NCBI RefSeq assembly: GCF_003846175.1
Contig: NZ_ML123047.1
Coordinates: 98,262 to 162,261, forward strand
Length of the DNA stretch: 64,000 bases
DNA from: Streptomyces sp. ADI95-17
GTDB taxonomy: Bacteria; Actinomycetota; Actinomycetes; Streptomycetales; Streptomycetaceae
Direction: 5' to 3'
The stretch's first letter is position 1. The number at the start of each line of letters is the position of its first letter. Both the position numbers and the translations under genes were made by a program. Shown here piece by piece: positions 1-64,000 of the stretch. The notes beneath the pieces were generated by a model. It did not search any database. It saw only the letters and a program-made list of their open reading frames with translations, and was not told the DNA's origin.

Positions 1-46
1 TCCCCCGCCCCCTTCCCCTCCCCGCGTCCCCTTCCCCCTCCTCGCG

Positions 47-1285
47 CTACCGCCCGGCGGGCTGGGCCGGCAGCGTATAGACGTGCTGCGGGGTCACGAC
101 GCGGGTGATCGCCTCGCCGAAGAGGGTGCTCGGTTCCGAACCCCGGTAGTCGGTGTCGGTGTTGAGGAGCACGACCAGGGTCGCCTTCGTGTCCGGCATG
201 TGGACGACCAGCGACTCGTACCCCGGCAGCGAGCCGTTGTGCCCCACCCAGCCGTGGACGTCGAAGATGCCCAGGCCGTAGCCGGTGTCCGGAAGACCGC
301 TCGGGCCCGTCCTCAGCCGCTCGGCCTGGGTGGCCGGGCTGAGCAGAGTGCCGGTGGCCAGCACCCGCGCCCAGATCCGCAGATCGCGCTGGTCGGAGAT
401 CGCGCCCCCGGCGGCCCACGCCCAGGAGGGGTTCCAGTTCGTGGCGTTCCCGGTCCTGCCGCTCGCGGTCTGGTCGGTGTAGCCCTGGGCGTGCGGGGCG
501 GGGAACGCCGCGGTCCTCGGCAGGAACGTGTGGCTCATGCCCGCCGGCTCGAAGACGTTCCGTTCGAGGTAGTCCGCCAGCGGCCGGCCACTCGCCTTCT
601 CCACCACGAGCCCCAGCAGAATCGCGTTGGTGTTGGAGTACTCGAACTTCTTCCCCGGCTGGAACCGCAAGGGGTGCTTGAAGGAGTACTCCAGCAACTC
701 CCGCGGTGTGAACGGCCGTTGCGGGTCGCTCGTCAGCGCCTTGAAGAAGTCCGGATCCATGGAGTAGTTGAAGAGCCCGCTGCGCATACCCGCCAGCTCG
801 CGCAAGGTGATCCGGTCCCCGTCGGGAACCCCCTTCACGTACTTCCCGATCGGGTCGTCCAGCCCGGCCTTGCCCTGGTCGACCAGGGTGAGCAGCGCCG
901 TCACCGTGAACGTCTTGGTCACACTCCCGACCCGCATGTTGAGGCCGGCCGACATGGGCGCCCCCGAACTCTTGTCGGCGACCCCGAAGGCCCGGACGTA
1001 ACTCCCCTTGCCCGGAACCCACAGCCCGACCGTGACCCCGGGCACCCGCGCATCCCCCATGACCTGCCGCACCGCCTGGTCCAGTTGCTCGGCCACGGCG
1101 GGGGTGAGCGGCGGGAACCCCTCGGACGGCGACGCCGACGAAGCGGATGGAGCAGATGAAGCGGACACGGGGGGTGTCGGGACCGTCTCGGGCCAGGCCG
1201 CCCCCACCGGCACCGTGACGGCCAACAGCCCGGCGGCCGCTGCGGCCGCGGCCGCCCTGCGCAGTCGTGTGTGCGAGCGCGCCAT
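47..1285 (-). CDS. Secreted serine hydrolase (beta-lactamase / D-Ala-D-Ala carboxypeptidase fold)
   Basis: 412 aa, class C beta-lactamase-like (serine beta-lactamase superfamily). The N-terminus is an Arg-containing, Ala-rich signal peptide (residues 1-30) followed by a Pro/Ser linker, so the protein is exported. The three active-site motifs are visible: S121-V-T-K124, Y216-S-N218 and H349-N-G351 in the place of the KTG box. Family members are DD-peptidases, esterases or D-amino-acid peptidases, and the substrate cannot be read from sequence. The ATG at 1285 is chosen over an in-frame upstream start at 1417 because a GGGAG ribosome site lies just before it and the signal peptide begins there. 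It sits 141 bp downstream of the winged-helix gene on the same strand. Confidence 0.88.
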   Translation of the reverse strand: MARSHTRLRRAAAAAAAAGLLAVTVPVGAAWPETVPTPPVSASSAPSASSASPSEGFPPLTPAVAEQLDQAVRQVMGDARVPGVTVGLWVPGKGSYVRAFGVADKSSGAPMSAGLNMRVGSVTKTFTVTALLTLVDQGKAGLDDPIGKYVKGVPDGDRITLRELAGMRSGLFNYSMDPDFFKALTSDPQRPFTPRELLEYSFKHPLRFQPGKKFEYSNTNAILLGLVVEKASGRPLADYLERNVFEPAGMSHTFLPRTAAFPAPHAQGYTDQTASGRTGNATNWNPSWAWAAGGAISDQRDLRIWARVLATGTLLSPATQAERLRTGPSGLPDTGYGLGIFDVHGWVGHNGSLPGYESLVVHMPDTKATLVVLLNTDTDYRGSEPSTLFGEAITRVVTPQHVYTLPAQPAGR

Positions 1286-1426
1286 GGGCCGACTCCCGTC
1301 ACGAGAGAACAGAGCTCCACAAGCAGCGTAGGTCCGGAGCACCGGTGGCGCACGGACGGGACCCGCCGCCGGGATCGGGACGCGGCGCCGCGTCCGCGCA
1401 CGGTTGCGCCGCGGCACCCGGACCGC

Positions 1427-2530
1427 TCAGGACGACCAGTTCACCGCCGCACCGCCCACGAACGGCAACAGCCGTTCCGCCTCCTGCTCCAGGGCCGCCC
1501 GGTCGGGATCGGCAAGCGGGCGGAGCGGGGTGAGCCGCAGTGTGCCGGCGTCCAGGGACCACGTTCCGTGGACCCGGCCGTCGACCAGGAAGGTGGGGCG
1601 CACCCGGGCCTGGCCGGGCATCACGTGCTTGCGGTCCTCGTCGCTGATGACGCGGGTGCGGTCGGCGTGGCCGAGCAGGACGTTGTCGAAGGCCGGCAGC
1701 AGCCGCACCGGGGCGGGGGTCCCGGGGTCGGGCAGCTCCGCGTCGGCCAGGTCGAACAGTTCCCGGCCGTCCGGGTCGCGGTAGCGGCGCAGCTCGCCGC
1801 GCATCTCCGCGACGACCTCGCCGAGGCGGGTCAGCCCGCACCAGGCCTGGGCGTCCTTCACCCCGGCGGGGCCGAAGGCGGCCAGATAGCGGCGGATCAG
1901 CTCCTTCGCCGATTCCCCGGCGGCGGCCGTCGGCGCCGCGACCGCCATCGGGCGGCCCAGCCAGGCGTCGGCGGGCGTGACGGAGACCGCCGACCGATTG
2001 CCCCAGGAGCCCCACGCGCCGGTGGCCGCGCCATGGACGAGGGGGGTGCTCAGCTCCGCCTGGCCGGCCAGGATCCGCCCGTCGCGTCCCGGGTGGCGTC
2101 CGGCCAGCCGCCGGGCCAGCTCCTTGCGTGACAGGGTTCCGCCCGCGAGCAGGCCGAGCGCGTCGGACACCAGGGACGCCGGGTCCAGGCCGGTGCTGTT
2201 CCGGGTGAAGTGCGGCGAGGCCGCGGTGCGGTCGAGCACGGGTTGCAGCAGCGGCCGCAGCCGACGGAAGTCGTCGGCCGCGGCGAGGTGCTGGGTGCTG
2301 CGGAGCAGGCCGGACCGGACCACCCGCCGGTCCTCCAGCAGTGCGGTGAGCAGGGGCTGTGTGAAGCCGTCGATCCTGCTCCACAGCCCTACGTAGGCCC
2401 AGTTGGGCTCCTGCGCCTGGAGCGCGACCAGCCGCCCGATCACCTCCAGCGGTGTGCGATCGGTGCGGGCCAGCAGGAACTGGCGGTCCATCAGTGCCCG
2501 GTTCAGCGCCCGGAGGGAGAGGGTGGTCAC
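1427..2530 (-). CDS. Winged-helix DNA-binding domain protein (HTH_42 / YcaQ-like)
   Basis: 367 aa. The opening LSLRALNRALMDRQFLL, the 'LVALQAQEP..AYVGLWSRI' segment and the 'VFVDGRVHGTW'-like C-terminal part (here FLVDGRVHGTWSLD) are typical of the HTH_42 winged-helix family. That family includes YcaQ/AlkX DNA glycosylases and many uncharacterised Streptomyces proteins. The start is a GTG at 2530 that overlaps the stop of the upstream oxidoreductase by 4 nt, so the two are translationally coupled. I cannot tell whether this member is a glycosylase or a regulator. The family call is firm, the function is not. Confidence 0.85.
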   Translation of the reverse strand: MTTLSLRALNRALMDRQFLLARTDRTPLEVIGRLVALQAQEPNWAYVGLWSRIDGFTQPLLTALLEDRRVVRSGLLRSTQHLAAADDFRRLRPLLQPVLDRTAASPHFTRNSTGLDPASLVSDALGLLAGGTLSRKELARRLAGRHPGRDGRILAGQAELSTPLVHGAATGAWGSWGNRSAVSVTPADAWLGRPMAVAAPTAAAGESAKELIRRYLAAFGPAGVKDAQAWCGLTRLGEVVAEMRGELRRYRDPDGRELFDLADAELPDPGTPAPVRLLPAFDNVLLGHADRTRVISDEDRKHVMPGQARVRPTFLVDGRVHGTWSLDAGTLRLTPLRPLADPDRAALEQEAERLLPFVGGAAVNWSS

Positions 2531-3516
2531 GACAGCCGCACCGACACATTGCCCCGGTAGGACCCCTGGAGCAGGGCGAGGAACGCCGCCGGCACGTCCT
2601 CGATCCCGCCCTCGACGACCGTCTGCGGGTAGACGAACCGGCCCTCGGCCAGCCAGGTGCCGAAGTGCTCCTGCCAGGCCGCGATCTGATCGGGCGTGTG
2701 GTAGCAGGAGAACGGCAGCAGCTCCACGTTCCGGGCCTCGGCCGCCGCGCGGTCGGGCTTCGGGAAGCGCTCCGCGGCGTCACCGAGCTGGCTCGACAGC
2801 GAGCCGCACAGCGCGAAGCGCGCCCCGGGCCGGGCCACCTGCAACGCCGCCTCGTACTGCGCACCGCCCACGACGTCGAAGAACACCGAGACGCCGTCGG
2901 GCGCGAGCTCCCTCAACCGGTCGGCCACGGAACCGTCGTGGTAGTCGAACGCGGCGTCGTACCCGAGCTCGTTCACCAGGTAGTCGGCCTTCGCCGGGCT
3001 TCCGGCGCTGCCGATCACCCGCGCCGCGCCGAGGCACCTGGCGATCTGCCCGGCCAGCGAACCGATCCCGCCCGCCGCACCGGAGACGAACACCACGTCG
3101 CCCTCGCCCACGGCCGCCACGTCGGCCATTCCGTAGTACGCGGTCGGCCCCTGGCCGAGGTGGTGGCCGGGGTCGGGGAAGAGCCCGCGGTCGAGCTTGG
3201 CGTACCCGGAGGCCGGGCCCGCCGAGTACTCGCTCCAGCCGGTCATCGACCGGACCAGGTCACCGACCGCGAGCTCGGGGCTGTCGGACCGGACGACGGT
3301 GCCGACGGTGGCCACGCCCACCCGCTGTCCGGGCTGCCAGGCGGGCACCGGGATGGTGCAGTCGGCCCGCATCAGCTCCAGATACGTCGCGGCGAGCCCC
3401 ACCTGGTCGGTCCGCACCAGGACCTCGCCCGCCACCTCCGTCTCGGCGACGGTGAAGTGGCCGGGCGTGGGGATGCCGGTGATCTGCGCGGCCAGCTGGA
3501 TCTCACGGGTGATCAT
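2527..3516 (-). CDS. NADP-dependent MDR oxidoreductase (zinc-free quinone/enone reductase type)
   Basis: 329 aa, medium-chain dehydrogenase/reductase. The Rossmann segment is clear: 'VFVSGAAGGIGSLAGQIAR' at about residues 145-163, followed by 'VIGSAGS.AKADYL' and 'DVVGG'. There is no zinc-binding Cys/His set, which places it in the leukotriene-B4-dehydrogenase/curcumin-reductase group of enone reductases using NADPH. An AGGA ribosome site precedes the ATG at 3516. It is the first gene of a unit with the winged-helix protein and is divergent from a WYL regulator 96 bp away, a layout that often means regulation by the neighbour. The physiological substrate is unknown. Confidence 0.88.
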   Translation of the reverse strand: MITREIQLAAQITGIPTPGHFTVAETEVAGEVLVRTDQVGLAATYLELMRADCTIPVPAWQPGQRVGVATVGTVVRSDSPELAVGDLVRSMTGWSEYSAGPASGYAKLDRGLFPDPGHHLGQGPTAYYGMADVAAVGEGDVVFVSGAAGGIGSLAGQIARCLGAARVIGSAGSPAKADYLVNELGYDAAFDYHDGSVADRLRELAPDGVSVFFDVVGGAQYEAALQVARPGARFALCGSLSSQLGDAAERFPKPDRAAAEARNVELLPFSCYHTPDQIAAWQEHFGTWLAEGRFVYPQTVVEGGIEDVPAAFLALLQGSYRGNVSVRLS

Positions 3517-3612
3517 TTCTTGGTCCTCACGTCGGTCCTGTTCGGCCTTCGAGATCGACCCTAGGGAGGCTTCCGGTCACTTTCCGGCCGGAAGTCGCGA
3601 GAGGATCCCGGC

Positions 3613-4569
3613 ATGGCGAACACCAGCTCACGGACGCTCAGACTGCTCTCGCTGCTGCAGACCCACCGCCACTGGCCCGGCCTGGAACTGGCCGGCCGGC
3701 TCGGGGTGTCCGAGCGGACCCTGCGCCGCGACATCGACCGGCTGCGCGAGCTCGGCTACCCGGTCAGCGCGGCCCGGGGCACGGACGGCGGCTACCAGCT
3801 CGCGCCCGGCGCCGTACTGCCACCGCTGCTGCTGGACGACGAGGAGGCGGTGGCTCTCGCGGTCGGCATCGGCGACGCCGCGCAGAGCGGGATCGCCGGG
3901 ATGGAGGAGGCGTCCCTGCGGGCACTGACCAAGGTGGTGCGGGTCCTGCCGCCCCGGCTCCGGGCCAGGGTGGACGCCCTGCGCGCGGTGACCGTCTCCG
4001 CCTCCGCGTCCGGGCCGGCCGTCGCGGCGGGCGTGCTCACCGCGATCGCCCAGGCGTGCCGGGACGAGGAGCGGCTGCGGTTCGGCTACACGTCCAGGGG
4101 CTCGGCACCGGCCGAGCGCGAGGTCGAGCCGCACCGCGTCGTCGCCACCGGCGGCCGCTGGTACCTGGTCGCCTACGACCTGCACCGGCACGACTGGCGC
4201 AGCTTCCGCCTCGACCGGCTGACGGGTCCGACGGCGACCGGGACCCGCTTCCGCCCCCGCCCGCTCCCGGCCGAGGACGCCGCGGCCTTCGTCCGGGCGG
4301 CGAGCGGTGCCCCGGCCCCGTACACGGTCGAGGCCCTGGTCCACGCGCCCGCCGCGCGGGTCCGGCAGGCGGTCGGCCAGTGGGGCACGGTCCAGCCGCT
4401 CGGCCCGGACAGCTGCCGCCTGACCATGACCTCCACCTCCCTCGACTGGCCGGCCCAGGCGCTGGGCAACGTGGGCGCGGAATTCGAGGTCCTGGGGCCG
4501 CCGGAGTTCGCCGCGCATGTCCAGGACTGGGGCGCCCGCTTCCTCCGGGCCGTCCCCGCGCCCCGGTGA
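3613..4569 (+). CDS. YafY/WYL-family transcriptional regulator
   Basis: 318 aa. The N-terminal DeoR-type helix-turn-helix is at about residues 5-60 (LAGRLGVSERTLRRDIDRL). It is followed by 'GTDGGYQLAPG' and a WYL domain centred on 'RWYLVAYDLHRHDWRSFRLDR' spaced over residues about 183-203. WYL domains sense ligands, often nucleotides or nucleic acid. The gene is divergent from the oxidoreductase/winged-helix pair, so control of that pair and of itself is the natural inference. It converges on the TPR gene, with 69 bp between the stops and no obvious terminator. Confidence 0.9.
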   Translation: MANTSSRTLRLLSLLQTHRHWPGLELAGRLGVSERTLRRDIDRLRELGYPVSAARGTDGGYQLAPGAVLPPLLLDDEEAVALAVGIGDAAQSGIAGMEEASLRALTKVVRVLPPRLRARVDALRAVTVSASASGPAVAAGVLTAIAQACRDEERLRFGYTSRGSAPAEREVEPHRVVATGGRWYLVAYDLHRHDWRSFRLDRLTGPTATGTRFRPRPLPAEDAAAFVRAASGAPAPYTVEALVHAPAARVRQAVGQWGTVQPLGPDSCRLTMTSTSLDWPAQALGNVGAEFEVLGPPEFAAHVQDWGARFLRAVPAPR

Positions 4570-4638
4570 TCCGCCCCGCCACCGCGCGGGCAGATCACTC
4601 GGCGCGTCCCTCCGCCGCACGCGGGGGCGGCCGGGTCG

Positions 4639-7600
4639 TCACCCCCCGTCGCGCAGCCGGTTCGCCAGGGAGGACAGCGGCTCGGCCTCCTCGGTGTGGC
4701 CCAGGGCGGTCAGCCGGGAGACCGCCGCGTCGAGGCGGTTGAGGGCGGGGGCGGGGCGTTCCAGGTAGATGCCCTCCACAGCAGCCGTGAGGCGGAGGCA
4801 CTCGGCCCACTCACCGGCGTGGTCCTCGCCCTTCTCCGGCGTCGGCCCGCCGAGCAGGGCGAGGGCCTTCTCCAGAGCGGCGAGGGCGTCCTCGTACGCA
4901 CCGGCGTAGGCATTGACCCGCCCGTGCTCGTAGGCCAGGGCGGTGTCCAGGGAACGGCCCTGGGCCTCGTACTCGGCGGCGCGGGCCTCGTCGGCGATCC
5001 GGCCGGCGTCGGCGAGGCGGGCGAGGGCGTCGGCCAGGCCTTCGGGGCCCTGCCGCTCCGCCTGGAGACGGGCGAGTTCGCGCAGGCAGCCGCTGAGCTG
5101 CTCGTAGCGCGGGGCGCGGGCATGGGCTGCGATCGCCTGCTCCGCGGCCTCGCGCGCCCGGCCGAACTCGCCGGACTCACCGAGGAGTACGGCCGTCTCC
5201 GCGGCGATCATGACATGGCTCCCCGGGTCGTCGTCCCAGCGTGCCGACTCGGCCGCGAGCGCGACGAACTCCGTCGTGGCGGCCTTGAGGTCCTCCCCCG
5301 TGTGCAGCGCGCGGGCCCGGGTCAGGCGCAGTTGGGCGACGAGCCGGTCGTCCACCTCTCCGGCGGCGACGTCCGGTTCGGCCAGGAGCGAGTCGAGCAG
5401 TGCGATGCAGTCCTCGACCCGGCCCAGGTCGAGGCAGAGCTGAGCGGCGTTGCTGTAGGCGCAGTACGCGTCCGTCCGGCTGCCCCGGCGCAGCTCCAGC
5501 TCCGCCGAGCGCGTCAGGTGCCGCAGTGCCTCGTCGGGGCGGCCGAGGTGCATGCAGACCTCGGCCAGATCGGCGTGGAGGCGGGCGGTGTCGACGACGT
5601 CGGCCGGCCAGTCGGCGGCCAGTCGCAGTCCCTCGGCCAGGTCGGCCTGCGCGGCCTGCGCGTCCCGGAGGCCGAGCTGGATCCGACCGCGCAGCGCGAG
5701 CGTACGGGGCAGGTGCCAGGCGGGGCCGTGCGCCTTCAGCCGGTCGCGGACGCCGTCGATCACGGTGACCGCGGCGGGCAGGTCGCCGGAGAGGGCGTGG
5801 GTGGTGGCCCGCAGCAGCAGGGCACCGGAGATCTGCCCGCCGAGTTCGTGCCGGGTGGCGAACGCGAGCAGCAGGTCGGCCTCGGCGAGAACCGGCGCGA
5901 CGTGCGCCTCGTCCCCCGACGTCTGCAGCCGCATGCCCAGCGCGGTCGCCCGCAACCGCAGCAGGCGGGCCTCCTGGTGCGGGGCGAGGCCGGACGCCTC
6001 CTCGTGCAGGCGGACCATGGCCGCGTGGGCGGAGGCCAGCGCGGCAGCCTTCACCGCGGCCCCACCGGCACCGTCCGCCCCATCGGCACTACCAGCCCCC
6101 TCGGCCCCCTCGGCCCCCTCGGCCCCCTCGGCAGGGATCTCCGCGGGGATCTCCGCGGCGGCGAGCAGGGCGCAGGCACGCGCGACCGCCGCGTCGCCCG
6201 GCGCTCCGGCGTCCTCGTACAGGCCCGCGGCCTCCTCATGGAGAGCGGCGGCCTCGGCGAACTCGTCCTTCTCGCCCGTCCGGCTCGCCTCGTCGCTCAG
6301 CAGGTCCGCCCGCAGCCGTGCGAGCGGACCGACGGCCGGGTCGTCGGGGTGGGCGTAGTCGCGGGAGGCGGCGAGCGTGCGCAGTTTCGACCAGCACGCC
6401 CGCGCGTCCGGGTGCCCCTGCTCGTCCAGCGTCCGTGCCCGGAGGATGAGTTCGGGCAGCGATTCCGGGACCTCGGCGGCCGTACGGGCGGCGGGCGCGG
6501 CGACCGGGGCGGCCGGGGCCACTTCGTCGAGGCCACGGGTACGCAGGGTCAGTTCCAGCGCGTCCACGAGCGGCGCGCGGTCGAGGCGGGCCCTGCGGCG
6601 GTCGGTGTGGGCCGTGGTTCCGTTGCGGGCGTCGAAGCGGGCGGCGAGGTCGTCGGCGCGGCCCCGCACCTCGGCGCGCAGGCCGGCCACCGTCCAGGTG
6701 CGGCCCGCGTATCCGGCGGCGGGCAGCTCACCGTGCCCCAGGGACTCGACGCGCTGGAGGAGCACCTCCGCACCGGTGAGGAAGTCGAACAGGTCCAGCG
6801 GCGACTCCACCTCGCCGAACAGATTCCGGTTCTCGGCGAGCAGTTCCAGGCCGCGCGCCTCGTTGCCGGTCAGCGCGCAGAACTCCAGGTGCCGGCCGAC
6901 CTCTCCGGACATCGAGGGATTGCGGCGGCAGTTGCGGTAGCCGGCCAGGTGCAGTTCGCGGGCCCGGTCGACGCGGCCGCTGCGCAGCAGGGGCAGCAGC
7001 GCGTACGAGACGGAACGGGCCGGCTCCTCCTGGCAGGACTCCTTCCCGGCCAGGACGGGTTCCCAGTCGTTCAGCGCCCGCTCGTCGTCGCCCGCCGCGA
7101 GGTGGTACAGGGCGCGCTCGCAGATCTCGCAGGCCTCGCAGTCGCTGAGCCCGGTCCGGGAGCGGCCCGCCCACAGCTCGTAGGCGAGGGTGGTGCCCTC
7201 ACCGATGTGGGCGGCGAGCTGGTACGCCTGCCCGTAGTAGGGCTGGAGGCCCAGTCCGGCCTTCTCGTACCGGTCGCGCATCTCCGTCAGCCACTGGCGC
7301 AGGCCGGCCAGCGGTATCTCGGGCAGCACGCGCAGCGCGTCGGCCACCCACTTGAAACGCCAGAACAGCGTGTGGCGCCGGCGCTCGTCGAACACGTCGG
7401 GCTGCTCGTCGAACAGGTTGAGCAGACGGGCGAAGACGACGGGCGACTTCCGGGGCTCGGAGCCGTAGGTGTACGCCTCCTGGAGCTCGAAGAGCGCGTG
7501 GACGAGCGGGACGGGCTCCGCGAGCTGTTCGGCGGCGTCCACCAGTTCCTCGGCGGTGACCGTGCGGGTGCGGCCGTAGGGGAGCCGGTCGTTCTCCTCC

Positions 7601-7644
7601 AGCGCCTGGTACAGCTCGTCGGTGTTCTGGGGTGCGGTCGGCAT
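4639..7644 (-). CDS. Large tetratricopeptide-repeat protein paired with HSP90
   Basis: 1001 aa, almost wholly helical repeats. TPR-like pairs are visible, e.g. 'ADLAEVCMHLGRPDEALRHLTRSAELE' spread over the middle-to-late part and 'AYAGAYEDALAALEKALALL' near the C-terminus. Residues about 160-180 hold a cysteine cluster C-x2-C-x2-C (CEACEIC) with further Cys nearby. A Gly/Ala/Glu linker encoded by a 9-bp tandem repeat splits the protein at about residue 505. No enzymatic domain, signal peptide or membrane segment is seen. Its ATG lies 2 nt past the stop of the HSP90 gene, so coupling is certain. TPR proteins are the classic HSP90 co-chaperones in eukaryotes, and a scaffold or co-chaperone role here is inference. 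Confidence 0.85.
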   Translation of the reverse strand: MPTAPQNTDELYQALEENDRLPYGRTRTVTAEELVDAAEQLAEPVPLVHALFELQEAYTYGSEPRKSPVVFARLLNLFDEQPDVFDERRRHTLFWRFKWVADALRVLPEIPLAGLRQWLTEMRDRYEKAGLGLQPYYGQAYQLAAHIGEGTTLAYELWAGRSRTGLSDCEACEICERALYHLAAGDDERALNDWEPVLAGKESCQEEPARSVSYALLPLLRSGRVDRARELHLAGYRNCRRNPSMSGEVGRHLEFCALTGNEARGLELLAENRNLFGEVESPLDLFDFLTGAEVLLQRVESLGHGELPAAGYAGRTWTVAGLRAEVRGRADDLAARFDARNGTTAHTDRRRARLDRAPLVDALELTLRTRGLDEVAPAAPVAAPAARTAAEVPESLPELILRARTLDEQGHPDARACWSKLRTLAASRDYAHPDDPAVGPLARLRADLLSDEASRTGEKDEFAEAAALHEEAAGLYEDAGAPGDAAVARACALLAAAEIPAEIPAEGAEGAEGAEGAGSADGADGAGGAAVKAAALASAHAAMVRLHEEASGLAPHQEARLLRLRATALGMRLQTSGDEAHVAPVLAEADLLLAFATRHELGGQISGALLLRATTHALSGDLPAAVTVIDGVRDRLKAHGPAWHLPRTLALRGRIQLGLRDAQAAQADLAEGLRLAADWPADVVDTARLHADLAEVCMHLGRPDEALRHLTRSAELELRRGSRTDAYCAYSNAAQLCLDLGRVEDCIALLDSLLAEPDVAAGEVDDRLVAQLRLTRARALHTGEDLKAATTEFVALAAESARWDDDPGSHVMIAAETAVLLGESGEFGRAREAAEQAIAAHARAPRYEQLSGCLRELARLQAERQGPEGLADALARLADAGRIADEARAAEYEAQGRSLDTALAYEHGRVNAYAGAYEDALAALEKALALLGGPTPEKGEDHAGEWAECLRLTAAVEGIYLERPAPALNRLDAAVSRLTALGHTEEAEPLSSLANRLRDGG
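6095..6131. repeat. 9-bp tandem repeat inside the TPR gene
   Basis: Four copies of CCCCCTCGG (plus strand), encoding Glu-Gly-Ala units on the minus strand. Adjacent imperfect GATCTCCGCGG copies encode Ile-Pro-Ala-Glu. The unit is a multiple of three, so length changes would keep the frame. Confidence 0.85.
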
Positions 7645-7646
7645 CG

Positions 7647-9494
7647 TCAGCTGTCCTTGCGGAGGGCGTGGGCGAGGAGGTCGAGGAAGGAGCGGTTGAT
7701 GAGGCTCGATTCGGCGGCCCTGAGCGGGCGCCGGGACAGCAGCGCGGCCTGCCCGTAGAGAGCTTCGGCGCTGGTACGGGCCAGCTCGGGCTCCTCGATG
7801 GCGACGGCGGCGCGGACCAGCGGGTTCAGCTGGTTGAGGATCAGCTGGGCCCGCGGGGCCTCCTGGCGCAGGGCACCGAGGATGTCACCCCACACGCCGC
7901 CCTCCTGCTCACGGGCGAGCTGGGAGCGGGTGCGCTCGTGCCGGGCCTCGCGGCTGTCGACGAGGAGGGCGGGGGCGGAGGCGGGCTGGAAGGTGCGCAG
8001 CGCGACATCGCAGTCGAAGACGGCGAGGGCGTCGCGGGCCAGGGCGAGGTAGGCCACGGCGGCCAGTTCGGTCTCGCGGTCGACGGGGTCGAGGTGGGCG
8101 GTGAGGGTCGCCGGGTCGAGGTCGGCGACACTGACCTCGGGCCTGATCTCGGGCAGCCGGTGGACCAGTTCACGGTCGTACGTGTAGCCGCCGTTGACGA
8201 CGCCGAGCCCGGCGGCCGAGGCGATCGCCGCGACCTGGCGGAACTCCTCCACGCTCGACGTCACGAGCACGGTGCGGTGGGTGCGCGCGAACTCGTCGAG
8301 AGTGGTGTGCCCGTCGGTGGTCTCGAACGGCAGCCAGGGCAGCAGCATCCGCAGGATCTCGTCGTCGTGCACCGCGAGCGACTTCACGGCCAGGTGGTGG
8401 GCCTGGAGGAACCGGCCCAGCAGGTCCGGATCGCTGGCGGCGGCCCGGGCTATCCAGTCGCGCAGCCGGTCGGCGAGGGCGTCGCGGACGGCGGCGAGCG
8501 TGTCGTCCTCGTACAGGGACTCGCGGGAAGCCGTCGGGCGCAGGCTCTCGGCATCGATGACACAGCGGACGAAGAACGCCCACTCGGGCAGGAGTTCCTC
8601 GGCCTGCTCGGACAGCAGCATGCCCTTGACGTGCACGCGATGGCCGTGACGGCGCCCGGCCGGCACCGCCTCGGGCAGCACGCACGCGATGCCCTTCAGG
8701 CCGACGGCCGGCAGGTCCAGTTCGATGGTGTCCAGCGGCGTGAACCCGAAGACCCCCTGCCCGTACGCGGCCAGCGCCCGGGAACGGGAGCCCGGGGTGG
8801 GGTACGTACGGGCCCAGGGTGCGGGCTCCGGATTGACGGCCACGTCCTGACCGACCGTGCCGTCGTCGAAGGTCACCGGGTGGCGCAGCAGGGAGCCGAA
8901 GTGCCGGGCCAGCGCGTGCACCTGCGTCGGCCGGGTCCACTCGCCGGCGTCGGCGCGCGGCGTCAGCGTGACGGTGGTCCCGGGGCGGGGGCGGGCGGAC
9001 GCGGGCAGGGCGCGCACGGTGTAGCTGCCGTCGCCGCGCCCCCGCCACTCCACGGCGGGTGCGTCGGGGGTACGGGCGGAGCGGCTCAGGACGTGGATCT
9101 CGTCCGCCACCAGGAAGCAGGAGAGCAGCCCGATGCCGAACTGGCCGATGAAGTCCCCGCGTTGCTCGGCGATCCGCTCGGCGCGCTTGCTGCTGCGGCC
9201 GATCGTGGCGAGGAAGCTGTGTACGTCGGCCTCGGTGAGACCGACGCCGTCGTCCTCGACGCGTACCACCGAACCGTCGGCGTACAGGCGGATCCCGAAG
9301 GCATCGGCGGGGGCGTCCGGTGCGAGTCCGCGCCGGGCGGTCAGCGCGTCCACCGCGTTCTGCAGGAGCTCGCGGAGGTAGACGCGTGGGCTGGAGTAGA
9401 GGTGGTGGGAGAGGAGGTCGACGAGGCCGCGCAGATCCACCTGGAAGGTGCGATCGGCGCCGGCCGGGTTCGCTGCGGTGTCGGGCAGAGTCAT
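7647..9494 (-). CDS. HSP90-family ATPase (HtpG-like chaperone)
   Basis: 615 aa. The GHKL ATP-binding domain is complete: E42 and N46 in LRELLQNA, D81-D-G-V-G85, and G117-Q-F-G-I-G122. The HSP90 middle domain carries the diagnostic 'LLPEWAFFVR..ID.ESL' and SRESL (323-327) signatures. The C-terminal third is only weakly like canonical HtpG, and there is no MEEVD tail. It is cytosolic by lack of signals. The TPR gene follows after 2 nt, and an uncharacterised gene precedes it by 90 nt on the same strand. It should bind and hydrolyse ATP, but its clients are unknown. Confidence 0.9.
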   Translation of the reverse strand: MTLPDTAANPAGADRTFQVDLRGLVDLLSHHLYSSPRVYLRELLQNAVDALTARRGLAPDAPADAFGIRLYADGSVVRVEDDGVGLTEADVHSFLATIGRSSKRAERIAEQRGDFIGQFGIGLLSCFLVADEIHVLSRSARTPDAPAVEWRGRGDGSYTVRALPASARPRPGTTVTLTPRADAGEWTRPTQVHALARHFGSLLRHPVTFDDGTVGQDVAVNPEPAPWARTYPTPGSRSRALAAYGQGVFGFTPLDTIELDLPAVGLKGIACVLPEAVPAGRRHGHRVHVKGMLLSEQAEELLPEWAFFVRCVIDAESLRPTASRESLYEDDTLAAVRDALADRLRDWIARAAASDPDLLGRFLQAHHLAVKSLAVHDDEILRMLLPWLPFETTDGHTTLDEFARTHRTVLVTSSVEEFRQVAAIASAAGLGVVNGGYTYDRELVHRLPEIRPEVSVADLDPATLTAHLDPVDRETELAAVAYLALARDALAVFDCDVALRTFQPASAPALLVDSREARHERTRSQLAREQEGGVWGDILGALRQEAPRAQLILNQLNPLVRAAVAIEEPELARTSAEALYGQAALLSRRPLRAAESSLINRSFLDLLAHALRKDS

Positions 9495-9584
9495 CGGGCA
9501 GTCCGGGGTGAAGGGGGCGACGGGTGGCGGGGGTGCGGCCGCAAGCGGCTCCGGCAGCAGCCGGGAACCGGGACCGGCGTGCGC

Positions 9585-10571
9585 TCAGGCGCGGCGCTGG
9601 TGGCGGGCGAACTGCTTCTCGGGCTCCGCGAAGTAGGACCAGGGCCATTCGGTGCGGGCGCCGTCGAGCGCCTGGAAGACGCGCCGGACCGTGTGGCGCT
9701 CACCGGCCAGCGACAGGGCCATGGCGAACATGTTGAAGTCCTGCTGCCAGCCCGGCCGACGTACGTAGGCGGGGTGGAGGATGCTGTGATCGGCCGCGTT
9801 GCGCAACTCGGCCTGGATCTCGGGGGTTTCGAGGCACCCCGCGTGTTCCGACTCGACCCATTCCTCGATGTGCGCCATGGCGATCACACAGCCGATCCGG
9901 TGCCCCTGCGGAGCACGGGCGAACGCGTCGCGGGCGAATGCCAGGGCCTGGCCCGGTTCGCCGCTCCAGCGGGGCTGCAACTGCGACACCCAGTCGATGT
10001 GGGTCTCCAGGTCCAGCGGATCGCGGCGCAGGGCGGCGTCGAGCCGGGTCCTGTTGACGACCGGGCCCAGCGACATGCCCCGGCCGGAGGTGAGCAGGCA
10101 ACGCCACGGCGTGATCCACTCCGGCCGCAGCTCGGCGGCTTCGAACAGCTGCTCCTCGGCGAGGTCGAGCCGCTCGTGGAAGACCCGCCACTGTTCCTGC
10201 GTGACGTTGGCCGCGCGCTCGGCCGTACGCGCCTCCCAGCCCCAGACGACGTGGCGCGCCCCGGATATCAGCAGGGCCGTGGCCCGGTGCTCCTTGTCCT
10301 CCTCGACGGCACGGCCGATCCAGTCCTGCACACCGTCCAGGTCGGACAACTGGCCCAGGACCTTGTGGTCGTGGCCGAGATCGAAGGGAACCAGCGCCGC
10401 CTTGACCGCCTCCCAGTCCCCCGCATCGGCCGCCTCCACCAGCGCGAGCACCCGCACGTCCCCGAGCGCGCGCAGCGTGTACGCCCCGTTCCTCCGCCGC
10501 CGCGGAACGGGCAGGGCATACGAATCCGCCTCCGGTCTCTCCCCGCCCCCGCCGAACAGCCTGCCGAACAT
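9585..10571 (-). CDS. Uncharacterised soluble protein upstream of HSP90
   Basis: 328 aa, not recognised as a named family. It begins MFGRLFGGGGERP, then has an 'ALVEAADAGDWEAVKAAL' stretch and a long alpha-helical body with repeated 'W..P' turns and TPR-like segments (e.g. 'EPGQALAFARDAFARAP'). No signal peptide or membrane segment is seen. The start at 10571 is chosen because GGGGAGGG lies just upstream. An in-frame start at 10736 would add a non-conserved-looking Arg/Cys-rich leader. Same strand and 90 nt spacing suggest an operon with the HSP90 and TPR genes. Confidence 0.8.
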   Translation of the reverse strand: MFGRLFGGGGERPEADSYALPVPRRRRNGAYTLRALGDVRVLALVEAADAGDWEAVKAALVPFDLGHDHKVLGQLSDLDGVQDWIGRAVEEDKEHRATALLISGARHVVWGWEARTAERAANVTQEQWRVFHERLDLAEEQLFEAAELRPEWITPWRCLLTSGRGMSLGPVVNRTRLDAALRRDPLDLETHIDWVSQLQPRWSGEPGQALAFARDAFARAPQGHRIGCVIAMAHIEEWVESEHAGCLETPEIQAELRNAADHSILHPAYVRRPGWQQDFNMFAMALSLAGERHTVRRVFQALDGARTEWPWSYFAEPEKQFARHQRRA

Positions 10572-10811
10572 ACCGAGCCCTCCCCTGGTCCCGCGCGATC
10601 GTCGGGTGCAGCATAGGCGCCCCCACCGACATCGCTTCCACAGAGTATTCACGGGTGCTTCACGCCCCGGCCCGAAGACCATCCATGACGGGGCGGGTGC
10701 GGGCTTGAACACCGGTTCGGCCGGTGCACGCTCCACGACGCCTTCGTCTCTCTGGCCTGAAGCCTTCCCGCGCTGTTCGACCGACCGGGCGCAGGCGCGG
10801 GCCCGAGGGCC

Positions 10812-11339
10812 TCAATGGGCCGGTGCCGGGGGCAGGCAGCCCGTCTCCGGGAAGTGGCCGTTGACGTCCGACCAGACGCGCTCCGCGGTGACGGCACCGG
10901 TGACACAGGCGGTCCTGCCGATCCAGATTCCGTACACGCTGCCCCGAACAGGGCTTTGGTCTCCTGATGTGGTCCGCTCCGTCACCTCCAGGCGGGCGGG
11001 AGCGGTGAGGGGCGCAAGGGCCTCCCGCACCTGGGCGGGCCGGGTCCGATGCTGACGCCGCAGATCCTCAAGGGCCTGAGTGATGTCCTTGACCTTCTCC
11101 CGGGCTCGTTTCTCGTCCGCCGGGTCCGGACGGTCCGGGCGTCGTGCCCGGCTGTTGTCTCCGTAGAACGGCGCCGCGTCCAGGCCGGCCGTGCCGCTGC
11201 TCGGGGTTTCGTGCTCGGAGGCGTTGGACGAACTGGTGCCGTTGAGATTGGAGAAGAGATCGTCCGCGTCCTTCCCGCAGCTCGTCAGAGCGAGGACGCA
11301 GAGCACCGCGACCACGGCCGTGCCAGTGCGACAGGTCAT
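10812..11339 (-). CDS. Small lipoprotein
   Basis: 175 aa. The signal peptide has the lipobox L-T-S-C at about residues 18-21, so the mature protein starts at Cys21 and is anchored to the outer face of the membrane. The body is short and charged with Ser/Asn-rich spacers ('LNGTSSSNASEHE') and a C-terminal region containing two Cys. No domain is recognised. The 240-bp gap to the preceding gene shows nothing else. Confidence 0.75.
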   Translation of the reverse strand: MTCRTGTAVVAVLCVLALTSCGKDADDLFSNLNGTSSSNASEHETPSSGTAGLDAAPFYGDNSRARRPDRPDPADEKRAREKVKDITQALEDLRRQHRTRPAQVREALAPLTAPARLEVTERTTSGDQSPVRGSVYGIWIGRTACVTGAVTAERVWSDVNGHFPETGCLPPAPAH

Positions 11340-11530
11340 GACTCCAGTGTCCCTTCGCGGTCGCGGCAGGGGCGTGAGTACGCATGCTCAACCGTGGCGC
11401 GAGACCGGGCCCACCTACACCGTCACCAGCAGCCCGGAGCGATCACCGCAGATGTCGGTCGTCGATGCCAGCGGCAGTTCTTCCGGCCGTCTGCGCTCGC
11501 GCGGCCCGCGCCCGACGCCGCCGCATCCAG

Positions 11531-11574
11531 TAAAAGCAAAAGCCCCAGGTCACGGCGAGTGAGTCCTGAGGCTT
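11531..11574 (-). terminator. Intrinsic terminator of the tRNA-Thr gene
   Basis: On the minus strand AAGCCTCAGG pairs with CCTGGGGCTT (one G-U pair, 15-nt loop), followed by a T-rich run TTTTGCTTTTA. It begins 7 nt downstream of the tRNA 3' end. Confidence 0.85.
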
Positions 11575-11580
11575 CCACAG

Positions 11581-11654
11581 AGCCGCCTTCGGGATTCGAA
11601 CCCGAGACCTACGCATTACGAGTGCGTTGCTCTGGCCAACTGAGCTAAGGCGGC
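11581..11654 (-). tRNA. tRNA-Thr, anticodon CGU (reads ACG)
   Basis: 74 nt. The acceptor stem GCCGCCT/AGGCGGC is perfect. The D-arm has AGCTCAGTTGG, and the anticodon stem ACGCA/TGCGT encloses loop CTCGTAA with anticodon CGT. The T-arm GGTTCGAATCC is canonical. The discriminator base is U, and CCA is not encoded (CTG follows). The anticodon reads the frequent high-GC Thr codon ACG. Confidence 0.97.
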
Positions 11655-11772
11655 ACGCCCTGTCGCACCATGGTGCGATCAGCAGCGTCGCCAAGTCTAC
11701 ACAGTTTCCGGGAGTGCTCCGTACCAGCCTCGTTCCGGGGGATATGCGCAGGTCAGTGGCGAGGTGGGGTGG

Positions 11773-13317
11773 TCAGGAGCACTTCTTGTCCTCCGCCGGC
11801 GGGGTGCCTTCCAGGAGGTAGGTGTTGATCGCCGAGTCGATGCAGTCGCTGCCGCGGCCGTACGCCGTGTGGCCGTCGCCCTGGTAGGTGAGGAGGGTGC
11901 CGGAGGAGAGCTGGCCGGCGAGGGACTGGGCCCACTTGTACGGGGTGGCCGGGTCGCGGGTCGTGCCGACCACCACGATCGGGGCGGCGCCCTTCGCCTC
12001 GATGCGGTGCGGGGTGCCGGTGGGCGGGACCGGCCAGTGGGCGCAGTTCAGGGCGGCCCAGGCGAAGGCCTTGCCGAAGACCGGGGATGCCTTCTCGAAG
12101 CTGGGAACGGCCTGGGTGACGGCCTTGGCGTCGGCGAAGGCGGGTGGCTGGTCCAGGCAGTTCACGGCGGCGTTGGCGAACATGAGGTTGGCGTACGTGC
12201 CGTTCGGCCGGCGCTCGTAGTAGCTGTCCGACAGGGCCAGGAGGCCGGAGCCGTCGCCCTTCTGCGCGCCGGCGAGGGCCTCGCGGAGCTGGGGCCAGGC
12301 CGACTCGTCGTACATGGCGGCGATGACCCCGGTCGTGCCCAGGGACTCGGTGAGCCTGCGGGACTCGCCGGTGGCGATCGGCCGGGCGTCGAGGTCGGCG
12401 AAGAGCCGCTTCAGGCGGGTCGCCGCATCGGCGGTCGAGGTGGTGCCGAGCGGGCAGTCCGCCTTCTTCACGCAGTCGGCGGCGAAGGCCTGGAACGCGG
12501 TCTCGAAGCCGGCGGTCTGGTCGCGGTTCAGCTCGACGGCATCCAGCGACGGGTCCATCGCGCCGTCGAGGACCAGCCGGCCGACCCGGGCGGGGAAGAG
12601 CCCCGCGTACGTCGCACCGAGGAAGGTGCCGTACGACGCCCCGACGTAGTGCAGCCGCTCGTCACCGAGCAGGGCTCGCAGCATGTCCATGTCGCGGGCG
12701 GTCTCGACGGTGGAGACATGGGGCAGGATCTCGCCGGAGCGCTGCTCGCAGCCGTCCGCGAACTTCGTGTACGCGCCGCCCAGCTCGGTGACCTCGGCAG
12801 CGTCGTCCGGGGTCTGGTCGACCTGGGTGTACGTATCCATCTGCGGACCGGTGAGGCACACGACGGGCTCGCTGCGGGCCACCCCGCGCGGGTCGATGGC
12901 GACCATGTCGTAGCGGGCCCGGACCTGGGCCGGGTAGCCGACGGCCGCGTAGCTCTGGAGGTATTCGATGGCCGACCCGCCGGGGCCGCCCGGGTTCACC
13001 AGGAGGGAGCCGATCCGCTTGCCGGGGCCGGTGGCCTTCTTGCGGGCGACGGCCAGCTTGATCTCGCCGCCGTCCGGCTTCTTGTAGTCCAGTGGCGCCT
13101 TCATCGTGGTGCACTGGAACCCCTCGACGCCGCAGTCCCGCCACTCCAGTTGCTGCGCGTAGTACGGCTTGAGCCCGGCGGGGACGGCCGGCGCGGACGA
13201 CGCGGGTGGTGTGGACGTCGAGGCGTTCGTCGAACTGCCGCTGCTGCAGCCGGAGATGAGAAGGCCGGCGGTGCCGAGCGTGGTGGCGAGAATCCGGAAC
13301 GAGCGCCTGGTGTCCAT
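11773..13317 (-). CDS. Secreted lipoprotein alpha/beta hydrolase (tripeptidyl aminopeptidase type)
   Basis: 514 aa. The signal peptide ends in a lipobox-like L-I-S-G-C near residue 24, followed by a Ser/Thr/Pro linker. The hydrolase core shows the oxyanion segment 'LLVNPGGPGGSA', the nucleophile elbow G-A-S-Y-G (in LHYVGASYGTFLG), and a C-terminal TAP-like domain containing 'VVVGTTRDPATPYKWA' (acid) and 'GDGHTAY' (His). This matches the SlpD/Tap family of Streptomyces exported mycelial peptidases that remove N-terminal tripeptides. The ATG at 13317 is preferred to an upstream start at 13386 because the signal peptide begins there. Confidence 0.92.
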   Translation of the reverse strand: MDTRRSFRILATTLGTAGLLISGCSSGSSTNASTSTPPASSAPAVPAGLKPYYAQQLEWRDCGVEGFQCTTMKAPLDYKKPDGGEIKLAVARKKATGPGKRIGSLLVNPGGPGGSAIEYLQSYAAVGYPAQVRARYDMVAIDPRGVARSEPVVCLTGPQMDTYTQVDQTPDDAAEVTELGGAYTKFADGCEQRSGEILPHVSTVETARDMDMLRALLGDERLHYVGASYGTFLGATYAGLFPARVGRLVLDGAMDPSLDAVELNRDQTAGFETAFQAFAADCVKKADCPLGTTSTADAATRLKRLFADLDARPIATGESRRLTESLGTTGVIAAMYDESAWPQLREALAGAQKGDGSGLLALSDSYYERRPNGTYANLMFANAAVNCLDQPPAFADAKAVTQAVPSFEKASPVFGKAFAWAALNCAHWPVPPTGTPHRIEAKGAAPIVVVGTTRDPATPYKWAQSLAGQLSSGTLLTYQGDGHTAYGRGSDCIDSAINTYLLEGTPPAEDKKCS

Positions 13318-13377
13318 CCTCGGAGCGTAGTCGCCATGTGACAACTCGCCCCGATTCGTTCCCCGTACGGGTGAACA

Positions 13378-13401
13378 CACGATCATGAATGAGCGATCGT
13401 G
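13378..13401. promoter_or_regulatory. Inverted repeat upstream of the secreted hydrolase
   Basis: CACGATC and GATCGTG are separated by 10 nt, 60-85 bp upstream of the hydrolase start. Operator-like geometry, but no regulator is assigned. A role as a short holB terminator is possible but the stem is weak. Confidence 0.35.
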
Positions 13402-13450
13402 AACGGGGTGATTCGGGTGTGTGGGTGGGGTTGGCGGGTCGGCCCCGGTG

Positions 13451-14656
13451 TCAGCCCGCGCGCAGCGCCATCGTCATCGCCTCCACCGCGAGCAGCGGCG
13501 CCACGTTGCGGTCCAGCGCCCGGCGGCAGGCGATCACCGCCTCTATCCGGCGCAGGGTGCGCTCGGGTGTGGAGGAGCGGGCGATGCGGTCGAGCGCGTC
13601 CTCGGCGTCCGCGTTGGCGATGGCGATCCGCGAGCCCAGCTGGATGGCCAGGACGTCGCGGTAGAAGCCGGTCAGATCGGTGAGCGCCAGATCCAGGCTG
13701 TCGCGCTGGGTACGCGTCTTGCGGCGCTTCTGCCGGTCCTCCAGCTCCTTCATCACGCCCGCGGTACCCCGCGGCAGCCGTCCCCCGGCGACGGCGCCGA
13801 GCGCGGCCTTCATCTCCTCCGTCTCCTTGACGTCGACCTCCTCGGAGACCTGCTTGGCGTCGTCGGTGGCGGTGTCGATCAGCTCCTGGGCGGCCTTGAG
13901 GCAGCCCCCGATGTCCTCGACCCGCAGCGGGAGCTTGAGCACGGCGGCGCGGCGCGAGCGGGCCCGCTCGTCGGTGGCGAGGCGGCGGGCCCTGCCGATG
14001 TGGCCCTGCGTGGCCCGGGCGGCGGAGGCGGCCCGCTCCGGGTCGATGCCGTCACGCCTGATCAGGACATCGGCGACCGCGTCGACCGGGGGCGTGCGCA
14101 GCGTGAGGTGGCGGCAGCGGGAGCGGATGGTGGGCAGCACGTCTTCGAGGGAGGGCGCGCAGAGCAGCCACACCGTGCGGGGCGCGGGCTCCTCGACCGC
14201 CTTCAGCAGTACGTTCCCCGCGCCTTCGGTGAGCCGGTCGGCGTCCTCCAGGACGATGACCTGCCAGCGGCCGACGGCCGGGGAGAGCTGGGCGCGGCGG
14301 ACCAGCTCGCGGGTCTCCTTCACACCGATGGAGAGCAGGTCCGTACGGACCACCTCTACGTCGGCGTGCGTACCGATGAGGCTGGTGTGGCAGCCGTCGC
14401 AGAAGCCGCAGCCGGGTGCTCCGCCCAGGGCTCGGTCGGGGCTGGTGCACTGGAGGGCGGCGGCGAAGGCCCGGGCGGCGGTGGAACGGCCGGAGCCCGG
14501 GGGGCCCGTGAACAGCCAGGCGTGGGTCATCTTCGACCCCGGCGGGACCGATTCCCCCGCCGAATGGGCGGTGACCAGCGCATCGGCGTCCCGGGCGGCG
14601 GCACCGAGCTGCTCCTGCACCCGGTCCTGGCCGACCAGGTCGTCCCATACGGTCAT
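13451..14656 (-). CDS. holB: DNA polymerase III delta-prime subunit
   Basis: 401 aa, clamp-loader AAA+ protein. The P-loop is G51-P-P-G-S-G-R-S-T59, with Arg in place of the usual Lys. Loss of ATPase function is typical of delta-prime subunits, so this is family-consistent. A zinc-binding set C70, C83, C86, C89 follows, then the conserved S-R-C arginine-finger motif (TIRSRCRHL). It loads the beta clamp together with DnaX and delta. A GGAGGG ribosome site precedes the ATG. It lies downstream of tmk, an order shared with many bacteria. Confidence 0.95.
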   Translation of the reverse strand: MTVWDDLVGQDRVQEQLGAAARDADALVTAHSAGESVPPGSKMTHAWLFTGPPGSGRSTAARAFAAALQCTSPDRALGGAPGCGFCDGCHTSLIGTHADVEVVRTDLLSIGVKETRELVRRAQLSPAVGRWQVIVLEDADRLTEGAGNVLLKAVEEPAPRTVWLLCAPSLEDVLPTIRSRCRHLTLRTPPVDAVADVLIRRDGIDPERAASAARATQGHIGRARRLATDERARSRRAAVLKLPLRVEDIGGCLKAAQELIDTATDDAKQVSEEVDVKETEEMKAALGAVAGGRLPRGTAGVMKELEDRQKRRKTRTQRDSLDLALTDLTGFYRDVLAIQLGSRIAIANADAEDALDRIARSSTPERTLRRIEAVIACRRALDRNVAPLLAVEAMTMALRAG

Positions 14657-14888
14657 GGGTCACCGCCCTCCTGCTCGTCGCTGCTTGTTGCTACCGGCTT
14701 GTCGCTACCGGCTCGTTGCCTGCCGGTGGCTGTCTGTGAGCCGCTGCCTGTCGGTCCGGCTTCCCCGATCCGGTTCCCATTGTGGGGGACGGGTCTGACA
14801 ATCCCGGCAACAAGGCGTCCCGGCTCCGGAACCGGCCACCGGAGCCGGCCACCGGAACGGGAAGCCCCGCCCCGGCGGCCGGCGCGGA
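14657..14888. other. 232-bp tmk-holB spacer, low complexity
   Basis: Contains degenerate repeats of 'TTG(T/C)CGCTACCGGCTTG' type (14685-14760). No reading frame looks real. The holB ribosome site is at its end. Confidence 0.5.
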
Positions 14889-17800
14889 TCAGCGGCGCGG
14901 GCGGCGTCCCCGGCCCGAGCGGCCCTGGCCCCCGTCGTCCTGCTGGTCGCGGTGGTCGCCCAGCAGCTCGTCCGCCAGCGTCGGCAGATCGTCCAGCGGG
15001 GTCTCCTCGGCCCAGTCGGGACGAGGGCGCCGGCCGGAGCGCTCCTGGTGCTCCGAATGCTGCCGGCCCTCCCAGCCGCCGACCTGCGGAAGCTCACGGG
15101 TGCGCTCGTTCTCGCCCTCCGGAGCGGAGCCCGCCGGGCGCTCGTCGCGGAACATGCCCCGCGGAATCCGGTCCGCCGGATCCGTGTCCCGTACCGGAGG
15201 AAGCACCGTCGTCTCGTCGGCGGCACCCGCCGCACCGGAGCCGCCGGACCGGCCGGAGCCGCCCGGACGGTCGTGGATCTTGGGGATCATCGCCGTCTCG
15301 GCCTCGTCCGAGGAGGGAGAGGACGACGACGCGGACGAGGACGAGCCGTCCGGCGCGGGCACCTGCTGCGTCACGTCGTTCGGGTTGACGATCGGCGTCG
15401 GCACCGTGATCTCGTTCTCCGGCACGGACGCCGCCGCGGCGGCCTCCGCCCGGGCCTTCTCCGCCGCCGCGGCGGCCTCGGCCTCGGCACGCCGACGGGC
15501 CTCCTCGGCCCGCAGCAGTGCTTCCTCGGCCTTGCGCTGCTTCTCCAGCCGCAGGGCCTCGGCCTCCTTGCGCAGCCGCGCCTCCTCCTCGGCCTGCCTG
15601 CGCAGCCTGGCCTGCTCGGCCTCGCGGGCCGCCTCCTCGGCCTCCCGCCGGACCCGCTCCTCCTCGGCCACCCGGCGCGCTTCCTCGGCCCGCTGCCGGG
15701 CCTCTTCCGCCTGGCGTTCGGCCTCGCGACGACGCGCTTCCTCCAGCTCGCGGGCCTTGCGCTCCTCCTCCTCGGCACGGAGCTTGGCGAGCTGTTCCTG
15801 CCGCTCGCGCTCCAGCCGCTCCTCCTCGGCCTTGCGGGCGGCCTCTTCCTCGGCCTTGCGCCTGGCCTCCTCCTCGGCGGCCTTGCGCGCCTCCTCCTGG
15901 GCCTTGATCTCGGCCTCGGAGAGGGGCAGGAGCTGGTCCAGCCGGTGACGTACGACCGTGGTGATCGACTCCGGGTCCTGGCCCGCGTCCACGACCAGGT
16001 AACGGGTCGAGTCGGCGGCAGCCAGGGTCAGGAAGCCGGACCGTACCCGGGCGTGGAACTCCGGCGGCTCGGACTCCAGCCGGTCGGGGGCCTCGGTGAA
16101 CCGTTCCCGCGCGGTCTCCGGGTCGACGTCCAGCAGCACCGTCAGATGCGGTACGAGCCCGCTCGTCGCCCAGCGCGAGATCCGGGCGATCTCGGTCGCG
16201 GAGAGGTCACGGCCCGCACCCTGGTAGGCGACGGACGAGTCGATGTAACGGTCGGAGATGACGATCGCGCCGCGCTCCAGCGCGGGGCGGACGACCGAGT
16301 CGACGTGCTCGGCGCGGTCGGCGGCGTACAGCAGCGCCTCGGCCCGGTTGGACAGCCCGGCCGACGAGACGTCGAGCAGGATCGAGCGCAGCCGCTTGCC
16401 GACCGGTGTCGCGCCCGGCTCGCGGGTGACGACGACCTCGTGGCCCTTGGCGCGGATCCAGTCGGCGAGCGCCTCGACCTGGGTGGACTTGCCCGCGCCG
16501 TCGCCGCCCTCCAGGGCGATGAAGAAACCGGTCGCGGCGGGGGCGACCACCGGGTCGCCGCCGCGCAGCGCCTCGCGCAGATCGCGGCGCAGCGGTACTC
16601 CGGAACGGTCGTCCGTCCTGGCCAGGACGATCACGGCGACCGGCAGCAGCAGCGCGCCGATCAGCATCAGGGCGAAGGCCGCCCCGCCGTGCTCGAAGAC
16701 GAAGTCGCCCGAGCCCAGCCGGTGGGCGCCGATCCCGGCGGCCAGCAGCGGGCCCCCGAGCGCGCCGAGCGCGATGAGGACCCGTACGACGGCCTGGAGG
16801 TGCTCGGTGGTCCTGGCCCGGCGGAACTCCTCGGTCTCCTGGTCGACCAGGACATGACCGGTGTTGGCGGCGACGCCCGCGGCGTATCCCGCCAGCACCG
16901 CGATCATCAGCACGGTCGCCGTGTCCGGCACCAGGCCCATGGCGAGCAGCGCGATACCGGTGACGGCGGTGGCCAGCGAGAGCAGCCGGCGCCGCGAAAG
17001 GGTCGGCAGCACCTTCCCCGCGGTCCGGATGCCGACGCCGGTGGCGCCGGTCAGGCCGAGGACCAGCAGGGCGAAGGTGGCCGGTCCGCCGCCCAGGTCG
17101 GCGGCGTGCAGCACCGACACGGCGGCGGCCGCGGCGATGGCCCCGGCGACCGCGGCCGACGCGCCGACGACCAGCGGGACGGATCCGGTGCGGCCCTTGT
17201 CGGGTCCGCCGCCGGCCGACGGGCGCCGCAGGCCCTCCAGCGGCGAGCGCGGGCGCGGGGTCTGCGTACCTGGAAGTTCCAGGAAGTACAGGGTGGAGAT
17301 CGACGCCGAGAACAGCCCGGCCGCGACGTACGAGCCGAGGGCCGCCTGGTGGATCGAGAACCATTCCAGGCCCGAGCCCAGCAGGTTGCCGACGAGGGTG
17401 GCGATCAGCAGGGCGACCGCCGCGGCCGGGATCGCGGCGAAGTCGGTACGTACGGAGAGCCGGCGCAGTGCGTCGAGGTGGTCGGGCAGCGGGCGCACCG
17501 CGGCGCCCTCGGGGGGCGGGGCGGGCAGCAGCGCGGGGGCGGCACCGTCCTTGGCGACCGTCCACAGGCGCTCGGCCGCGCCGGTGACGAAGACGGTGAT
17601 CAGGATCATCATGAGTGCCCGGTCGGGCATCCAGTCGATCCACAGGGGCGCGACGACCAGCAGCGCCAGCCGCAGCCCGTCCGTCCCGATCATCAGCCAC
17701 CGCCGGTCCAGCGGTCCGCCGGGTGCGGTGAGCGTCGTCAGCGGCCCCAGGAGTACGGCTCCGAAGAGCAGGGTGGCAAGGATCCGGGCACCGAACACCG

Positions 17801-18047
17801 CGGCGACGGCAAAGGCCGCACCTCGGTACCCGGTTCCGAATGAGCCCTCAAGGACCGCCGCTTGCAGCGACATCAGCACCAGCACGAGAAGGGCGAGTGC
17901 ATCGCCGGTACTGCCGACGAGCTGCGCGCTCCACAACCGCTTCAGCGGGGGAACACGCAACAGTGCTCGTACGGCGCGCTCGCGTGAGTCTGCGGCAAGT
18001 GTGTCGGAGGTGGGGCTCACGACCGTTGGCTGCTCGGCTCGCGTCAT
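14889..18047 (-). CDS. tmk: Membrane-domain / thymidylate kinase fusion with coiled-coil tail
   Basis: 1052 aa in three parts. Residues 1 to about 490 form a polytopic membrane domain of MFS-like character with roughly a dozen hydrophobic segments. Residues about 508-705 are a complete dTMP kinase: P-loop G514-G-D-G-A-G-K-S521, 'VTREPG', 'DRYIDSSVAYQGAGRDL' and 'LLDVDPETARERF'. It phosphorylates dTMP to dTDP. Residues about 709-872 are an uninterrupted Glu/Ala/Arg/Lys coiled coil, followed by an acidic, Ser-rich disordered tail with TxxV/I-P motifs (e.g. DETTVLPP). Actinobacterial Tmk often has the membrane fusion, and the long coiled coil is a Streptomyces trait as far as I recall. The cytoplasmic kinase is thus tethered to the membrane. 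Confidence 0.93.
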   Translation of the reverse strand: MTRAEQPTVVSPTSDTLAADSRERAVRALLRVPPLKRLWSAQLVGSTGDALALLVLVLMSLQAAVLEGSFGTGYRGAAFAVAAVFGARILATLLFGAVLLGPLTTLTAPGGPLDRRWLMIGTDGLRLALLVVAPLWIDWMPDRALMMILITVFVTGAAERLWTVAKDGAAPALLPAPPPEGAAVRPLPDHLDALRRLSVRTDFAAIPAAAVALLIATLVGNLLGSGLEWFSIHQAALGSYVAAGLFSASISTLYFLELPGTQTPRPRSPLEGLRRPSAGGGPDKGRTGSVPLVVGASAAVAGAIAAAAAVSVLHAADLGGGPATFALLVLGLTGATGVGIRTAGKVLPTLSRRRLLSLATAVTGIALLAMGLVPDTATVLMIAVLAGYAAGVAANTGHVLVDQETEEFRRARTTEHLQAVVRVLIALGALGGPLLAAGIGAHRLGSGDFVFEHGGAAFALMLIGALLLPVAVIVLARTDDRSGVPLRRDLREALRGGDPVVAPAATGFFIALEGGDGAGKSTQVEALADWIRAKGHEVVVTREPGATPVGKRLRSILLDVSSAGLSNRAEALLYAADRAEHVDSVVRPALERGAIVISDRYIDSSVAYQGAGRDLSATEIARISRWATSGLVPHLTVLLDVDPETARERFTEAPDRLESEPPEFHARVRSGFLTLAAADSTRYLVVDAGQDPESITTVVRHRLDQLLPLSEAEIKAQEEARKAAEEEARRKAEEEAARKAEEERLERERQEQLAKLRAEEEERKARELEEARRREAERQAEEARQRAEEARRVAEEERVRREAEEAAREAEQARLRRQAEEEARLRKEAEALRLEKQRKAEEALLRAEEARRRAEAEAAAAAEKARAEAAAAASVPENEITVPTPIVNPNDVTQQVPAPDGSSSSASSSSPSSDEAETAMIPKIHDRPGGSGRSGGSGAAGAADETTVLPPVRDTDPADRIPRGMFRDERPAGSAPEGENERTRELPQVGGWEGRQHSEHQERSGRRPRPDWAEETPLDDLPTLADELLGDHRDQQDDGGQGRSGRGRRPRR

Positions 18048-18202
18048 CCGCCCAGCCTATCCGGAGCCGTGGGGTCCCCGGAGGCCCCGTCCGAACATAT
18101 GGGCGCCCGCCCCCTCCCGGCGCTACCCTGCCGTCCGCCGGAGCCCCGGCCACGAGCCACCCGCCCGCAGCCACTCGCCCACGTACACCCAGGTACGCGC
18201 GA

Positions 18203-18242
18203 ACGCCGGAGGGGGCCGGAATCGCCCGGCCCCCTCCGGCGT
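18203..18242 (-). terminator. Terminator downstream of topA
   Basis: Perfect stem GCCGGAGGGGGCCGG (18205-18219) with its complement at 18226-18240, 6-nt loop, extended by two flanking pairs. It lies about 30 bp past the topA stop. There is no long T-run, as is usual in Streptomyces. Confidence 0.8.
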
Positions 18243-18270
18243 GCTCGACGCATGCGGTCGACGCGTACGG

Positions 18271-21135
18271 TCAGTCCTCCGCGGACGCCGCGGTCGTCGT
18301 CTTCTTCGCGGCCGTCGCCTTCTTGGCGGCGGTCGTGGTCTTCTTCGCGGTCGTCGTCTTCTTCGCCGCGGTCTTCTTGGCGGTCGCCGTGGTCTTCTTG
18401 GCGGCCGTCTTCTTCGCGGTCGCCTTCTTGGCCGGGGCCTTCTTCGCCGTCTTCTTCTTGGCGGGTCCCTTGGCACGCTTCTCGGCGAGCAGCTCGTAGC
18501 CGCGCTCCGGCGTGATGTCCTCGACGCTGTCGGCGGTCCGCAGCGTCGCGTTGGTCTCGCCGTCGGTGACGTAGGCGCCGAAGCGACCGTCCTTGACCAC
18601 GACCGGGGCCCCGCTCACCGGGTCCGTGCCCAGCTCCTTCAGCGGCGGCTTGGCCGCTGCCCGGCCGCGCTGCTTGGGCTGGGCGTAGATCGCGAGGGCC
18701 TCTTCGAGCGTGATGTCGAAGAGCTGGTCCTCGGAGGTGAGCGAACGCGAGTCCGTGCCCTTCTTCAGGTACGGGCCGTAGCGGCCGTTCTGCGCGGTGA
18801 TCTCGACGCCCTCGGCGTCCTCGCCGACGACCCGCGGCAGCGACATCAGCTTGAGCGCGTCGGCCAGCGTCACCGTGTCCAGGGACATGGTCTTGAAGAG
18901 CGAGGCGGTCCGCGGCTTCACCGCGTTCTTGCCGGTCTTCGGGGTGCCCTCGGGCAGCACCTCGGTGACGTACGGGCCGTAGCGCCCGTCCTTGGCGATG
19001 ATCTGGTTCCCGGAGACCGGGTCCGCGCCGAGCTCGAAGTCGCCGCTCGGCTTGGCCAGCAGCTCCTCCGCGTACTCGACGGACAGTTCGTCGGGCGCCA
19101 GGTCCTCCGGCACGTCCGCGCGCTGGTGGCCCTCGGCGTCCTTCTCACCGCGCTCGATGTACGGGCCGTAGCGGCCGACCCGGAGCTTGATGTCGTTGCC
19201 GACGGGGAACGAGGAGATCTCGCGGGCGTCGATCGCGCCGAGGTCGGTGACGAGTTCCTTCAGACCGCCGAGGTGATCGCCATCGCCGTTGCCCGCGTCG
19301 GAGGCCGCCCCCGCTCCGGCCGTGTCGCCGGCGCCCGCACCGAAGTAGAAGCGCTTCAGCCACGGCACGGACTGGGCCTCACCGCGTGCGATGCGGTCGA
19401 GGTCGTCCTCCATCTTCGCGGTGAAGTCGTAGTCGACGAGCCGGCCGAAGTGCTTCTCCAGCAGGTTGACCACGGCGAAGGAGAGGAACGACGGGACGAG
19501 CGCCGTGCCCTTCTTGAAGACGTAGCCGCGGTCCAGGATCGTGCCGATGATCGACGCGTACGTCGACGGGCGGCCGATCTCGCGCTCTTCCAGCTCCTTG
19601 ACCAGCGAGGCCTCGGTGTACCGGGCCGGCGGCTTGGTGGCGTGGCCGTCGACCGAGATCTCCTCGGCGGACAGCGCGTCGCCCTCGGCGACCTGCGGCA
19701 GACGCCGCTCGCGGTCGTCCAACTCGGCGTTCGGGTCGTCGGCGCCCTCGACGTACGCCTTCATGAAGCCGTGGAAGGTGATCGTCTTGCCGGATGCGGA
19801 GAACTCGGCGTCCCGGCCGTCGCTCGCCCGGCCGCCGATCTTGACGGTGACCGAGTTGCCGACCGCGTCCTTCATCTGGGAGGCGACGGTCCGCTTCCAG
19901 ATCAGCTCGTAGAGCCGGAACTGGTCACCGGTGAGGCCGGTCTCGGCGGGGGTGCGGAAGCGGTCGCCGGAGGGGCGGATCGCCTCGTGCGCCTCCTGCG
20001 CGTTCTTGACCTTCCCGGCGTACGTGCGCGGCTTGTCCGGCAGGTAGTCGGCGCCGTAGAGCTGGGTGACCTGCGCCCGGGCCGCGGAGACCGCGGTGTC
20101 CGAGAGGGTCGTGGAGTCGGTACGCATATAGGTGATGAAGCCGTTCTCGTACAGCTTCTGCGCGACCTGCATGGTGGCCTTGGCCCCGAAGCCCAGCTTG
20201 CGGCTCGCCTCCTGCTGGAGGGTCGTCGTACGGAAGGGGGCGTACGGGGAGCGGCGGTACGGCTTCGACTCGACGGACCGGACGGCGAACGAGGAGTCGG
20301 CGAGCGCGGCGGCCAGGGCGCGGGCGTTCGTCTCGTCCAGGTGCAGTGTCTGGCCGGAGGCGGACTTCAGCTGCCCGTCCGGACCGAAGTCACGGCCCTG
20401 GGCGATGCGCCGGCCGTCGACCGCGCTGAGGCGGGCGGTGAGGTTCGACGGGTCGGAGGCGTCACCGGTGCGGCCGGTGGCGAAGGTGCCGGTGAGGTCC
20501 CAGTACTCGGCGGAGCGGAAGGCGATGCGCTCGCGCTCGCGCTCGACGACGAGCCGGGTCGCCACGGACTGGACACGGCCGGCCGACAGGCGCGGCATGA
20601 CCTTCTTCCACAGGACCGGCGAGACCTCGTAGCCGTAGAGGCGGTCGAGGATACGGCGGGTCTCCTGGGCGTCGACCATGCGCTGGTTGAGCTCGCGCGG
20701 GTTGGCGACGGCCGCCCGGATCGCGTCCTTGGTGATCTCGTGGAAGACCATCCGGTGGACCGGGACCTTGGGCTTCAGGACTTCCTGCAGGTGCCACGCG
20801 ATGGCTTCGCCCTCGCGGTCCTCATCGGTGGCGAGGAAGAGTTCGTCGGACTCGGCCAGCAGCTGCTTGAGCTTCCTGACCTGCGCCTTCTTGTCCGCGT
20901 TGACGACATAGACGGGCTGGAAGTCATGCTCGACGTCGACGCCGAGCCGACGGACCTCGCCGGTGTACTCGTCCGGAACCTCTGCGGCGCCGTTCGGCAG
21001 GTCGCGGATGTGCCCGACGCTCGCCTCGACGACGTATCCGGGGCCGAGGTAGCCCTTGATCGTCTTCGCCTTGGCAGGCGACTCGACGATGACGAGTCGG
21101 CGGCCGCCCTGTGCGGTCTCGCTGGTCGGGGACAA
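18271..21135 (-). CDS. topA: DNA topoisomerase I
   Basis: 954 aa, type IA topoisomerase that relaxes negative supercoils. The TOPRIM domain opens with LVIVESPAKAKTIKGYLGPG and contains 'LATDEDREGEA'. The catalytic tyrosine is Y336 in ITYMRTDST. The C-terminal half carries repeated 'GRYGPYV/L'-type topo-C modules instead of zinc fingers. The last about 60 residues are a Lys/Ala repeat tail (KKTAKKAPAKK style), known in Streptomyces TopA to increase DNA binding and processivity. The start is a TTG at 21135 behind GGAGAG, giving an N-terminus like S. coelicolor TopA. An ATG-type frame start at 21228 would add a non-family leader. Confidence 0.95.
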   Translation of the reverse strand: MSPTSETAQGGRRLVIVESPAKAKTIKGYLGPGYVVEASVGHIRDLPNGAAEVPDEYTGEVRRLGVDVEHDFQPVYVVNADKKAQVRKLKQLLAESDELFLATDEDREGEAIAWHLQEVLKPKVPVHRMVFHEITKDAIRAAVANPRELNQRMVDAQETRRILDRLYGYEVSPVLWKKVMPRLSAGRVQSVATRLVVERERERIAFRSAEYWDLTGTFATGRTGDASDPSNLTARLSAVDGRRIAQGRDFGPDGQLKSASGQTLHLDETNARALAAALADSSFAVRSVESKPYRRSPYAPFRTTTLQQEASRKLGFGAKATMQVAQKLYENGFITYMRTDSTTLSDTAVSAARAQVTQLYGADYLPDKPRTYAGKVKNAQEAHEAIRPSGDRFRTPAETGLTGDQFRLYELIWKRTVASQMKDAVGNSVTVKIGGRASDGRDAEFSASGKTITFHGFMKAYVEGADDPNAELDDRERRLPQVAEGDALSAEEISVDGHATKPPARYTEASLVKELEEREIGRPSTYASIIGTILDRGYVFKKGTALVPSFLSFAVVNLLEKHFGRLVDYDFTAKMEDDLDRIARGEAQSVPWLKRFYFGAGAGDTAGAGAASDAGNGDGDHLGGLKELVTDLGAIDAREISSFPVGNDIKLRVGRYGPYIERGEKDAEGHQRADVPEDLAPDELSVEYAEELLAKPSGDFELGADPVSGNQIIAKDGRYGPYVTEVLPEGTPKTGKNAVKPRTASLFKTMSLDTVTLADALKLMSLPRVVGEDAEGVEITAQNGRYGPYLKKGTDSRSLTSEDQLFDITLEEALAIYAQPKQRGRAAAKPPLKELGTDPVSGAPVVVKDGRFGAYVTDGETNATLRTADSVEDITPERGYELLAEKRAKGPAKKKTAKKAPAKKATAKKTAAKKTTATAKKTAAKKTTTAKKTTTAAKKATAAKKTTTAASAED

Positions 21136-21581
21136 CTTCGCTCTTCTCTCCGGTCGACGCTCGGTGGGCATCCGGGCAGCGCGATGACGCTGCCGAAGGT
21201 GCTGTCGCTGCGGAGTGTGACGGTACAACCCGCCCCCGTGTCAAACGGCAAAAGCCCGCAACGGCCACTCGAACGGTAACCCGACTTCCGCCATTCCTGC
21301 CGCCCGGACCGCCCGGTCCGCCGTGTGCACGGTCGCTGCCTGCGGGTTTCCGGGGTGCTGTGGCGGCGCTGCGGGCGTCGGCAGCGGGCCGCGTACGGTC
21401 CGGGCGTGTTCCCCGCCACTGTCCGCCGTGCGCCGCCGGTTTCCCGGCAGAGCCGGTGGGCCGGTGGGCCGGTGGGCCGGGCCGGGCCGGGCCTGCGGGC
21501 GGCGGATCGGGCAGGCCCTGTGCGCGGTGGAGCGGGCCGGGCCCATGAGCCACGGATCTGACCGGGCCTGTGAGCAGTGGA
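21136..21581. other. 446-bp topA upstream region with tandem repeats, no gene seen
   Basis: Holds the topA leader and presumably its supercoiling-sensitive promoter (topA of Streptomyces is induced by supercoiling changes; established for S. coelicolor). Tandem GCCGGTGG repeats occur at 21452-21491. Two imperfect copies of a 'GGATC..GGGCCTGTG.GC.GTGGA' block occur at about 21503-21580. Long open frames cross it but have no family features. Confidence 0.55.
21452..21491. repeat. Tandem GCCGGTGG / GCCGG repeat
   Basis: Three exact copies of GCCGGTGG (from 21452) run into three copies of GCCGG. Noncoding, between topA and a small membrane-protein gene. Confidence 0.85.
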
Positions 21582-21779
21582 TCAGATACGGGTGAAGCAC
21601 CACACACCGAGGACGAGAAAAAGTACGCCGAACACAGTGGCGAGCGCGGCGGAGGCGACGGGGCTCACGCCGTGCGCCACCGGCGCGCGGTGCAGCACAC
21701 GCGCCCCCGTCCACAGCAGCAGCGCGGCACCGAACAGCGCGAACGCCGATCCGGCGAAGATCGCAGGTCCGCTCTCCAT
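21582..21779 (-). CDS. Small membrane protein, two TM segments
   Basis: 65 aa. Two hydrophobic helices (about residues 6-24 and 42-62) are separated by a short polar loop, ending CFTRI. The ATG at 21779 is preferred to a start at 21845 because GAGGGAGG lies upstream. No family is recognised. A gene of this type sits next to topA in other Streptomyces, from memory. Confidence 0.7.
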   Translation of the reverse strand: MESGPAIFAGSAFALFGAALLLWTGARVLHRAPVAHGVSPVASAALATVFGVLFLVLGVWCFTRI

Positions 21780-22302
21780 GCCGTACGCCTCCCTCTCCCT
21801 GCCCGGGCCGGGGCGTGTGCCGTCCGGCCAGGGGGAGGCTGCCACCCCAGGGCATCGACCATGCGAACCCCGGGTGAATGGCCGGTTCCGCCCGCCTCTC
21901 GGCGACGCCGCCCGGAGCCCATCGAGGATCCGGCAGAGCCCCCATCGGGGTTCCGGCAGAGTCCTGCCGGGGTTCTGCCAGGGCTCCGCTCAGGGTTCCG
22001 GCCGGGTTCCGGCCCGGTGCCGGCCGGTTCCGGCCCGGTGCCGGCCGGTTCCGGCCCGGTGCCGCCAAGGCTCCGCCGGGACTCCGTCCGGCGTCCCATC
22101 CGGAATCCGCCCCCTCCTCGGCGCACCGCCGGCGGCGAGCCCGAATCCGCTGCTCGCGGGGCCTCTCCTTACCTACGGCGGTACGTGCCCGAACGGAACG
22201 GGAACGGAGACCTGGACGGGGCTGGACCGGGTTGGACGGCCAATCGGACCTGCAATCGGGCCGGCCAATCGGGCGCGCGGAGGCAAGCGACCGGGCGAGC
22301 GC
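21780..22302. other. 523-bp repeat-rich intergenic region, no gene seen
   Basis: Degenerate 'GGTTCCGGC' type repeats from about 21920 to 22100, with a perfect 21-bp core array, then several 'GGCCAATCGG' elements near 22240-22280. The open frames here are by-products of the repeat. Confidence 0.6.
22005..22066. repeat. 21-bp tandem repeat, three copies
   Basis: The unit begins GGTTCCGGCCCGGTGCCGG. Copies 1 and 2 (22005-22025, 22026-22046) are identical, and copy 3 is one base short. Confidence 0.9.
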
Positions 22303-23817
22303 TCAGCCCGCCGGAGGAACCGGCTCCAGGAAGCCCTCCTCGACCAGCAGCCGGATCGCCTGCGGCGTCCGGTCGCGCAGCAGCACCGGGTCCTCGTTCA
22401 TCAACTGGGCGATCGCGTCCAGGATCCGGCCCGCGGGAAGCGTTCCGTCGCACACCCCCGCGAAGCCGGCGCCCACGGCATCGACCTTCGTCGCGCGCCG
22501 CATGCCCCGGTGCTGACGGAGCACCACGTGTTCCGGATCCTCCGCGCCGGGCAGGCCGACCTGCTCCTGCACCACCTCGGCGGCCAGGGTGAAGTGCCCG
22601 GCCAGGAGCGCCGCGTCGTCCTGCTCGCGGAGGTAGTCCTGACGGGCGAAGTGGGCCTCGACGGCCGGTCCGAGCGGCTGCTCCACCGCGTGCGGCCACT
22701 CCTCGATCACGACCGACGGATTGCCCGCGGCGGCTGCGGCGGACTTGCGCAGGGTGATCCAGCCGAAGCCGACGCCCTTGGTCTTGCGGGCCTCGAACTC
22801 GTCCAGCCAGGCGTCGTACCGCGCGGCGTACTCGGCGGAGTCCGTGCGGTGGTCGCCGCTGTCGCGCAGCCACAGCTCCGCGTACTGCGTGACGTCCTGG
22901 ACCTCGCGCTGCACGATCCAGGCGTCGCAGCCGAACGGAACCCAGGCGCTCAGCCGGCTCTGCCAGTCCTCGCCCTCGACGTGCTGCCAGTTGGCGAGGA
23001 AGTGGGCGTATCCGCCCTCGTTCAGCCGGTCGCCCGTCTGCTGCACCAGGGTCCGGCACAGGTCGTCACCGCCCATGCCGCCGTCGCGGTAGGTGAGCCG
23101 GGCACCGGGCGAGATGACGAACGGGGGGTTGGAGACGATCAGGTCGTACGTCTCGGTGCCGACCGGTTCGTACAACGAGCCCTGGCGCAGCTCGGCCGGG
23201 GCGACTCCGGACAGCGCGAGGGTCAGCCGGGTGAAGTCCAGCGCGCGCGGGTTGAGGTCGGTGGCCGTGACCCGGGAGGCGTGCTGCGAGGCGTGCAGCG
23301 CCTGAATGCCGGAGCCGGTGCCGACATCCAGCGCGGAAGCGACAGGCGTACGGACGGTGATCCCGGCGAGCGTGGTGGAAGCCCCTCCGACACCCAGGAC
23401 CACGCCTTCCTCGCGCGAGCCGATGCCGCCCGCGCCACCGACGGCGCAGCCCAGGTCGGAGACGATGTACCAGTCCTGTCCCTCGGGCCCGCTGTACGGC
23501 CGTACGTCGACCGTGGCCCGCACCTCGTCGCCGACGCGGGTCACCCAGCCGTCCTCGGCGCACTCGGCCAGCGGGAGCGCGGCGGCGGCCCGCTCGTACG
23601 GCACCGGCTGCTGGAGCAGGAAGAGCCGCACCAGCGTGTCGAGCGGGGCGTCGCCCCGGGTGGCACGGAGCGCCGGGACCGTCTCGCTGCGGGCGAGCGC
23701 GGCGTAGGCGGGGGCACCGAGCAGGTCGAGGAGCCCGTCCGCGGTGAAGGCGGCGGCGAGCAGGGCTTCGCGGAGCCGGGGCGAACGGTCGGGCACGGGG
23801 AGGCTGGTCGTACTCAC
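22303..23817 (-). CDS. SAM-dependent methyltransferase (class I, NPPF type)
   Basis: 504 aa. The SAM-binding motif 'ALDVGTGSGIQALHA' is followed by the N-P-P-F catalytic tetrapeptide (LIVSNPPFVISPG), as in N5-glutamine and N6-adenine methyltransferases. An N-terminal about 130-aa domain ('LGAPAYAALARSETVPAL') and a C-terminal about 170-aa domain flank the core; both recur in actinobacterial homologues. The target (protein, rRNA or DNA base) is not evident. The start is a GTG at 23817 (VSTTSLPVPD). An in-frame start at 23919 would add an implausible leader. Confidence 0.88.
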   Translation of the reverse strand: MSTTSLPVPDRSPRLREALLAAAFTADGLLDLLGAPAYAALARSETVPALRATRGDAPLDTLVRLFLLQQPVPYERAAAALPLAECAEDGWVTRVGDEVRATVDVRPYSGPEGQDWYIVSDLGCAVGGAGGIGSREEGVVLGVGGASTTLAGITVRTPVASALDVGTGSGIQALHASQHASRVTATDLNPRALDFTRLTLALSGVAPAELRQGSLYEPVGTETYDLIVSNPPFVISPGARLTYRDGGMGGDDLCRTLVQQTGDRLNEGGYAHFLANWQHVEGEDWQSRLSAWVPFGCDAWIVQREVQDVTQYAELWLRDSGDHRTDSAEYAARYDAWLDEFEARKTKGVGFGWITLRKSAAAAAGNPSVVIEEWPHAVEQPLGPAVEAHFARQDYLREQDDAALLAGHFTLAAEVVQEQVGLPGAEDPEHVVLRQHRGMRRATKVDAVGAGFAGVCDGTLPAGRILDAIAQLMNEDPVLLRDRTPQAIRLLVEEGFLEPVPPAG

Positions 23818-23849
23818 CCACCCATTGTGGCCGCTCCCACCGACAACGG

Positions 23850-23886
23850 CAGCGGCCCGGCGCCCATCGGGGCGGCCGGGCCGCTG
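23850..23886 (-). terminator. Terminator after the SCO3546-like lipoprotein gene
   Basis: Perfect 12-bp stem CAGCGGCCCGGC / GCCGGGCCGCTG with 13-nt loop, between the lipoprotein stop and the methyltransferase start, both minus strand. Confidence 0.75.
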
Positions 23887-23958
23887 TACGACAGATGTCG
23901 TGCCACCGGCAGGCACCAACAGCCGCGCATCACCAGGGCCGCCGTCGCTGCCGTCCGG

Positions 23959-24576
23959 TCACGCCTTCTTGCTGGGCGAGGCGGACGGTGCCTCGGACGG
24001 CTCCGTGGAGGCCTTCGGCGGCGTCGAGGCCGTCGGCTTCTGGCAGCCCTTCTGCTTGGCCATCGCGGTGCCGACCTCGCCGGACTGAAGCTTCTTCAGC
24101 GCCTCGTCACCACTGGTGCTGATCTTGTTCAGCTCGTCCGCGATGCCCTTGAGACCGTCGGCGAACTTCGCCTGGTCCTTCGTCTCCAGCGCGTCGACCT
24201 TCTTCTGCAGGTTCCCGTACGCCGCGGAGGAGGCGTTGAGTTCCTTCACGGCCTCCTTGTGCGTGGCCTCACCGCCGTCGACCGGCGGCGCACCCGCGGA
24301 GTCGACGGCCGTGCCCAGTGCCTTGTACGCCTGCGAGATCTGCTGGAAGGCGGCCGAGTCGGTCTTCTGGACGTCGGCGGGCTTGCTGTTGTCCGCGGTC
24401 TGCTGCTGGATGGCGGCGTTGGCGTTCGCGATCTTCTGAAGCTGGGGCTGGACCTGGTCGCAGACCTTCTTCGCCCAGTCGTTCACCTTGTCGCTGTTGT
24501 CGTCGCTGCTGCAGCCCGACAGCGTAAGTACCAGTACCGCACCGCCGGACAGTGCGGCCGCAAGCTTCTTGTTCAC
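23959..24576 (-). CDS. Small coiled-coil lipoprotein
   Basis: 205 aa. Signal peptide with lipobox L-S-G-C near residue 22. The mature chain is helical ('VCDQVQPQLQKIANANAAIQQQ', 'YGNLQKKVDALE') with a Ser/Ala/Pro tail ending SKKA. It is surface-anchored with unknown function. The GTG at 24576 has GGAAGGGA upstream. A TTG six codons earlier is less likely. Confidence 0.82.
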   Translation of the reverse strand: MNKKLAAALSGGAVLVLTLSGCSSDDNSDKVNDWAKKVCDQVQPQLQKIANANAAIQQQTADNSKPADVQKTDSAAFQQISQAYKALGTAVDSAGAPPVDGGEATHKEAVKELNASSAAYGNLQKKVDALETKDQAKFADGLKGIADELNKISTSGDEALKKLQSGEVGTAMAKQKGCQKPTASTPPKASTEPSEAPSASPSKKA

Positions 24577-24932
24577 CGGATCGGTCCCTTCCAAGGCTCT
24601 CGGCCCCGGAACTTACACGGCGAGCGCCCTCCGCCCGGGCGCCGGGCGTCCGATGAGTAGCCTTTTGCAGCCATTTGCACCAAGGGAAATGAGGGAGATG
24701 CCACTCACCCGCACAGCCCTCACCGCTCGGGAACACACGCACGAACAAACACCCGGACGGCTTACGGATCGACCGCCGACGGGCACCCGCGCGAAAATGT
24801 GAGCGGGCGGACGACACATCAGAATGCGTCGCCCGCCCGGTTATTGAGCGGGACCGGTTACGTGCCACCGCCCGTCCACCGAGCCGGGGACGGACTACGG
24901 ATCACCGCCCGGCCCCGGCCCCGGCCACTGGT
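24577..24932. other. Intergenic between lipoprotein gene and hppA terminator
   Basis: Contains the lipoprotein promoter region and the hppA terminator. 24655-24700 is locally AT-rich ('CCTTTTGCAGCCATTTGC'), a likely promoter zone for the lipoprotein gene. No gene is seen. Confidence 0.5.
24804..24839 (-). terminator. Terminator downstream of hppA
   Basis: CGGGCGGACGAC (24804-24815) pairs with GTCGCCCGCCCG (24828-24839), one mismatch, 12-nt loop. On the minus strand it is followed by CTCACATTTTCGC. Confidence 0.7.
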
Positions 24933-27380
24933 TCACGAAACGGCTGCTTGGCCCGGCGACTTGGCCGGCGCGTCCCCGCCTCCGTCCCCGTCGCCGGGAT
25001 CCTCGTCGCCCACGGCGATTCCGCGCCGCTTGGATACGTAGACCGCGCCGACGATGACCGCGACGGCGAGCACCGCCACCACCGCGCGCACTCCGGCGCT
25101 CGCGTCCTGCCCGTAGCTGAACTGCACCACCGCCGGGGCGATGAGCAGGGCTACCAGGTTCATCACCTTGAGCAAGGGGTTGATCGCCGGCCCGGCCGTG
25201 TCCTTGAAGGGGTCGCCGACCGTGTCGCCGATGACGGTCGCGGCATGGGCCTCGCTGCCCTTGCCGCCGTAGTGACCGTCCTCGACGAGCTTCTTGGCGT
25301 TGTCCCACGCGCCGCCGGAGTTGGCGAGGAAGACCGCCATCAGGGTGCCGGTCCCGATGGCACCCGCGAGATAGGAGCCGAGCGCTCCGACGCCGAGCGT
25401 GAACCCGACGGCGATCGGCGCCAGGACGGCCAGCAGACCGGGCGTGGCGAGCTCACGCAGGGCGTCCTTGGTGCAGATGTCGACGACGCGCCCGTACTCC
25501 GGCTTCTCGCTGTAGTCCATGATCCCGGGATGCTCGCGGAACTGCCGCCGCACCTCGTAGACCACGGCCCCGGCGGACCGCGACACCGCGTTGATCGCCA
25601 GCCCGGAGAAGAGGAAGACGACCGCGGCACCGAGGATCAGGCCCACCAGGTTGTTGGGCTGCGAGATGTCCAGACTGAGCGTCATCTCGCCGGCCTTGGC
25701 GCCCACGTCATCGACCGCCGTGGCGATCGCGTCGCGGTACGAACCGAAGAGCGCCGACGCCGCCAGCACGGCGGTGGCGATGGCGATGCCCTTGGTGATG
25801 GCCTTGGTCGTGTTGCCGACGGCGTCCAGGTCGGTGAGGACCTGCGCGCCGGCGCCCGTGACATCACCGGACATCTCGGCGATGCCCTGCGCGTTGTCCG
25901 AGACCGGGCCGAAGGTGTCCATGGCGACAATGACACCGACGGTGGTGAGCAGCCCGGTCCCCGCCAGGGCCACCGCGAAGAGCGCCAGCATGATCGACGT
26001 ACCGCCGAGCAGGAACGCCCCGTAGACTCCCAGACCGATCAGCAGCGCCGTGTAGACGGCGGACTCCAGACCGATGGAGATGCCCGCGAGCACGACGGTG
26101 GCCGGGCCGGTCAGCGAGGACTTGCCGATGTCCCTGACGGGGCGCCTGCTCGTCTCGGTGAAGTACCCGGTCAGCTGCTGGATCAGGGCGGCCAGCACGA
26201 TACCGATGGCGACGGCCACCAGGGCGAAGATCCGCGGGTCGCCACCGTGCGAGGTGATGGCGCTGTCGGTCACACCGTCCAGATCCGCGTACGAGGACGG
26301 CAGGTAGACGAACACGCCCACGGCCACCAGCACCAGCGAGATCACCGCGGAGATGAAGAATCCGCGGTTGATCGCGGTCATTCCGCTGCGGTCGGTGCGC
26401 CGGGGGGCGACCGCGAAGATGCCGATCATCGCGGTGACCACGCCGATCGCCGGAACGATCAGCGGAAAGGCCAGTCCGGCATCGCCGAAGGCGGCCTTGC
26501 CGAGGATGAGCGCGGCGACGAGTGTCACGGCGTACGACTCGAAGAGGTCGGCCGCCATTCCGGCGCAGTCACCGACGTTGTCGCCCACGTTGTCGGCGAT
26601 GGTGGCGGCGTTGCGCGGATCGTCCTCCGGGATGCCCTGCTCGACCTTGCCGACGAGGTCGGCGCCGACGTCCGCGGCCTTGGTGAAGATGCCACCGCCG
26701 ACCCTCATGAACATGGCGATCAGCGCGGCCCCGAGCCCGAAGCCCTCCAGCACCTTCGGGGCGTCGGCGGCATAGACGAGCACGACACAGGACGCGCCGA
26801 GCAGGCCGAGGCCCACGGTGATCATCCCGACCACGCCACCGGTACGAAAAGCGATCTTCATCGCTTTGTGCGAAACAGCGGTGAGATCCTTTTCCGGCTC
26901 GCCTTCCGCGGGAGTCGCCTCACGCGCAGCCGCAGCCACACGGACATTGCTGCGCACCGCGAGCCGCATCCCGATGTATCCGGTGGCCGCCGAGAAAAGC
27001 GCACCCACCAGGAAGAACAACGAACGGCCCGCTCGCTGCGACCAGTTGTCGGCCGGTAGCAGCAGAAGCAGGAAGAAGACCACGACGGCAAAGATGCCGA
27101 CGGTGCGCAACTGCCGGGCCAGATAGGCATTCGCGCCTTCCTGGACGGCGGCCGCGATCTCCTTCATGCGGTCGGTGCCCTCGCCGGCCGCCAGCACCTG
27201 ACGCACCAGCAGTCTGGCGACGACCAGGGCGGCGACGGCCACCACTGCGACGACGATCACGATGACACGGTTGTCATCGGTGAGAACGGCGGCCGCCAGA
27301 GAAGTGGACCGGCCGGCAGGTGCGGAAAATGCGGAATCTTGCGCGGGTCCTGCCAGTGGGGTGTTGAAGAACTCCGCCAT
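24933..27380 (-). CDS. hppA: Membrane-bound proton-translocating pyrophosphatase, K+-independent
   Basis: 815 aa, about 16 TM helices. It hydrolyses PPi and pumps H+ across the membrane. The catalytic loop [19 protein letters not shown] is at about residue 236, followed by '[17 protein letters not shown]'. The determinant GNTTKA (about 521-526) has Lys, which marks the K+-independent subclass (Ala there marks K+-dependent pumps; established family knowledge). A textbook AAGGAGG precedes the ATG at 27380. A longer frame to 27536 lacks this. There is a terminator on each side, so it is probably monocistronic. Confidence 0.96.
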
Positions 27381-27418
27381 ACGTCCTCCTTGACGCTCAG
27401 CGCTCAAGACGTGGACGG

Positions 27419-27424
27419 ATTGTA
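27419..27424 (-). promoter_or_regulatory. Possible hppA promoter -10 (TACAAT)
   Basis: TACAAT on the minus strand about 40 nt upstream of the hppA start, in a locally AT-rich patch. A TGTTTT sits 17 nt further upstream as a weak -35. Sequence inspection only. Confidence 0.3.
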
Positions 27425-27568
27425 GGGAGCGGGAGCTGATCAAAACAGTGCGCCGTAAATGTAATTGACCTCCACCCTTCGATCGATAAATGATCGCCCT
27501 CTCGGAGAGGCCCGAATGCAGTAATGGGGCAGGCACATTTTCCGTAGATCATCGATCACGCATAAATG

Positions 27569-27594
27569 AAAAAAGGCCCTGCTCAGCAGGGCCT
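27569..27594 (-). terminator. Intrinsic terminator after the anti-sigma gene
   Basis: AGGCCCTGCT (27574-27583) and AGCAGGGCCT (27585-27594) form a perfect 10-bp stem. On the minus strand it is followed by TTTTTTCATTTA. One of the most canonical terminators in the window; it closes the bldG/apgA unit. Confidence 0.93.
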
Positions 27595-27732
27595 CGAAAC
27601 ATGGATCAAGAAATGGGCCGGAGAAACCGGGGAACAGGTTCGACCGGGCCGGGGCAGGCGGACCGGGGCGGGCGGCTCGGGCGGCGGACCGCCCGAGGCA
27701 TGCGGCGCCCGGGATGTCTCAGGGGAGCAGCG

Positions 27733-28215
27733 TCATGGCAGCACGGTCGCGGGCGTCTTCGGCCAGCTCATGCGGATCACGCCGCCCTTGGCTCCCGATC
27801 TGACTTCCACATCATCGACGAGGCCGCTGATGACCGCGAGACCCATCTCGTCCTCGCCGTCGGCGTCGCTCTCGTGATCCGGCACATCGAGTCCCGCGCC
27901 GGGCGTGGCGCCGCGTGTCGCGGAGGCTCCGACCGGTCCTCCGAGGGCGGGATCGTCCCCGGGGCCGGGCACCTCGTCGGCGACCTCGACGGAGAAGGAC
28001 TTCTCCTCCTCGATCAGGGCGACGGAGACCGGTGCGGTGATGCCATGGCTGCGGTGCAGCCCGACAGCGCGGCTGCAGGCTTCACCGACGGCGAGTCTGA
28101 CCTCGTCGAGCACGGCTTCATCGACCCCTGCCCGGCGCGCCACGGCGGCCGCCACGAGGCGGGCCGTCCTGACGTGTTCGGGCTGGGCGCTGAAGCGGAG
28201 TTCAACGGTGGCCAT
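27733..28215 (-). CDS. apgA: Anti-sigma factor-like protein, BldG partner (SCO3548/ApgA type)
   Basis: 160 aa, HATPase_c fold of the SpoIIAB/RsbW class. The expected N-box is G44-E-A-C-S-R-A50, with Arg49 where the family has the Mg-coordinating Asn. The G-box is E-D-E-M-G-L-A-V (about 121-128). An Asp/Gly-rich loop (about 83-120) separates them. In S. coelicolor the homologue is encoded next to bldG, is partly cotranscribed with it, and binds BldG (established). The start at 28215 has AGGGGG upstream; a longer frame to 28371 has no support. Lack of the Asn suggests weak or no kinase activity. Confidence 0.88.
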   Translation of the reverse strand: MATVELRFSAQPEHVRTARLVAAAVARRAGVDEAVLDEVRLAVGEACSRAVGLHRSHGITAPVSVALIEEEKSFSVEVADEVPGPGDDPALGGPVGASATRGATPGAGLDVPDHESDADGEDEMGLAVISGLVDDVEVRSGAKGGVIRMSWPKTPATVLP

Positions 28216-28702
28216 GTGATCCCCCTCAGACGTACGGGCGTGCATCCCAGGGGCCCGGGCGCGCTGCCCGGCGTCCCTGCTCTTCTTCCAGATCCGGCGT
28301 GGAACCACCGGCACCGACGGGCCGACGGACTCCCGTCCGGCAGCCGGACCGCCCGCGAGCGGTCCGATCACCGAGCGACCGATCGCCGCACGGACGGAAC
28401 GGACCGAACCGCACCGCGCGAACGGCCTCGGCCGACAGCCCGTCGAACGACGGACCCCCGACCAGCCGCGAACGGGCCGCGCCGACCGGCCGACTCCTCG
28501 ACCGACCGTCCGGCCACCCGGTCGGCAGCCCGACCGTGCGATCGGCCTGCCTCACGGCAGTCGGCAGCCGGCCGTCGGGCACGCCCGCGTCGCACCGGCC
28601 GCCTGGCGGGCCACCGGTGCGCCGACTGCGTGCCGATCCGGCCTGCAGACCGACCTCGGACCGACTGTCAGTCGGTAGTCGGTCTGACAGTCAGGTCGGT
28701 CG
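28216..28702. other. 487-bp bldG-apgA spacer, GACCG-rich
   Basis: From about 28300 to 28640 the sequence is a degenerate run of GACCG/CCGAC/CGGAC pentamers. It ends in the nested hairpin at 28646-28686. Frames on both strands look like repeat artefacts. The apgA ribosome site is at the low-coordinate end. Confidence 0.6.
28646..28686 (-). terminator. Nested stem-loop just after bldG (attenuator or terminator)
   Basis: Outer arms CAGACCGAC (28646-28654) and GTCGGTCTG (28678-28686) enclose an inner perfect palindrome ACCGACTG-T-CAGTCGGT (28660-28676). It begins 17 nt past the bldG stop. Partial termination here would explain mono- and bicistronic bldG transcripts (reported for S. coelicolor). 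Confidence 0.7.
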
Positions 28703-29056
28703 TCAGTCGGTGGCCGCAACGGCCTCGTCGACCGTGGTGTGAATCGGGAACACCTTGGTCAGGCCGGTGATCCGGAAGATCTTGAGAATGCGCTCCTGGT
28801 TGCAGACCAGGCGCAGCGAGCCCTCATGGGCCCGGACACGCTTCAAGCCACCCACGAGCACGCCGAGGCCGGTGGAGTCGAGGAAATCGACGCCTTCCAT
28901 GTCGACAACCAGGTGGTAGCTGCCGTCATTCACCAACTCGACCAACTGCTCGCGCAGCTTGGGCGCGGTATACACATCAATCTCGCCACCGACCTCGACG
29001 ACCGTACGGTCGCCACCAGGGCCGGACACATTGCGAGTCGACAAGGACAGGTCCAC
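28703..29056 (-). CDS. bldG: Anti-sigma factor antagonist BldG
   Basis: 117 aa STAS protein. The phosphorylated serine is S61 in [15 protein letters not shown], equivalent to S57 of S. coelicolor BldG. The chain here is about four residues longer, with a short Gly/Ser insert after residue 9 by memory of that sequence. The core '[16 protein letters not shown]' and the end '[16 protein letters not shown]' match BldG closely. BldG is required for aerial growth and antibiotic production, and acts by binding anti-sigma factors. It is divergent from the helicase with 78 bp between starts. Confidence 0.96.
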
Positions 29057-29134
29057 GGATCCTCCAGCACCTTGCTATCGAGCGGTCGCCCCTCGGTCTC
29101 CCCGGCGGAGCCAGGGAACGGATCGCCAGCCGCG

Positions 29135-31714
29135 ATGGCATTCAATCACTTACCAGCAGCCATGCACGACGCCTTGGGACCATTGTCCGTCCTGCCAGTG
29201 ACACACTCGGTGCCGATGGCCAAGAATCACCGCCCCAGTCGACCACCCGGGAACAGCGACACCAGCCACTCTCCCGCCATGGTCCTCGACCGGCTCGCCG
29301 CAGTGGCGGGCCGGTCCGCGCGCATCACTCATACGGAGCACTTGCCCCCGCGTGCGGGAACCCATGCCATCTGGCCCGATCGCATCCGGCCGGAAGTTGT
29401 CGCCGCGATCCAGAAGGCCGGAATCGAACATCCGTGGGCGCACCAGTCGGCCGCCGCCGAGCACGCCCTGGACGGCGAATCCGTGGTCATCGCCACCGGC
29501 ACCGCGTCCGGCAAGTCTCTCGCCTACCTCGCCCCGGTCCTCAGCGCCCTGCTCGACGGCTCCGAGGCCCCGAACGGCCGTGGGGCCACCGCCCTGTACC
29601 TGGCGCCCACCAAGGCCCTGGCGGCCGACCAGAGGCGTGCCGTGAAGCAGCTCGCGGCGCCGCTCGGCAACGCCATCAGGCCCGCGGTCTACGACGGTGA
29701 CACCCCGGTCGAGGAACGCGAGTGGGTGCGCCAGTACGCCAACTACGTCCTGACCAACCCCGACATGCTGCACCGCGGGATACTCCCGTCCCACCCCCGC
29801 TGGTCCTCCTTCCTGCGCGCCCTGCGCTTCGTCGTCATCGACGAGTGCCACACCTACCGCGGCGTCTTCGGCTCCCACGTCGCCCAGGTCGTACGCCGGC
29901 TCCGCCGCCTGTGCGCCCGTTACGGCGCCGACCCGGTCTTCCTCCTCGCCTCCGCCACTGCGGCGGAACCCTCCGTCGCGGCCGGCCGCCTCACTGGCCT
30001 CCCGGTCAAGGAGGTCGCCGACGACTCCTCGCCGCGCGGCGAGCTGGTCTTCGCGCTGTGGGAGCCGCCCCTGACCGAACTGCACGGCGAGAAGGGCGCC
30101 CCCGTCCGCCGCACCGCCACCGCCGAGACCGCCGACCTCCTCACCGATCTCACCGTCCAGGGCGTCCGCTCGGTCGCCTTCGTGCGTTCCCGGCGTGGCG
30201 CCGAGCTGATCTCCGTCATCGCGAAGGAGCGCCTCGCCGAGGTGGACCGCTCGCTGCCGGCCCGGGTCGCCGCCTACCGCGGGGGCTACCTCCCCGAGGA
30301 ACGCCGAGCCCTGGAGCGCGCCCTGCATTCCGGGGAACTGCTCGGACTGGCCGCCACCACCGCCCTCGAACTCGGCATCGACGTCTCCGGCCTGGATGCC
30401 GTCGTCATCGCCGGCTACCCTGGTACCAGGGCGTCGCTGTGGCAGCAGGCGGGCCGCGCCGGGCGCTCCGGCCAGGGCGCCCTGGCCGTCCTGGTGGCCC
30501 GCGACGACCCGCTGGACACCTTTCTCGTCCACCATCCCGAGGCGCTGTTCCAGCAGCCCGTGGAGTCGACCGTCCTGGATCCGGACAATCCGTACGTCCT
30601 CGCCCCCCATCTGTGCGCCGCCGCCGCGGAGCTCCCCCTCACCGCGCCCGACCTGGAGCTGTTCGGCCCGGCCGTGGCGGAACTGCTGCCGCAGCTGGAG
30701 GCCGCGAAGCTGCTCCGCAAGCGGGCATCGGGCTGGCACTGGACCCGCCGCGAGCGTGCCGCCGATCTCACCGACATCCGCGGCGAGGGCGGCCGCCCCG
30801 TCCAGATCGTCGAGGAGGGCACTGGCCGGCTGCTGGGCACCGTCGACGATGCGGCCGCGCACACCGCCGTCCACGAGGGTGCCGTCCACCTCCATCAGGG
30901 CCGCACCTACCTGGTCCGGAAACTGGACCTGGAGGATTCGGTGGCCCTGGTCGAGGAAGCCGTCCCGCCGTACTCGACCACCGCCCGCGACACCACCTCC
31001 ATCGCCGTCCTGGAGACCGACACCGAGATCCCGTGGGGCGACGGGCGGCTCTGCTACGGCTCCGTGGAGGTCACCAGCCAGGTCGTCTCCTTCCTGCGCC
31101 GAAGGCTGATCACCGGCGAGGTCCTCGGCGAGACCAAACTGGACCTGCCGCCCCGCACTCTGCGTACCCGCGCCGTCTGGTGGACGGTCACCGAGGACCA
31201 GCTCGACGCCGCCCGTATCAACCCGGAGATCCTGGGCGGCGCCCTGCACGCCGCGGAGCACGCGTCGATCGGGATGCTGCCGCTCTTCGCCACCTGCGAC
31301 CGGTGGGACATCGGTGGCGTCGCCGTACCCCTGCACCCGGACACCCTGCTGCCCACGGTCTTCGTGTACGACGGCCACCCGGGCGGTGCCGGATTCGCCG
31401 AACGGGCCTTCCACACCGCCCGTGCCTGGCTGACCGCGACCCGCCAGGCGATCGCGTCCTGCGAGTGCGAGGCCGGCTGCCCGTCCTGTGTCCAGTCCCC
31501 CAAGTGCGGCAACGGCAACGAACCCCTGCACAAGCGCGGCGCCGTACGGCTCCTCACCGAACTCCTCCGATACGCACCCCCGCCTCCCGGGGAACCGAGC
31601 TCTGCGCAGCCGCCGGACCCGGACCCGGAGCCGGCCCCGGAGGGAGGGGCTGGGGCGGAGGCAACGGCTCCGGAGAGCCCGGAGCGGCCGCCGGAGGACC
31701 GGCCCGGGACCTGA
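29135..31714 (+). CDS. DEAD/DEAH helicase with MZB (DUF1998) domain, MrfA/YprA-like
   Basis: 859 aa, superfamily 2. Motif I is A120-T-G-T-A-S-G-K-S128, motif II D236-E-C-H239, with 'LAPTKALAADQ' (Ia), 'LLASATAAEP' (III) and 'QQAGRAGRSGQG' (VI). The C-terminal MZB domain carries a Cys cluster of the form C-x-C-x3-C-x2-C-x5-C near residue 775. B. subtilis MrfA (YprA) of this architecture is a 3'-5' helicase that repairs mitomycin adducts. The start MAFNHLPA is chosen by family memory; its ribosome site is weak, so the exact start is uncertain. Its 3' end overlaps the opposite-strand TadE-like gene by 161 bp. Confidence 0.9.
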   Translation: MAFNHLPAAMHDALGPLSVLPVTHSVPMAKNHRPSRPPGNSDTSHSPAMVLDRLAAVAGRSARITHTEHLPPRAGTHAIWPDRIRPEVVAAIQKAGIEHPWAHQSAAAEHALDGESVVIATGTASGKSLAYLAPVLSALLDGSEAPNGRGATALYLAPTKALAADQRRAVKQLAAPLGNAIRPAVYDGDTPVEEREWVRQYANYVLTNPDMLHRGILPSHPRWSSFLRALRFVVIDECHTYRGVFGSHVAQVVRRLRRLCARYGADPVFLLASATAAEPSVAAGRLTGLPVKEVADDSSPRGELVFALWEPPLTELHGEKGAPVRRTATAETADLLTDLTVQGVRSVAFVRSRRGAELISVIAKERLAEVDRSLPARVAAYRGGYLPEERRALERALHSGELLGLAATTALELGIDVSGLDAVVIAGYPGTRASLWQQAGRAGRSGQGALAVLVARDDPLDTFLVHHPEALFQQPVESTVLDPDNPYVLAPHLCAAAAELPLTAPDLELFGPAVAELLPQLEAAKLLRKRASGWHWTRRERAADLTDIRGEGGRPVQIVEEGTGRLLGTVDDAAAHTAVHEGAVHLHQGRTYLVRKLDLEDSVALVEEAVPPYSTTARDTTSIAVLETDTEIPWGDGRLCYGSVEVTSQVVSFLRRRLITGEVLGETKLDLPPRTLRTRAVWWTVTEDQLDAARINPEILGGALHAAEHASIGMLPLFATCDRWDIGGVAVPLHPDTLLPTVFVYDGHPGGAGFAERAFHTARAWLTATRQAIASCECEAGCPSCVQSPKCGNGNEPLHKRGAVRLLTELLRYAPPPPGEPSSAQPPDPDPEPAPEGGAGAEATAPESPERPPEDRPGT

Positions 31715-32102
31715 CTGCCGGTTCGTACGGCCCGAAACTCACCCGGGCCGTCACATCGGCGATCTCCCCGCTCACCGCACACCGGACCACCACGGCTCCC
31801 TGGGCCGCGGCCACCTTCCCAGCGGCCCCACATGCCTCCCCAGGGCCTTGCAGGGCCCGGTCGGCCGCGGCCAGGGCCGCCAGGTCCGCCGCACCGCCCG
31901 CCCTGTGCCGGACGGCCACCACCTGCCCGAGGGCCAGCACGACCGCGAACACCGCGCACAACGTGGCCGTGGTCATGGCCACCCACACCGTGGCCAGCCC
32001 CCTGTCCCCGTCCCCGCCGCTGCCGCTGTCCCTGCCCAGCCACGCGAGGACAGCCGCACGCCGTCCCCCGCCAGTGCTGCCGGCCCCGCCGGTCCCGCTC
32101 AT
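31554..32102 (-). CDS. Rv3654c-type TadE-like secreted/pilus-associated protein
   Basis: 182 aa. A Gly/Ser-rich N-terminus is followed by the Tad-type membrane segment 'RGLATVWVAMTTATLCAVFAVVLALG' (about residues 34-60) and 'RHRAGGAADLAALAAADRAL', a signature of this family. The last about 45 residues are Pro/Gly/Ala-rich and look unlike the family core; this part overlaps the helicase 3' end on the other strand. The start overlaps the upstream TadE stop by 4 nt. Last gene of the Tad-like operon. Confidence 0.82.
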   Translation of the reverse strand: MSGTGGAGSTGGGRRAAVLAWLGRDSGSGGDGDRGLATVWVAMTTATLCAVFAVVLALGQVVAVRHRAGGAADLAALAAADRALQGPGEACGAAGKVAAAQGAVVVRCAVSGEIADVTARVSFGPYEPAVRSRAGPPAAAPGSPEPLPPPQPLPPGPAPGPGPAAAQSSVPREAGVRIGGVR

Positions 32103-32539
32103 TGCGTCACCCCCACCGTGTCCTCGCCCACCGTGTCCTCGGCCATTGCCGCCGCCTCCGCGTGAAGCGTCAGGGACAGCGGGCCCGGCCCCGGTATCGG
32201 CGCCGCCACCCGTACCCGCCACAGCTCCCCGGTCCGTTCCATCGCGACTTCGGCCCCGCCGGGTGCCGCCGAACGAGTCACCTCCAGCACCTGCGCCTCC
32301 GGCTCGGAGCGGGCTGCCGCCCTCGCCCCGGCCCTCGCCGCGTCCACGCAGCGGATCTGGGCGGAGGCGGCCATCAGCGCCCAGACCAGCGCCAGGGCGA
32401 AGATCGCCAGCACCGGAACCGCCATGGCCGCTTCCGCGGTCACCGCGCCGCGATCCGACGCCCGGGCGCCTGGTCCCCCGTCCGCGGTACGGAAACGGCC
32501 TCCGGCGCACGCTCCGGGACCGCTCTCAGAACTTCGCAT
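32099..32539 (-). CDS. TadE-family pseudopilin-like protein
   Basis: 146 aa. The motif 'DRGAVTAEAAMAVPVLAIFALALVWAL' (about 29-55) is the TadE prepilin-like segment: a cleavable positively charged leader, then Glu at position +5 of the hydrophobic stretch. 'CVDAARAGARAAAR' follows. It corresponds to Rv3655c in the mycobacterial cluster. It overlaps the pilin gene by 14 nt and the next gene by 4 nt. Predicted to be processed by a TadV-type peptidase, which is not seen in this window. Confidence 0.85.
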   Translation of the reverse strand: MRSSESGPGACAGGRFRTADGGPGARASDRGAVTAEAAMAVPVLAIFALALVWALMAASAQIRCVDAARAGARAAARSEPEAQVLEVTRSAAPGGAEVAMERTGELWRVRVAAPIPGPGPLSLTLHAEAAAMAEDTVGEDTVGVTQ

Positions 32540-32741
32540 CGAGCGCGTCCTTCAGCAATGACTGCAATGCGGACATGACCGGCTGGCTGGTGACCACCTT
32601 GTAGAGCACCGCCGCGAACGCACAGGCCGCGATCGTCCCCACCGCATATTCGGATGTCGTCATTCCGCTGTCCTGCCGGACCCGACGAGCCATGCCCCGC
32701 ACCCAGGTCCTGATTCGCTGCACCATTCCGACCCCCGCCAT
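32526..32741 (-). CDS. Flp-like pilin (DUF4244)
   Basis: 71 aa. Basic N-terminus, then 'DSGMTTSEYAVGTIAACAFAAVLYKVV', with a G-M cleavage point and Glu five residues later, the hallmark of Flp-type prepilins. The short tail is amphipathic. It is the probable major subunit of the Tad-like structure. The start may be at 32741 (ATG, weak ribosome site) or at an in-frame ATG five codons later (32726). It is separated from tadC by a 42-bp AT-rich pocket that is likely a ribosome-access or promoter region. Confidence 0.8.
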   Translation of the reverse strand: MAGVGMVQRIRTWVRGMARRVRQDSGMTTSEYAVGTIAACAFAAVLYKVVTSQPVMSALQSLLKDALDAKF

Positions 32742-32783
32742 TTCTTAATTCATACTGAATGGATATTTACTTACTTGTTTCGG
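32742..32783 (-). promoter_or_regulatory. AT-rich pocket between tadC and the pilin gene
   Basis: 42 bp with about two-thirds A/T in a >70% GC operon, including TAAGTAAATATCC and TTCAGTATGAATT on the minus strand. It fits an internal promoter or an mRNA processing/unstructured leader that raises pilin expression over the assembly genes. Confidence 0.4.
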
Positions 32784-33596
32784 TCAAGCGGTCTTAAGCA
32801 GTCCGGTCGCCAGACCGATCACCACGGGTGCCACTCCGACCGCCAGGAAGGCGGGCAGAAAGCAGAGCCCGACCGGACCGGTGATCAGAACGCCCGCCCG
32901 TTGGGCGCGGGCCACGGCGGCACTCGCACGTTCGGCCCGCATCGCCTCGGCCAGCCGTGCGACCGGCTCCGCCGCCGGAGCCCCGGTCGACCCCGCCCGT
33001 TCCAGACACCGGGCCAGCGCGCTCGCACCCGGCATATCCCCGAACCGCCCCCAGGCCGCCGCAGGTTCACCACCGAGACGGATCTCCGCGGCTGTCCGTG
33101 CCAGACACCTGCCGACCGGCCCGCCGAGCGACTCCCCCACCGCCTCGGCCGCCTCCCGGGGCCCGGCTCCGGCTGAGATACAGGCCGCCAACAGATCGGC
33201 AGCCAACGGGAGCTGGTGTGCGGCCTCCGCCATCTCCGCGAGCCCTGCCCCTTGTTCGGGTCTGCGTCGGCCCCGCTGCCACCGCCAAGCGCCGTACGCT
33301 CCCGCCAGCCCCGCCAAGAACCCCGGCAGGCCGCCGATCAGGACCCAGCCCACCGCCACGACGCCGAGCGGCGCGATCCACTCCTTCACCCGGGCAGCGA
33401 ACGCCGTACGTCCGCGCCCACCCCTGCGCCCGCGCCGGCGTTCCGGCCCGCCCATCGCCAGCAGTGCCGCGCCCCGGCGGCGTACCGCCCGCCTACGTCC
33501 GAGCCCTGCCAGGGCAAATGCCGGACAAGCGACCGCACCCAGTACCGCGCACACTGCCGCCACCCGATGAGCGGCTTCGCCGGCGACCCCGCTCAT
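32784..33596 (-). CDS. tadC: Type II/IV secretion F-domain membrane protein (TadC-like)
   Basis: 270 aa. TM segments are at the N-terminus ('VCAVLGAVACPAFALAGL', 'PLGVVAVGWVLIGGLPGFLAGLAG') and C-terminus ('GLCFLPAFLAVGVAPVVIGLATGLL'). Between them lies a T2SSF cytoplasmic domain with 'LAADLLAACISAGAGPREAAEAVGESLGGPVG' character. It is the inner-membrane platform that works with TadB. The ATG at 33596 overlaps the tadB stop by 4 nt; longer frames extending into tadB are out of phase with any family similarity. Confidence 0.88.
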   Translation of the reverse strand: MSGVAGEAAHRVAAVCAVLGAVACPAFALAGLGRRRAVRRRGAALLAMGGPERRRGRRGGRGRTAFAARVKEWIAPLGVVAVGWVLIGGLPGFLAGLAGAYGAWRWQRGRRRPEQGAGLAEMAEAAHQLPLAADLLAACISAGAGPREAAEAVGESLGGPVGRCLARTAAEIRLGGEPAAAWGRFGDMPGASALARCLERAGSTGAPAAEPVARLAEAMRAERASAAVARAQRAGVLITGPVGLCFLPAFLAVGVAPVVIGLATGLLKTA

Positions 33597-34474
33597 GCCG
33601 CCTCCCCCGCCCGTACGATCCGGGCCGCCCAGCAGAGCCCGGCCGCCTCCAGCAGTCCGCCCGTCACCAGACAGGTCAGCCCGGCCGGGGTGTGCAGCAA
33701 CACCCGCAGCGGATCGGCCCCGAGCGCCGCGCCCAGCCCCAGGCCCAACACCGGAAGCAGCGCCAGCACAGCCACCGTCGACCAGGCGCCCGCCAGTTGG
33801 GCCCGCAACTCCTCCCGTCTGCGCCGCTCGGCCCGCAACGCGCCCTCCAGGCGGTCCAGACCCGCCGCGAGCCCGGCCCCGCCGTCGACCGCCACCCGCC
33901 AGCAGGCCGCCACCCCGGCGAGCCCGTCCAGCCCCGGCTCCCGCGCCGCCTGCGTCAGCGCCCCCGGCACATCGCCACCGAACCGCGCCGCGGCGATCAC
34001 ACCGGCCTCGGCCGCCCCCATCACCGCGGTGCCACGCAGAGCGACCAGCAACGCCTGCCCGGGTTCGTGTCCGGCCCGCAGCTCGCCCACGACCGCACCG
34101 CACAGCGCCACCACCCCGGCCGCCCGTCGCTCCCGCTCCTTGCCCAGGGCCCGCCCGCACAGCCACCTCCGCACCAGCGGCACGGCCGCCGCCCCGGCCA
34201 GCAGCGGCAGCACCGACTCCCCCAGCACGGCGACGAGCAGCGCCACCGGGACGCACAGCCACTCCCGCCGCTCCCCCGACCACTTCCGCAGCCACACCCC
34301 GGCCTGCTCCGAGCGCGCCCGCAGCGACGGCCGGACCGCCCCGTCGACGAACAGCACCCGGGCCCTCCGCCGCCCGTGGTCCTGCGCCGCAGCCAGCCAG
34401 GCGGCCACCCCGGCACACAGGGCCACCGCACAACTCACGCCGGCCGACAGCCCCATCGGCGCACCACCGGTCAC
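33593..34474 (-). CDS. tadB: Type II/IV secretion F-domain membrane protein (TadB-like)
   Basis: 293 aa. It has an N-terminal TM ('LSAGVSCAVALCAGVAAWLAA'), a central TM pair ('WLCVPVALLVAVLGESVLPLLAGAAA'), a T2SSF domain ('VVGELRAGHEPGQALLVAL') and a C-terminal TM pair. Partner platform protein of TadC. Both ends overlap neighbours by 4 nt, so the order TadA-TadB-TadC is translationally coupled. Confidence 0.88.
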   Translation of the reverse strand: MTGGAPMGLSAGVSCAVALCAGVAAWLAAAQDHGRRRARVLFVDGAVRPSLRARSEQAGVWLRKWSGERREWLCVPVALLVAVLGESVLPLLAGAAAVPLVRRWLCGRALGKERERRAAGVVALCGAVVGELRAGHEPGQALLVALRGTAVMGAAEAGVIAAARFGGDVPGALTQAAREPGLDGLAGVAACWRVAVDGGAGLAAGLDRLEGALRAERRRREELRAQLAGAWSTVAVLALLPVLGLGLGAALGADPLRVLLHTPAGLTCLVTGGLLEAAGLCWAARIVRAGEAA

Positions 34475-35619
34475 AGCGCACCCCCGATCAGCGACCGCAG
34501 CCGCTCCCAGCCCCGCTCCCGTACGAATCCGTCGGCGCCCCAGCGCAGCGCGGGTACGGTCACCACCAGCCCTGCCGCGTCCCGCTCCAGAACCTGCACC
34601 TCGGCGATCCGCCGCTGCCCGGCCCGGTCCCGTACGAGATGGACCACCACCGACAGCGCGGCCGCCAACTGGCTGTGCAGCGCCGTCCGGTCCAGCCCCG
34701 CCGCCGTCCCCAGGGCCTCAAGACGGGCCGGTACGTGCTCGGCCGCATTGGCGTGAACCGTCCCGCAGCCGCCCTCATGGCCGGTGTTCAGCGCGGCCAG
34801 GAGCTCGGTGACCTCGGCGCCGCGCACTTCTCCGACCACCAGCCGGTCGGGCCGCATCCGCAGCGCCTGCCGCACCAGGTCCCGGAGGGTCACCCGGCCC
34901 GCACCCTCCTGGTTGGCAGGACGCGACTCCAGGCGCACCACATGCGGATGGTCCGGCCGTAACTCCGCCGAGTCCTCGGCGAGCACGATGCGCTCCCGCT
35001 CCCCGACCGCACCCAGCAGACTCGACAGAAGCGTCGTCTTCCCGGCACCCGTACCTCCGCTGATCAGGTACGAGACCCGGGCCTCCACCAGAGCCCGCAG
35101 CACCCGGTCACCGCCCGGTGGCACCGTCCCCGCAGTGACCAGCTCCGCCAGTGAGAAGGCCCTGGGCCGAACCACCCGCAACGACAGGCACGTCGAGCCC
35201 ACGGACACCGGGGGAAGCACGGCATGCATTCGGGTGCCGTCCGGCAGCCTCGCGTCCACCCAGGGGCGGGCGTCGTCCAGCCGCCGCCCCGCCACGGCGG
35301 CCAGCCGCTGCGCCAGCCTGCGCACCGCTGCGGCGTCCGTGAAGGTCACCCCGGTGAGTTCGAGGCCCCTGCCCCGGTCCACCCACACCCGGTCCGGCGC
35401 GGAGACCAGCACATCCGTGACCCCAGGATCGGCGAGCAGGGGCTCCAGAACACCAATCCCGACCAGCTCGCCGCGCAACTCGGCGGCCGCACCGAGCACT
35501 TCGGCGTCCCCGAGAAGCCGCCCCTGGGCCCGCAGCGCGGCCGCGACCCCGGCCGGTGTCGGCGCGGTGCCGCTCTGCGCGAGCCGCTGCCGTACGGCAT
35601 CGAGCAGCGTCTCCGTCAT
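34471..35619 (-). CDS. tadA: Tad/CpaF-type secretion ATPase
   Basis: 382 aa, VirB11-like hexameric ATPase. Walker A is G188-G-T-G-A-G-K-T195. The Asp box is 'VLAEDSAELRPDHPHVVRLESR'. Walker B and His box are 'MRPDRLVVGEVRGAEV' and 'GHEGGCGTVHAN'. It powers pilus assembly on the cytoplasmic side. It overlaps the ssd stop by 4 nt. Only one assembly ATPase is present in the cluster. Confidence 0.95.
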   Translation of the reverse strand: MTETLLDAVRQRLAQSGTAPTPAGVAAALRAQGRLLGDAEVLGAAAELRGELVGIGVLEPLLADPGVTDVLVSAPDRVWVDRGRGLELTGVTFTDAAAVRRLAQRLAAVAGRRLDDARPWVDARLPDGTRMHAVLPPVSVGSTCLSLRVVRPRAFSLAELVTAGTVPPGGDRVLRALVEARVSYLISGGTGAGKTTLLSSLLGAVGERERIVLAEDSAELRPDHPHVVRLESRPANQEGAGRVTLRDLVRQALRMRPDRLVVGEVRGAEVTELLAALNTGHEGGCGTVHANAAEHVPARLEALGTAAGLDRTALHSQLAAALSVVVHLVRDRAGQRRIAEVQVLERDAAGLVVTVPALRWGADGFVRERGWERLRSLIGGAL

Positions 35620-36743
35620 GACGCACCCCCACCGGTGCGTCCCCCCGCTCCCTCCGGGGCGAGCGCCCGTTCCCAGAACGCCGCGCAGAACCTGGCCAGC
35701 GGACCGCGCGCACTGCCGCCCGGGGGTGCACCGTCGTCCTGAGCGGCCAGCAGCCCGGCGTCGAGCGGGAGTTCACCGGCGAGCGGCAGCCTCAGTGCCT
35801 GTGCCACCCACCGCTCGTCGAGGCCCGCCGCGTACGGCCCGCGGGACACGACTCGCAGGTCGCCCAGGATCATCCCGGCCATCGACGCCACACGCTTGGC
35901 CGCCGCGACCGCGCGAAGCTCCCCCGGGACCACCAGCAGTCCGAGGTCCAGCTGCGCGAGCGCCTCGGCCACCGATTCGTCGACCCTGCGCGGCAGATCG
36001 ACGACCACCACCCCGCCGAGCCTGCGTGCGGCGGCCAGCACGGCCTGTATGGCCTGCGGCGGGATGACCACCCAGTCGTCGCGGCCCCAGCTGAGCACCC
36101 GCAGCCCGTGCAGCGCCGGCAGTGACTCCTCCAGCGCACCCCCGCCGACCCGCCCCTTAGAATGGGCGAAATCCGGCCATCGCATTCCCTCGGCCCGTTC
36201 ACCCCCGAGCAGCACGTCGATGCCTCCGCCGAGCGGATCGCCGTCGATCAGCATGGTCCGCCGCCCCGCCCTGGCCGCCGTCACCGCGAGGGCACAGGCC
36301 AGCGTGGACGCGCCCGAGCCGCCCCGGCCGCCGATCACCCCCACAGTGAGCGCCGGCCGGCCCACCCCCTCCGCCGCATTGGCGATCTGGTCGACGAGCC
36401 AGCCCTCCGCATCGGGCAGCCTCAGCACATATTCGGCCCCGATCTCCACGGCCCGGCGCCAGACATCCGGTGTGTCCTGGTCCCGGCCGACGAGCATCAC
36501 ACCCCGCCTGCGCACCGCTCCTCGGCATCGCCGGGCGGCATCGTCGCCCACGAGAACCATCGGCGCCTGTTCCCAGCCGCCCCTGTTTTCGGGCGGCGAG
36601 TGATGAACTTCCGGTTCCGCTCCGGCGGCGGCACACAGCCGCAGCAGATCGTCGAGCAGTTCCACATCCTCGGTCACGATCAGCGGTCCGCCCCGCCGCC
36701 CTCCGGCGGCGGGCAGAGGATCCCGTGCGATGGACTCGGCCAC
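35616..36743 (-). CDS. ssd: Septum site-determining protein Ssd (CpaE/MinD-like)
   Basis: 375 aa. A receiver-like N-terminal half (about 20-125) is followed by a MinD/ParA-type half. The deviant Walker A is G138-G-R-G-G-S-G-A-S-T147, with no lysine before S-T. This substitution is known for Ssd proteins of actinobacteria, which are thought to be poor ATPases. 'TMLIDGDPLGGGID' follows. M. tuberculosis Ssd (Rv3660c) influences septum formation and dormancy genes. Here it heads the Tad operon, so it may equally be the CpaE-like localiser of the pilus machine. Confidence 0.88.
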   Translation of the reverse strand: MAESIARDPLPAAGGRRGGPLIVTEDVELLDDLLRLCAAAGAEPEVHHSPPENRGGWEQAPMVLVGDDAARRCRGAVRRRGVMLVGRDQDTPDVWRRAVEIGAEYVLRLPDAEGWLVDQIANAAEGVGRPALTVGVIGGRGGSGASTLACALAVTAARAGRRTMLIDGDPLGGGIDVLLGGERAEGMRWPDFAHSKGRVGGGALEESLPALHGLRVLSWGRDDWVVIPPQAIQAVLAAARRLGGVVVVDLPRRVDESVAEALAQLDLGLLVVPGELRAVAAAKRVASMAGMILGDLRVVSRGPYAAGLDERWVAQALRLPLAGELPLDAGLLAAQDDGAPPGGSARGPLARFCAAFWERALAPEGAGGRTGGGAS

Positions 36744-37243
36744 GATCTCCGCCCCCTTCTCACTGCACCTTCATCGCGGTTCGCGGTGATCTCGGAGTGT
36801 TCCGGGATCGGCGATTCCACAACCCGCGGACTTCGCGGCTGGAATCACCGTGCAGCGCTTCGGAAAATCGTGTGGATCTTGCTCGAAAACTGTGGACAAC
36901 TCCACCGTTGTGAATATCTCCGTCGCTCATACCGGCGACTTCCGGAGTGCAGCACTTCCGCTACGCACCGTGACGAGTCATGGTGGTGGGGGACGGAACG
37001 AGAAGCGAGCCGTCGCGATCGAAATGGGGGCGGAATGCTTGATTCCGAACGACAGAAACGCGTCCGGACATGCGACGACCCCCGCCGGGGGGGAGAGCGG
37101 GGGTCGTCCCCACGGCCGACTCGGGGGGGGAGGAGCCGGACCGGGTTAGCACGGTCGCGAACGATCCGTGACTTCCATGGTGTACCCGAGAGCCTTCTCA
37201 GGCAAACCCACGCGCCAGAGTTTACGCCGAATGGTGTCCCCCT
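36744..37243. other. 500-bp divergent region between ssd and the HAD gene
   Basis: AT-richer than the surroundings at 36780-36960, as expected of divergent promoters. It contains a perfect 12-bp hairpin at 37074-37108 and G-tracts up to 37130. Frames on both strands have no family features. A small RNA ending at the hairpin is possible. Confidence 0.5.
37074..37108. terminator. Terminator-like hairpin in the ssd/HAD divergent region
   Basis: GACGACCCCCGC (37074-37085) and GCGGGGGTCGTC (37097-37108) with 11-nt loop, perfect pairing. No gene ends nearby on either strand, so the transcript it would terminate is unidentified. Confidence 0.6.
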
Positions 37244-38080
37244 ATGCTCTGCCTTGTGGAAAACCGCTTCTTGCCGCGCACAGCCGCCTTCTTTGACCTG
37301 GACAAGACGGTCATTGCGAAGTCTTCGACGCTGACCTTCAGCAAGTCCTTCTACCAAGGCGGACTGATCAACCGCCGCGCTGTACTGCGCACTGCGTACG
37401 CACAGTTCGTGTTCCTTGCCGGGGGTGCAGATCACGACCAGATGGAGCGGATGCGGGAATATCTCTCCGCACTCTGCAAGGGCTGGAACGTCCAGCAAGT
37501 GAAGGAAATCGTCGCCGAGACCCTGCACGAGCTGATCGACCCCATCATCTATGACGAAGCGGCGACGCTCATCGAGGAGCATCACACCGCCGGGCGCGAT
37601 GTGGTGATCGTTTCGACCTCGGGCGCCGAGGTCGTCGAACCGATCGGCGAGCTGCTCGGCGCCGACCGGGTCGTCGCCACCCGAATGGTCGTCGGTGACG
37701 ACGGCTGCTTCACTGGCGAGGTCGAGTACTACGCCTACGGGCCGACGAAGGCCGAGGCGATCAAGGCCCTCGCGGTGTCGGAGGGGTACGACCTCTCACG
37801 CTGCTACGCCTACAGCGACTCCGCCACGGATGTACCGATGCTGGAGTCGGTCGGCCAGCCGCACGCGGTCAATCCGGATCGCGCCCTACGGCGTGAGGCG
37901 ACCCTCCGAGAGTGGCCGATTCTCGTCTTCGACCGGCCGGTCCGGCTCAAGCAGCGACTGCCCGCGTTCTCGTTGCCGCCACGTCCAGCTTTGGTCGCGG
38001 CGGCAGCGGTGGGAGCGGCCGCCGTCACGGCGGGACTGGTCTGGTACACCTCACGCCGTCGCACCGCGGCATCCGCCTGA
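37244..38080 (+). CDS. HAD-IB family phosphatase (SerB/CicA-like)
   Basis: 278 aa. Motif I is FFDLDKT (about 14-20, nucleophile Asp). Motif II is the STSG segment in 'VVIVSTSGAEVVEPIG', and motif III is 'YSDSATDVPML'. A hydrophobic stretch near the end ('PALVAAAAVGAAAVTAGLVWY') followed by RRR could anchor it in the membrane by its C-terminus. It resembles Rv3661 and the Streptomyces morphological-differentiation-associated protein. The substrate is probably a phosphate ester such as a phospholipid headgroup or phosphoserine. The start is ATG 37244 or GTG 37256; neither has a good ribosome site. Confidence 0.88.
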   Translation: MLCLVENRFLPRTAAFFDLDKTVIAKSSTLTFSKSFYQGGLINRRAVLRTAYAQFVFLAGGADHDQMERMREYLSALCKGWNVQQVKEIVAETLHELIDPIIYDEAATLIEEHHTAGRDVVIVSTSGAEVVEPIGELLGADRVVATRMVVGDDGCFTGEVEYYAYGPTKAEAIKALAVSEGYDLSRCYAYSDSATDVPMLESVGQPHAVNPDRALRREATLREWPILVFDRPVRLKQRLPAFSLPPRPALVAAAAVGAAAVTAGLVWYTSRRRTAASA

Positions 38081-38081
38081 C

Positions 38082-38109
38082 GCACCCCCGGGCGGCGGTC
38101 CGGGGGCGC
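38082..38109 (+). terminator. Terminator after the HAD gene
   Basis: GCACCCCCGG (38082-38091) with CCGGGGGCGC (38100-38109), one mismatch, 8-nt loop, 2 nt past the stop. Confidence 0.75.
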
Positions 38110-38214
38110 CGAGCCGACGGTCGGTGTGAAATATCCAACTCGCCCGTAATTGAACCAAAAAGTAAAGAAGTGGGGCCAGCACTACCGCTCACCCCGGCCC
38201 TGGAGTACAAATGA

Positions 38215-38448
38215 CTCAACGGCCCGCGAGACCAAGGACATCCGAGAGGATTACCTGTAACGCAGAGACGGCCCCACGGACCGAGCATGAAAACCGAGCA
38301 CCCACGCGACGTCGACCCGTCGATTACGGGCCAGCCGCACCAGGGAACGGGCAAAGCATCCCGACCTGATGGGCACATATCGAGGACGCATGGTAACTGG
38401 GTAGACATGCCAGCGGCGGTACCGAGGACGGTACCGCCGCAACCCTTT
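38215..38448 (+). ncRNA. Candidate 6S-like RNA (scr3559 type), 5' end uncertain
   Basis: A 615-bp gap between the HAD gene and the Fic-like gene carries a free-standing plus-strand intrinsic terminator with no gene before it, so a noncoding transcript should end there. From memory, the 6S-like RNA of S. coelicolor (scr3559, about 190-200 nt) is encoded beside SCO3559, and this gap is the syntenic place. 6S RNA binds the housekeeping RNA polymerase holoenzyme. A TACAAAT element at 38206-38212 could be a -10. Some long-range pairing is visible (TTACCT near 38251 with GGGTAG near 38399), but I could not fold the RNA. Identity rests mainly on synteny. Confidence 0.6.
38413..38448 (+). terminator. 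Strong intrinsic terminator of the noncoding transcript
   Basis: GCGGCGGTACC (38413-38423) and GGTACCGCCGC (38430-38440) with loop GAGGAC, then AACCCTTTT. Perfect 11-bp stem with a T-run. Confidence 0.92.
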
Positions 38449-38632
38449 TCCCGGGCAGTGAAGCCAATCGGGCAGCGAAGCCGACGCAGTGAGCCAATGC
38501 GGCAAGTCGAAGCGATAAGTCGACACGGCGAAGACATTCGTGAAGTTACCGGGATGAAGTTACTTCGGTGGATTTATCTCGACGCACACCGCGAAAGCGG
38601 CGCCCGGCGAACTCGAAACCGGCGCCCGAACA
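38449..38632. other. Repeat-like spacer after the noncoding RNA
   Basis: Contains three loose copies of a 'GCAG(T/C)GAAGCC(A/G)A' element at about 38454-38500 and paired 'TGAAGTTAC' motifs at 38541-38563. No gene is seen. Confidence 0.45.
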
Positions 38633-38655
38633 GCTCCCGGCCCAGGGCCGGGAGC
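38633..38655 (-). terminator. Terminator of the Fic-like gene
   Basis: GCTCCCGGCCC (38633-38643) and GGGCCGGGAGC (38645-38655); realistically a 9-bp stem with a 5-nt loop, 40 bp past the stop. Confidence 0.75.
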
Positions 38656-38695
38656 CGGCCGTTCCCCATTGAACGACTTCCGCACGAACGGGTTT

Positions 38696-39520
38696 CTACG
38701 CGGCGCCGCGCTGCAGCGCCTCGCACACCGCCGTCGACTCCCTGACGCCCAGTTCCACGGAGCGTCCGCAATGCGCGATCCAGGCCGCCATCCCCTCCGG
38801 CGTCCCCGACAGATAGCCCTCGAACGCCGCGACATACGCCGCCCGCCCCTGCTCGGCATGGCCCACCTCGGTGGGACAGATCGACTTGGGGTCGAGCCCG
38901 CTCCCGATCAGCACGATCCGCTCGGCAGTCCGCGCGACCAGGCCGTTGTACGAGCCGAAGGGACGCAGGGCCAGCAGTTCGCCGTGCACGACCGCCGAGG
39001 TCACCAGCGCGGGCGCCGAAGTGCCGGAAAGAATCAGCCCGGAAAGCCCCTCCAACCGCCCGGCCACCTCGTCGGCGTCCGGCAACGGCGCCTCGACCAG
39101 TGGCTCGTCCACCGGCTCGCCCGCCAGCCTCGGCCGTCCGACGGCGTCGTCGGGTGCCGCCCCGCCGGCCGCGACCAGATGCAGCCTCGCCAGCACCCGC
39201 AGCGGTGACTGCCGCCAGATGGAGAGCAGTTGGCCCGCTTCGGCGGTCAGCCGCAGGGCCGCCCCGATCACGTGCGCCTCGCCGTCGCCGCTGAAGTCGG
39301 TACGCCGGCGCACCTCCTCCAGGTTCCAGTCGGCGCCCGACAGCGCCGCCGAGCCACGGGCACCGCGAAGTGCCGCTTCCGCGGTGACCTCATTGCTGCG
39401 GCGCCGCATGACGCGGTGACCGTAGACCCGGTCGACGGCCTTGCGTACGGAGTCCACCGCGTCGGTGACCCCGGGCAGGGTGCCCAGGGCGGCGAGCGGG
39501 TCAGAGGCAGTCGTACTCAT
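38696..39520 (-). CDS. Fic-like protein with degenerate active-site motif
   Basis: 274 aa, often labelled 'oxidoreductase' in Streptomyces genomes, but no dinucleotide fold is visible. The segment R186-P-F-G-S-Y-N-G-L-V-A-R197 lines up with the Fic signature HPFxxGNGRxxR: PF, NG and the last Arg are kept, while catalytic His is Arg and the phosphate-binding Gly/Arg are changed. 'ALSGADWNLEEV' near residue 60 resembles the N-terminal Fic region. It is probably an inactive Fic-fold protein. The ATG at 39520 is chosen because the upstream extension to 39577 is non-family. It is divergent from the MinD-like gene, 102 bp apart. Confidence 0.75.
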   Translation of the reverse strand: MSTTASDPLAALGTLPGVTDAVDSVRKAVDRVYGHRVMRRRSNEVTAEAALRGARGSAALSGADWNLEEVRRRTDFSGDGEAHVIGAALRLTAEAGQLLSIWRQSPLRVLARLHLVAAGGAAPDDAVGRPRLAGEPVDEPLVEAPLPDADEVAGRLEGLSGLILSGTSAPALVTSAVVHGELLALRPFGSYNGLVARTAERIVLIGSGLDPKSICPTEVGHAEQGRAAYVAAFEGYLSGTPEGMAAWIAHCGRSVELGVRESTAVCEALQRGAA

Positions 39521-39622
39521 AGGTAACGAGGCTACGCGTCCACCGCGCCGATACCGCCCGGGAGTGGCCTTCTTCACGAAGTGTGACAGCAGAACGCGAT
39601 CGCGCCGCTACCCTAGGTGAAC

Positions 39623-40618
39623 ATGAAGATCGCTTTCGTAGGGAAGGGCGGCAGCGGCAAGACAACGCTGTCCTCGCTCTTCATCCGCCACCTCGCAGCC
39701 AATGAAGCCCATGTCGTCGCGGTGGACGCCGACATCAACCAGCACCTCGGGGCCGCGCTCGGTCTCGATGACCAGGAAGCCGCCGCGCTGCCCGCCATGG
39801 GAGCGCACCTGCCTCTGATCAAGGAATATCTGCGCGGCAGCAATCCCCGCATCGCCTCCGGCGAGACGATGATCAAGACGACTCCGCCGGGCGAGGGCTC
39901 GCGGCTGCTGCGGGTCCGCGAGGACAACCCGATCTACGACGCGTGCGCGCGCACGGTCCGGCTCGACGACGGGGAGATCCGGCTGATGGCCACCGGGCCG
40001 TTCACCGAGTCGGATCTGGGCGTGGCCTGCTATCACTCCAAGGTCGGCGCGGTCGAACTCTGCCTGAACCATCTCGTCGACGGCCCCGACGACTATGTCG
40101 TCGTCGACATGACAGCGGGTTCGGACTCCTTCGCTTCGGGGATGTTCACCCGCTTCGACATGACGTTCCTGGTCGCGGAGCCGACCCGTAAGGGCGTCTC
40201 GGTCTACCGCCAGTACAAGGAGTACGCACGGGACTTCGGGGTCGCCCTGAAGGTCATCGGCAACAAGGTGCAGGGCGAGGACGACCTGGAGTTCCTGCGT
40301 GCCGAGGTGGGCGACGACCTGCTGGTCAGCGTCGGGCACTCCGACTGGGTGCGTTCGATGGAGAAGGGCCGCCCCGCTCGCTTCGAGCTGCTGGAGGCGG
40401 ACAACCGGATGGCGCTGCAGGCGTTGCAGAACGCCGCCGAGGACTCGTACGAGCAGCGGAACTGGCAGCGCTACACGCAGCAGATGGTCCATTTCCATCT
40501 GAAGAACGCGGAGAGCTGGGGCAACGAGAAGACGGGCGCCGATCTGGCCGCCCAGGTCGACCCCGCCTTCGTACTCGACGAGCGGTACGCGCAGGACGGC
40601 GCCGCTCAGCCCGCCTGA
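39623..40618 (+). CDS. MinD/ParA-like P-loop ATPase (CooC-type)
   Basis: 331 aa. Deviant Walker A G7-K-G-G-S-G-K-T-T15 with the signature lysine, then 'VVAVDADINQHLG' (switch I) and 'VVDMTAGSDSFASGMF' (Walker B/switch II). It resembles nickel/CO-dehydrogenase maturation ATPases and actinobacterial 'cobyrinic acid a,c-diamide synthase' look-alikes. No metalloenzyme is nearby, so the partner is unknown. The ATG at 39623 follows AGGTGA; a GTG two codons earlier is also possible. Confidence 0.85.
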   Translation: MKIAFVGKGGSGKTTLSSLFIRHLAANEAHVVAVDADINQHLGAALGLDDQEAAALPAMGAHLPLIKEYLRGSNPRIASGETMIKTTPPGEGSRLLRVREDNPIYDACARTVRLDDGEIRLMATGPFTESDLGVACYHSKVGAVELCLNHLVDGPDDYVVVDMTAGSDSFASGMFTRFDMTFLVAEPTRKGVSVYRQYKEYARDFGVALKVIGNKVQGEDDLEFLRAEVGDDLLVSVGHSDWVRSMEKGRPARFELLEADNRMALQALQNAAEDSYEQRNWQRYTQQMVHFHLKNAESWGNEKTGADLAAQVDPAFVLDERYAQDGAAQPA

Positions 40619-40647
40619 ACCTCGGTACCCCGCCGGGCCCTCGGCGC

Positions 40648-40678
40648 CCCGCCGGACGGACTCACTCCGCCCGGCGGG
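40648..40678. terminator. Bidirectional terminator between convergent genes
   Basis: CCCGCCGGACGGA (40648-40660) and TCCGCCCGGCGGG (40666-40678), one mismatch, loop CTCAC. Serves the MinD-like gene and possibly the deacetylase. Confidence 0.78.
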
Positions 40679-40715
40679 AGCCGTCGCCTCCCCGAGCGCC
40701 GGACAAGAACGGGTC

Positions 40716-40815
40716 CCCGACCCGCCCGGCGCTCGACGCGCGGCCCCGCTGCCCGACCCGTCCGGCGCTCGACGCGCGGCCCCGCTGCCCGGCCGGTCCG
40801 GCGCATGACGCGCCG
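40716..40815. repeat. 36-bp tandem repeat, nearly three copies
   Basis: Units start at 40716, 40752 and 40788. Copies 1 and 2 differ by about one base (CCCGACCCG(C/T)CCGGCGCTC...); copy 3 is more degenerate and shorter. Noncoding, between convergent stops. Confidence 0.9.
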
Positions 40816-40838
40816 GCCATGCCCGAAGGCCGCACGGC

Positions 40839-42263
40839 TCAGCGGCCGGACTTGTCCCCGCCGGGCCCCGCGTGAGCCTTGCCGGCGCCCGTGGTCCGGC
40901 CGGTTCCGGAAGTTCCCGCTCCGTCGAGGAACGCGGTCCATCCCTTCTCGGGCGCCTGGCCGACATCGAGCGTGCCGAGCTTCGCCAGCGTCGCCGGGTC
41001 CTGGGCGTCCAGCCAGTCGGCCAGCTGCCGGAAGGAAACGCAGCGGACGCCCTCCTTGGTGCAGACCGTCGCGATGGTGTCCTCGACGGCGCGCATGTAC
41101 GTACCGCCGTTCCAGGACTCGAAGTGGTTGCCGATGATCAGCGGGGCGCGGTTTCCGTCGTACGAGCGGTCGAATGCCTGGAGCAGGCCGTCACGCATCT
41201 GGTTGCCCCAGTACTCGTGCATGTCCGGGTCGCCCTGCGTCGTCGTACCGGACTGGTTGAACATGAAGTTGTAGTCCATCGAAAGGGTCTCGAACTCGCG
41301 GCCCGGCACGGGCACGAGCTGCATCGAGAGGTCCCAGATGCCGTCCTTCTTCTTCGGCCAGACCTGGTTGTTGACCCCACTGGAGTCGTAGCGGAAACCC
41401 ATCGTCCGTGCCGCTGCCACCATGTTCTTCTGCCCTTCCAGGCAGGGGGTTCGGCCGCCGATGAGTTCCTTGTCGTAGTCGAAGGGGAGCGGCTTCTCCT
41501 CTTCGAGGCCCGGGTCGTTGGTCTTCCAGTGCTTCACGAAGGACTTGGCCTGGCTGATCTCGCTCTTCCACTGGTCGACGGACCAGGTTCCGACGCCGCC
41601 CTCGGGGCCGCAGAAGTGCCCGTTGAAGTGGGTGCCGATCTCGTCACCGTCCTCCCAGGCCCCGCGCACCTGGGTGATGGTGTCCCGGATTCCCTCGGTG
41701 TCGTTGAAGCCGATGTCGGAGCTGCCGGCGTTGTGCTTCGGCGGGTCGTAGAGCTCCCGCTTGTCCTCCGGCAGCATGTACACGCCGCTGAGGAAGTACG
41801 TCATGTTCGCGTGGTACTTCTTGCCGACCTCACGGAAGTGCGAGAACAGCTTCTGGCTGTCCTCACCCGCACCGTCCCACGAGAACACCACGAACTGCGG
41901 GGGTTTCTGACCCGGCGCCAGACGCTTGGCCACGGGCTGCTTCGGCTGGCTGCCGGTGAACGCGGTGGACCCGTCGCCGATGAGCCGGAGGACACTGCCG
42001 GGCGCGGCGGGGGCCTTGGGGGCCCCGGGGACCTTCTTCTTCGGGGCGGGGGCCTTCTCCGCCGCCCCCGGACCGGCGGCCCCGACATCTCCGCCGGAAC
42101 CGGAGGAGCACCCGGCCACTCCCGCGGTCAGCGCGACGGCCACAACACCCAGGGCGACCCGCCCGGCGGCGGCCCTCCTCGCGACGGCCTTCTTCGTATC
42201 GACGTTCGCGGCGGCTCTCCTGGCGACTCTCCTCGTGGCGACTCTCCTCGTGGCGGCCATCAT
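40839..42263 (-). CDS. Secreted polysaccharide deacetylase-like lipoprotein
   Basis: 474 aa. An unusually long Arg-rich N-region (about 35 residues) precedes a hydrophobic helix and lipobox-like V-A-G-C (about residue 52). The catalytic domain shows 'VVFSWDGAGED' (motif 1, Asp) and 'DGDEIGTHFNGHFCGP', an H-x3-H metal site, as in NodB-fold carbohydrate esterases. A long central part contains 'RTPCLEGQKN' and 'GNHFESWNGG'. It probably acts on cell-wall or capsular polymers. The start at 42263 follows GAGGTGGG. A double ATG occurs, and a start at 42380 is unlikely. Confidence 0.82.
   Translation of the reverse strand: MMAATRRVATRRVARRAAANVDTKKAVARRAAAGRVALGVVAVALTAGVAGCSSGSGGDVGAAGPGAAEKAPAPKKKVPGAPKAPAAPGSVLRLIGDGSTAFTGSQPKQPVAKRLAPGQKPPQFVVFSWDGAGEDSQKLFSHFREVGKKYHANMTYFLSGVYMLPEDKRELYDPPKHNAGSSDIGFNDTEGIRDTITQVRGAWEDGDEIGTHFNGHFCGPEGGVGTWSVDQWKSEISQAKSFVKHWKTNDPGLEEEKPLPFDYDKELIGGRTPCLEGQKNMVAAARTMGFRYDSSGVNNQVWPKKKDGIWDLSMQLVPVPGREFETLSMDYNFMFNQSGTTTQGDPDMHEYWGNQMRDGLLQAFDRSYDGNRAPLIIGNHFESWNGGTYMRAVEDTIATVCTKEGVRCVSFRQLADWLDAQDPATLAKLGTLDVGQAPEKGWTAFLDGAGTSGTGRTTGAGKAHAGPGGDKSGR
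42226..42255. repeat. Exact 15-bp tandem duplication in the deacetylase leader
   Basis: ACTCTCCTCGTGGCG occurs twice in a row (42226-42240, 42241-42255), encoding a repeated Ala-Thr-Arg-Arg-Val unit at the protein N-terminus. Confidence 0.92.
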
Positions 42264-42546
42264 CCGCCCACCTCTTCCCTGCAGGTAATTTGCGTCGAAG
42301 TGCCGACACGGCGCGGTCAAGTTCGCACGCGGCCCGGCCGCGATCGATGCGACATGCCAAAGAAAAAGATGCTTATTCACTTCAATGGGTGACCGAATGG
42401 CCCATTTGATCGCAAGTGTGGACGCACGTCTTTACTCTCCATTACGATCTGTTTACTGAGAGTTGAGAAATCCCGCCGCTGCACGCCGTGACCCACGGCC
42501 GCGTCCCCACGTTCCGCGACCGCGCTGCCCCGGAGGAGACGGGAAC

Positions 42547-45291
42547 ATGTCTGCTTGCGTCCCCACTCGTCACAACCGCACATCCCGTAGTTCGCGTCCA
42601 CCACGCGCCTCGGGAGTCAAACGACCACACAGCCCGCCGCCACCGCGCGGTGGACGATTCCGTATCGCGGGCGCCGATCTGTCCGCATCGATCACGGTCT
42701 TCCTGCTCGCCGTCCCCATGTCGCTCGGCCTCGCCGTCGCCATGGACGCCCCGCTGGAAGCCGGCCTCATCTCCGCCGCGATCGGCGGCATCGTCGCCGG
42801 ACTGCTCGGCGGCACCCCACTCCAGGTCAGCGGCCCGTCCGCCGGACTGACCGTCGTCACAGCCGAGTTGATCCAGATCTACGGCTGGCGCACCACCTGC
42901 GCGATCACCATCGGCGCCGGACTCCTCCAGATCCTGCTCGGCTCACTGCGGGCGGCGCGCAGCGCCCTCGCCGTCAGCCCCGCCATCGTCCACGGCACCC
43001 TCGCTGGTATCGGTGTGGCCATCGCGCTCGCCCAGCTGCACATCGTGCTCGGCGGCTCACCGCAGAGTTCAGCCGTAGCCAACGCCCTCGCGCTCCCCGA
43101 CCAGTTGGGCCGGGTGAGCCCTGCCGCCCCACTCATCGGAACGCTGACCATCACCGTCCTGATCCTGTGGCCCCGGATTCCGGGCCGGGTCGGCAGATCC
43201 GTACGCCGGATTCCGGCTGCCCTCGCCGCGGTGGTGACCGCTACGACGGTGGCTGCGATCGTCGCGCCCGGTATCGCCCGGGTCGATCTGCCGTCCTGGC
43301 GCTCGCACGCCCTGCCGGAAATGCCGCACGGGCCCGTACTCGCCCTGGCCACCGCCGTGTTCACGGTGATGCTGGTGGCCAGCCTGGAGTCGCTGCTCGC
43401 CGCGGTGGCCGTCGACAAGCTGTCGGCCGACCGTGCCGCCGGGCAGACGGCCGCCCGGCCCGCGGCCGGCTCGGCGCCGCCGCCCACATCGGCCACGCCC
43501 GCACTCGCACTCGCACTCCCGTCCGGGACATCGGCTCCGGCCGCGTCCCTCGCCCTGCCCGCCAGACGCTCCGATCTCGACCGGGAGCTGCGCGCCCAGG
43601 GCATCGCCAACACGCTGTCCGGACTGGTGGGCGGGCTGGCCGTGTCCGGTGGTGCGGTGCGCAGCTCGGCGAACGTACGCGCCGGGGCGACCGGTCGCGC
43701 CTCCACCGTGCTGCACGGCGTCTGGGTGCTGCTCGCCACCGGGCTGCTGGTCACCGTGCTGGAGTGGATCCCGTTGGCCGCGCTCGCCGCGCTGGTGATG
43801 ATGGTCGGTATCCAGATGGTGAGTTTCGCCCACATTCGCAACGTCCATAAGCACCGCGAATTCCTGGTGTACGGGGCGACGATCACCGGCGTGGTCCTCT
43901 TCGGCGTGCTCAAGGGCGTGGCCATCGGCATCGCGGTGGCGGTGACGGTCGCCCTGCACCGGCTGGCCCGGACCAGGATCACGGTCACCGATCAGGGCGG
44001 CCGGCATCTGGTCGTCGTACGAGGCCAGTTGACGTTCCTCGCGGTGCCCCGGCTCAGCCGTACGCTCGGCCAACTGCCCCAGGGCGGGGACGCCGTCGTC
44101 GAACTGGACGGCTTCTTCATGGACCACGCGGCGTACGAGGCGATCCAGGGCTGGAGCACCGCCCAGACCGCCCATGGCGGCAGGGTCGTGTTCACCGGCA
44201 GGTCCGGCGGCCGGATCGCCGAGCCCGCCTCGGCGGCGCACTCCTGTTGCCGCCCCTGGACTCCGTGGCGCAACCACCACTGCCACGACGAGCCCGGCCG
44301 TGTGCCGGAAACGAGCCATGACCTCGCCCCCGGCCCTGCCCTCGGCAAACGGTCCACCGGCCGCATCCGCCGTGCTGCCCATACCGGCAGCACTGCCAAC
44401 ACCGGCAGCGTCGGCAGCACCGATCGCATCAGCCCCACCGACCGCGACGCCAACCGTCCCGCCGACCACCCTGCCGACCGCCCCGCATCCCACGACGCGA
44501 GCCACGACATGACCATCGACAGCCCGGACAACGCCCCCACCCCCGCACCGGCCCCCGAGGCCCCCCGACTGGCCGGCGGCAATCGGCTGATCAGCGGTCT
44601 GAGTTCGTTCCAGCGCAACACCGCTCCGCTGGTGCGCGACGAGCTGGCCCGTCTGGCCATCGAGGGGCAGCGCCCGTCCCAGCTCTTCATCACCTGCGCC
44701 GACTCCCGCCTCGTCACCAGCATGATCACGGCGAGCGGCCCCGGCGACCTGTTCACCGTGCGGAACATCGGCAATCTGGTGCCCCTGCCGGACGCCGAAT
44801 CCGGGGACCACTCGGTGGGCGCGGCGATCGAGTACGCGGTGGATGTACTGAAGGTGGAGTCCATCACCATCTGCGGGCATTCCGGCTGCGGAGCGATGCA
44901 GGCGCTGCTCGGCGGCGAACCGGACCGGGAGGCTCCGCCCACGTCCCTGTGGCGGTGGCTGAGACACGGGCTGCCCAGCCTGGAGCGGATGGCGTCCCGG
45001 CACCACGCCTGGGCCCGGATCTCCGGGCGGCTGCCGGCCGATGCGCTGGAGCAGCTCTGCCTCACCAACGTGGTCCAGCAGTTGGACCATCTGCGGGCAC
45101 ACGAATCGGTGGCTCGGCGGCTCGCCGAAGGCACGATCCGACTGCACGGCATGTACTTCCACGTGGGCGAGGCCCAGGCCTATCTGCTGACCGAGGGCGC
45201 GAGCAGCGGGCTGGAGCTCGACGAGGTCTTCGACCGAGTGGACCCCGGCGACGCTCCCGGCTCCGGCGAGTTGGAACGCACCGGCGTCTGA
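42547..45291 (+). CDS. SulP transporter - carbonic anhydrase fusion (probable bicarbonate uptake)
   Basis: 914 aa. The SulP/SLC26 membrane domain (about 38-470) contains 'ADLSASITVFLLAVPMSLGLAVAM' and 'LQVSGPSAGLTVV'. A reduced STAS domain follows (about 480-550), then a Ser/Thr/Asp-rich linker (about 560-660). A beta-carbonic anhydrase completes it, with zinc ligands C717, H778, C781 and the D719/R721 pair (CADSR, HSGCGA). Fusion of a SulP to carbonic anhydrase points to bicarbonate rather than sulfate transport (established comparative argument). The ATG at 42547 has GGAGGAGA upstream. The promoter lies in an AT-rich stretch at 42360-42470 shared divergently with the deacetylase. Confidence 0.92.
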   Translation: MSACVPTRHNRTSRSSRPPRASGVKRPHSPPPPRGGRFRIAGADLSASITVFLLAVPMSLGLAVAMDAPLEAGLISAAIGGIVAGLLGGTPLQVSGPSAGLTVVTAELIQIYGWRTTCAITIGAGLLQILLGSLRAARSALAVSPAIVHGTLAGIGVAIALAQLHIVLGGSPQSSAVANALALPDQLGRVSPAAPLIGTLTITVLILWPRIPGRVGRSVRRIPAALAAVVTATTVAAIVAPGIARVDLPSWRSHALPEMPHGPVLALATAVFTVMLVASLESLLAAVAVDKLSADRAAGQTAARPAAGSAPPPTSATPALALALPSGTSAPAASLALPARRSDLDRELRAQGIANTLSGLVGGLAVSGGAVRSSANVRAGATGRASTVLHGVWVLLATGLLVTVLEWIPLAALAALVMMVGIQMVSFAHIRNVHKHREFLVYGATITGVVLFGVLKGVAIGIAVAVTVALHRLARTRITVTDQGGRHLVVVRGQLTFLAVPRLSRTLGQLPQGGDAVVELDGFFMDHAAYEAIQGWSTAQTAHGGRVVFTGRSGGRIAEPASAAHSCCRPWTPWRNHHCHDEPGRVPETSHDLAPGPALGKRSTGRIRRAAHTGSTANTGSVGSTDRISPTDRDANRPADHPADRPASHDASHDMTIDSPDNAPTPAPAPEAPRLAGGNRLISGLSSFQRNTAPLVRDELARLAIEGQRPSQLFITCADSRLVTSMITASGPGDLFTVRNIGNLVPLPDAESGDHSVGAAIEYAVDVLKVESITICGHSGCGAMQALLGGEPDREAPPTSLWRWLRHGLPSLERMASRHHAWARISGRLPADALEQLCLTNVVQQLDHLRAHESVARRLAEGTIRLHGMYFHVGEAQAYLLTEGASSGLELDEVFDRVDPGDAPGSGELERTGV

Positions 45292-45345
45292 ACCTCGTTC
45301 GCCCCCGGTCCGTGAGACCTTGTGGTCCTGCCTCCGCGCTGCTGC

Positions 45346-45396
45346 GCGGCGCATTGCACCGCTCCGTGCCGCTCTGCGGCGCATTGCACAGCTCCC
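45346..45396. repeat. 30-bp spaced direct repeat upstream of acs
   Basis: GCGGCGCATTGCAC followed by (C/A)GCTCC occurs at about 45347-45365 and again 30 bp later. Short and noncoding. Confidence 0.7.
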
Positions 45397-45440
45397 CGCA
45401 CTGCGCCGTACCGCGTCGCGCCGCACGTGGATGCGGGGCC

Positions 45441-45461
45441 GTGTCTCCATACACGAGACAC
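45441..45461. promoter_or_regulatory. Inverted repeat in the acs promoter region
   Basis: GTGTCTC (45441-45447) and GAGACAC (45455-45461) with 7-nt spacer, about 100 bp upstream of the acs start. Operator-like; the regulator is unknown. Confidence 0.4.
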
Positions 45462-45559
45462 AGGTCTAAACCAATTCCGGGCAGACACTTGTCACCCGGC
45501 CTTTGGCCTGATGAGCTATGCCCCGGGACACAACGGACACCCTGGGAATGGGAGATGTC

Positions 45560-47515
45560 GTGAGCAACGAAAGCTTGGCCAATCTGCTTCGTGAGGAGCG
45601 GCGGTTCGCACCGCCTGCCGATCTGGCCGCGAACGCCAACGTCAAGGCGGAGGCGTACGAGCAGGCCGAGGCGGACCGGCTGGGCTTCTGGGCCGAGCAG
45701 GCCCGTCGCCTGACCTGGGCCACGGAGCCGACCGAGACGCTCGACTGGAGCAACCCGCCCTTCGCGAAGTGGTTCGCGGACGGCAAGCTCAACGTCGCGT
45801 ACAACTGCGTGGACCGCCATGTCGAGGCGGGCAACGGCGACCGGGTCGCCATCCACTTCGAGGGCGAGCCCGGCGACAGCCGCGCCATCACCTACGCACA
45901 GCTCAAGGACGAGGTCTCCCGCGCCGCCAACGCGCTCATCGAGCTCGGTGTCGGCAAGGGCGACCGGGTCGCCGTCTATCTGCCGATGATCCCCGAGGCC
46001 GCCATCGCGATGCTGGCCTGCGCCCGCATCGGCGCCGCCCACTCGGTGGTCTTCGGCGGCTTCTCCGCCGACGCCATCGCCGCCCGCATCCAGGACGCGG
46101 ACGCCAAGGTCGTCATCACCGCCGACGGCGGCTACCGCCGGGGCAAGCCGTCCGCGCTGAAGCCCGCCGTGGACGACGCCGTCTCCCGTATCGACAGCGT
46201 CGAGCACGTCCTCGTGGTCCGGCGCACCGGCCAGGACACCGCGTGGACCGACGGCCGCGACGTCTGGTGGCACGAGATCACCGGCCGGCAGTCCGCCGAG
46301 CACACCCCCGAGGCCTTCGAGGCGGAGCAGCCGCTCTTCATCCTCTACACCTCCGGCACGACGGGTAAGCCGAAGGGCATCCTGCACACGTCCGGCGGCT
46401 ACCTCACGCAGGCGGCGTACACCCACAACGCGGTCTTCGACCTCAAGCCGGAGACCGATGTCTTCTGGTGCACCGCCGACATCGGCTGGGTGACCGGCCA
46501 CTCGTACATCGTCTACGGCCCGCTGGCCAACGGCGCGACGCAGGTCATGTACGAGGGCACGCCCGACTCCCCGCACCAGGGGCGTTTCTGGGAGATCGTG
46601 CAGAAGTACGGCGTCACGATCCTCTACACCGCGCCGACCGCGATCCGTACGTTCATGAAGTGGGGTGACGACATCCCCGCCAAGTTCGACCTGAGCAGTC
46701 TCCGGGTCCTCGGTTCGGTCGGTGAGCCGATCAACCCCGAGGCGTGGATGTGGTACCGCAAGCACATCGGCGCCGACAAGTGCCCGATCGTGGACACCTG
46801 GTGGCAGACCGAGACCGGCGCGATGATGATCGCGCCGCTGCCGGGCGTGACGGAGACCAAGCCGGGCAGCGCCCAGCGCGCCCTGCCCGGTATCGCGGCC
46901 ACTGTCGTCGACGACGAGGCCAACGAGGTTCCCAACGGCGGGGGCGGCTACCTCGTCCTCACCGAGCCGTGGCCGTCGATGCTCCGCACCATCTGGGGCG
47001 ACGACCAGCGATTCATCGACACCTACTGGTCGCGCTTCGAGGGCAAGTACTTCGCGGGTGACGGTGCCAAGAAGGACGAGGACGGCGACATCTGGCTGCT
47101 CGGCCGGGTCGACGACGTGATGCTCGTGTCCGGGCACAACATCTCGACCACCGAGGTCGAGTCGGCGCTCGTGTCGCACCCCTCGGTCGCCGAGGCGGCC
47201 GTGGTCGGCGCCGCCGACGAGACGACCGGCCAGTCCATCGTCGCGTTCGTGATCCTGCGCGGTACGGCCGAGCCCTCCGACGAGCTGGTCGCGGAGCTGC
47301 GCAACCACGTCGGTGCCACGCTCGGCCCGATCGCCAAGCCGAAGCGGATCCTGCCGGTCGCCGAACTGCCGAAGACCCGCTCCGGCAAGATCATGCGGCG
47401 CCTGCTGCGTGACGTCGCCGAGAACCGCGAGCTGGGCGACGTGACGACGCTGACCGACTCCTCGGTCATGGATCTCATCCAGACCCAGCTGCCGTCGTCC
47501 TCCTCCGAGGACTGA
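45560..47515 (+). CDS. acs: Acetyl-CoA synthetase (AMP-forming)
   Basis: 651 aa, the standard length. It activates acetate to acetyl-AMP and then acetyl-CoA. The P-loop-like motif [11 protein letters not shown] starts near residue 264, with '[11 protein letters not shown]' and '[10 protein letters not shown]' later. The regulatory/catalytic lysine is K610 in [11 protein letters not shown], the residue acetylated by Pat/GNAT enzymes and deacetylated by CobB-type sirtuins in other bacteria. The start is a GTG at 45560 with GGGAG five bases before it. A strong terminator follows at 47555. Confidence 0.97.
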
Positions 47516-47554
47516 TCCGGTAGAGAACTGATCCGGCAGACACGGAAGCACGTC

Positions 47555-47593
47555 CCCGAGGGGCATCCGGCAACGCGCCGGGTGCCCCTCGGG
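47555..47593 (+). terminator. Terminator of acs
   Basis: 16-bp stem CCCGAGGGGCATCCGG (47555-47570) with CCGGGTGCCCCTCGGG (47578-47593), one G-U pair, 7-nt loop. Confidence 0.88.
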
Positions 47594-47756
47594 CATCTAA
47601 GGTGAAGATCACCGCATAGATCCCCGCGCACCCCGGGTACAGTGGCAGACGCGTCAACAAAGCAATAAGAAATCTCCACAGGGTGTGCCGGGAAGTCTGG
47701 TCGGCAAGTGCATCAGCCATGCCATCGCTGCCGTACCGACCCGGAGGTCTCCACTC

Positions 47757-49163
47757 GTGGCCGCGCCCACCCCCGCACCCCCTTCGCCCCGCCGCACCCT
47801 GCTCGGACGGCTTTCCCTCCCCGAGCGGAACTACCTCGCGGAGGCCCTGCGCACCGAGACCGTGGGCGGCGTGATCCTGCTGGTCGCCGCGGTTGCCGCG
47901 CTGGTGTGGGCAAACACCTTCGGCTCCGGCTACGCCTCGGTCAGCAACTTCCACTTCGGGCCGGATTCGCTGGGTCTCAACCTCTCCGTGGCGCACTGGG
48001 CAGCTGACGGGCTGCTCGCGATCTTCTTCTTCGTCGCAGGCGTCGAACTCAAGCGGGAACTGGTCGCGGGCGAACTGCGCGACCCCAGGGCGGCCGCCCT
48101 CCCGGTCGTCGCCGCGCTGTGCGGAATGGCGGTTCCGGCCGTCGTCTACACGCTGGTGAACGTGGTCGGCGGAGGTTCGACGGACGGCTGGGCCGTCCCC
48201 ACCGCCACCGACATCGCCTTCGCGCTCGCCGTCCTCGCGGTCATCGGCACCTCGCTGCCGAACGCGCTGCGCGCCTTCCTGCTGACCCTCGCCGTCGTCG
48301 ACGACCTCTTCGCGATCCTGATCATCGCGGTCTTCTTCACCGAGCAGATCAACTTCACGGCGCTGATCGGCGCCTTCATCGGCCTGGCCGTCTTCTATCT
48401 GCTGCTGCGCAGGAACGTGCGCGGCTGGTACATCTACATACCGCTCGCCCTGGTCATCTGGGGCCTGATGTACAACAGCGGCATCCACGCCACGATCGCC
48501 GGCGTCGCCATGGGCCTGATGCTCCGCTGCACCCGGCGGGAGGGCGAGAACCACTCGCCCGGCGAGCACATCGAGCACCTGATCCGCCCGCTGTCGGCCG
48601 GTCTCGCCGTGCCGCTGTTCGCCCTCTTCTCGGCCGGGGTCTCCCTCTCCGGCGGCGCGCTGGCGGACGTCTTCACCCGGCCCGAGACGCTCGGTGTCGT
48701 CCTGGGCCTCGTCGTCGGCAAGACCGTGGGCATCTTCGGCGGTACGTGGCTGGCCACCCGGTTCACCAAGGCGGAGCTGAACAAGGAGCTGGCCTGGGCC
48801 GATGTCTTCGCGGTCGCCTCACTCGCCGGCATCGGTTTCACCGTCTCGCTGCTCATCGGCGAGCTGGCCTTCGTCGGCAACGAGGAAACGATCAACGAGA
48901 TCAAGGCAGCCGTGCTGATCGGCTCCCTGACGGCCGCCGTGTTCTCCGGCGTACTGCTCAAGCTCCGTGTACGCAGGCACCGCGAGCTGCACGAGGCGGA
49001 GGAGCTCGACGAGGACCAGGACGGGGTGCCCGACATCTACGAACAGGACGACCCGGCGTACCACCTGCGGATGGCCGCGATCTACGAGAAGAAGGCGGCC
49101 GAGCACCGCCGCCTTGCCCAACTGGCGGGGGCGGCGAGCAACGAGCCGGACAGTCCGGCATGA
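47757..49163 (+). CDS. nhaA: NhaA Na+/H+ antiporter with charged C-terminal extension
   Basis: 468 aa, about 12 TM segments. The sodium-binding Asp pair is in 'LAVVDDLFAILIIAVFF'. 'TATDIAFALAVLA' and 'GVELKRELVAGELR' are NhaA signatures. It exchanges Na+ for H+ across the membrane. The last about 65 residues form a hydrophilic tail absent from E. coli NhaA, with D418-E-D-Q-D-G-V-P-D426, a DxDxDGxxD calcium-loop pattern, and then a helix. The GTG at 47757 has GGAGG upstream. It heads a unit with the holin-family and hydrolase genes. Confidence 0.94.
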   Translation: MAAPTPAPPSPRRTLLGRLSLPERNYLAEALRTETVGGVILLVAAVAALVWANTFGSGYASVSNFHFGPDSLGLNLSVAHWAADGLLAIFFFVAGVELKRELVAGELRDPRAAALPVVAALCGMAVPAVVYTLVNVVGGGSTDGWAVPTATDIAFALAVLAVIGTSLPNALRAFLLTLAVVDDLFAILIIAVFFTEQINFTALIGAFIGLAVFYLLLRRNVRGWYIYIPLALVIWGLMYNSGIHATIAGVAMGLMLRCTRREGENHSPGEHIEHLIRPLSAGLAVPLFALFSAGVSLSGGALADVFTRPETLGVVLGLVVGKTVGIFGGTWLATRFTKAELNKELAWADVFAVASLAGIGFTVSLLIGELAFVGNEETINEIKAAVLIGSLTAAVFSGVLLKLRVRRHRELHEAEELDEDQDGVPDIYEQDDPAYHLRMAAIYEKKAAEHRRLAQLAGAASNEPDSPA

Positions 49164-49210
49164 TCTGACACCAGATGTGTTCAGCAGCAGGACTGGAGAG
49201 GGAGTCAGGG

Positions 49211-49744
49211 ATGAGCGACCCCGGCAACAACGCGGGCAGCGCCGACCGCAGTCTCGGGCAGCTGGTCGCCTCGGCGACGGCGGAGATGTCCGCACTGGTG
49301 CACGACGAGATCGCCCTGGCCAAGGCCGAGGTACGGCAGGACGTCAAGCGCGGCGTCATCGGCAGTGTGGCGTTCATCGTCGCGGGCGTGCTGGCTCTGT
49401 TCGCGGTCCCCGTGCTGAGCTTCGGAGCCGCCTACTGGATCCACACCACGGGACTCGGCCTCGCCTGGTGCTTCGGGATCGTGGGTCTTGCCTTCATCAT
49501 GCTGGCGCTGCTGCTCGCACTGTTCGCCGTCGCCAAGATCAAGAAGGTCAAGCCGCCGGAGAAGTCCATCGCCTCGGCGAAGCAGACGGCGGCCGTGCTG
49601 CAGGGCGTCAAGCCGCACCCGAGGCCCGCCGTCACGGCGGGGACGAGCTTTCCGGCCGCCTCGGGCAGCACGCTGACGGGCAAGGCCATGGAGAAGGCTC
49701 CGGTCCAGGACAAGGCCTCCGCTGTGGCACGCTCGTCCACATGA
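49211..49744 (+). CDS. Phage-holin-superfamily (DUF1469) membrane protein
   Basis: 177 aa. The N-terminal helix 'SLGQLVASATAEMSALVHDEIALAKAEV' is followed by two TM segments (about 52-75 and 83-107) and a basic tail. This is the actinobacterial 'phage holin family' or YqjE-like group, not a prophage lysis gene: no phage genes are near. The ATG at 49211 has a GGAG upstream. Its stop overlaps the start of the next gene by 4 nt, so it is coupled to the hydrolase. Confidence 0.87.
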   Translation: MSDPGNNAGSADRSLGQLVASATAEMSALVHDEIALAKAEVRQDVKRGVIGSVAFIVAGVLALFAVPVLSFGAAYWIHTTGLGLAWCFGIVGLAFIMLALLLALFAVAKIKKVKPPEKSIASAKQTAAVLQGVKPHPRPAVTAGTSFPAASGSTLTGKAMEKAPVQDKASAVARSST

Positions 49745-50895
49745 CGGTCCCCGATTCCAGCGCATTCGGCCCGGTAGGCCCCGTAGGCCCGGAAGGTCAG
49801 GCACCCCCTGCGGACAGGGGCGACCGGGCAGGCTCGGACAGCCCGGCAGGCTCGGGCAGCAGCTCAGGCCCTGCGGGCTCACCCGGCTCGACCGGCCCAA
49901 CGACCCCGCCCGGCACGACCGGCTCCCCCGTCCCGAGCGACTCGCCCGCACCAGCCGACTCACCCGCCCCGGCCGGCGCCGGCGGGCCCGTGCGGATCGA
50001 CGGGCCCTGGACCCACCGCGACGTGGCGGCCAACGGCGCCCGTTTCCATATCGCCGAGCTCGGCGAGGGGCCGCTGGTGCTGCTGCTGCACGGCTTCCCG
50101 CAGTTCTGGTGGACCTGGCGCCACCAGCTCACCGCGCTGGCCGACGCCGGCTTCCGGGCCGTGGCGATGGACCTGCGCGGGGTCGGCGGCAGCGACCGCA
50201 CGCCCCGGGGTTACGACCCCGCCAACCTGGCGCTGGACATCACCGGCGTGATCCGCTCGCTCGGCGAACCGGACGCGGCCCTGGTCGGCCACGACATGGG
50301 CGGATACCTCGCCTGGACCGCCGCGGTGATGCGTCCGAAGCTGGTGCGCCGCCTCGTGGTCTCCTCGATGCCGCATCCGCGCCGCTGGCGTTCCTCGATG
50401 CTCTCCGACTTCGCTCAGTCCCGGGCCGGCTCGTACATCTGGGGCTTCCAGCGGCCGTGGGTGCCGGAACGTCAGCTCGTCGCGGATGACGCGGCGTTGG
50501 TCGGCCGGCTGATCCACGAGTGGGCGGGCCCCCGGACCCCGGAGTTCCCCGACGAGGCGACGGTGGACGTCTACCGGCGCGCGATGTGCATCCCGTCGAC
50601 GGCGCACTGCTCGATCGAGCCGTACCGCTGGCTGGTGCGGTCCCTGGCCCGTCCGGACGGCATCCAGTTCAACCGGCGGATGAAACTGCCGGTGCGGGTA
50701 CCTACTCTGCATCTGCACGGTTCACTCGATCCGGCGATCCGTACCCGAAGCGCGGCGGGGTCCGGCAAGTACGTCGAAGCTCCCTACCGTTGGCGACTTT
50801 TCGACGGTCTGGGACACTTCCCCCACGAGGAGGACCCGGACGGGTTCTCGGCCGAACTCATCAACTGGCTCAAGGATCCCGAGCCCGACCGGTAG
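49741..50895 (+). CDS. Alpha/beta hydrolase (epoxide hydrolase-like)
   Basis: 384 aa. An N-terminal about 85-residue Gly/Pro/Ser/Ala linker precedes the hydrolase fold. 'LVLLLHGFPQFWWTWRHQL' holds the oxyanion HGxP motif, the nucleophile elbow is G-H-D-M-G-G, and the catalytic His is in 'DGLGHFPHEE'. Asp as nucleophile and the HGFP motif favour an epoxide hydrolase or haloalkane dehalogenase-like enzyme. It is coupled by a 4-nt overlap to the holin-family gene. The substrate is unknown. Confidence 0.88.
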   Translation: MTVPDSSAFGPVGPVGPEGQAPPADRGDRAGSDSPAGSGSSSGPAGSPGSTGPTTPPGTTGSPVPSDSPAPADSPAPAGAGGPVRIDGPWTHRDVAANGARFHIAELGEGPLVLLLHGFPQFWWTWRHQLTALADAGFRAVAMDLRGVGGSDRTPRGYDPANLALDITGVIRSLGEPDAALVGHDMGGYLAWTAAVMRPKLVRRLVVSSMPHPRRWRSSMLSDFAQSRAGSYIWGFQRPWVPERQLVADDAALVGRLIHEWAGPRTPEFPDEATVDVYRRAMCIPSTAHCSIEPYRWLVRSLARPDGIQFNRRMKLPVRVPTLHLHGSLDPAIRTRSAAGSGKYVEAPYRWRLFDGLGHFPHEEDPDGFSAELINWLKDPEPDR

Positions 50896-51344
50896 CCACC
50901 GGGGCACAGTTGTCCGTCGAACGGCCAATTGCCCGGCGCATAGGCCAATTGGCTGACGGATGGGCGGTTACCGACCATGAGGCACGGGCAGACGTCCCGG
51001 TATGGGCTGGACGCACGACTTCGGTGACGCAGCACGCAACCGCCGCTCGACCGCCACGGCGAGTCCGAGCACTCATGAGGGGGGCGGCCCCCAGGGCCGG
51101 GTGCACGATATGCAGGTTCTGCACGATCCCCAGCTCGGTATTCCGCGCATTCTGCGCCGCAGGGCCCGCTGGGTCTCGGCGCGGCTGCGCCATCCACGCG
51201 GATGATCTCCGCCCCGGTCGGCCGGTGAAGACTCACCGGCCGGGCGGGACTTCATCACACTTCTCCCGGCTTCGACGGGCCGCGCTTCGACGGGCCGCGT
51301 CGTGCCCGGGCCCTGTCTGCCCCGGGCCGGCGCTCAGCGGGCAC
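50896..51344. other. 449-bp intergenic region with terminator, no gene accepted
   Basis: Between convergent hydrolase and marP. It has paired 'GGCCAATTG' elements at about 50920-50955 and a 10-bp hairpin at 51219-51242. A possible 34-codon frame starting with GTG around 51100 has a Pro/Arg-rich product, but there is too little to call a gene. Confidence 0.5.
51219..51242. terminator. Bidirectional terminator between hydrolase and marP
   Basis: CGGCCGGTGA and TCACCGGCCG, perfect 10-bp stem with loop AGAC. Confidence 0.75.
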
Positions 51345-52550
51345 TCAGAGCGCGCACACCTGGCTGTCGACCTGCTGGTTGGCAGCGCGGCCGCGCGCGA
51401 TGTCCTGGCGGATCTCGTCGGCCGTCAGCGCGTAGCCGGTGTCGGGGTCGTCGAGCGACTTGGCGAACACCACGCCGTACACCTCGCCCGCCGGGGTCAG
51501 CAGCGGTCCGCCGGAGTTGCCCTGGCGGACCGTCGCGTAGAGCGAGTACACATCGCGGTGGACGGTGCCCCGGTGGTAGATGTCCGGGCCGCCCGCGTTG
51601 ATACGGCCCCGGACCCGCGCCGCCCGTACGTCGTACGAGCCGTTCTCCGGGAACCCCGCGACAATGGCGCTGTTCCCCGTCCGGGCGTCGCTGTCGGGGC
51701 CGGCGAACCGCAGCGGCTTCGCGTCGAGGTCCGGTACGTCGAGCACGGCGATGTCGCGCCGCCAGTCGTACAGGACGACCTTCGCGTCGTACACCCGGCC
51801 CTGGCCGCCGATCTGGACGGTCGGCTCGTCGACGCCTCCGACGACGTGCGCGTTGGTCATCACCCGGCGGTCGGAGAAGACGAAGCCGGTGCCTTCGAGG
51901 ACCTTGCCGCAGCCCGGCGCCGTGCCGACGACCTTGACGATGGACTTCTTGGCGCGGGCCGCGACGGGGCTGCCCACCAGCGCCGGATCCGGGGCCTTGA
52001 CCTCGGTGATCGGCTCGTTGGCGAACGGGCTGAAGACCTGCGGGAAGCCGTTCTGCGCGAGGACCGAGGAGAAGTCCGTGAACCAGGTGGAGGCCTGCGT
52101 GGGCATCACCCGGGAGATGCCGAGCAGGACCGAGGAGCTGCGGACCTCCTTGCCCAGCGTCGGCAGCGTGGTGCCGGCCAGCGCGGAGCCGATCAGCCAG
52201 GCGACCAGCAGCATCGCGACGACGTTGACCAGGGCGCCGCCGGTGGCATCGAGGGCGCGCGCGGGCGACCATGTGATGTACCGGCGGAGCTTGTTGCCCA
52301 GGTGGGTGGTGAACGCCTGGCCCACCGAGGCGCAGACGATCACGATGACGACGGCGACTACGGCAGCCGTCGACGAGACCTCGGAGCCGTCCGTCAGCTG
52401 GTCCCACAGGATCGGCAGCAGGTAGACGGCGACGAGGCCGCCGCCCAGGAACCCGATCACCGACAGGATGCCGACGACGAACCCCTGTCGGTAGCCGATG
52501 ACCGCGAACCACACGGCGCCGGCCAGCAGCAGGATGTCCAGCACGTTCAC
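51345..52550 (-). CDS. marP: MarP-type periplasmic serine protease with CvpA membrane domain
   Basis: 401 aa. Four TM segments (about residues 4-125, CvpA-like) are followed by a chymotrypsin-fold protease. The triad is H235 (TNAHVV), D266 (RRDIAVL) and S346 (RQGNSGGPL). C214 and C399 are placed like the disulfide-forming cysteines of M. tuberculosis MarP, where the protease is needed for acid and oxidative stress tolerance. The catalytic domain faces outside. The gene precedes the 3' neighbour by a terminator and follows the Nudix gene by 88 bp. Confidence 0.95.
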   Translation of the reverse strand: MNVLDILLLAGAVWFAVIGYRQGFVVGILSVIGFLGGGLVAVYLLPILWDQLTDGSEVSSTAAVVAVVIVIVCASVGQAFTTHLGNKLRRYITWSPARALDATGGALVNVVAMLLVAWLIGSALAGTTLPTLGKEVRSSSVLLGISRVMPTQASTWFTDFSSVLAQNGFPQVFSPFANEPITEVKAPDPALVGSPVAARAKKSIVKVVGTAPGCGKVLEGTGFVFSDRRVMTNAHVVGGVDEPTVQIGGQGRVYDAKVVLYDWRRDIAVLDVPDLDAKPLRFAGPDSDARTGNSAIVAGFPENGSYDVRAARVRGRINAGGPDIYHRGTVHRDVYSLYATVRQGNSGGPLLTPAGEVYGVVFAKSLDDPDTGYALTADEIRQDIARGRAANQQVDSQVCAL

Positions 52551-52638
52551 CGTCTATAGCCTCGCAGATTCGTCACCGGGCCCGTTCCTTCGGCTGGCTC
52601 CGGGCGGGGCCGGACAGCGCAGCACGGGAGTCAGACTG

Positions 52639-53532
52639 TCATGCGCGCCAGTCGAGCGGCACCTGCTTGGCCCTGTCCCAGGGGCGTTCCCAGCCCGCGA
52701 AGTGCAGAATCCGGTCGATCACCCCGGCCGTGAATCCCCAGACCAGGGCGGATTCGACCAGAAATGCCGGACCCCGGTGGCCGCTCGGGTGGACCGCGGT
52801 CGCGCGGTTGGCCGGATCCGTGAGATCCGCCACGGGAACGGTGAAGACCCGGGCCGTCTCACCCGGATCGACGACGCCGACCGGACTCGGCGAGCGCCAC
52901 CAGCCGAGGACCGGCGTCACGACGAAGCCGCTCACGGGGATGTAGAGCCGGGGCAGCACACCGAAGAGCTGGACCCCTCGCGGATCGAGACCGGTCTCTT
53001 CCCTGGCCTCTCGCAGCGCGGCCCTGAGCGGCCCCGTCGTCGCCTGGTCGCCGTCTTCCGGGTCCAGGGAGCCACCGGGGAAGGACGGCTGCCCGGCGTG
53101 GGAACGCAGGCTTCCGGATCGCTCCATGAGGAGCAGCTCGGGGCCGCGCTCGCCCTCGCCGAACAGTACGAGCACGGCGGACTGCCGCCCGGCACCGCTC
53201 TCCGGCGGCAGGAAGCGGCTGAGCTGGTCGGGCTCGATGGTCCGCGCTGCGCTGGCCACGGGGTCGAGCCAGGTGGGCAGCCCCTCGGTCGTGACGGTGA
53301 TCGCGGCGTCCTCATCGGCGGCGGTCGTGGCCGTGGCCGCGGCCGCCGCGACCGCCGCCGCGGGGCTGACCGCCGCAGGGCCTGTCACTGCCCGGTTTCC
53401 CGCTGCCGGGTTTCCCGCTTCCTGGCTTCCCGCGACGGGTGCGGTGGGTCTTGCGGCTGCGGTGCCGGTCGCTGTCTGGTCCGCAGCCGCGGGAGCGGCT
53501 GGCGTGTCCGTGCTCTTTTCGTGCGTCTTCAT
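52639..53532 (-). CDS. Nudix hydrolase, CoA-pyrophosphatase type
   Basis: 297 aa. An Ala/Thr-rich N-terminal extension (about 70 residues) precedes the Nudix domain. The CoA-type signature 'LMERSGSLRSHAGQPSFPGGSLD' is spread over about 135-157, followed by the Nudix box ending R-E-A-R-E-E-T-G. It probably hydrolyses CoA or its derivatives to phosphopantetheine and 3',5'-ADP. The ATG at 53532 has GAGGGG upstream; a frame to 53592 is less likely. Confidence 0.9.
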   Translation of the reverse strand: MKTHEKSTDTPAAPAAADQTATGTAAARPTAPVAGSQEAGNPAAGNRAVTGPAAVSPAAAVAAAAATATTAADEDAAITVTTEGLPTWLDPVASAARTIEPDQLSRFLPPESGAGRQSAVLVLFGEGERGPELLLMERSGSLRSHAGQPSFPGGSLDPEDGDQATTGPLRAALREAREETGLDPRGVQLFGVLPRLYIPVSGFVVTPVLGWWRSPSPVGVVDPGETARVFTVPVADLTDPANRATAVHPSGHRGPAFLVESALVWGFTAGVIDRILHFAGWERPWDRAKQVPLDWRA

Positions 53533-53639
53533 AGGCACCCCTCGTTTCACAACGCCTGTCATCACGCATTTCGTTCCGGCCGCTCCGGTCACCCCTGCCG
53601 TTCCGGCCGTCCCGGCCGCCCTGCGGCCGGTGCCGGGCG

Positions 53640-54614
53640 TCAGCCCGCCCCGAGGGCCGGAGCGGGCCTGCCCGGGTAGTCGGCGGGCGGGCTCAGCCGC
53701 TGGCCCGGCTGACCGCCCATCTCGTACTTCAGCAGCTTCCTGGCCTTTTCGGGGTCCGTCTCGCCCTCGCCGTACGCCGGGCAGAGCGGGGCGATCGGGC
53801 AGGCGCCGCAGGCGGGCTTACGGGCATGGCAGATGCGGCGGCCGTGGAAGACGACCCGGTGCGAGAGCATCGTCCACTCGCTCTTGGGGAAGATCGCGGC
53901 GATCTCGGCCTCGACCTTCTCCGGGTCCTCCTGCTCGGTCCACTTCCAGCGGCGGACCAGACGGCCGAAGTGTGTGTCGACGGTGATCCCGGGGACGCCG
54001 AACGCATTGCCGAGAACGACGTTGGCGGTCTTGCGGCCGACCCCCGGAAGCTTGACGAGATCGGCGAGCCGGCCCGGTACCTCACCGCCGTAGTTGTCCC
54101 TGAGCGCCGCGGAGAGGCCTATCAGCGACTTGGTCTTGGCCCGGAAGAATCCGGTCGGCCGGATGAGCTCCTCCATCTCCTCGGGGACGGCGGCGGCCAT
54201 GTCCTCGGGGGTGGGGTAGGCGGCGAAGAGTGCGGGAGTGGTCTGGTTGACCCTCAGATCGGTGGTCTGGGCGGAGAGGACCGTGGCGACCAGGAGCTCG
54301 AAAGGGTTACGGAAATCCAGCTCGGGATGGGCGTACGGGTACAGCTCGGCGAGCTCGCGGTTGATCTTGCGGGCACGGCGCACCATCGCCAGACGCGACT
54401 CCGGCTTCCATCCCGACCCTGCCGCGGCCTTCACCGTCGCCTTCGCGGCCGGCTTTCGTGCCGACTTGCCCACCGGCCTCTCCACCGACTTCCTCGTGGA
54501 GCGTTTTGTCGCTTTTTCCGGGCGAATCGCACCCTGTTCGCCCACAGCGGAATCACGGCCCTCCGACACCCCATCAGCCCCCTTGGCCTGCGCTCTCACC
54601 GGCGATTTGGACAC
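53640..54614 (-). CDS. nth: Endonuclease III (base-excision DNA glycosylase/AP lyase)
   Basis: 324 aa. A Lys/Ala-rich N-terminal tail (about 75 residues) is added to the usual core. The helix-hairpin-helix is [13 protein letters not shown], whose Lys is catalytic, and the catalytic Asp is in VDTHFGR. The [4Fe-4S] ligands are C-x6-C-x2-C-x5-C in '[17 protein letters not shown]'. It excises oxidised pyrimidines. Divergent from crp. Confidence 0.96.
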
Positions 54615-54720
54615 CCGGCCAGCCTAGAGCCACGCGCTGACATCTGCGCCCGTCACCGTGTATCCGCCCCCAATCGGCCCCCTGCCGCACGATTGGGCAC
54701 GCCCGTGCGTCAAACTGGTT

Positions 54721-54735
54721 TGTGATCGATCGCAC
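54721..54735. promoter_or_regulatory. CRP-like operator upstream of crp
   Basis: TGTGATCGATCGCAC: half sites GTG and CAC eight bases apart, with the ATCGAT centre palindromic. It matches the TGTGA-N6-TCACA/GTG-N8-CAC type of Crp sites. It lies 64-78 bp upstream of the crp GTG and about 107 bp from the nth start, so autoregulation and nth control are both possible. Confidence 0.65.
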
Positions 54736-54798
54736 TGTTTTACCGTCCGGCATGATGGGGACCACGGTTCCCTGAACAGGCCGACAAGGAGAGAACTC

Positions 54799-55473
54799 GT
54801 GGACGACGTTCTGCGGCGCGCCCCGCTTTTCGCGGCGCTCGATGATGAGCAGGCCGCGGAGCTCCGCGCCTCGATGAGTGAGGTGACCCTCGCACGCGGC
54901 GACGCGCTCTTCCATGAGGGCGACCCGGGCGACCGCCTCTACGTGGTCACCGAGGGCAAGGTGAAGCTCCACCGCACCTCCCCCGACGGGCGCGAGAACA
55001 TGCTGGCGGTACTCGGCCCCGGCGAGCTGATCGGTGAGCTGTCGCTCTTCGACCCGGGCCCCCGCACCGCCACCGCGACCGCGCTGACCGAGGTCAAGCT
55101 CCTCGGCCTCGGCCACGGCGACCTCCAGCCCTGGCTGAACGCCCGCCCCGAGGTGGCCACGGCCCTGCTGCGCGCCGTCGCCCGCCGCCTGCGCAAGACC
55201 AACGACCAGATGTCCGACCTGGTCTTCTCCGACGTACCGGGCCGCGTCGCCCGCGCCCTTCTCGACCTGTCGCGCCGCTTCGGCGTCCAGTCCGAGGAAG
55301 GCATCCACGTCGTCCACGACCTGACGCAGGAAGAGCTGGCCCAGCTGGTCGGCGCCTCCCGCGAGACGGTCAACAAGGCACTCGCCGACTTCGCCGGACG
55401 CGGCTGGCTGCGCCTGGAGGCGCGCGCCGTGATCCTGCTGGACGTGGAGCGCCTGGCCAAGCGGTCCCGCTAG
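54799..55473 (+). CDS. crp: Crp/Fnr family transcription factor Crp
   Basis: 224 aa, near-identical in my memory to S. coelicolor Crp (SCO3571). The cyclic-nucleotide-binding beta-roll (about 5-120) contains 'GDRLYVVTEGKVKL' and 'GELIGELSLFD'. The winged HTH includes 'LTQEELAQLVGASRETVNKAL' at about 172-192. Crp controls germination, development and secondary metabolism in Streptomyces. The start is a GTG at 54799 with AAGGAGAG six bases upstream. The upstream part of the frame (from 54658) is promoter DNA. Confidence 0.96.
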   Translation: MDDVLRRAPLFAALDDEQAAELRASMSEVTLARGDALFHEGDPGDRLYVVTEGKVKLHRTSPDGRENMLAVLGPGELIGELSLFDPGPRTATATALTEVKLLGLGHGDLQPWLNARPEVATALLRAVARRLRKTNDQMSDLVFSDVPGRVARALLDLSRRFGVQSEEGIHVVHDLTQEELAQLVGASRETVNKALADFAGRGWLRLEARAVILLDVERLAKRSR

Positions 55474-55508
55474 CCGGACCGGGGCCCCGGCCTCATCGGT
55501 ACCCGTAC

Positions 55509-55541
55509 GCAAGGCCCCGCCACCACCCGGCGGGGCCTTGC
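55509..55541. terminator. Bidirectional terminator between crp and the MBL gene
   Basis: GCAAGGCCCCGCC (55509-55521) and GGCGGGGCCTTGC (55529-55541), perfect 13-bp stem, 7-nt loop. Confidence 0.88.
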
Positions 55542-55600
55542 CGCGTTCCCGCCCCGCCCGCGCCCGCGTACGGCGGCCCGAGTCCCTGGAACCCGGGGCC

Positions 55601-56431
55601 CTAGATGAGCCCGTGCTCGCCCAGGTATTCCAGCTGGGCCAGTACCGAGAGTTCCGCGGCGGGCCACAGGGACCGGTCCACGTCCGCGTACACCTGCGCG
55701 ACCACCGCCGACGCCGTACGGTGCCCGGCCTCGACCGCCGTCTCCACCTGGGCCAGCCGGTGCGCCCGGTGCGCGAGGTAGAACTCGACCGCGCCCTGCG
55801 CGTCGTCCAGCACCGGACCGTGCCCCGGCAGCACCGTGTGCACGCCGTCGTCGACGGTCAGCGAGCGCAGCCTCCGCAGCGAGTCGAGGTAGTCGCCGAG
55901 CCGCCCGTCCGGATGCGCGACGACCGTGGTGCCGCGCCCGAGGATCGTGTCCCCCGTCAGCACCGCCCGGTCGGCGAGCAGATGGAAGGAGAGCGAGTCC
56001 GCGGTGTGTCCGGGGGTCGGTACGACACGGAGTTCCAGGCCGCCGGTGGTGATCACATCGCCCGCGGTCAGCCCCTCGTCGCCCAGCCGCAGCGCCGGGT
56101 CCAGGGCGCGCACCTTGGTGCGGGTCAGCTCGGCGAACCGCGCCGCGCCCTCCGCGTGGTCGGGGTGCCCGTGGGTGAGCAGGGTGAGCGCGATCCGGCG
56201 GCCGGCCCGCTCCGCGACGTCGATGACGGCCCGCAGATGCGTGTCGTCCAGCGGGCCCGGGTCGATGACGACCGCGAGGTCCGAGTCGGGCTCGGCGACG
56301 ATCCAGGTGTTGGTGCCGTCCAGCGTCATCGGCGAGGCGTTGGGGGCGAGGACGTTGACGGCGCGGGCCGTGGCCGGGCCGGACAGGACCGCGCCGCGCG
56401 GCTGTCCGGGCAGTGCTGCCGCATTGCTCAT
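55601..56431 (-). CDS. MBL-fold metallo-hydrolase (LACTB2-like)
   Basis: 276 aa. The metal motif H-G-H-P-D-H (LLTHGHPDHAEG) is followed by 'PTPGHTADSLSF', 'LTGDTILGRG' and 'VLPGHGPVL'. A C-terminal winged-helix-like part (about 210-270) resembles LACTB2, an RNA/nuclease-related MBL enzyme. It overlaps the upstream Nudix stop by 4 nt. Confidence 0.9.
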   Translation of the reverse strand: MSNAAALPGQPRGAVLSGPATARAVNVLAPNASPMTLDGTNTWIVAEPDSDLAVVIDPGPLDDTHLRAVIDVAERAGRRIALTLLTHGHPDHAEGAARFAELTRTKVRALDPALRLGDEGLTAGDVITTGGLELRVVPTPGHTADSLSFHLLADRAVLTGDTILGRGTTVVAHPDGRLGDYLDSLRRLRSLTVDDGVHTVLPGHGPVLDDAQGAVEFYLAHRAHRLAQVETAVEAGHRTASAVVAQVYADVDRSLWPAAELSVLAQLEYLGEHGLI

Positions 56432-57402
56432 ATGAATCCGCCTCCCGCACCACCGGATCCGTCACTGGAGCCGCTCCCGGAACCACCACCGGAGCCGCCA
56501 CCGGGACCGCCACCGGCCCCGTCACCCGCCGGCCCGCTCGGGATGTGCTTGGTGAACTCGTCGTGTCCCGGCCAGCTCAGCACCAACTCGCCGCCCTCCA
56601 GCCTCGCCTGTGCCAGCACCGGCGTGAGGTCCTGGGAATCCGCCGCCTTCAGGGCCTCGGCGGCTGTCCCGTACGGCCTCAGCGCCCGCAGCGTCGACAC
56701 AGTCGGCGGCATCATCAGCAGCTCGCCCCGGTCGTACCCGTCGGCCGCCTCGCCCGGCTCGATCCACACCGTGCGGTCGGCCTCCGTGGAGGCGTTGCGG
56801 GTGCGCTGGCCCTCGGGCAGCGCGGCGACGAAGAACCAGGTGTCGTAGCGGCGGGGCTCGAACTCCGGGGTGATCCAGCGCGCCCACGCGCCCAGCAGGT
56901 CCGAGCGCAGCACCAGGCCGCGCCGGTCCAGGAACTCGGCGAAGGAGAGCTCCCGGGCGACCAGTGCCTCGCGGTCGGCCTCCCAGTCGGCACCGGTGGT
57001 GTCGCTGACCACCGTGTCGGCGCTCGGCCCCGCGAGAAGGACGCCCGCCTCCTCGTACGTCTCCCGGACCGCCGCGCAGACGATGGCCTGGGCCTCGGCC
57101 GGGGTGCCGACGCCGAGCCGCTCGGCCCAGCTCTCCAGCGCGGGTCCGGACCAGCCGACGTGCCGGTCGTCGTCGCGCGGGTCGACCCCGCCACCCGGAT
57201 AGGCGTACGCCCCACCGGCAAAAGCCATGGAGGCCCGGCGGCGCAGCATGTGGACGGCGGGACCGCCCTCGGTGTCAGCGGCGGAATCCCGGAGCAGCAT
57301 CACGGTGGCGGCCCGCTTCGGGGTCGCGGCGCTCAGCTCACCTGCGGCGAGTGCCCGGATCCGGTCGGGCCATTCCGGTGGGTACCACTGACCATTGGAC
57401 AT
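56428..57402 (-). CDS. Nudix hydrolase, NUDT19-like, with Gly/Ser tail
   Basis: 324 aa. 'MLRRRASMAFAGGAYAYPGGGVDPRD' spans the start of the Nudix region and the box ends R-E-T-Y-E-E-A-G-V-L-L. The spacing inside the box is longer than in classical Nudix enzymes, as in NUDT7/NUDT19 CoA hydrolases. The last 25 residues are an almost pure Gly/Ser tract. It is coupled to the MBL gene, and the two are a common actinobacterial pair. Confidence 0.88.
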   Translation of the reverse strand: MSNGQWYPPEWPDRIRALAAGELSAATPKRAATVMLLRDSAADTEGGPAVHMLRRRASMAFAGGAYAYPGGGVDPRDDDRHVGWSGPALESWAERLGVGTPAEAQAIVCAAVRETYEEAGVLLAGPSADTVVSDTTGADWEADREALVARELSFAEFLDRRGLVLRSDLLGAWARWITPEFEPRRYDTWFFVAALPEGQRTRNASTEADRTVWIEPGEAADGYDRGELLMMPPTVSTLRALRPYGTAAEALKAADSQDLTPVLAQARLEGGELVLSWPGHDEFTKHIPSGPAGDGAGGGPGGGSGGGSGSGSSDGSGGAGGGFI

Positions 57403-57517
57403 GGCCGGAGGCTATCCGGAACCGCGCCGATGTTCGAGAGGTGCAGTGATCCGTACATGCCCCGTACACAGATGATCCCGCCCGGTCATCGTGACCGGAC
57501 GGGATCGAAGAGGTTCT

Positions 57518-57580
57518 GAACGGGACCGGAGAAGATCCGACCGGGGCCGAAGAAGATCCGGACGGGATCGGAAAGGGTTA
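57518..57580. repeat. Degenerate 21-bp tandem repeat
   Basis: Three units of the form 'GAACGGGACCGGAGAAGATCC' starting at 57518, 57539 and 57560, with a diverged copy before them. Noncoding, between Nudix and RidA genes. Confidence 0.75.
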
Positions 57581-57597
57581 CGAAGGGAACGTGCGGC

Positions 57598-58068
57598 TCA
57601 GGCCCCGACCAGCTCGACCTGGACCTCGACCTCCACCGGAGCGTCCAGCGGCAGCACCGCGACGCCCACCGCGCTGCGCGCGTGCACACCCTTGTCGCCG
57701 AGCACCGCACCCAGCAGCTCGCTGGCACCGTTGATCACGGCGGGCTGGCCGGTGAAGTCGGACGCCGAGGCGACGAAGCCCACGACCTTCACCACCCGTG
57801 CGATCCGGTCCAGGTCGCCCGCGACGGACTTCACGGCGGCCAGCGCGTTGAGCGCGCAGGTCTTCGCCAGCTCCTTCGCCTCGTCGGGCGTGACCTCGGC
57901 ACCGACCTTGCCGGTGACCGCGAGCTTGCCGTCCACCATCGGCAGCTGGCCGGAGGTGTACACGTACACCCCCGACTGCACGGCCGGCTGGTACGAGGCC
58001 AGCGGCGGCACGACGTCCGGCAGCGTCAGCCCGAGCTCGGCGAGCTTCGCCTCGACGGTGCCCGCCAC
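57598..58068 (-). CDS. RidA family protein (reactive intermediate deaminase)
   Basis: 156 aa, YjgF/YER057c/UK114 fold. Family segments include 'VYTSGQLPMVDGKL', 'LAKTCALNALAAVKSV', 'VVKVVGFVASASDF' and 'ARSAVGVAVLPLDAPVEVEV'. The catalytic Arg of RidA is in 'GVHARSAVGV'. It deaminates toxic enamine/imine intermediates. The GTG at 58068 shares one base with the stop of the upstream DUF4177 gene. Confidence 0.9.
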   Translation of the reverse strand: MAGTVEAKLAELGLTLPDVVPPLASYQPAVQSGVYVYTSGQLPMVDGKLAVTGKVGAEVTPDEAKELAKTCALNALAAVKSVAGDLDRIARVVKVVGFVASASDFTGQPAVINGASELLGAVLGDKGVHARSAVGVAVLPLDAPVEVEVQVELVGA

Positions 58069-58226
58069 TACGCCTTCTCCCGCTTCAGGTAGGCCACGAG
58101 CTGCTCGGGGTTGTTCGGGCCGGGAACGACCTGGACCAGCTCCCAGCCGTCCTCGCCCCAGGTGTCCAGAATCTGCTTGGTCGCGTGCACGAGAAGGGGC
58201 ACGGTCGCGTATTCCCACTTGGTCAT
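58068..58226 (-). CDS. Small DUF4177-type protein
   Basis: 52 aa: begins MTKWEYATVPLLVHATK and ends AYLKREKA, with the 'DGWELVQVVPGP' core typical of DUF4177. The stop TAG overlaps the RidA GTG by one base. Function is unknown. It is easily missed because it is so short. Confidence 0.85.
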   Translation of the reverse strand: MTKWEYATVPLLVHATKQILDTWGEDGWELVQVVPGPNNPEQLVAYLKREKA

Positions 58227-58309
58227 GGGCCCGACTGTAACGCCTGTGTAATCCCTGGCACGCGCAGCCTCGTGCGTAGCCTGCGGTGTGACTGGTTAGG
58301 CTCGAATAC

Positions 58310-59296
58310 GTGAGCAGGTTCCAGGTCGTCAGCGGCAAGGGCGGTACCGGTAAGACCACGGTGGCCGCCGCTCTCGCGCTCGCCCTCGCGACCGAGGGCA
58401 GGCGCACCCTTCTCGTGGAGGTCGAGGGCAGGCAGGGCATCGCCCAGGTCTTCGAGACGGAGCCCCTTCCGTACGAGGAGCGCAAGATCGCCGTCGCGCC
58501 GGGCGGCGGCGAGGTGTACGCACTCGCGATCGACGCCGAGCGCGCCCTGCTCGACTACCTCCAGATGTTCTACAAGCTGGGCAGCGCGGGCCGGGCGCTC
58601 AAGAAGCTCGGCGCGATCGACTTCGCCACCACGATCGCGCCCGGTGTGCGGGACGTACTGCTGACCGGCAAGGCCTGCGAAGCCGTACGCCGCAAGGACA
58701 AGCAGAACCGGTACGTCTACGACTACGTGATCATGGACGCGCCGCCCACCGGACGCATCACCCGCTTCCTCAATGTGAACGACGAGGTGGCGGGGCTGGC
58801 CAGGATCGGCCCGATACACAATCAGGCACAGGCCGTGATGCGGGTGCTGAAGTCCCCCGAGACCGCCGTCCATCTGGTGACGCTGCTGGAGGAGATGCCG
58901 GTCCAGGAGACCGCGGACGGCATCGCCGAGTTGCGCGACGCAGAACTGCCGGTGGGCCGGGTCATCGTGAACATGGTGCGGCCCCATCTGCTGGACGAGG
59001 ACACGCTGCGCACCGCCGCGGGCGGCCGCCGCAAGGAGATCGCCAAGGCGCTGACCCGGGCCGGAGTGACCGGCTCCGCGGGGCTCGTGCGCCCGCTGGT
59101 CGAGCAGGCGGCCGAGCACGCGCAGCGGGTCGAGCTGGAGCGCGAACAGCGTGCCGTGCTCGCCGGCCTGGAGCTGCCCGGGTACGAACTCCCGCTGATC
59201 GGCGAGGGAATGGACCCGGCCGGTCTCTACGACCTGGCGACCGAGCTGCGCAAGCAGGGCGTGGGCGAAGGGGCGGGACAAGGGGTGGGGACATGA
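58310..59296 (+). CDS. ArsA-family ATPase, first of a pair
   Basis: 328 aa. Walker A is S8-G-K-G-G-T-G-K-T-T17 with the signature lysine; 'YVIMDAPPTGRITRFL' is the switch II/Walker B. It resembles anion-transporting ATPase homologues of actinobacteria that usually come as two adjacent genes. No arsenic genes are near, so arsenite export is unlikely; a Get3-like targeting or envelope role is possible. The start is a GTG at 58310 with a poor ribosome site. It overlaps the second ATPase by 4 nt. Confidence 0.9.
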   Translation: MSRFQVVSGKGGTGKTTVAAALALALATEGRRTLLVEVEGRQGIAQVFETEPLPYEERKIAVAPGGGEVYALAIDAERALLDYLQMFYKLGSAGRALKKLGAIDFATTIAPGVRDVLLTGKACEAVRRKDKQNRYVYDYVIMDAPPTGRITRFLNVNDEVAGLARIGPIHNQAQAVMRVLKSPETAVHLVTLLEEMPVQETADGIAELRDAELPVGRVIVNMVRPHLLDEDTLRTAAGGRRKEIAKALTRAGVTGSAGLVRPLVEQAAEHAQRVELEREQRAVLAGLELPGYELPLIGEGMDPAGLYDLATELRKQGVGEGAGQGVGT

Positions 59297-60792
59297 CACA
59301 GCGCACGGGAACAGCCACGACGGGCACGGCCGGGGCGACGGAGGACGGCTCCTCCCCGGACCCGGTGGAGGGCACCTCGACCGGGCCCGCGGTGGACCTC
59401 CCCTCCCCCACACCCGCGCTGAACACCGACGCACTGCTCGACGACCCCGGCATCCGGATCGTCGTCTGCTGCGGTTCGGGCGGCGTCGGCAAGACCACGA
59501 CCGCGGCGGCTCTCGGCGTACGGGCGGCCGAGCGCGGCCGCAAGGTCGTCGTCCTCACCATCGACCCGGCCCGCCGGCTCGCCCAGTCCATGGGCATCGA
59601 CTCGCTGGACAACGTCCCGCGCCGGGTGCCGGGCATCAAGGGCGAGAGAGAAGGCGGGAGAGAGGGCGACGGCTCCGGGGAACTGCACGCCATGATGCTC
59701 GACATGAAGCGGACCTTCGACGAGATCGTCGAGGCGCACGCGGATGCCGAGCGGGCCCGCGCGATCCTGGAGAACCCCTTCTACCAGTCCCTGTCGGCCG
59801 GTTTCGCGGGCACGCAGGAGTACATGGCGATGGAGAAGCTCGGGCAGCTGCGCGCACGCGACGAGTGGGACCTGATCATCGTCGACACCCCTCCGTCGCG
59901 CTCCGCGCTGGACTTCCTGGACGCGCCGAAGCGGCTCGGCTCGTTCCTGGACGGAAAGTTCATCAAGCTGCTGATGGCCCCGGCGAAGATGGGCGGGCGG
60001 GCCGGGATGAAGTTCCTGAACGTCGGCATGTCGATGATGACGGGCACCCTCGGCAAGTTGCTCGGCGGTCAGTTCCTGCGCGACGTACAGACCTTCGTCG
60101 CGGCGATGGACACCATGTTCGGCGGCTTCCGTACCCGGGCCGACGCCACGTACAAGCTGCTGCAGGCGCCCGGTACGGCGTTCCTGGTCGTCGCGACCCC
60201 GGAGCGGGACGCGCTGCGCGAGGCGGCGTACTTCGTGGAACGGCTGGCCGCGGAGGAGATGCCGCTGGCCGGTCTGGTACTCAACCGGGTCCACGGCAGC
60301 GATGCCGCCCGGCTCTCCGCCGAGCACGCCCTGGCCGCCGCAGAAAATCTTGACGCTGTCGGCATTGTGGATCAGACGACCGGGAAGGCTGGACTTCGTG
60401 ACCGGGCCGACCACTCGGTCGCTCCCGACTCCCCCGAAGTCGTTGCCACGCCCGGTTCCGCACCGGACGCCGCCCCCGACGTCACGCCCGACAACTCCGA
60501 GCGCGAGGACACCGCCGAGCAGAAGAACACCGAGGACCACGAACCGACCGCTTCGGACCGCGTGCCGACCGCTTCCGTCGAGGAGCTGACCGCGGGTCTG
60601 TTGCGGCTGCATGCTGAACGGATGCAGGTGGTCGCGCGCGAACAGCGCACACGTGACCGCTTCACCGCGCTGCACCCCGAGGTCGCCGTGACCGAAGTGG
60701 CCGCGCTGCCCGGTGACGTACATGATCTCGAAGGGCTCAGGGCCATCGGAGACCGGCTCGCGACCGGTTCCGACCCGGCCGGAGCTGCGTAG
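59293..60792 (+). CDS. ArsA-family ATPase, second of a pair
   Basis: 499 aa. Walker A is G61-S-G-G-V-G-K-T-T69; 'VVVLTIDPARRLA' is the switch I region and 'LIIVDTPPSRSALDFLDAP' follows. The C-terminal about 140 residues are an acidic spacer and a helical tail that the first protein lacks. The two probably form a heterodimer. The 3' end is only 13 bp from the wblA stop on the other strand. Confidence 0.9.
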   Translation: MTQRTGTATTGTAGATEDGSSPDPVEGTSTGPAVDLPSPTPALNTDALLDDPGIRIVVCCGSGGVGKTTTAAALGVRAAERGRKVVVLTIDPARRLAQSMGIDSLDNVPRRVPGIKGEREGGREGDGSGELHAMMLDMKRTFDEIVEAHADAERARAILENPFYQSLSAGFAGTQEYMAMEKLGQLRARDEWDLIIVDTPPSRSALDFLDAPKRLGSFLDGKFIKLLMAPAKMGGRAGMKFLNVGMSMMTGTLGKLLGGQFLRDVQTFVAAMDTMFGGFRTRADATYKLLQAPGTAFLVVATPERDALREAAYFVERLAAEEMPLAGLVLNRVHGSDAARLSAEHALAAAENLDAVGIVDQTTGKAGLRDRADHSVAPDSPEVVATPGSAPDAAPDVTPDNSEREDTAEQKNTEDHEPTASDRVPTASVEELTAGLLRLHAERMQVVAREQRTRDRFTALHPEVAVTEVAALPGDVHDLEGLRAIGDRLATGSDPAGAA

Positions 60793-60805
60793 CAACCCGC
60801 CGGTC

Positions 60806-61156
60806 CTATCCCACTGCGGCGTACCTCTCGTGCAGTTCGTCGTCGTCCAGTCCGATCGCCACGGGCAGGATGCCCGTGGACTGCTCGTACTCGCTGCGCG
60901 CGGTCTCCAGCAGCCGGCGCCAGGACGTGACGGTGGGCCGTCTGCGCAACAGTGCGCGGCGCTCCCGCTCGGTCATTCCGCCCCACACGCCGAATTCGAC
61001 GCGATTGTCCAGCGCATCGGCCAGGCACTCGGTCCGCACCGGACATCCGGTGCACACCGCCTTGGCCCTGTTCTGCGCTGCCCCTTGTACGAACAGTTCA
61101 TCCGGATCGGTAGTGCGGCAGGCTGCCTGCGCACTCCAGTCGGTTACCCAGCCCAT
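60806..61156 (-). CDS. wblA: WhiB-like regulator WblA
   Basis: 116 aa, [4Fe-4S] WhiB family. The cluster ligands are C13, C35, C38 and C44 (C-x2-C-x5-C after the first). The G56-V-W-G-G60 turn follows, then basic 'RERRALLRRRP' for DNA contact. WblA is a major pleiotropic developmental and antibiotic regulator in Streptomyces (established). The start MGWVTDWS (61156) matches the family; a GTG at 61213 (or ATG at 61207) would add a 19-residue leader with no ribosome site. Confidence 0.92.
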   Translation of the reverse strand: MGWVTDWSAQAACRTTDPDELFVQGAAQNRAKAVCTGCPVRTECLADALDNRVEFGVWGGMTERERRALLRRRPTVTSWRRLLETARSEYEQSTGILPVAIGLDDDELHERYAAVG

Positions 61157-61542
61157 CACGGCGCCGTCCTCTCCCGAATCGAGGCTCCCCCACGGCGGCA
61201 GCGGCATATTCACCGCTGCCAGTTGAGGACGTTACGGAAGGTGGCGACAGCACAACACCCCCTTCGGGCCCAATCTTGGATGGCCCGAACGGACTATGCG
61301 TATGCGGCAGATCACCCAGGGGAGTGAGGCGAGGGCATACGTGACTATCCCGTCAGAATCGGGACAGTTCACCTGGATCACAACGGACGTTCAATGACAC
61401 ACGAGGCGAATTCGGGAGCGCCTGAGGTTGTGGCCGGGTCTTGCACGGGGGTTGATACGGAACCGGACTGCTGTGACAGTTGAGAGCAGCTTAGGCCAAG
61501 GCATATACGTGTGTCCGGCGAATGAGAACGTAGGCTGCCCCC
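61157..61542. other. 386-bp divergent promoter region, wblA / PBP
   Basis: No gene is seen. AT content rises at 61330-61420 and 61470-61510. The wblA side carries a long leader, as expected for a heavily regulated gene. No operator could be assigned with confidence. Confidence 0.55.
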
Positions 61543-63795
61543 ATGCCAAAGAAGCGCTCGGGCGGGGGTCTCTCTACGACCCAGCAGGCCGCCAAGTTCC
61601 TCGGTGTCGCCGCGCTCTCCGGAGTCGTGCTCGCGGGCATCGCGCTGCCGGCCGCCGGAGCACTGGGCCTCGCCACCAAGGGAACAGTCGAGGGATTCGA
61701 CGAGATCCCGGCCAATCTGAAGACTCCGCCGCTGAGCCAGCGCACCACGATCCTGGACAGCAAGGGCGGAATGATCGCCACGGTGTACTCGCGCGACCGC
61801 ACGGTGGTTCCGCTGAAGAACATCTCGCCGTACATGCAGAAGGCGATCGTCGCGATCGAGGACGCCCGGTTCTACGAACACGGGGCCGTCGACCTCAAGG
61901 GCATCCTGCGCGCGCTGAACCGCAATGTGCAGACGGGCGGGACCGCCGAGGGCGCGTCGACACTCACCCAGCAGTACGTGAAGAACGTCTTCGTGGAGGA
62001 GGCGGGCGACGACCCGGACAAGGTCGCGCAGGCCACCCAGCAGACGATGGGCCGCAAGGTCCAGGAGCTGAAGTACGCGATCCAGGTCGAGGAAGAACTC
62101 GGCAAGAAGAAGATCCTGGAGAACTACCTCAACATCACCTTCTTCGGGCAGCAGGCCTACGGCGTCGAGGCCGCCTCCCAGCGCTACTTCTCCAAGTCTG
62201 CGAAGGACCTGACGCTGGAGGAGTCCGCGCTGCTGGCCGGCGTCGTGCAGTCGCCCAGCCGCTACGACCCGGTCAACGACACGGCCGAGGCCACCAAGCG
62301 CCGCAACATGGTGCTCCAGCGCATGGCGGACGTCGGGGACATCTCGCGGGCCCAGGCCGACAAGGCGAAGGCGACCCCGATCAAGCTCCGGGTCAAGAAG
62401 CCCAAGAACGGCTGCATCACCGCCGTCAGCGGCGCCGGCTTCTTCTGCGACTACGTGCGCCATGTCTTCCTCACCGACGCGGTCTTCGGCAAGACCAAGG
62501 AGGACCGGGCCAAGATCTGGAACCGCGGCGGCCTGACGATCCGGACGACGCTCGACCCGCAGTCCCAGCAGTCGGTGCAGGGCTCGATCAAGAACCACGT
62601 CTACAAGTCGGACAAGGTCGCGACCGCCGTGACGCTGGTCCAGCCGGGCACCGGCAAGATCATGGGCATGGGCCAGTCCAAGCCGTACGGCTTCGGCACC
62701 AACGAGACCCAGTACAACTACTCGGTCGACAAGGCCATGGGCGGCTCCAACTACGGCTTCCCGACCGGTTCGACGTTCAAGCCGTTCGTCGCGGCCGCCG
62801 CCATAGCGCAGGGGAAGCCCGCGACCCAGGTCTATTCGTCGCCCTACGAGATGCCCTACCCGACGGTCCAGACCTGCGACAAGCCGTACGTGAACCTGAA
62901 CGGCGAGCGGGTACCGAACGAGAACGAGTCGGAGCGCGGTCCGTACGCGCTGAAGGAGGCGATGGAGAAATCCGTCAACACCTACTTCATCCAGATGGTG
63001 GAGGACATCGGCCTCTGCCCTGTGGCCAAGATGACCGACAAGCTCGGTGTGGTGCAGGGCAACGGTGAAAAGCTCCCCCAGTCCCCCGCCATCGCGCTCG
63101 GCTCGAAGGGGCTGTCCCCTCTGACGATGGCCAGCGCGTACGCCGCCTTCGCCAACCGCGGTACGTACTGCACCCCGGTCGCCATGGAGTCGGTCAGCAA
63201 GGCCGACGGCACTGCGCTGCCCGTGCCCAAGACCACCTGCTCGCAGGCGATGTCGCCGACCACGGCCGACACCATCAACACCCTGCTGCGCGGAGTGGTC
63301 GACTCCGGTACCGGCCAGGAGGCGGGTCTCCAGAGCCGCGACAACGCGGGCAAGACCGGTACGACCGACGCCCGGAAGAACGCCTGGTTCGTCGGGTACA
63401 CGCCGAACATGTCCGGCGCGGTCTGGGTCGGCAGCCCGTCCCAGAGCGTCGAGATGGAGCACATCACGATCGGTGGCGTGTACCAGGACAAGGTGTACGG
63501 CGGACAGGTCCCCGGACCGATCTGGCGTGACGCGATGACGGGCGCGCTCAACGGAGTAACCGCCCCCTCCTTCAACACCGTCGATATCCCGGACCCGCCG
63601 AAGAACGACGAGCAGGACAGCGACAGGGACAGGGACAAGGGCCACGGCCGGGACAAGGGCAGGCCCGGCGCCGGGGGCAAGAAGCCCGGCGACAAGAGCC
63701 CGTTCCCCGGTATCAGCATCTCGCCGGACCTGATCGGCGGGAACAACGGCGGCGGCCACCGTGGCCAGACCACCGGCGGCACACAGGGTCCCTGA
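61543..63795 (+). CDS. Class A penicillin-binding protein (transglycosylase/transpeptidase)
   Basis: 750 aa, bifunctional. A single N-terminal TM ('FLGVAALSGVVLAGIALPAAGAL') is followed by GT51 with the EDARFYEHG motif near residue 106 and 'EGASTLTQQYVKN'. The transpeptidase has S410-T-F-K413, S477-V-N479 and K604-T-G606. The C-terminal about 60 residues are a Lys/Asp/Gly-rich tail. It polymerises and cross-links peptidoglycan outside the membrane. ATG at 61543. In S. coelicolor the equivalent lies next to wblA. Confidence 0.96.
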   Translation: MPKKRSGGGLSTTQQAAKFLGVAALSGVVLAGIALPAAGALGLATKGTVEGFDEIPANLKTPPLSQRTTILDSKGGMIATVYSRDRTVVPLKNISPYMQKAIVAIEDARFYEHGAVDLKGILRALNRNVQTGGTAEGASTLTQQYVKNVFVEEAGDDPDKVAQATQQTMGRKVQELKYAIQVEEELGKKKILENYLNITFFGQQAYGVEAASQRYFSKSAKDLTLEESALLAGVVQSPSRYDPVNDTAEATKRRNMVLQRMADVGDISRAQADKAKATPIKLRVKKPKNGCITAVSGAGFFCDYVRHVFLTDAVFGKTKEDRAKIWNRGGLTIRTTLDPQSQQSVQGSIKNHVYKSDKVATAVTLVQPGTGKIMGMGQSKPYGFGTNETQYNYSVDKAMGGSNYGFPTGSTFKPFVAAAAIAQGKPATQVYSSPYEMPYPTVQTCDKPYVNLNGERVPNENESERGPYALKEAMEKSVNTYFIQMVEDIGLCPVAKMTDKLGVVQGNGEKLPQSPAIALGSKGLSPLTMASAYAAFANRGTYCTPVAMESVSKADGTALPVPKTTCSQAMSPTTADTINTLLRGVVDSGTGQEAGLQSRDNAGKTGTTDARKNAWFVGYTPNMSGAVWVGSPSQSVEMEHITIGGVYQDKVYGGQVPGPIWRDAMTGALNGVTAPSFNTVDIPDPPKNDEQDSDRDRDKGHGRDKGRPGAGGKKPGDKSPFPGISISPDLIGGNNGGGHRGQTTGGTQGP

Positions 63796-63819
63796 GCCAC
63801 CCGGCTCGACCCCTGGAAT

Positions 63820-63865
63820 GAGGGTGGGGTGCCCGGATCGATCCCGATCCGGGCACCCCACCCTC
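63820..63865. terminator. 20-bp perfect-stem terminator
   Basis: The stem 63820-63839 pairs with 63846-63865 without a mismatch (begins GAGGGTGGGG), 6-nt loop GATCCC. Bidirectional between the PBP and the convergent partial gene. Confidence 0.92.
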
Positions 63866-63925
63866 GTATATGTCTGCTGTATGTCTGCGCCGCTCTACCC
63901 CTGGCGCAATCCCTGTCGCACGGGC

Positions 63926-64000
63926 TCAGCCCGCGAGGAGCTTCTTCACCGAGGCGGCCACCCGGCCGCCGTCGGCGAGCCCGGCCACCTTCGGGTTCAC
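63926..64000 (-). CDS. 3' end of a GatB/YqeY-domain protein (partial)
   Basis: The last 24 codons read ...VNPKVAGLADGGRVAASVKKLLAG then TGA. The 'GRADGGRVA..VK..L' end is typical of GatB/YqeY proteins, which are tRNA-amidotransferase-related and stand alone. It continues past the window. Confidence 0.7.
   Translation of the reverse strand: MNPKVAGLADGGRVAASVKKLLAG

Follow-up and report, generated by a model that had tools for sequence, protein, structure and literature searches.

Eukaryotic HSP90 pairs with TPR co-chaperones such as Hop/Sti1, Tom70 and FKBP51. For bacterial HSP90, a passage of one account states that "cochaperones are absent" (PMC6520445), and a passage of another puts the known clients of prokaryotic HSP90 at merely a handful (PMC11687934). 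Chen et al. 2006, in the relevant excerpt, split bacterial HTPG into groups A–C and gave a second Streptomyces coelicolor copy a length of 615 aa (PMC1525184). Further excerpts describe Pseudomonas aeruginosa PA1069 as seemingly sharing an operon with an Hsp90 gene, with induction by calcium, biofilm growth or both (PMC4053335), and give Listeria lmo0941 as annotated hypothetical (PMC6901971). No paper on the HSP90/TPR module described here was found in the open-access literature, from which subscription papers and preprints are mostly missing.

We analyzed a 64,000-nt stretch of DNA from Streptomyces sp. ADI95-17 (hereafter the window), in which ORF calls place a minus-strand trio of UP, HSP90 and TPR genes at 4639–10571 (Table 1). 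The genes stand where the original prediction had put them, with the same gaps of 2 nt between HSP90 and TPR and 90 nt between UP and HSP90. HSP90 genes of this family nearly always stand immediately 5′ of a gene for one and the same helical-repeat protein, an arrangement that points to a dedicated helper for some bacterial HSP90s. The gene module itself is observed; from it we infer, with somewhat more confidence than doubt, that the products bind each other and function as a dedicated HSP90/TPR chaperone module in which the TPR protein is the HSP90 co-chaperone.

Table 1. Features of the locus in window coordinates; the TPR partner, HSP90 and UP are labelled P0001, P0002 and P0003.
Feature	Position	Strand	Description
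TPR partner, 1001 aa	4639..7644	-	N-terminal solenoid (residues 1–365) and C-terminal TPR solenoid (residues 395–1001)
TPR partner N-terminal domain (TPR-N)	6550..7644	-	Conserved to Paenibacillus/Listeria; query for the adjacency counts
HSP90 of NF010683, 615 aa	7647..9494	-	GHKL ATPase, middle and C-terminal regions; catalytic motifs complete; no MEEVD tail
UP, third member, 328 aa	9585..10571	-	All-helical TPR-like solenoid; 5′ of HSP90 in types A/A2
Cassette leader	10572..10665	-	Blocks GTGGAA and TATGCT kept 5′ of UP in an alignment of 13 type A leaders
Three-gene cassette	4638..10665	.	BLAST match ends; edges +/- a few bases

The window HSP90 scored 819 bits against the NCBIfam profile NF010683, "HSP90 family protein" (cut-off 455), over residues 14–614 and profile positions 5–599 of 604, versus 187.5 bits against the HtpG equivalog NF003555, under its cut-off of 371. 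By these profile scores the protein is a divergent HSP90 that belongs to NF010683 and is not HtpG; the 615-aa second HTPG copy of S. coelicolor likely belongs to the same family. The GHKL ATP-site residues (E, N, D-x-G-x-G and G-x-F-G-x-G) and the middle-domain R are present. The motifs that the original prediction had picked out were found and proved invariant across an eight-sequence alignment extending to Paenibacillus and Listeria (columns E42, N46, D49, D81, G83, G85, G117, F119, G120, G122, S323, R324 and E325). The HtpG profile alignment ran to position 602 of 614, a span that would take in a putative C-terminal dimerisation domain. The protein ends in LRKDS, not MEEVD, and no MEEVD ending was found among the tails of the best 80 of 569 loci, apart from the unread tail of one locus (L091), whose reading ended after 18 codons (junction 1799). 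The recurring tails LRKDS, EPRKEL and EEGRR were considered as a binding peptide and rejected, because they coincide with the purine-rich Shine-Dalgarno sequence that precedes the next gene. Since the tails differ between loci and their codons run into the TPR gene's ribosome-binding site, the eukaryotic MEEVD mechanism is not applicable here.

The TPR partner matched Pfam PF07719 over a single stretch (30.2 bits, cut-off 27), and structure prediction yielded two all-helical solenoids (pLDDT 91), the N-terminal of which carries DCxACE and GxxxC motifs; C169, C172 and C204 of this domain are invariant in the alignment of its homologues. Structural matches of the whole protein were many similar TPR superhelices without a functional pointer. 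The TPR region of LGN matched residues 393–761 (Z 24.3, rmsd 6.5, 310 residues), and Tom71 bound to an Hsp82 peptide matched the C-terminal array (Z 17.1, rmsd 4.8, 303 residues), ranking below many TPR proteins. TPR-N, the N-terminal ~360 aa, was detectable as far as Paenibacillus and Listeria, and the C-terminal array diverges faster. Mean identity to the window protein for N-domain and C-array was 86/73% in type A (6 sequences), 54/30% in type A2 (18 sequences) and 42/24% in type B (15 sequences), in an alignment of 39 of 72 full-length TPR sequences plus P0001. The faster divergence of the C-array may equally reflect loose constraint.

The adjacency of the two genes is far above chance, and the pairing is not accidental. 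Among 150 genomes of the genus, 108/109 NF010683-type HSP90s have the TPR-N gene 3–102 nt on their 3′ side, the sole unpaired one stopping at a contig end (an N-terminal fragment in genome G305 was excluded from the count). Conversely, 108/111 TPR-N matches stand behind such an HSP90. Both genes were present in 94 genomes, HSP90 only in 1 (the contig end), TPR only in 2 and neither in 53, which amounts to joint presence or absence in 147/150. In a class sample of 197 genomes, 26/27 HSP90s adjoin the TPR-N gene and 26/29 TPR-N matches follow one of these HSP90s; outside the genus the count was 11/12, the adjacent ones spanning six families and eight genera, and part of the sample's 15 genus matches were also counted among the 150 genomes. 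The class exception, G560, carries a different TPR gene that overlaps HSP90 by ATGA and exceeds the Pfam TPR cut-off. A second collection, from a scan of genome contigs, gave 80/80 and favors close relatives, because the best 80 of 569 loci were kept. The original prediction had named rare adjacency of TPR homologues to HSP90 genes as the mark of an accidental pairing; that count was made, and the outcome in all three samples (108/109, 26/27 and 80/80 of the best 80 of 569) was the opposite. TPR-N without HSP90 occurred in two genus genomes (G171 and G424) and as a partial copy in a third (G371), in the class sample in G204 and G607:C4, and elsewhere in Priestia and, together with YbjN genes, on a plasmid of Actinomyces oris.

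HSP90 stop and TPR start commonly overlap or stand within 2 nt: with start codons picked by script, junctions in the best 80 of 569 loci were -4 nt in 25, +2 in 24, -1 in 18, 0 in 6 and other values in 7. The leader with the conserved blocks GTGGAA and TATGCT is probably the promoter. A sigma-70 scan of 4400–11600 returned no promoter-like site. Heat-shock control by CIRCE or HAIR was considered and rejected, exact patterns of either being absent from both strands of the whole window with zero mismatches allowed.

UP had no match in a Pfam search. Its model is all-helical (pLDDT 90), and the structures closest to it are TPR superhelices, with no match reaching E <= 0.001, so we call it TPR-like at the fold level only; the same label in the original prediction stands to that extent. 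Its place in the module depends on lineage: 38/40 close UP homologues are located 5′ of the HSP90 gene, which supports membership in the window's lineage, whereas UP was found at 0/35 type B loci within the best 80 of 569. The UP sequence set comprised 31 of 45 UP sequences plus P0003. In the window's lineage the pair and UP form a 6-kb cassette located at unrelated sites. The window cassette matched three genomes (G304, G306 and G301, the last in two pieces) at 86–90%, away from the window's flanks, among the matches listed and thus in at least 3 of the 20 relatives that the search covered. As a cassette, the type A unit has a patchy distribution; types B and C occupy fixed chromosomal places, beside genes that we take by eye to be recG, DAK2-like and kptA. 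These context surveys covered loci of at least 15 kb, and in that of type A2 the ORF at the TPR place was antisense in 16/17, the TPR gene itself being verified separately. As for signatures of a mobile element, no shared repeat of >= 9 nt was found between 4540–4660 and 10620–10800. The window's tRNA-Thr at 11580 was rejected as a general integration site, because a tRNA gene lay within the fetched stretch at only 1/44 type A/A2 loci (L112, with L094 left out; from the best 80 of 569).

In the chaperone-module reading, the HSP90 and TPR genes would be co-translated and their products would bind each other. The slow-evolving TPR N-domain would dock on HSP90 through a surface other than the MEEVD/carboxylate clamp and, once docked, may set the HSP90 ATPase cycle. 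The faster-evolving C-terminal array would capture a particular client set and pass these clients to HSP90; UP could be an additional adaptor or a subunit on the client side. The client adaptor of the original prediction is likewise a proposed role. The module would act alongside the general chaperone HtpG rather than replace it.

The same genomic pattern would be expected if the TPR protein, with or without UP, were an obligate client, that is, one large TPR regulator folded or activated by a private HSP90. Consistent with this, conservation is higher in HSP90 than in its partner (window versus type B: 60–63% for HSP90, 41–44% for TPR-N and on average 24% for the C-array), G560 and Gammaproteobacteria have a partner of a different type, and a few genomes carry TPR-N without HSP90. 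The last point also cuts the other way, since TPR-N homologues that persist without HSP90 need not depend on it. Further, the partner measures only 320–353 aa in the two Bacillota loci, and a protein of ~330 aa is hardly a demanding client. We consider this explanation unlikely.

Less probable still is that HSP90 and TPR form the sensor/effector unit of a conflict or stress system, for example against phage, with HSP90 as an ATP-driven switch. NLR-HSP90 pairs in eukaryotes work this way. The patchy type A cassette at unrelated sites would fit, as would a Pseudanabaena plasmid on which a related HSP90 (383 bits, under the NF010683 cut-off) adjoins a ThsB-type TIR gene and the second gene downstream encodes a TPR protein; the C-terminal stretch of this HSP90 resembles the CAP12/Pycsar TIR domain (E 0.001, under the Pfam cut-off). 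However, PADLOC (PADLOC-DB 2.0) found no system in the window proteins, TPR and UP being unmatched and the HSP90 ATPase region matching models of TmtA and of type II restriction only weakly. No effector domain was found in the three window proteins, and types B and C keep constant positions on the chromosome, unlike most defence genes. The defence or stress alternative raised in the original prediction thus gained little, given the lack of a PADLOC system and of exact HAIR/CIRCE patterns. Among viral sequences, IMG/VR gave 2 weak loci, and a phage collection gave 26 records, 2 with coverage of 80% or more; the best was a 6.6-kb unverified faecal contig, bacterial-looking, with HSP90 and TPR-N (L152).

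Distances of the paired proteins were correlated (Mantel r 0.51, 0.90 and 0.81; sets of 24 of 25 type A loci with L091 out, 20 of 20 A2 and 34 of 35 type B), as linkage alone would produce. Passive linkage of functionally unrelated neighbours by common descent would account for such correlations and for related sequences inheriting their neighbours, but it is scarcely credible given a gene order that persists in two phyla, where partner identity is 25%, and in several chromosomal contexts unrelated to one another, and given joint presence or absence in 147/150 genomes.

The Listeria locus, which we take to be lmo0942 (HSP90) and lmo0941/lmo0940 (TPR-N proteins), shares an NF010683 HSP90 (799 bits) followed by two tandem TPR-N proteins; it differs in that the partners are 320–324 aa, consist of the N-domain only and are followed by a SUKH/SMI1 gene. 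At the P. aeruginosa locus, presumably PA1068/PA1069 from its gene order, and its Xanthomonas and Salmonella relatives, an HSP90-like gene is likewise followed after 2–36 nt by a gene for a 764–774 aa protein with weak TPR matches, all under Pfam cut-offs. The Pseudomonas and Xanthomonas HSP90s are homologous to the present HSP90 (532 columns, E 5e-51), although the gammaproteobacterial HSP90s, at 277–293 bits, fall under the NF010683 cut-off. The relation of their partner to TPR-N is doubtful (hhalign probability 14%; one comparison gave E 0.0019), and Nonomuraea carries a PA1069-like TPR with no HSP90 detected within 6 kb. We tentatively read these loci, with rather less than even confidence, as a second bacterial HSP90 line with its own TPR co-chaperones, an old MEEVD-free partnership whose TPR partner was exchanged at least once (G560). 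On the same tentative footing, the partner was perhaps exchanged again in Gammaproteobacteria, always for a TPR protein, and HSP90-TPR pairing would not be a eukaryotic invention. The 108/109 pairing in the genus, which is well served by laboratory strains, makes it directly testable whether a bacterial HSP90 co-chaperone exists and which clients it delivers, and the module offers an outgroup for the origin of HSP90-TPR partnerships.

HtpG has the motif set in common with the window HSP90, and its profile aligns near full length, but the window protein falls short of the HtpG cut-off and HtpG genes lack a neighbouring TPR-N. Among the matches listed, TPR-N lay within 5 kb of 0/34 HtpG genes passing E 1e-50; because that set was confined to such matches, the test was repeated on all 65 canonical HtpG genes over the cut-off, again with none (0/65); the genomes of these genes account for 50 of the 111 TPR rows, which were the ones used. 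Nor was a TPR gene found directly 3′ of 19 phylum loci under the NF010683 cut-off (L011–L030 minus L028) in the 269–870 nt available. Across the 150 genomes, the module occurred in 95, HtpG in 65 and both in 38, among the matches listed (Fisher p 0.31).

Eukaryotic HSP90/TPR co-chaperone pairs share with this locus an HSP90 and a TPR solenoid partner, the C-array being akin to generic TPR superhelices including Tom71. We know of no eukaryotic co-chaperone with the DCxACE/GxxxC motifs of the N-domain. Unlike the eukaryotic pairs, the window HSP90 has no MEEVD, and the gene of its partner adjoins its own.

The three reading frames of the original prediction, for UP, the HSP90 and the TPR protein, were confirmed at the predicted places with both predicted gaps. 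The genome (G000, 10.0 Mb in 22 contigs; a Streptomyces, judging from the nearest named matches) carries the window at C4:98262-162261, where GC content is 67-77% in 2-kb steps. The HSP90 scored 819 bits against the NF010683 profile (cut-off 455) and 187 bits against the HtpG profile, under its cut-off of 371. In an alignment reaching out to Paenibacillus and Listeria, the signature residues of its ATPase and middle domains do not vary.

Features of the window and associated sites in genome G000
Feature	Position	Strand	Remarks
UP	9585-10571	-	328 aa; first in transcription order
HSP90	7647-9494	-	615 aa; second, 90 nt after UP
TPR protein	4639-7644	-	1001 aa; third, 2 nt after HSP90
Cassette DNA matched elsewhere	4638-10665		6.0 kb
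175-aa gene	10812-11339		upstream of cassette; lipoprotein-like by eye
Duplicated stretch	~10796-11391		second copy, 89% identical, at C7:49393-49988
tRNA-Thr (CGT)	11580-11654	-	right of cassette
HtpG of G000	C7:853386-855287		above HtpG cut-off

In the genus sample (150 genomes), 109 family HSP90s were spread over 95 genomes, and 108 were followed on the same strand by the N-terminal domain of the TPR partner (TPR-N), with 3-102 nt between match ends (median 30). The sole exception (G322:C587:16-444) lies at a contig end on the TPR side. Conversely, 108 of 111 TPR-N matches adjoined a family HSP90, the others being divergent orphans in G171 and G424 and a partial copy in G371. Both genes were present in 94 genomes, HSP90 only in 1, TPR only in 2 and neither in 53; 14 of the 95 genomes had two module copies. 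TPR-N lay within 5 kb of none of the 65 HtpG genes passing the HtpG cut-off in this sample. HtpG occurred in 65 genomes, the module in 95 and both in 38 (Fisher p 0.31); HtpG is neither needed nor excluded by the module.

Adjacency extended beyond the genus. In the class sample (197 genomes), with distances taken from the HSP90 and TPR-N match tables, TPR-N adjoined 26 of 27 HSP90 matches, including 11 of the 12 outside the genus, and the adjacent HSP90s came from six families and eight genera. Of 29 TPR-N matches, 26 adjoined an HSP90; the orphans were in G171, G204 and G607:C4. The single HSP90 lacking TPR-N (G560; 479 bits, above the NF010683 cut-off) runs through an ATGA overlap into a different protein with TPR repeats above the Pfam cut-off. 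NF010683 passed its cut-off in 10 of 296 phylum-sample genomes, and the TPR gene was adjacent in all 10 loci (one per genome); 20 phylum loci scoring under the cut-off gave no match to it. As a further control, 19 phylum loci under the cut-off were used, with 269-870 nt downstream on hand: 10 had no same-strand ORF of at least 60 aa within that distance, and the downstream ORFs at the other nine matched no TPR family. At one locus (G305:C2:1670749-1672517) the module HSP90 was broken into a pair of matches, of which one contains an in-frame stop, beside an open TPR frame; either the copy is decaying or the assembly is wrong there. At the level of genes the proposed HSP90-TPR module has strong support, and its genes form a conserved, specific and co-inherited unit.

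The scan of named genomes was confined to the best 80 of 569 loci, which are therefore close relatives; the TPR gene was adjacent in all 80. With TPR starts chosen by script, the distance from HSP90 stop to TPR start was -4 (25 loci), +2 (24), -1 (18), 0 (6) or other (7). The Shine-Dalgarno-like stretch of the TPR gene sits within the final HSP90 codons, and because of this overlap the HSP90 tails are semi-conserved (LRKDS, EPRKEL, EEGRR). MEEVD was absent from the tails read in these best 80 loci.

TPR-N homology, over ~360 aa, extends from Streptomyces as far as Paenibacillus (E 7e-23, 25% identity) and Listeria, where two copies lie in tandem (E 4e-23 and 1e-22), with W95, K98, W99, C169, A171, C172, G200, C204, P208, D338 and R340 invariant. 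The Paenibacillus and Listeria partners consist of this domain alone (320-353 aa), and the Streptomyces partner carries an extra second solenoid, the C-array (model pLDDT 91; weak linker 369-386). Mean identity to the window's TPR protein, N-domain vs C-array, was 86 vs 73% in type A (6 sequences), 54 vs 30% in A2 (18) and 42 vs 24% in type B (15), the N-domain evolving slower and the C-array faster. Judging from these sequences, the N-domain may be a constant face to the constant HSP90 and the C-array a variable face to clients. In two loci (L042, L072) the TPR frame is half as long as usual, at 565 and 515 aa respectively, its C-array being either truncated or frameshifted.

We believe the module is best read as a bacterial co-chaperone pair, in which the HSP90 and TPR proteins would touch, the partner would control the HSP90 ATPase, and clients would be delivered to the HSP90 through it. 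The mechanism originally proposed, a TPR client adaptor for a divergent HSP90, is plausible. The main rival, a dedicated-client relationship between the two proteins, accounts for the same gene data as the co-chaperone pair.

UP was present in 45/45 type A/A2 loci vs 0/35 of type B. Among 40 close UP homologues, 38 lay upstream of an HSP90, at 54-411 nt, and two were in G325, a genome without the module; none of the next 20 paralogues lay upstream of an HSP90. UP is therefore the module-joined branch of a large paralogous family, matched in all 150 genus genomes. The family is helical, and UP has no Pfam match.

At least three module versions occur in Streptomyces and near kin. The window's lineage is type A/A2. 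Type A loci have little in common beyond the module: each of its three genes was found in 22/22 loci and the next-best shared ORF in 3/22; in A2, UP and HSP90 were each in 17/17 and the best other flanking ORF in 5/17. Types B and C occupy fixed chromosomal places with conserved flanks (27/27 and 8/9). Among the matches listed, the window's module DNA was matched in 3 of the 20 relatives searched (G304, 89%; G306, 86%; G301, 87-90% in two pieces), at places differing from those matching the window's flanks, and it is therefore a discrete cassette. No recognisable repeats were found at its edges. Right of ~11530, the DNA matches many relatives jointly with genes further right; the cassette matches elsewhere. 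A conflict-system role for this mobile type A cassette is possible, though it has little direct support.

TPR-N without a detected HSP90 occurred in Actinomyces oris and Priestia. On the A. oris plasmid (L154 4337-9051), a 1011-aa TPR-N protein follows two YbjN-match genes (the second under cut-off) in the HSP90's stead. Eight plasmid records had TPR-N, and an HSP90 adjoined it in the six from Streptomyces, Paenibacillus and Listeria. A Pseudanabaena plasmid (L035 7932-10562) encodes an HSP90 whose C-terminal stretch is CAP12/Pycsar-TIR-like (E 0.001, under cut-off); a ThsB-type TIR gene lies beside it and a TPR gene second downstream, possibly an HSP90-linked conflict system. A Nonomuraea locus (L156 5995-8271; neighbourhood miaA-dapF-like by eye) has a PA1069-like TPR protein (29% identity, 773 columns), with no HSP90 detected nearby. 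In Leptospira interrogans (L158 1-7794), a VWA/TPR/BatD gene row precedes htpG, the TPR gene lying two genes off.

The HSP90 family is known; its partnership with the TPR protein appears to be new. Searches of an open-access library turned up no account of the module; subscription papers could contain one. Chen et al. (2006; PMC1525184) sort bacterial HTPG into three groups and list two copies for S. coelicolor, one of 615 aa; 'tpr' does not occur in its main text. A statement in a 2019 paper has cochaperones absent in bacteria (PMC6520445). In one paper PA1069 is apparently operonic with an Hsp90 gene (PMC4053335). Its transcript is changed, apparently lower, in a table row of a temperature transcriptome (PMC4957987), which, if the row is rightly read, argues against the pair being simply heat-induced. 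PA1069 is also one row of a proteome table (PMC5541441) and a table row in a section on interactors of protein BatR (PMC13411936). The P. aeruginosa and Xanthomonas HSP90-like proteins are homologous to the NF010683 family over 532 columns; these and the Salmonella protein score higher against NF010683 than against HtpG, under both cut-offs, and in all three the gene 2-36 nt downstream encodes a product of 764-774 aa, with TPR matches under Pfam cut-offs.
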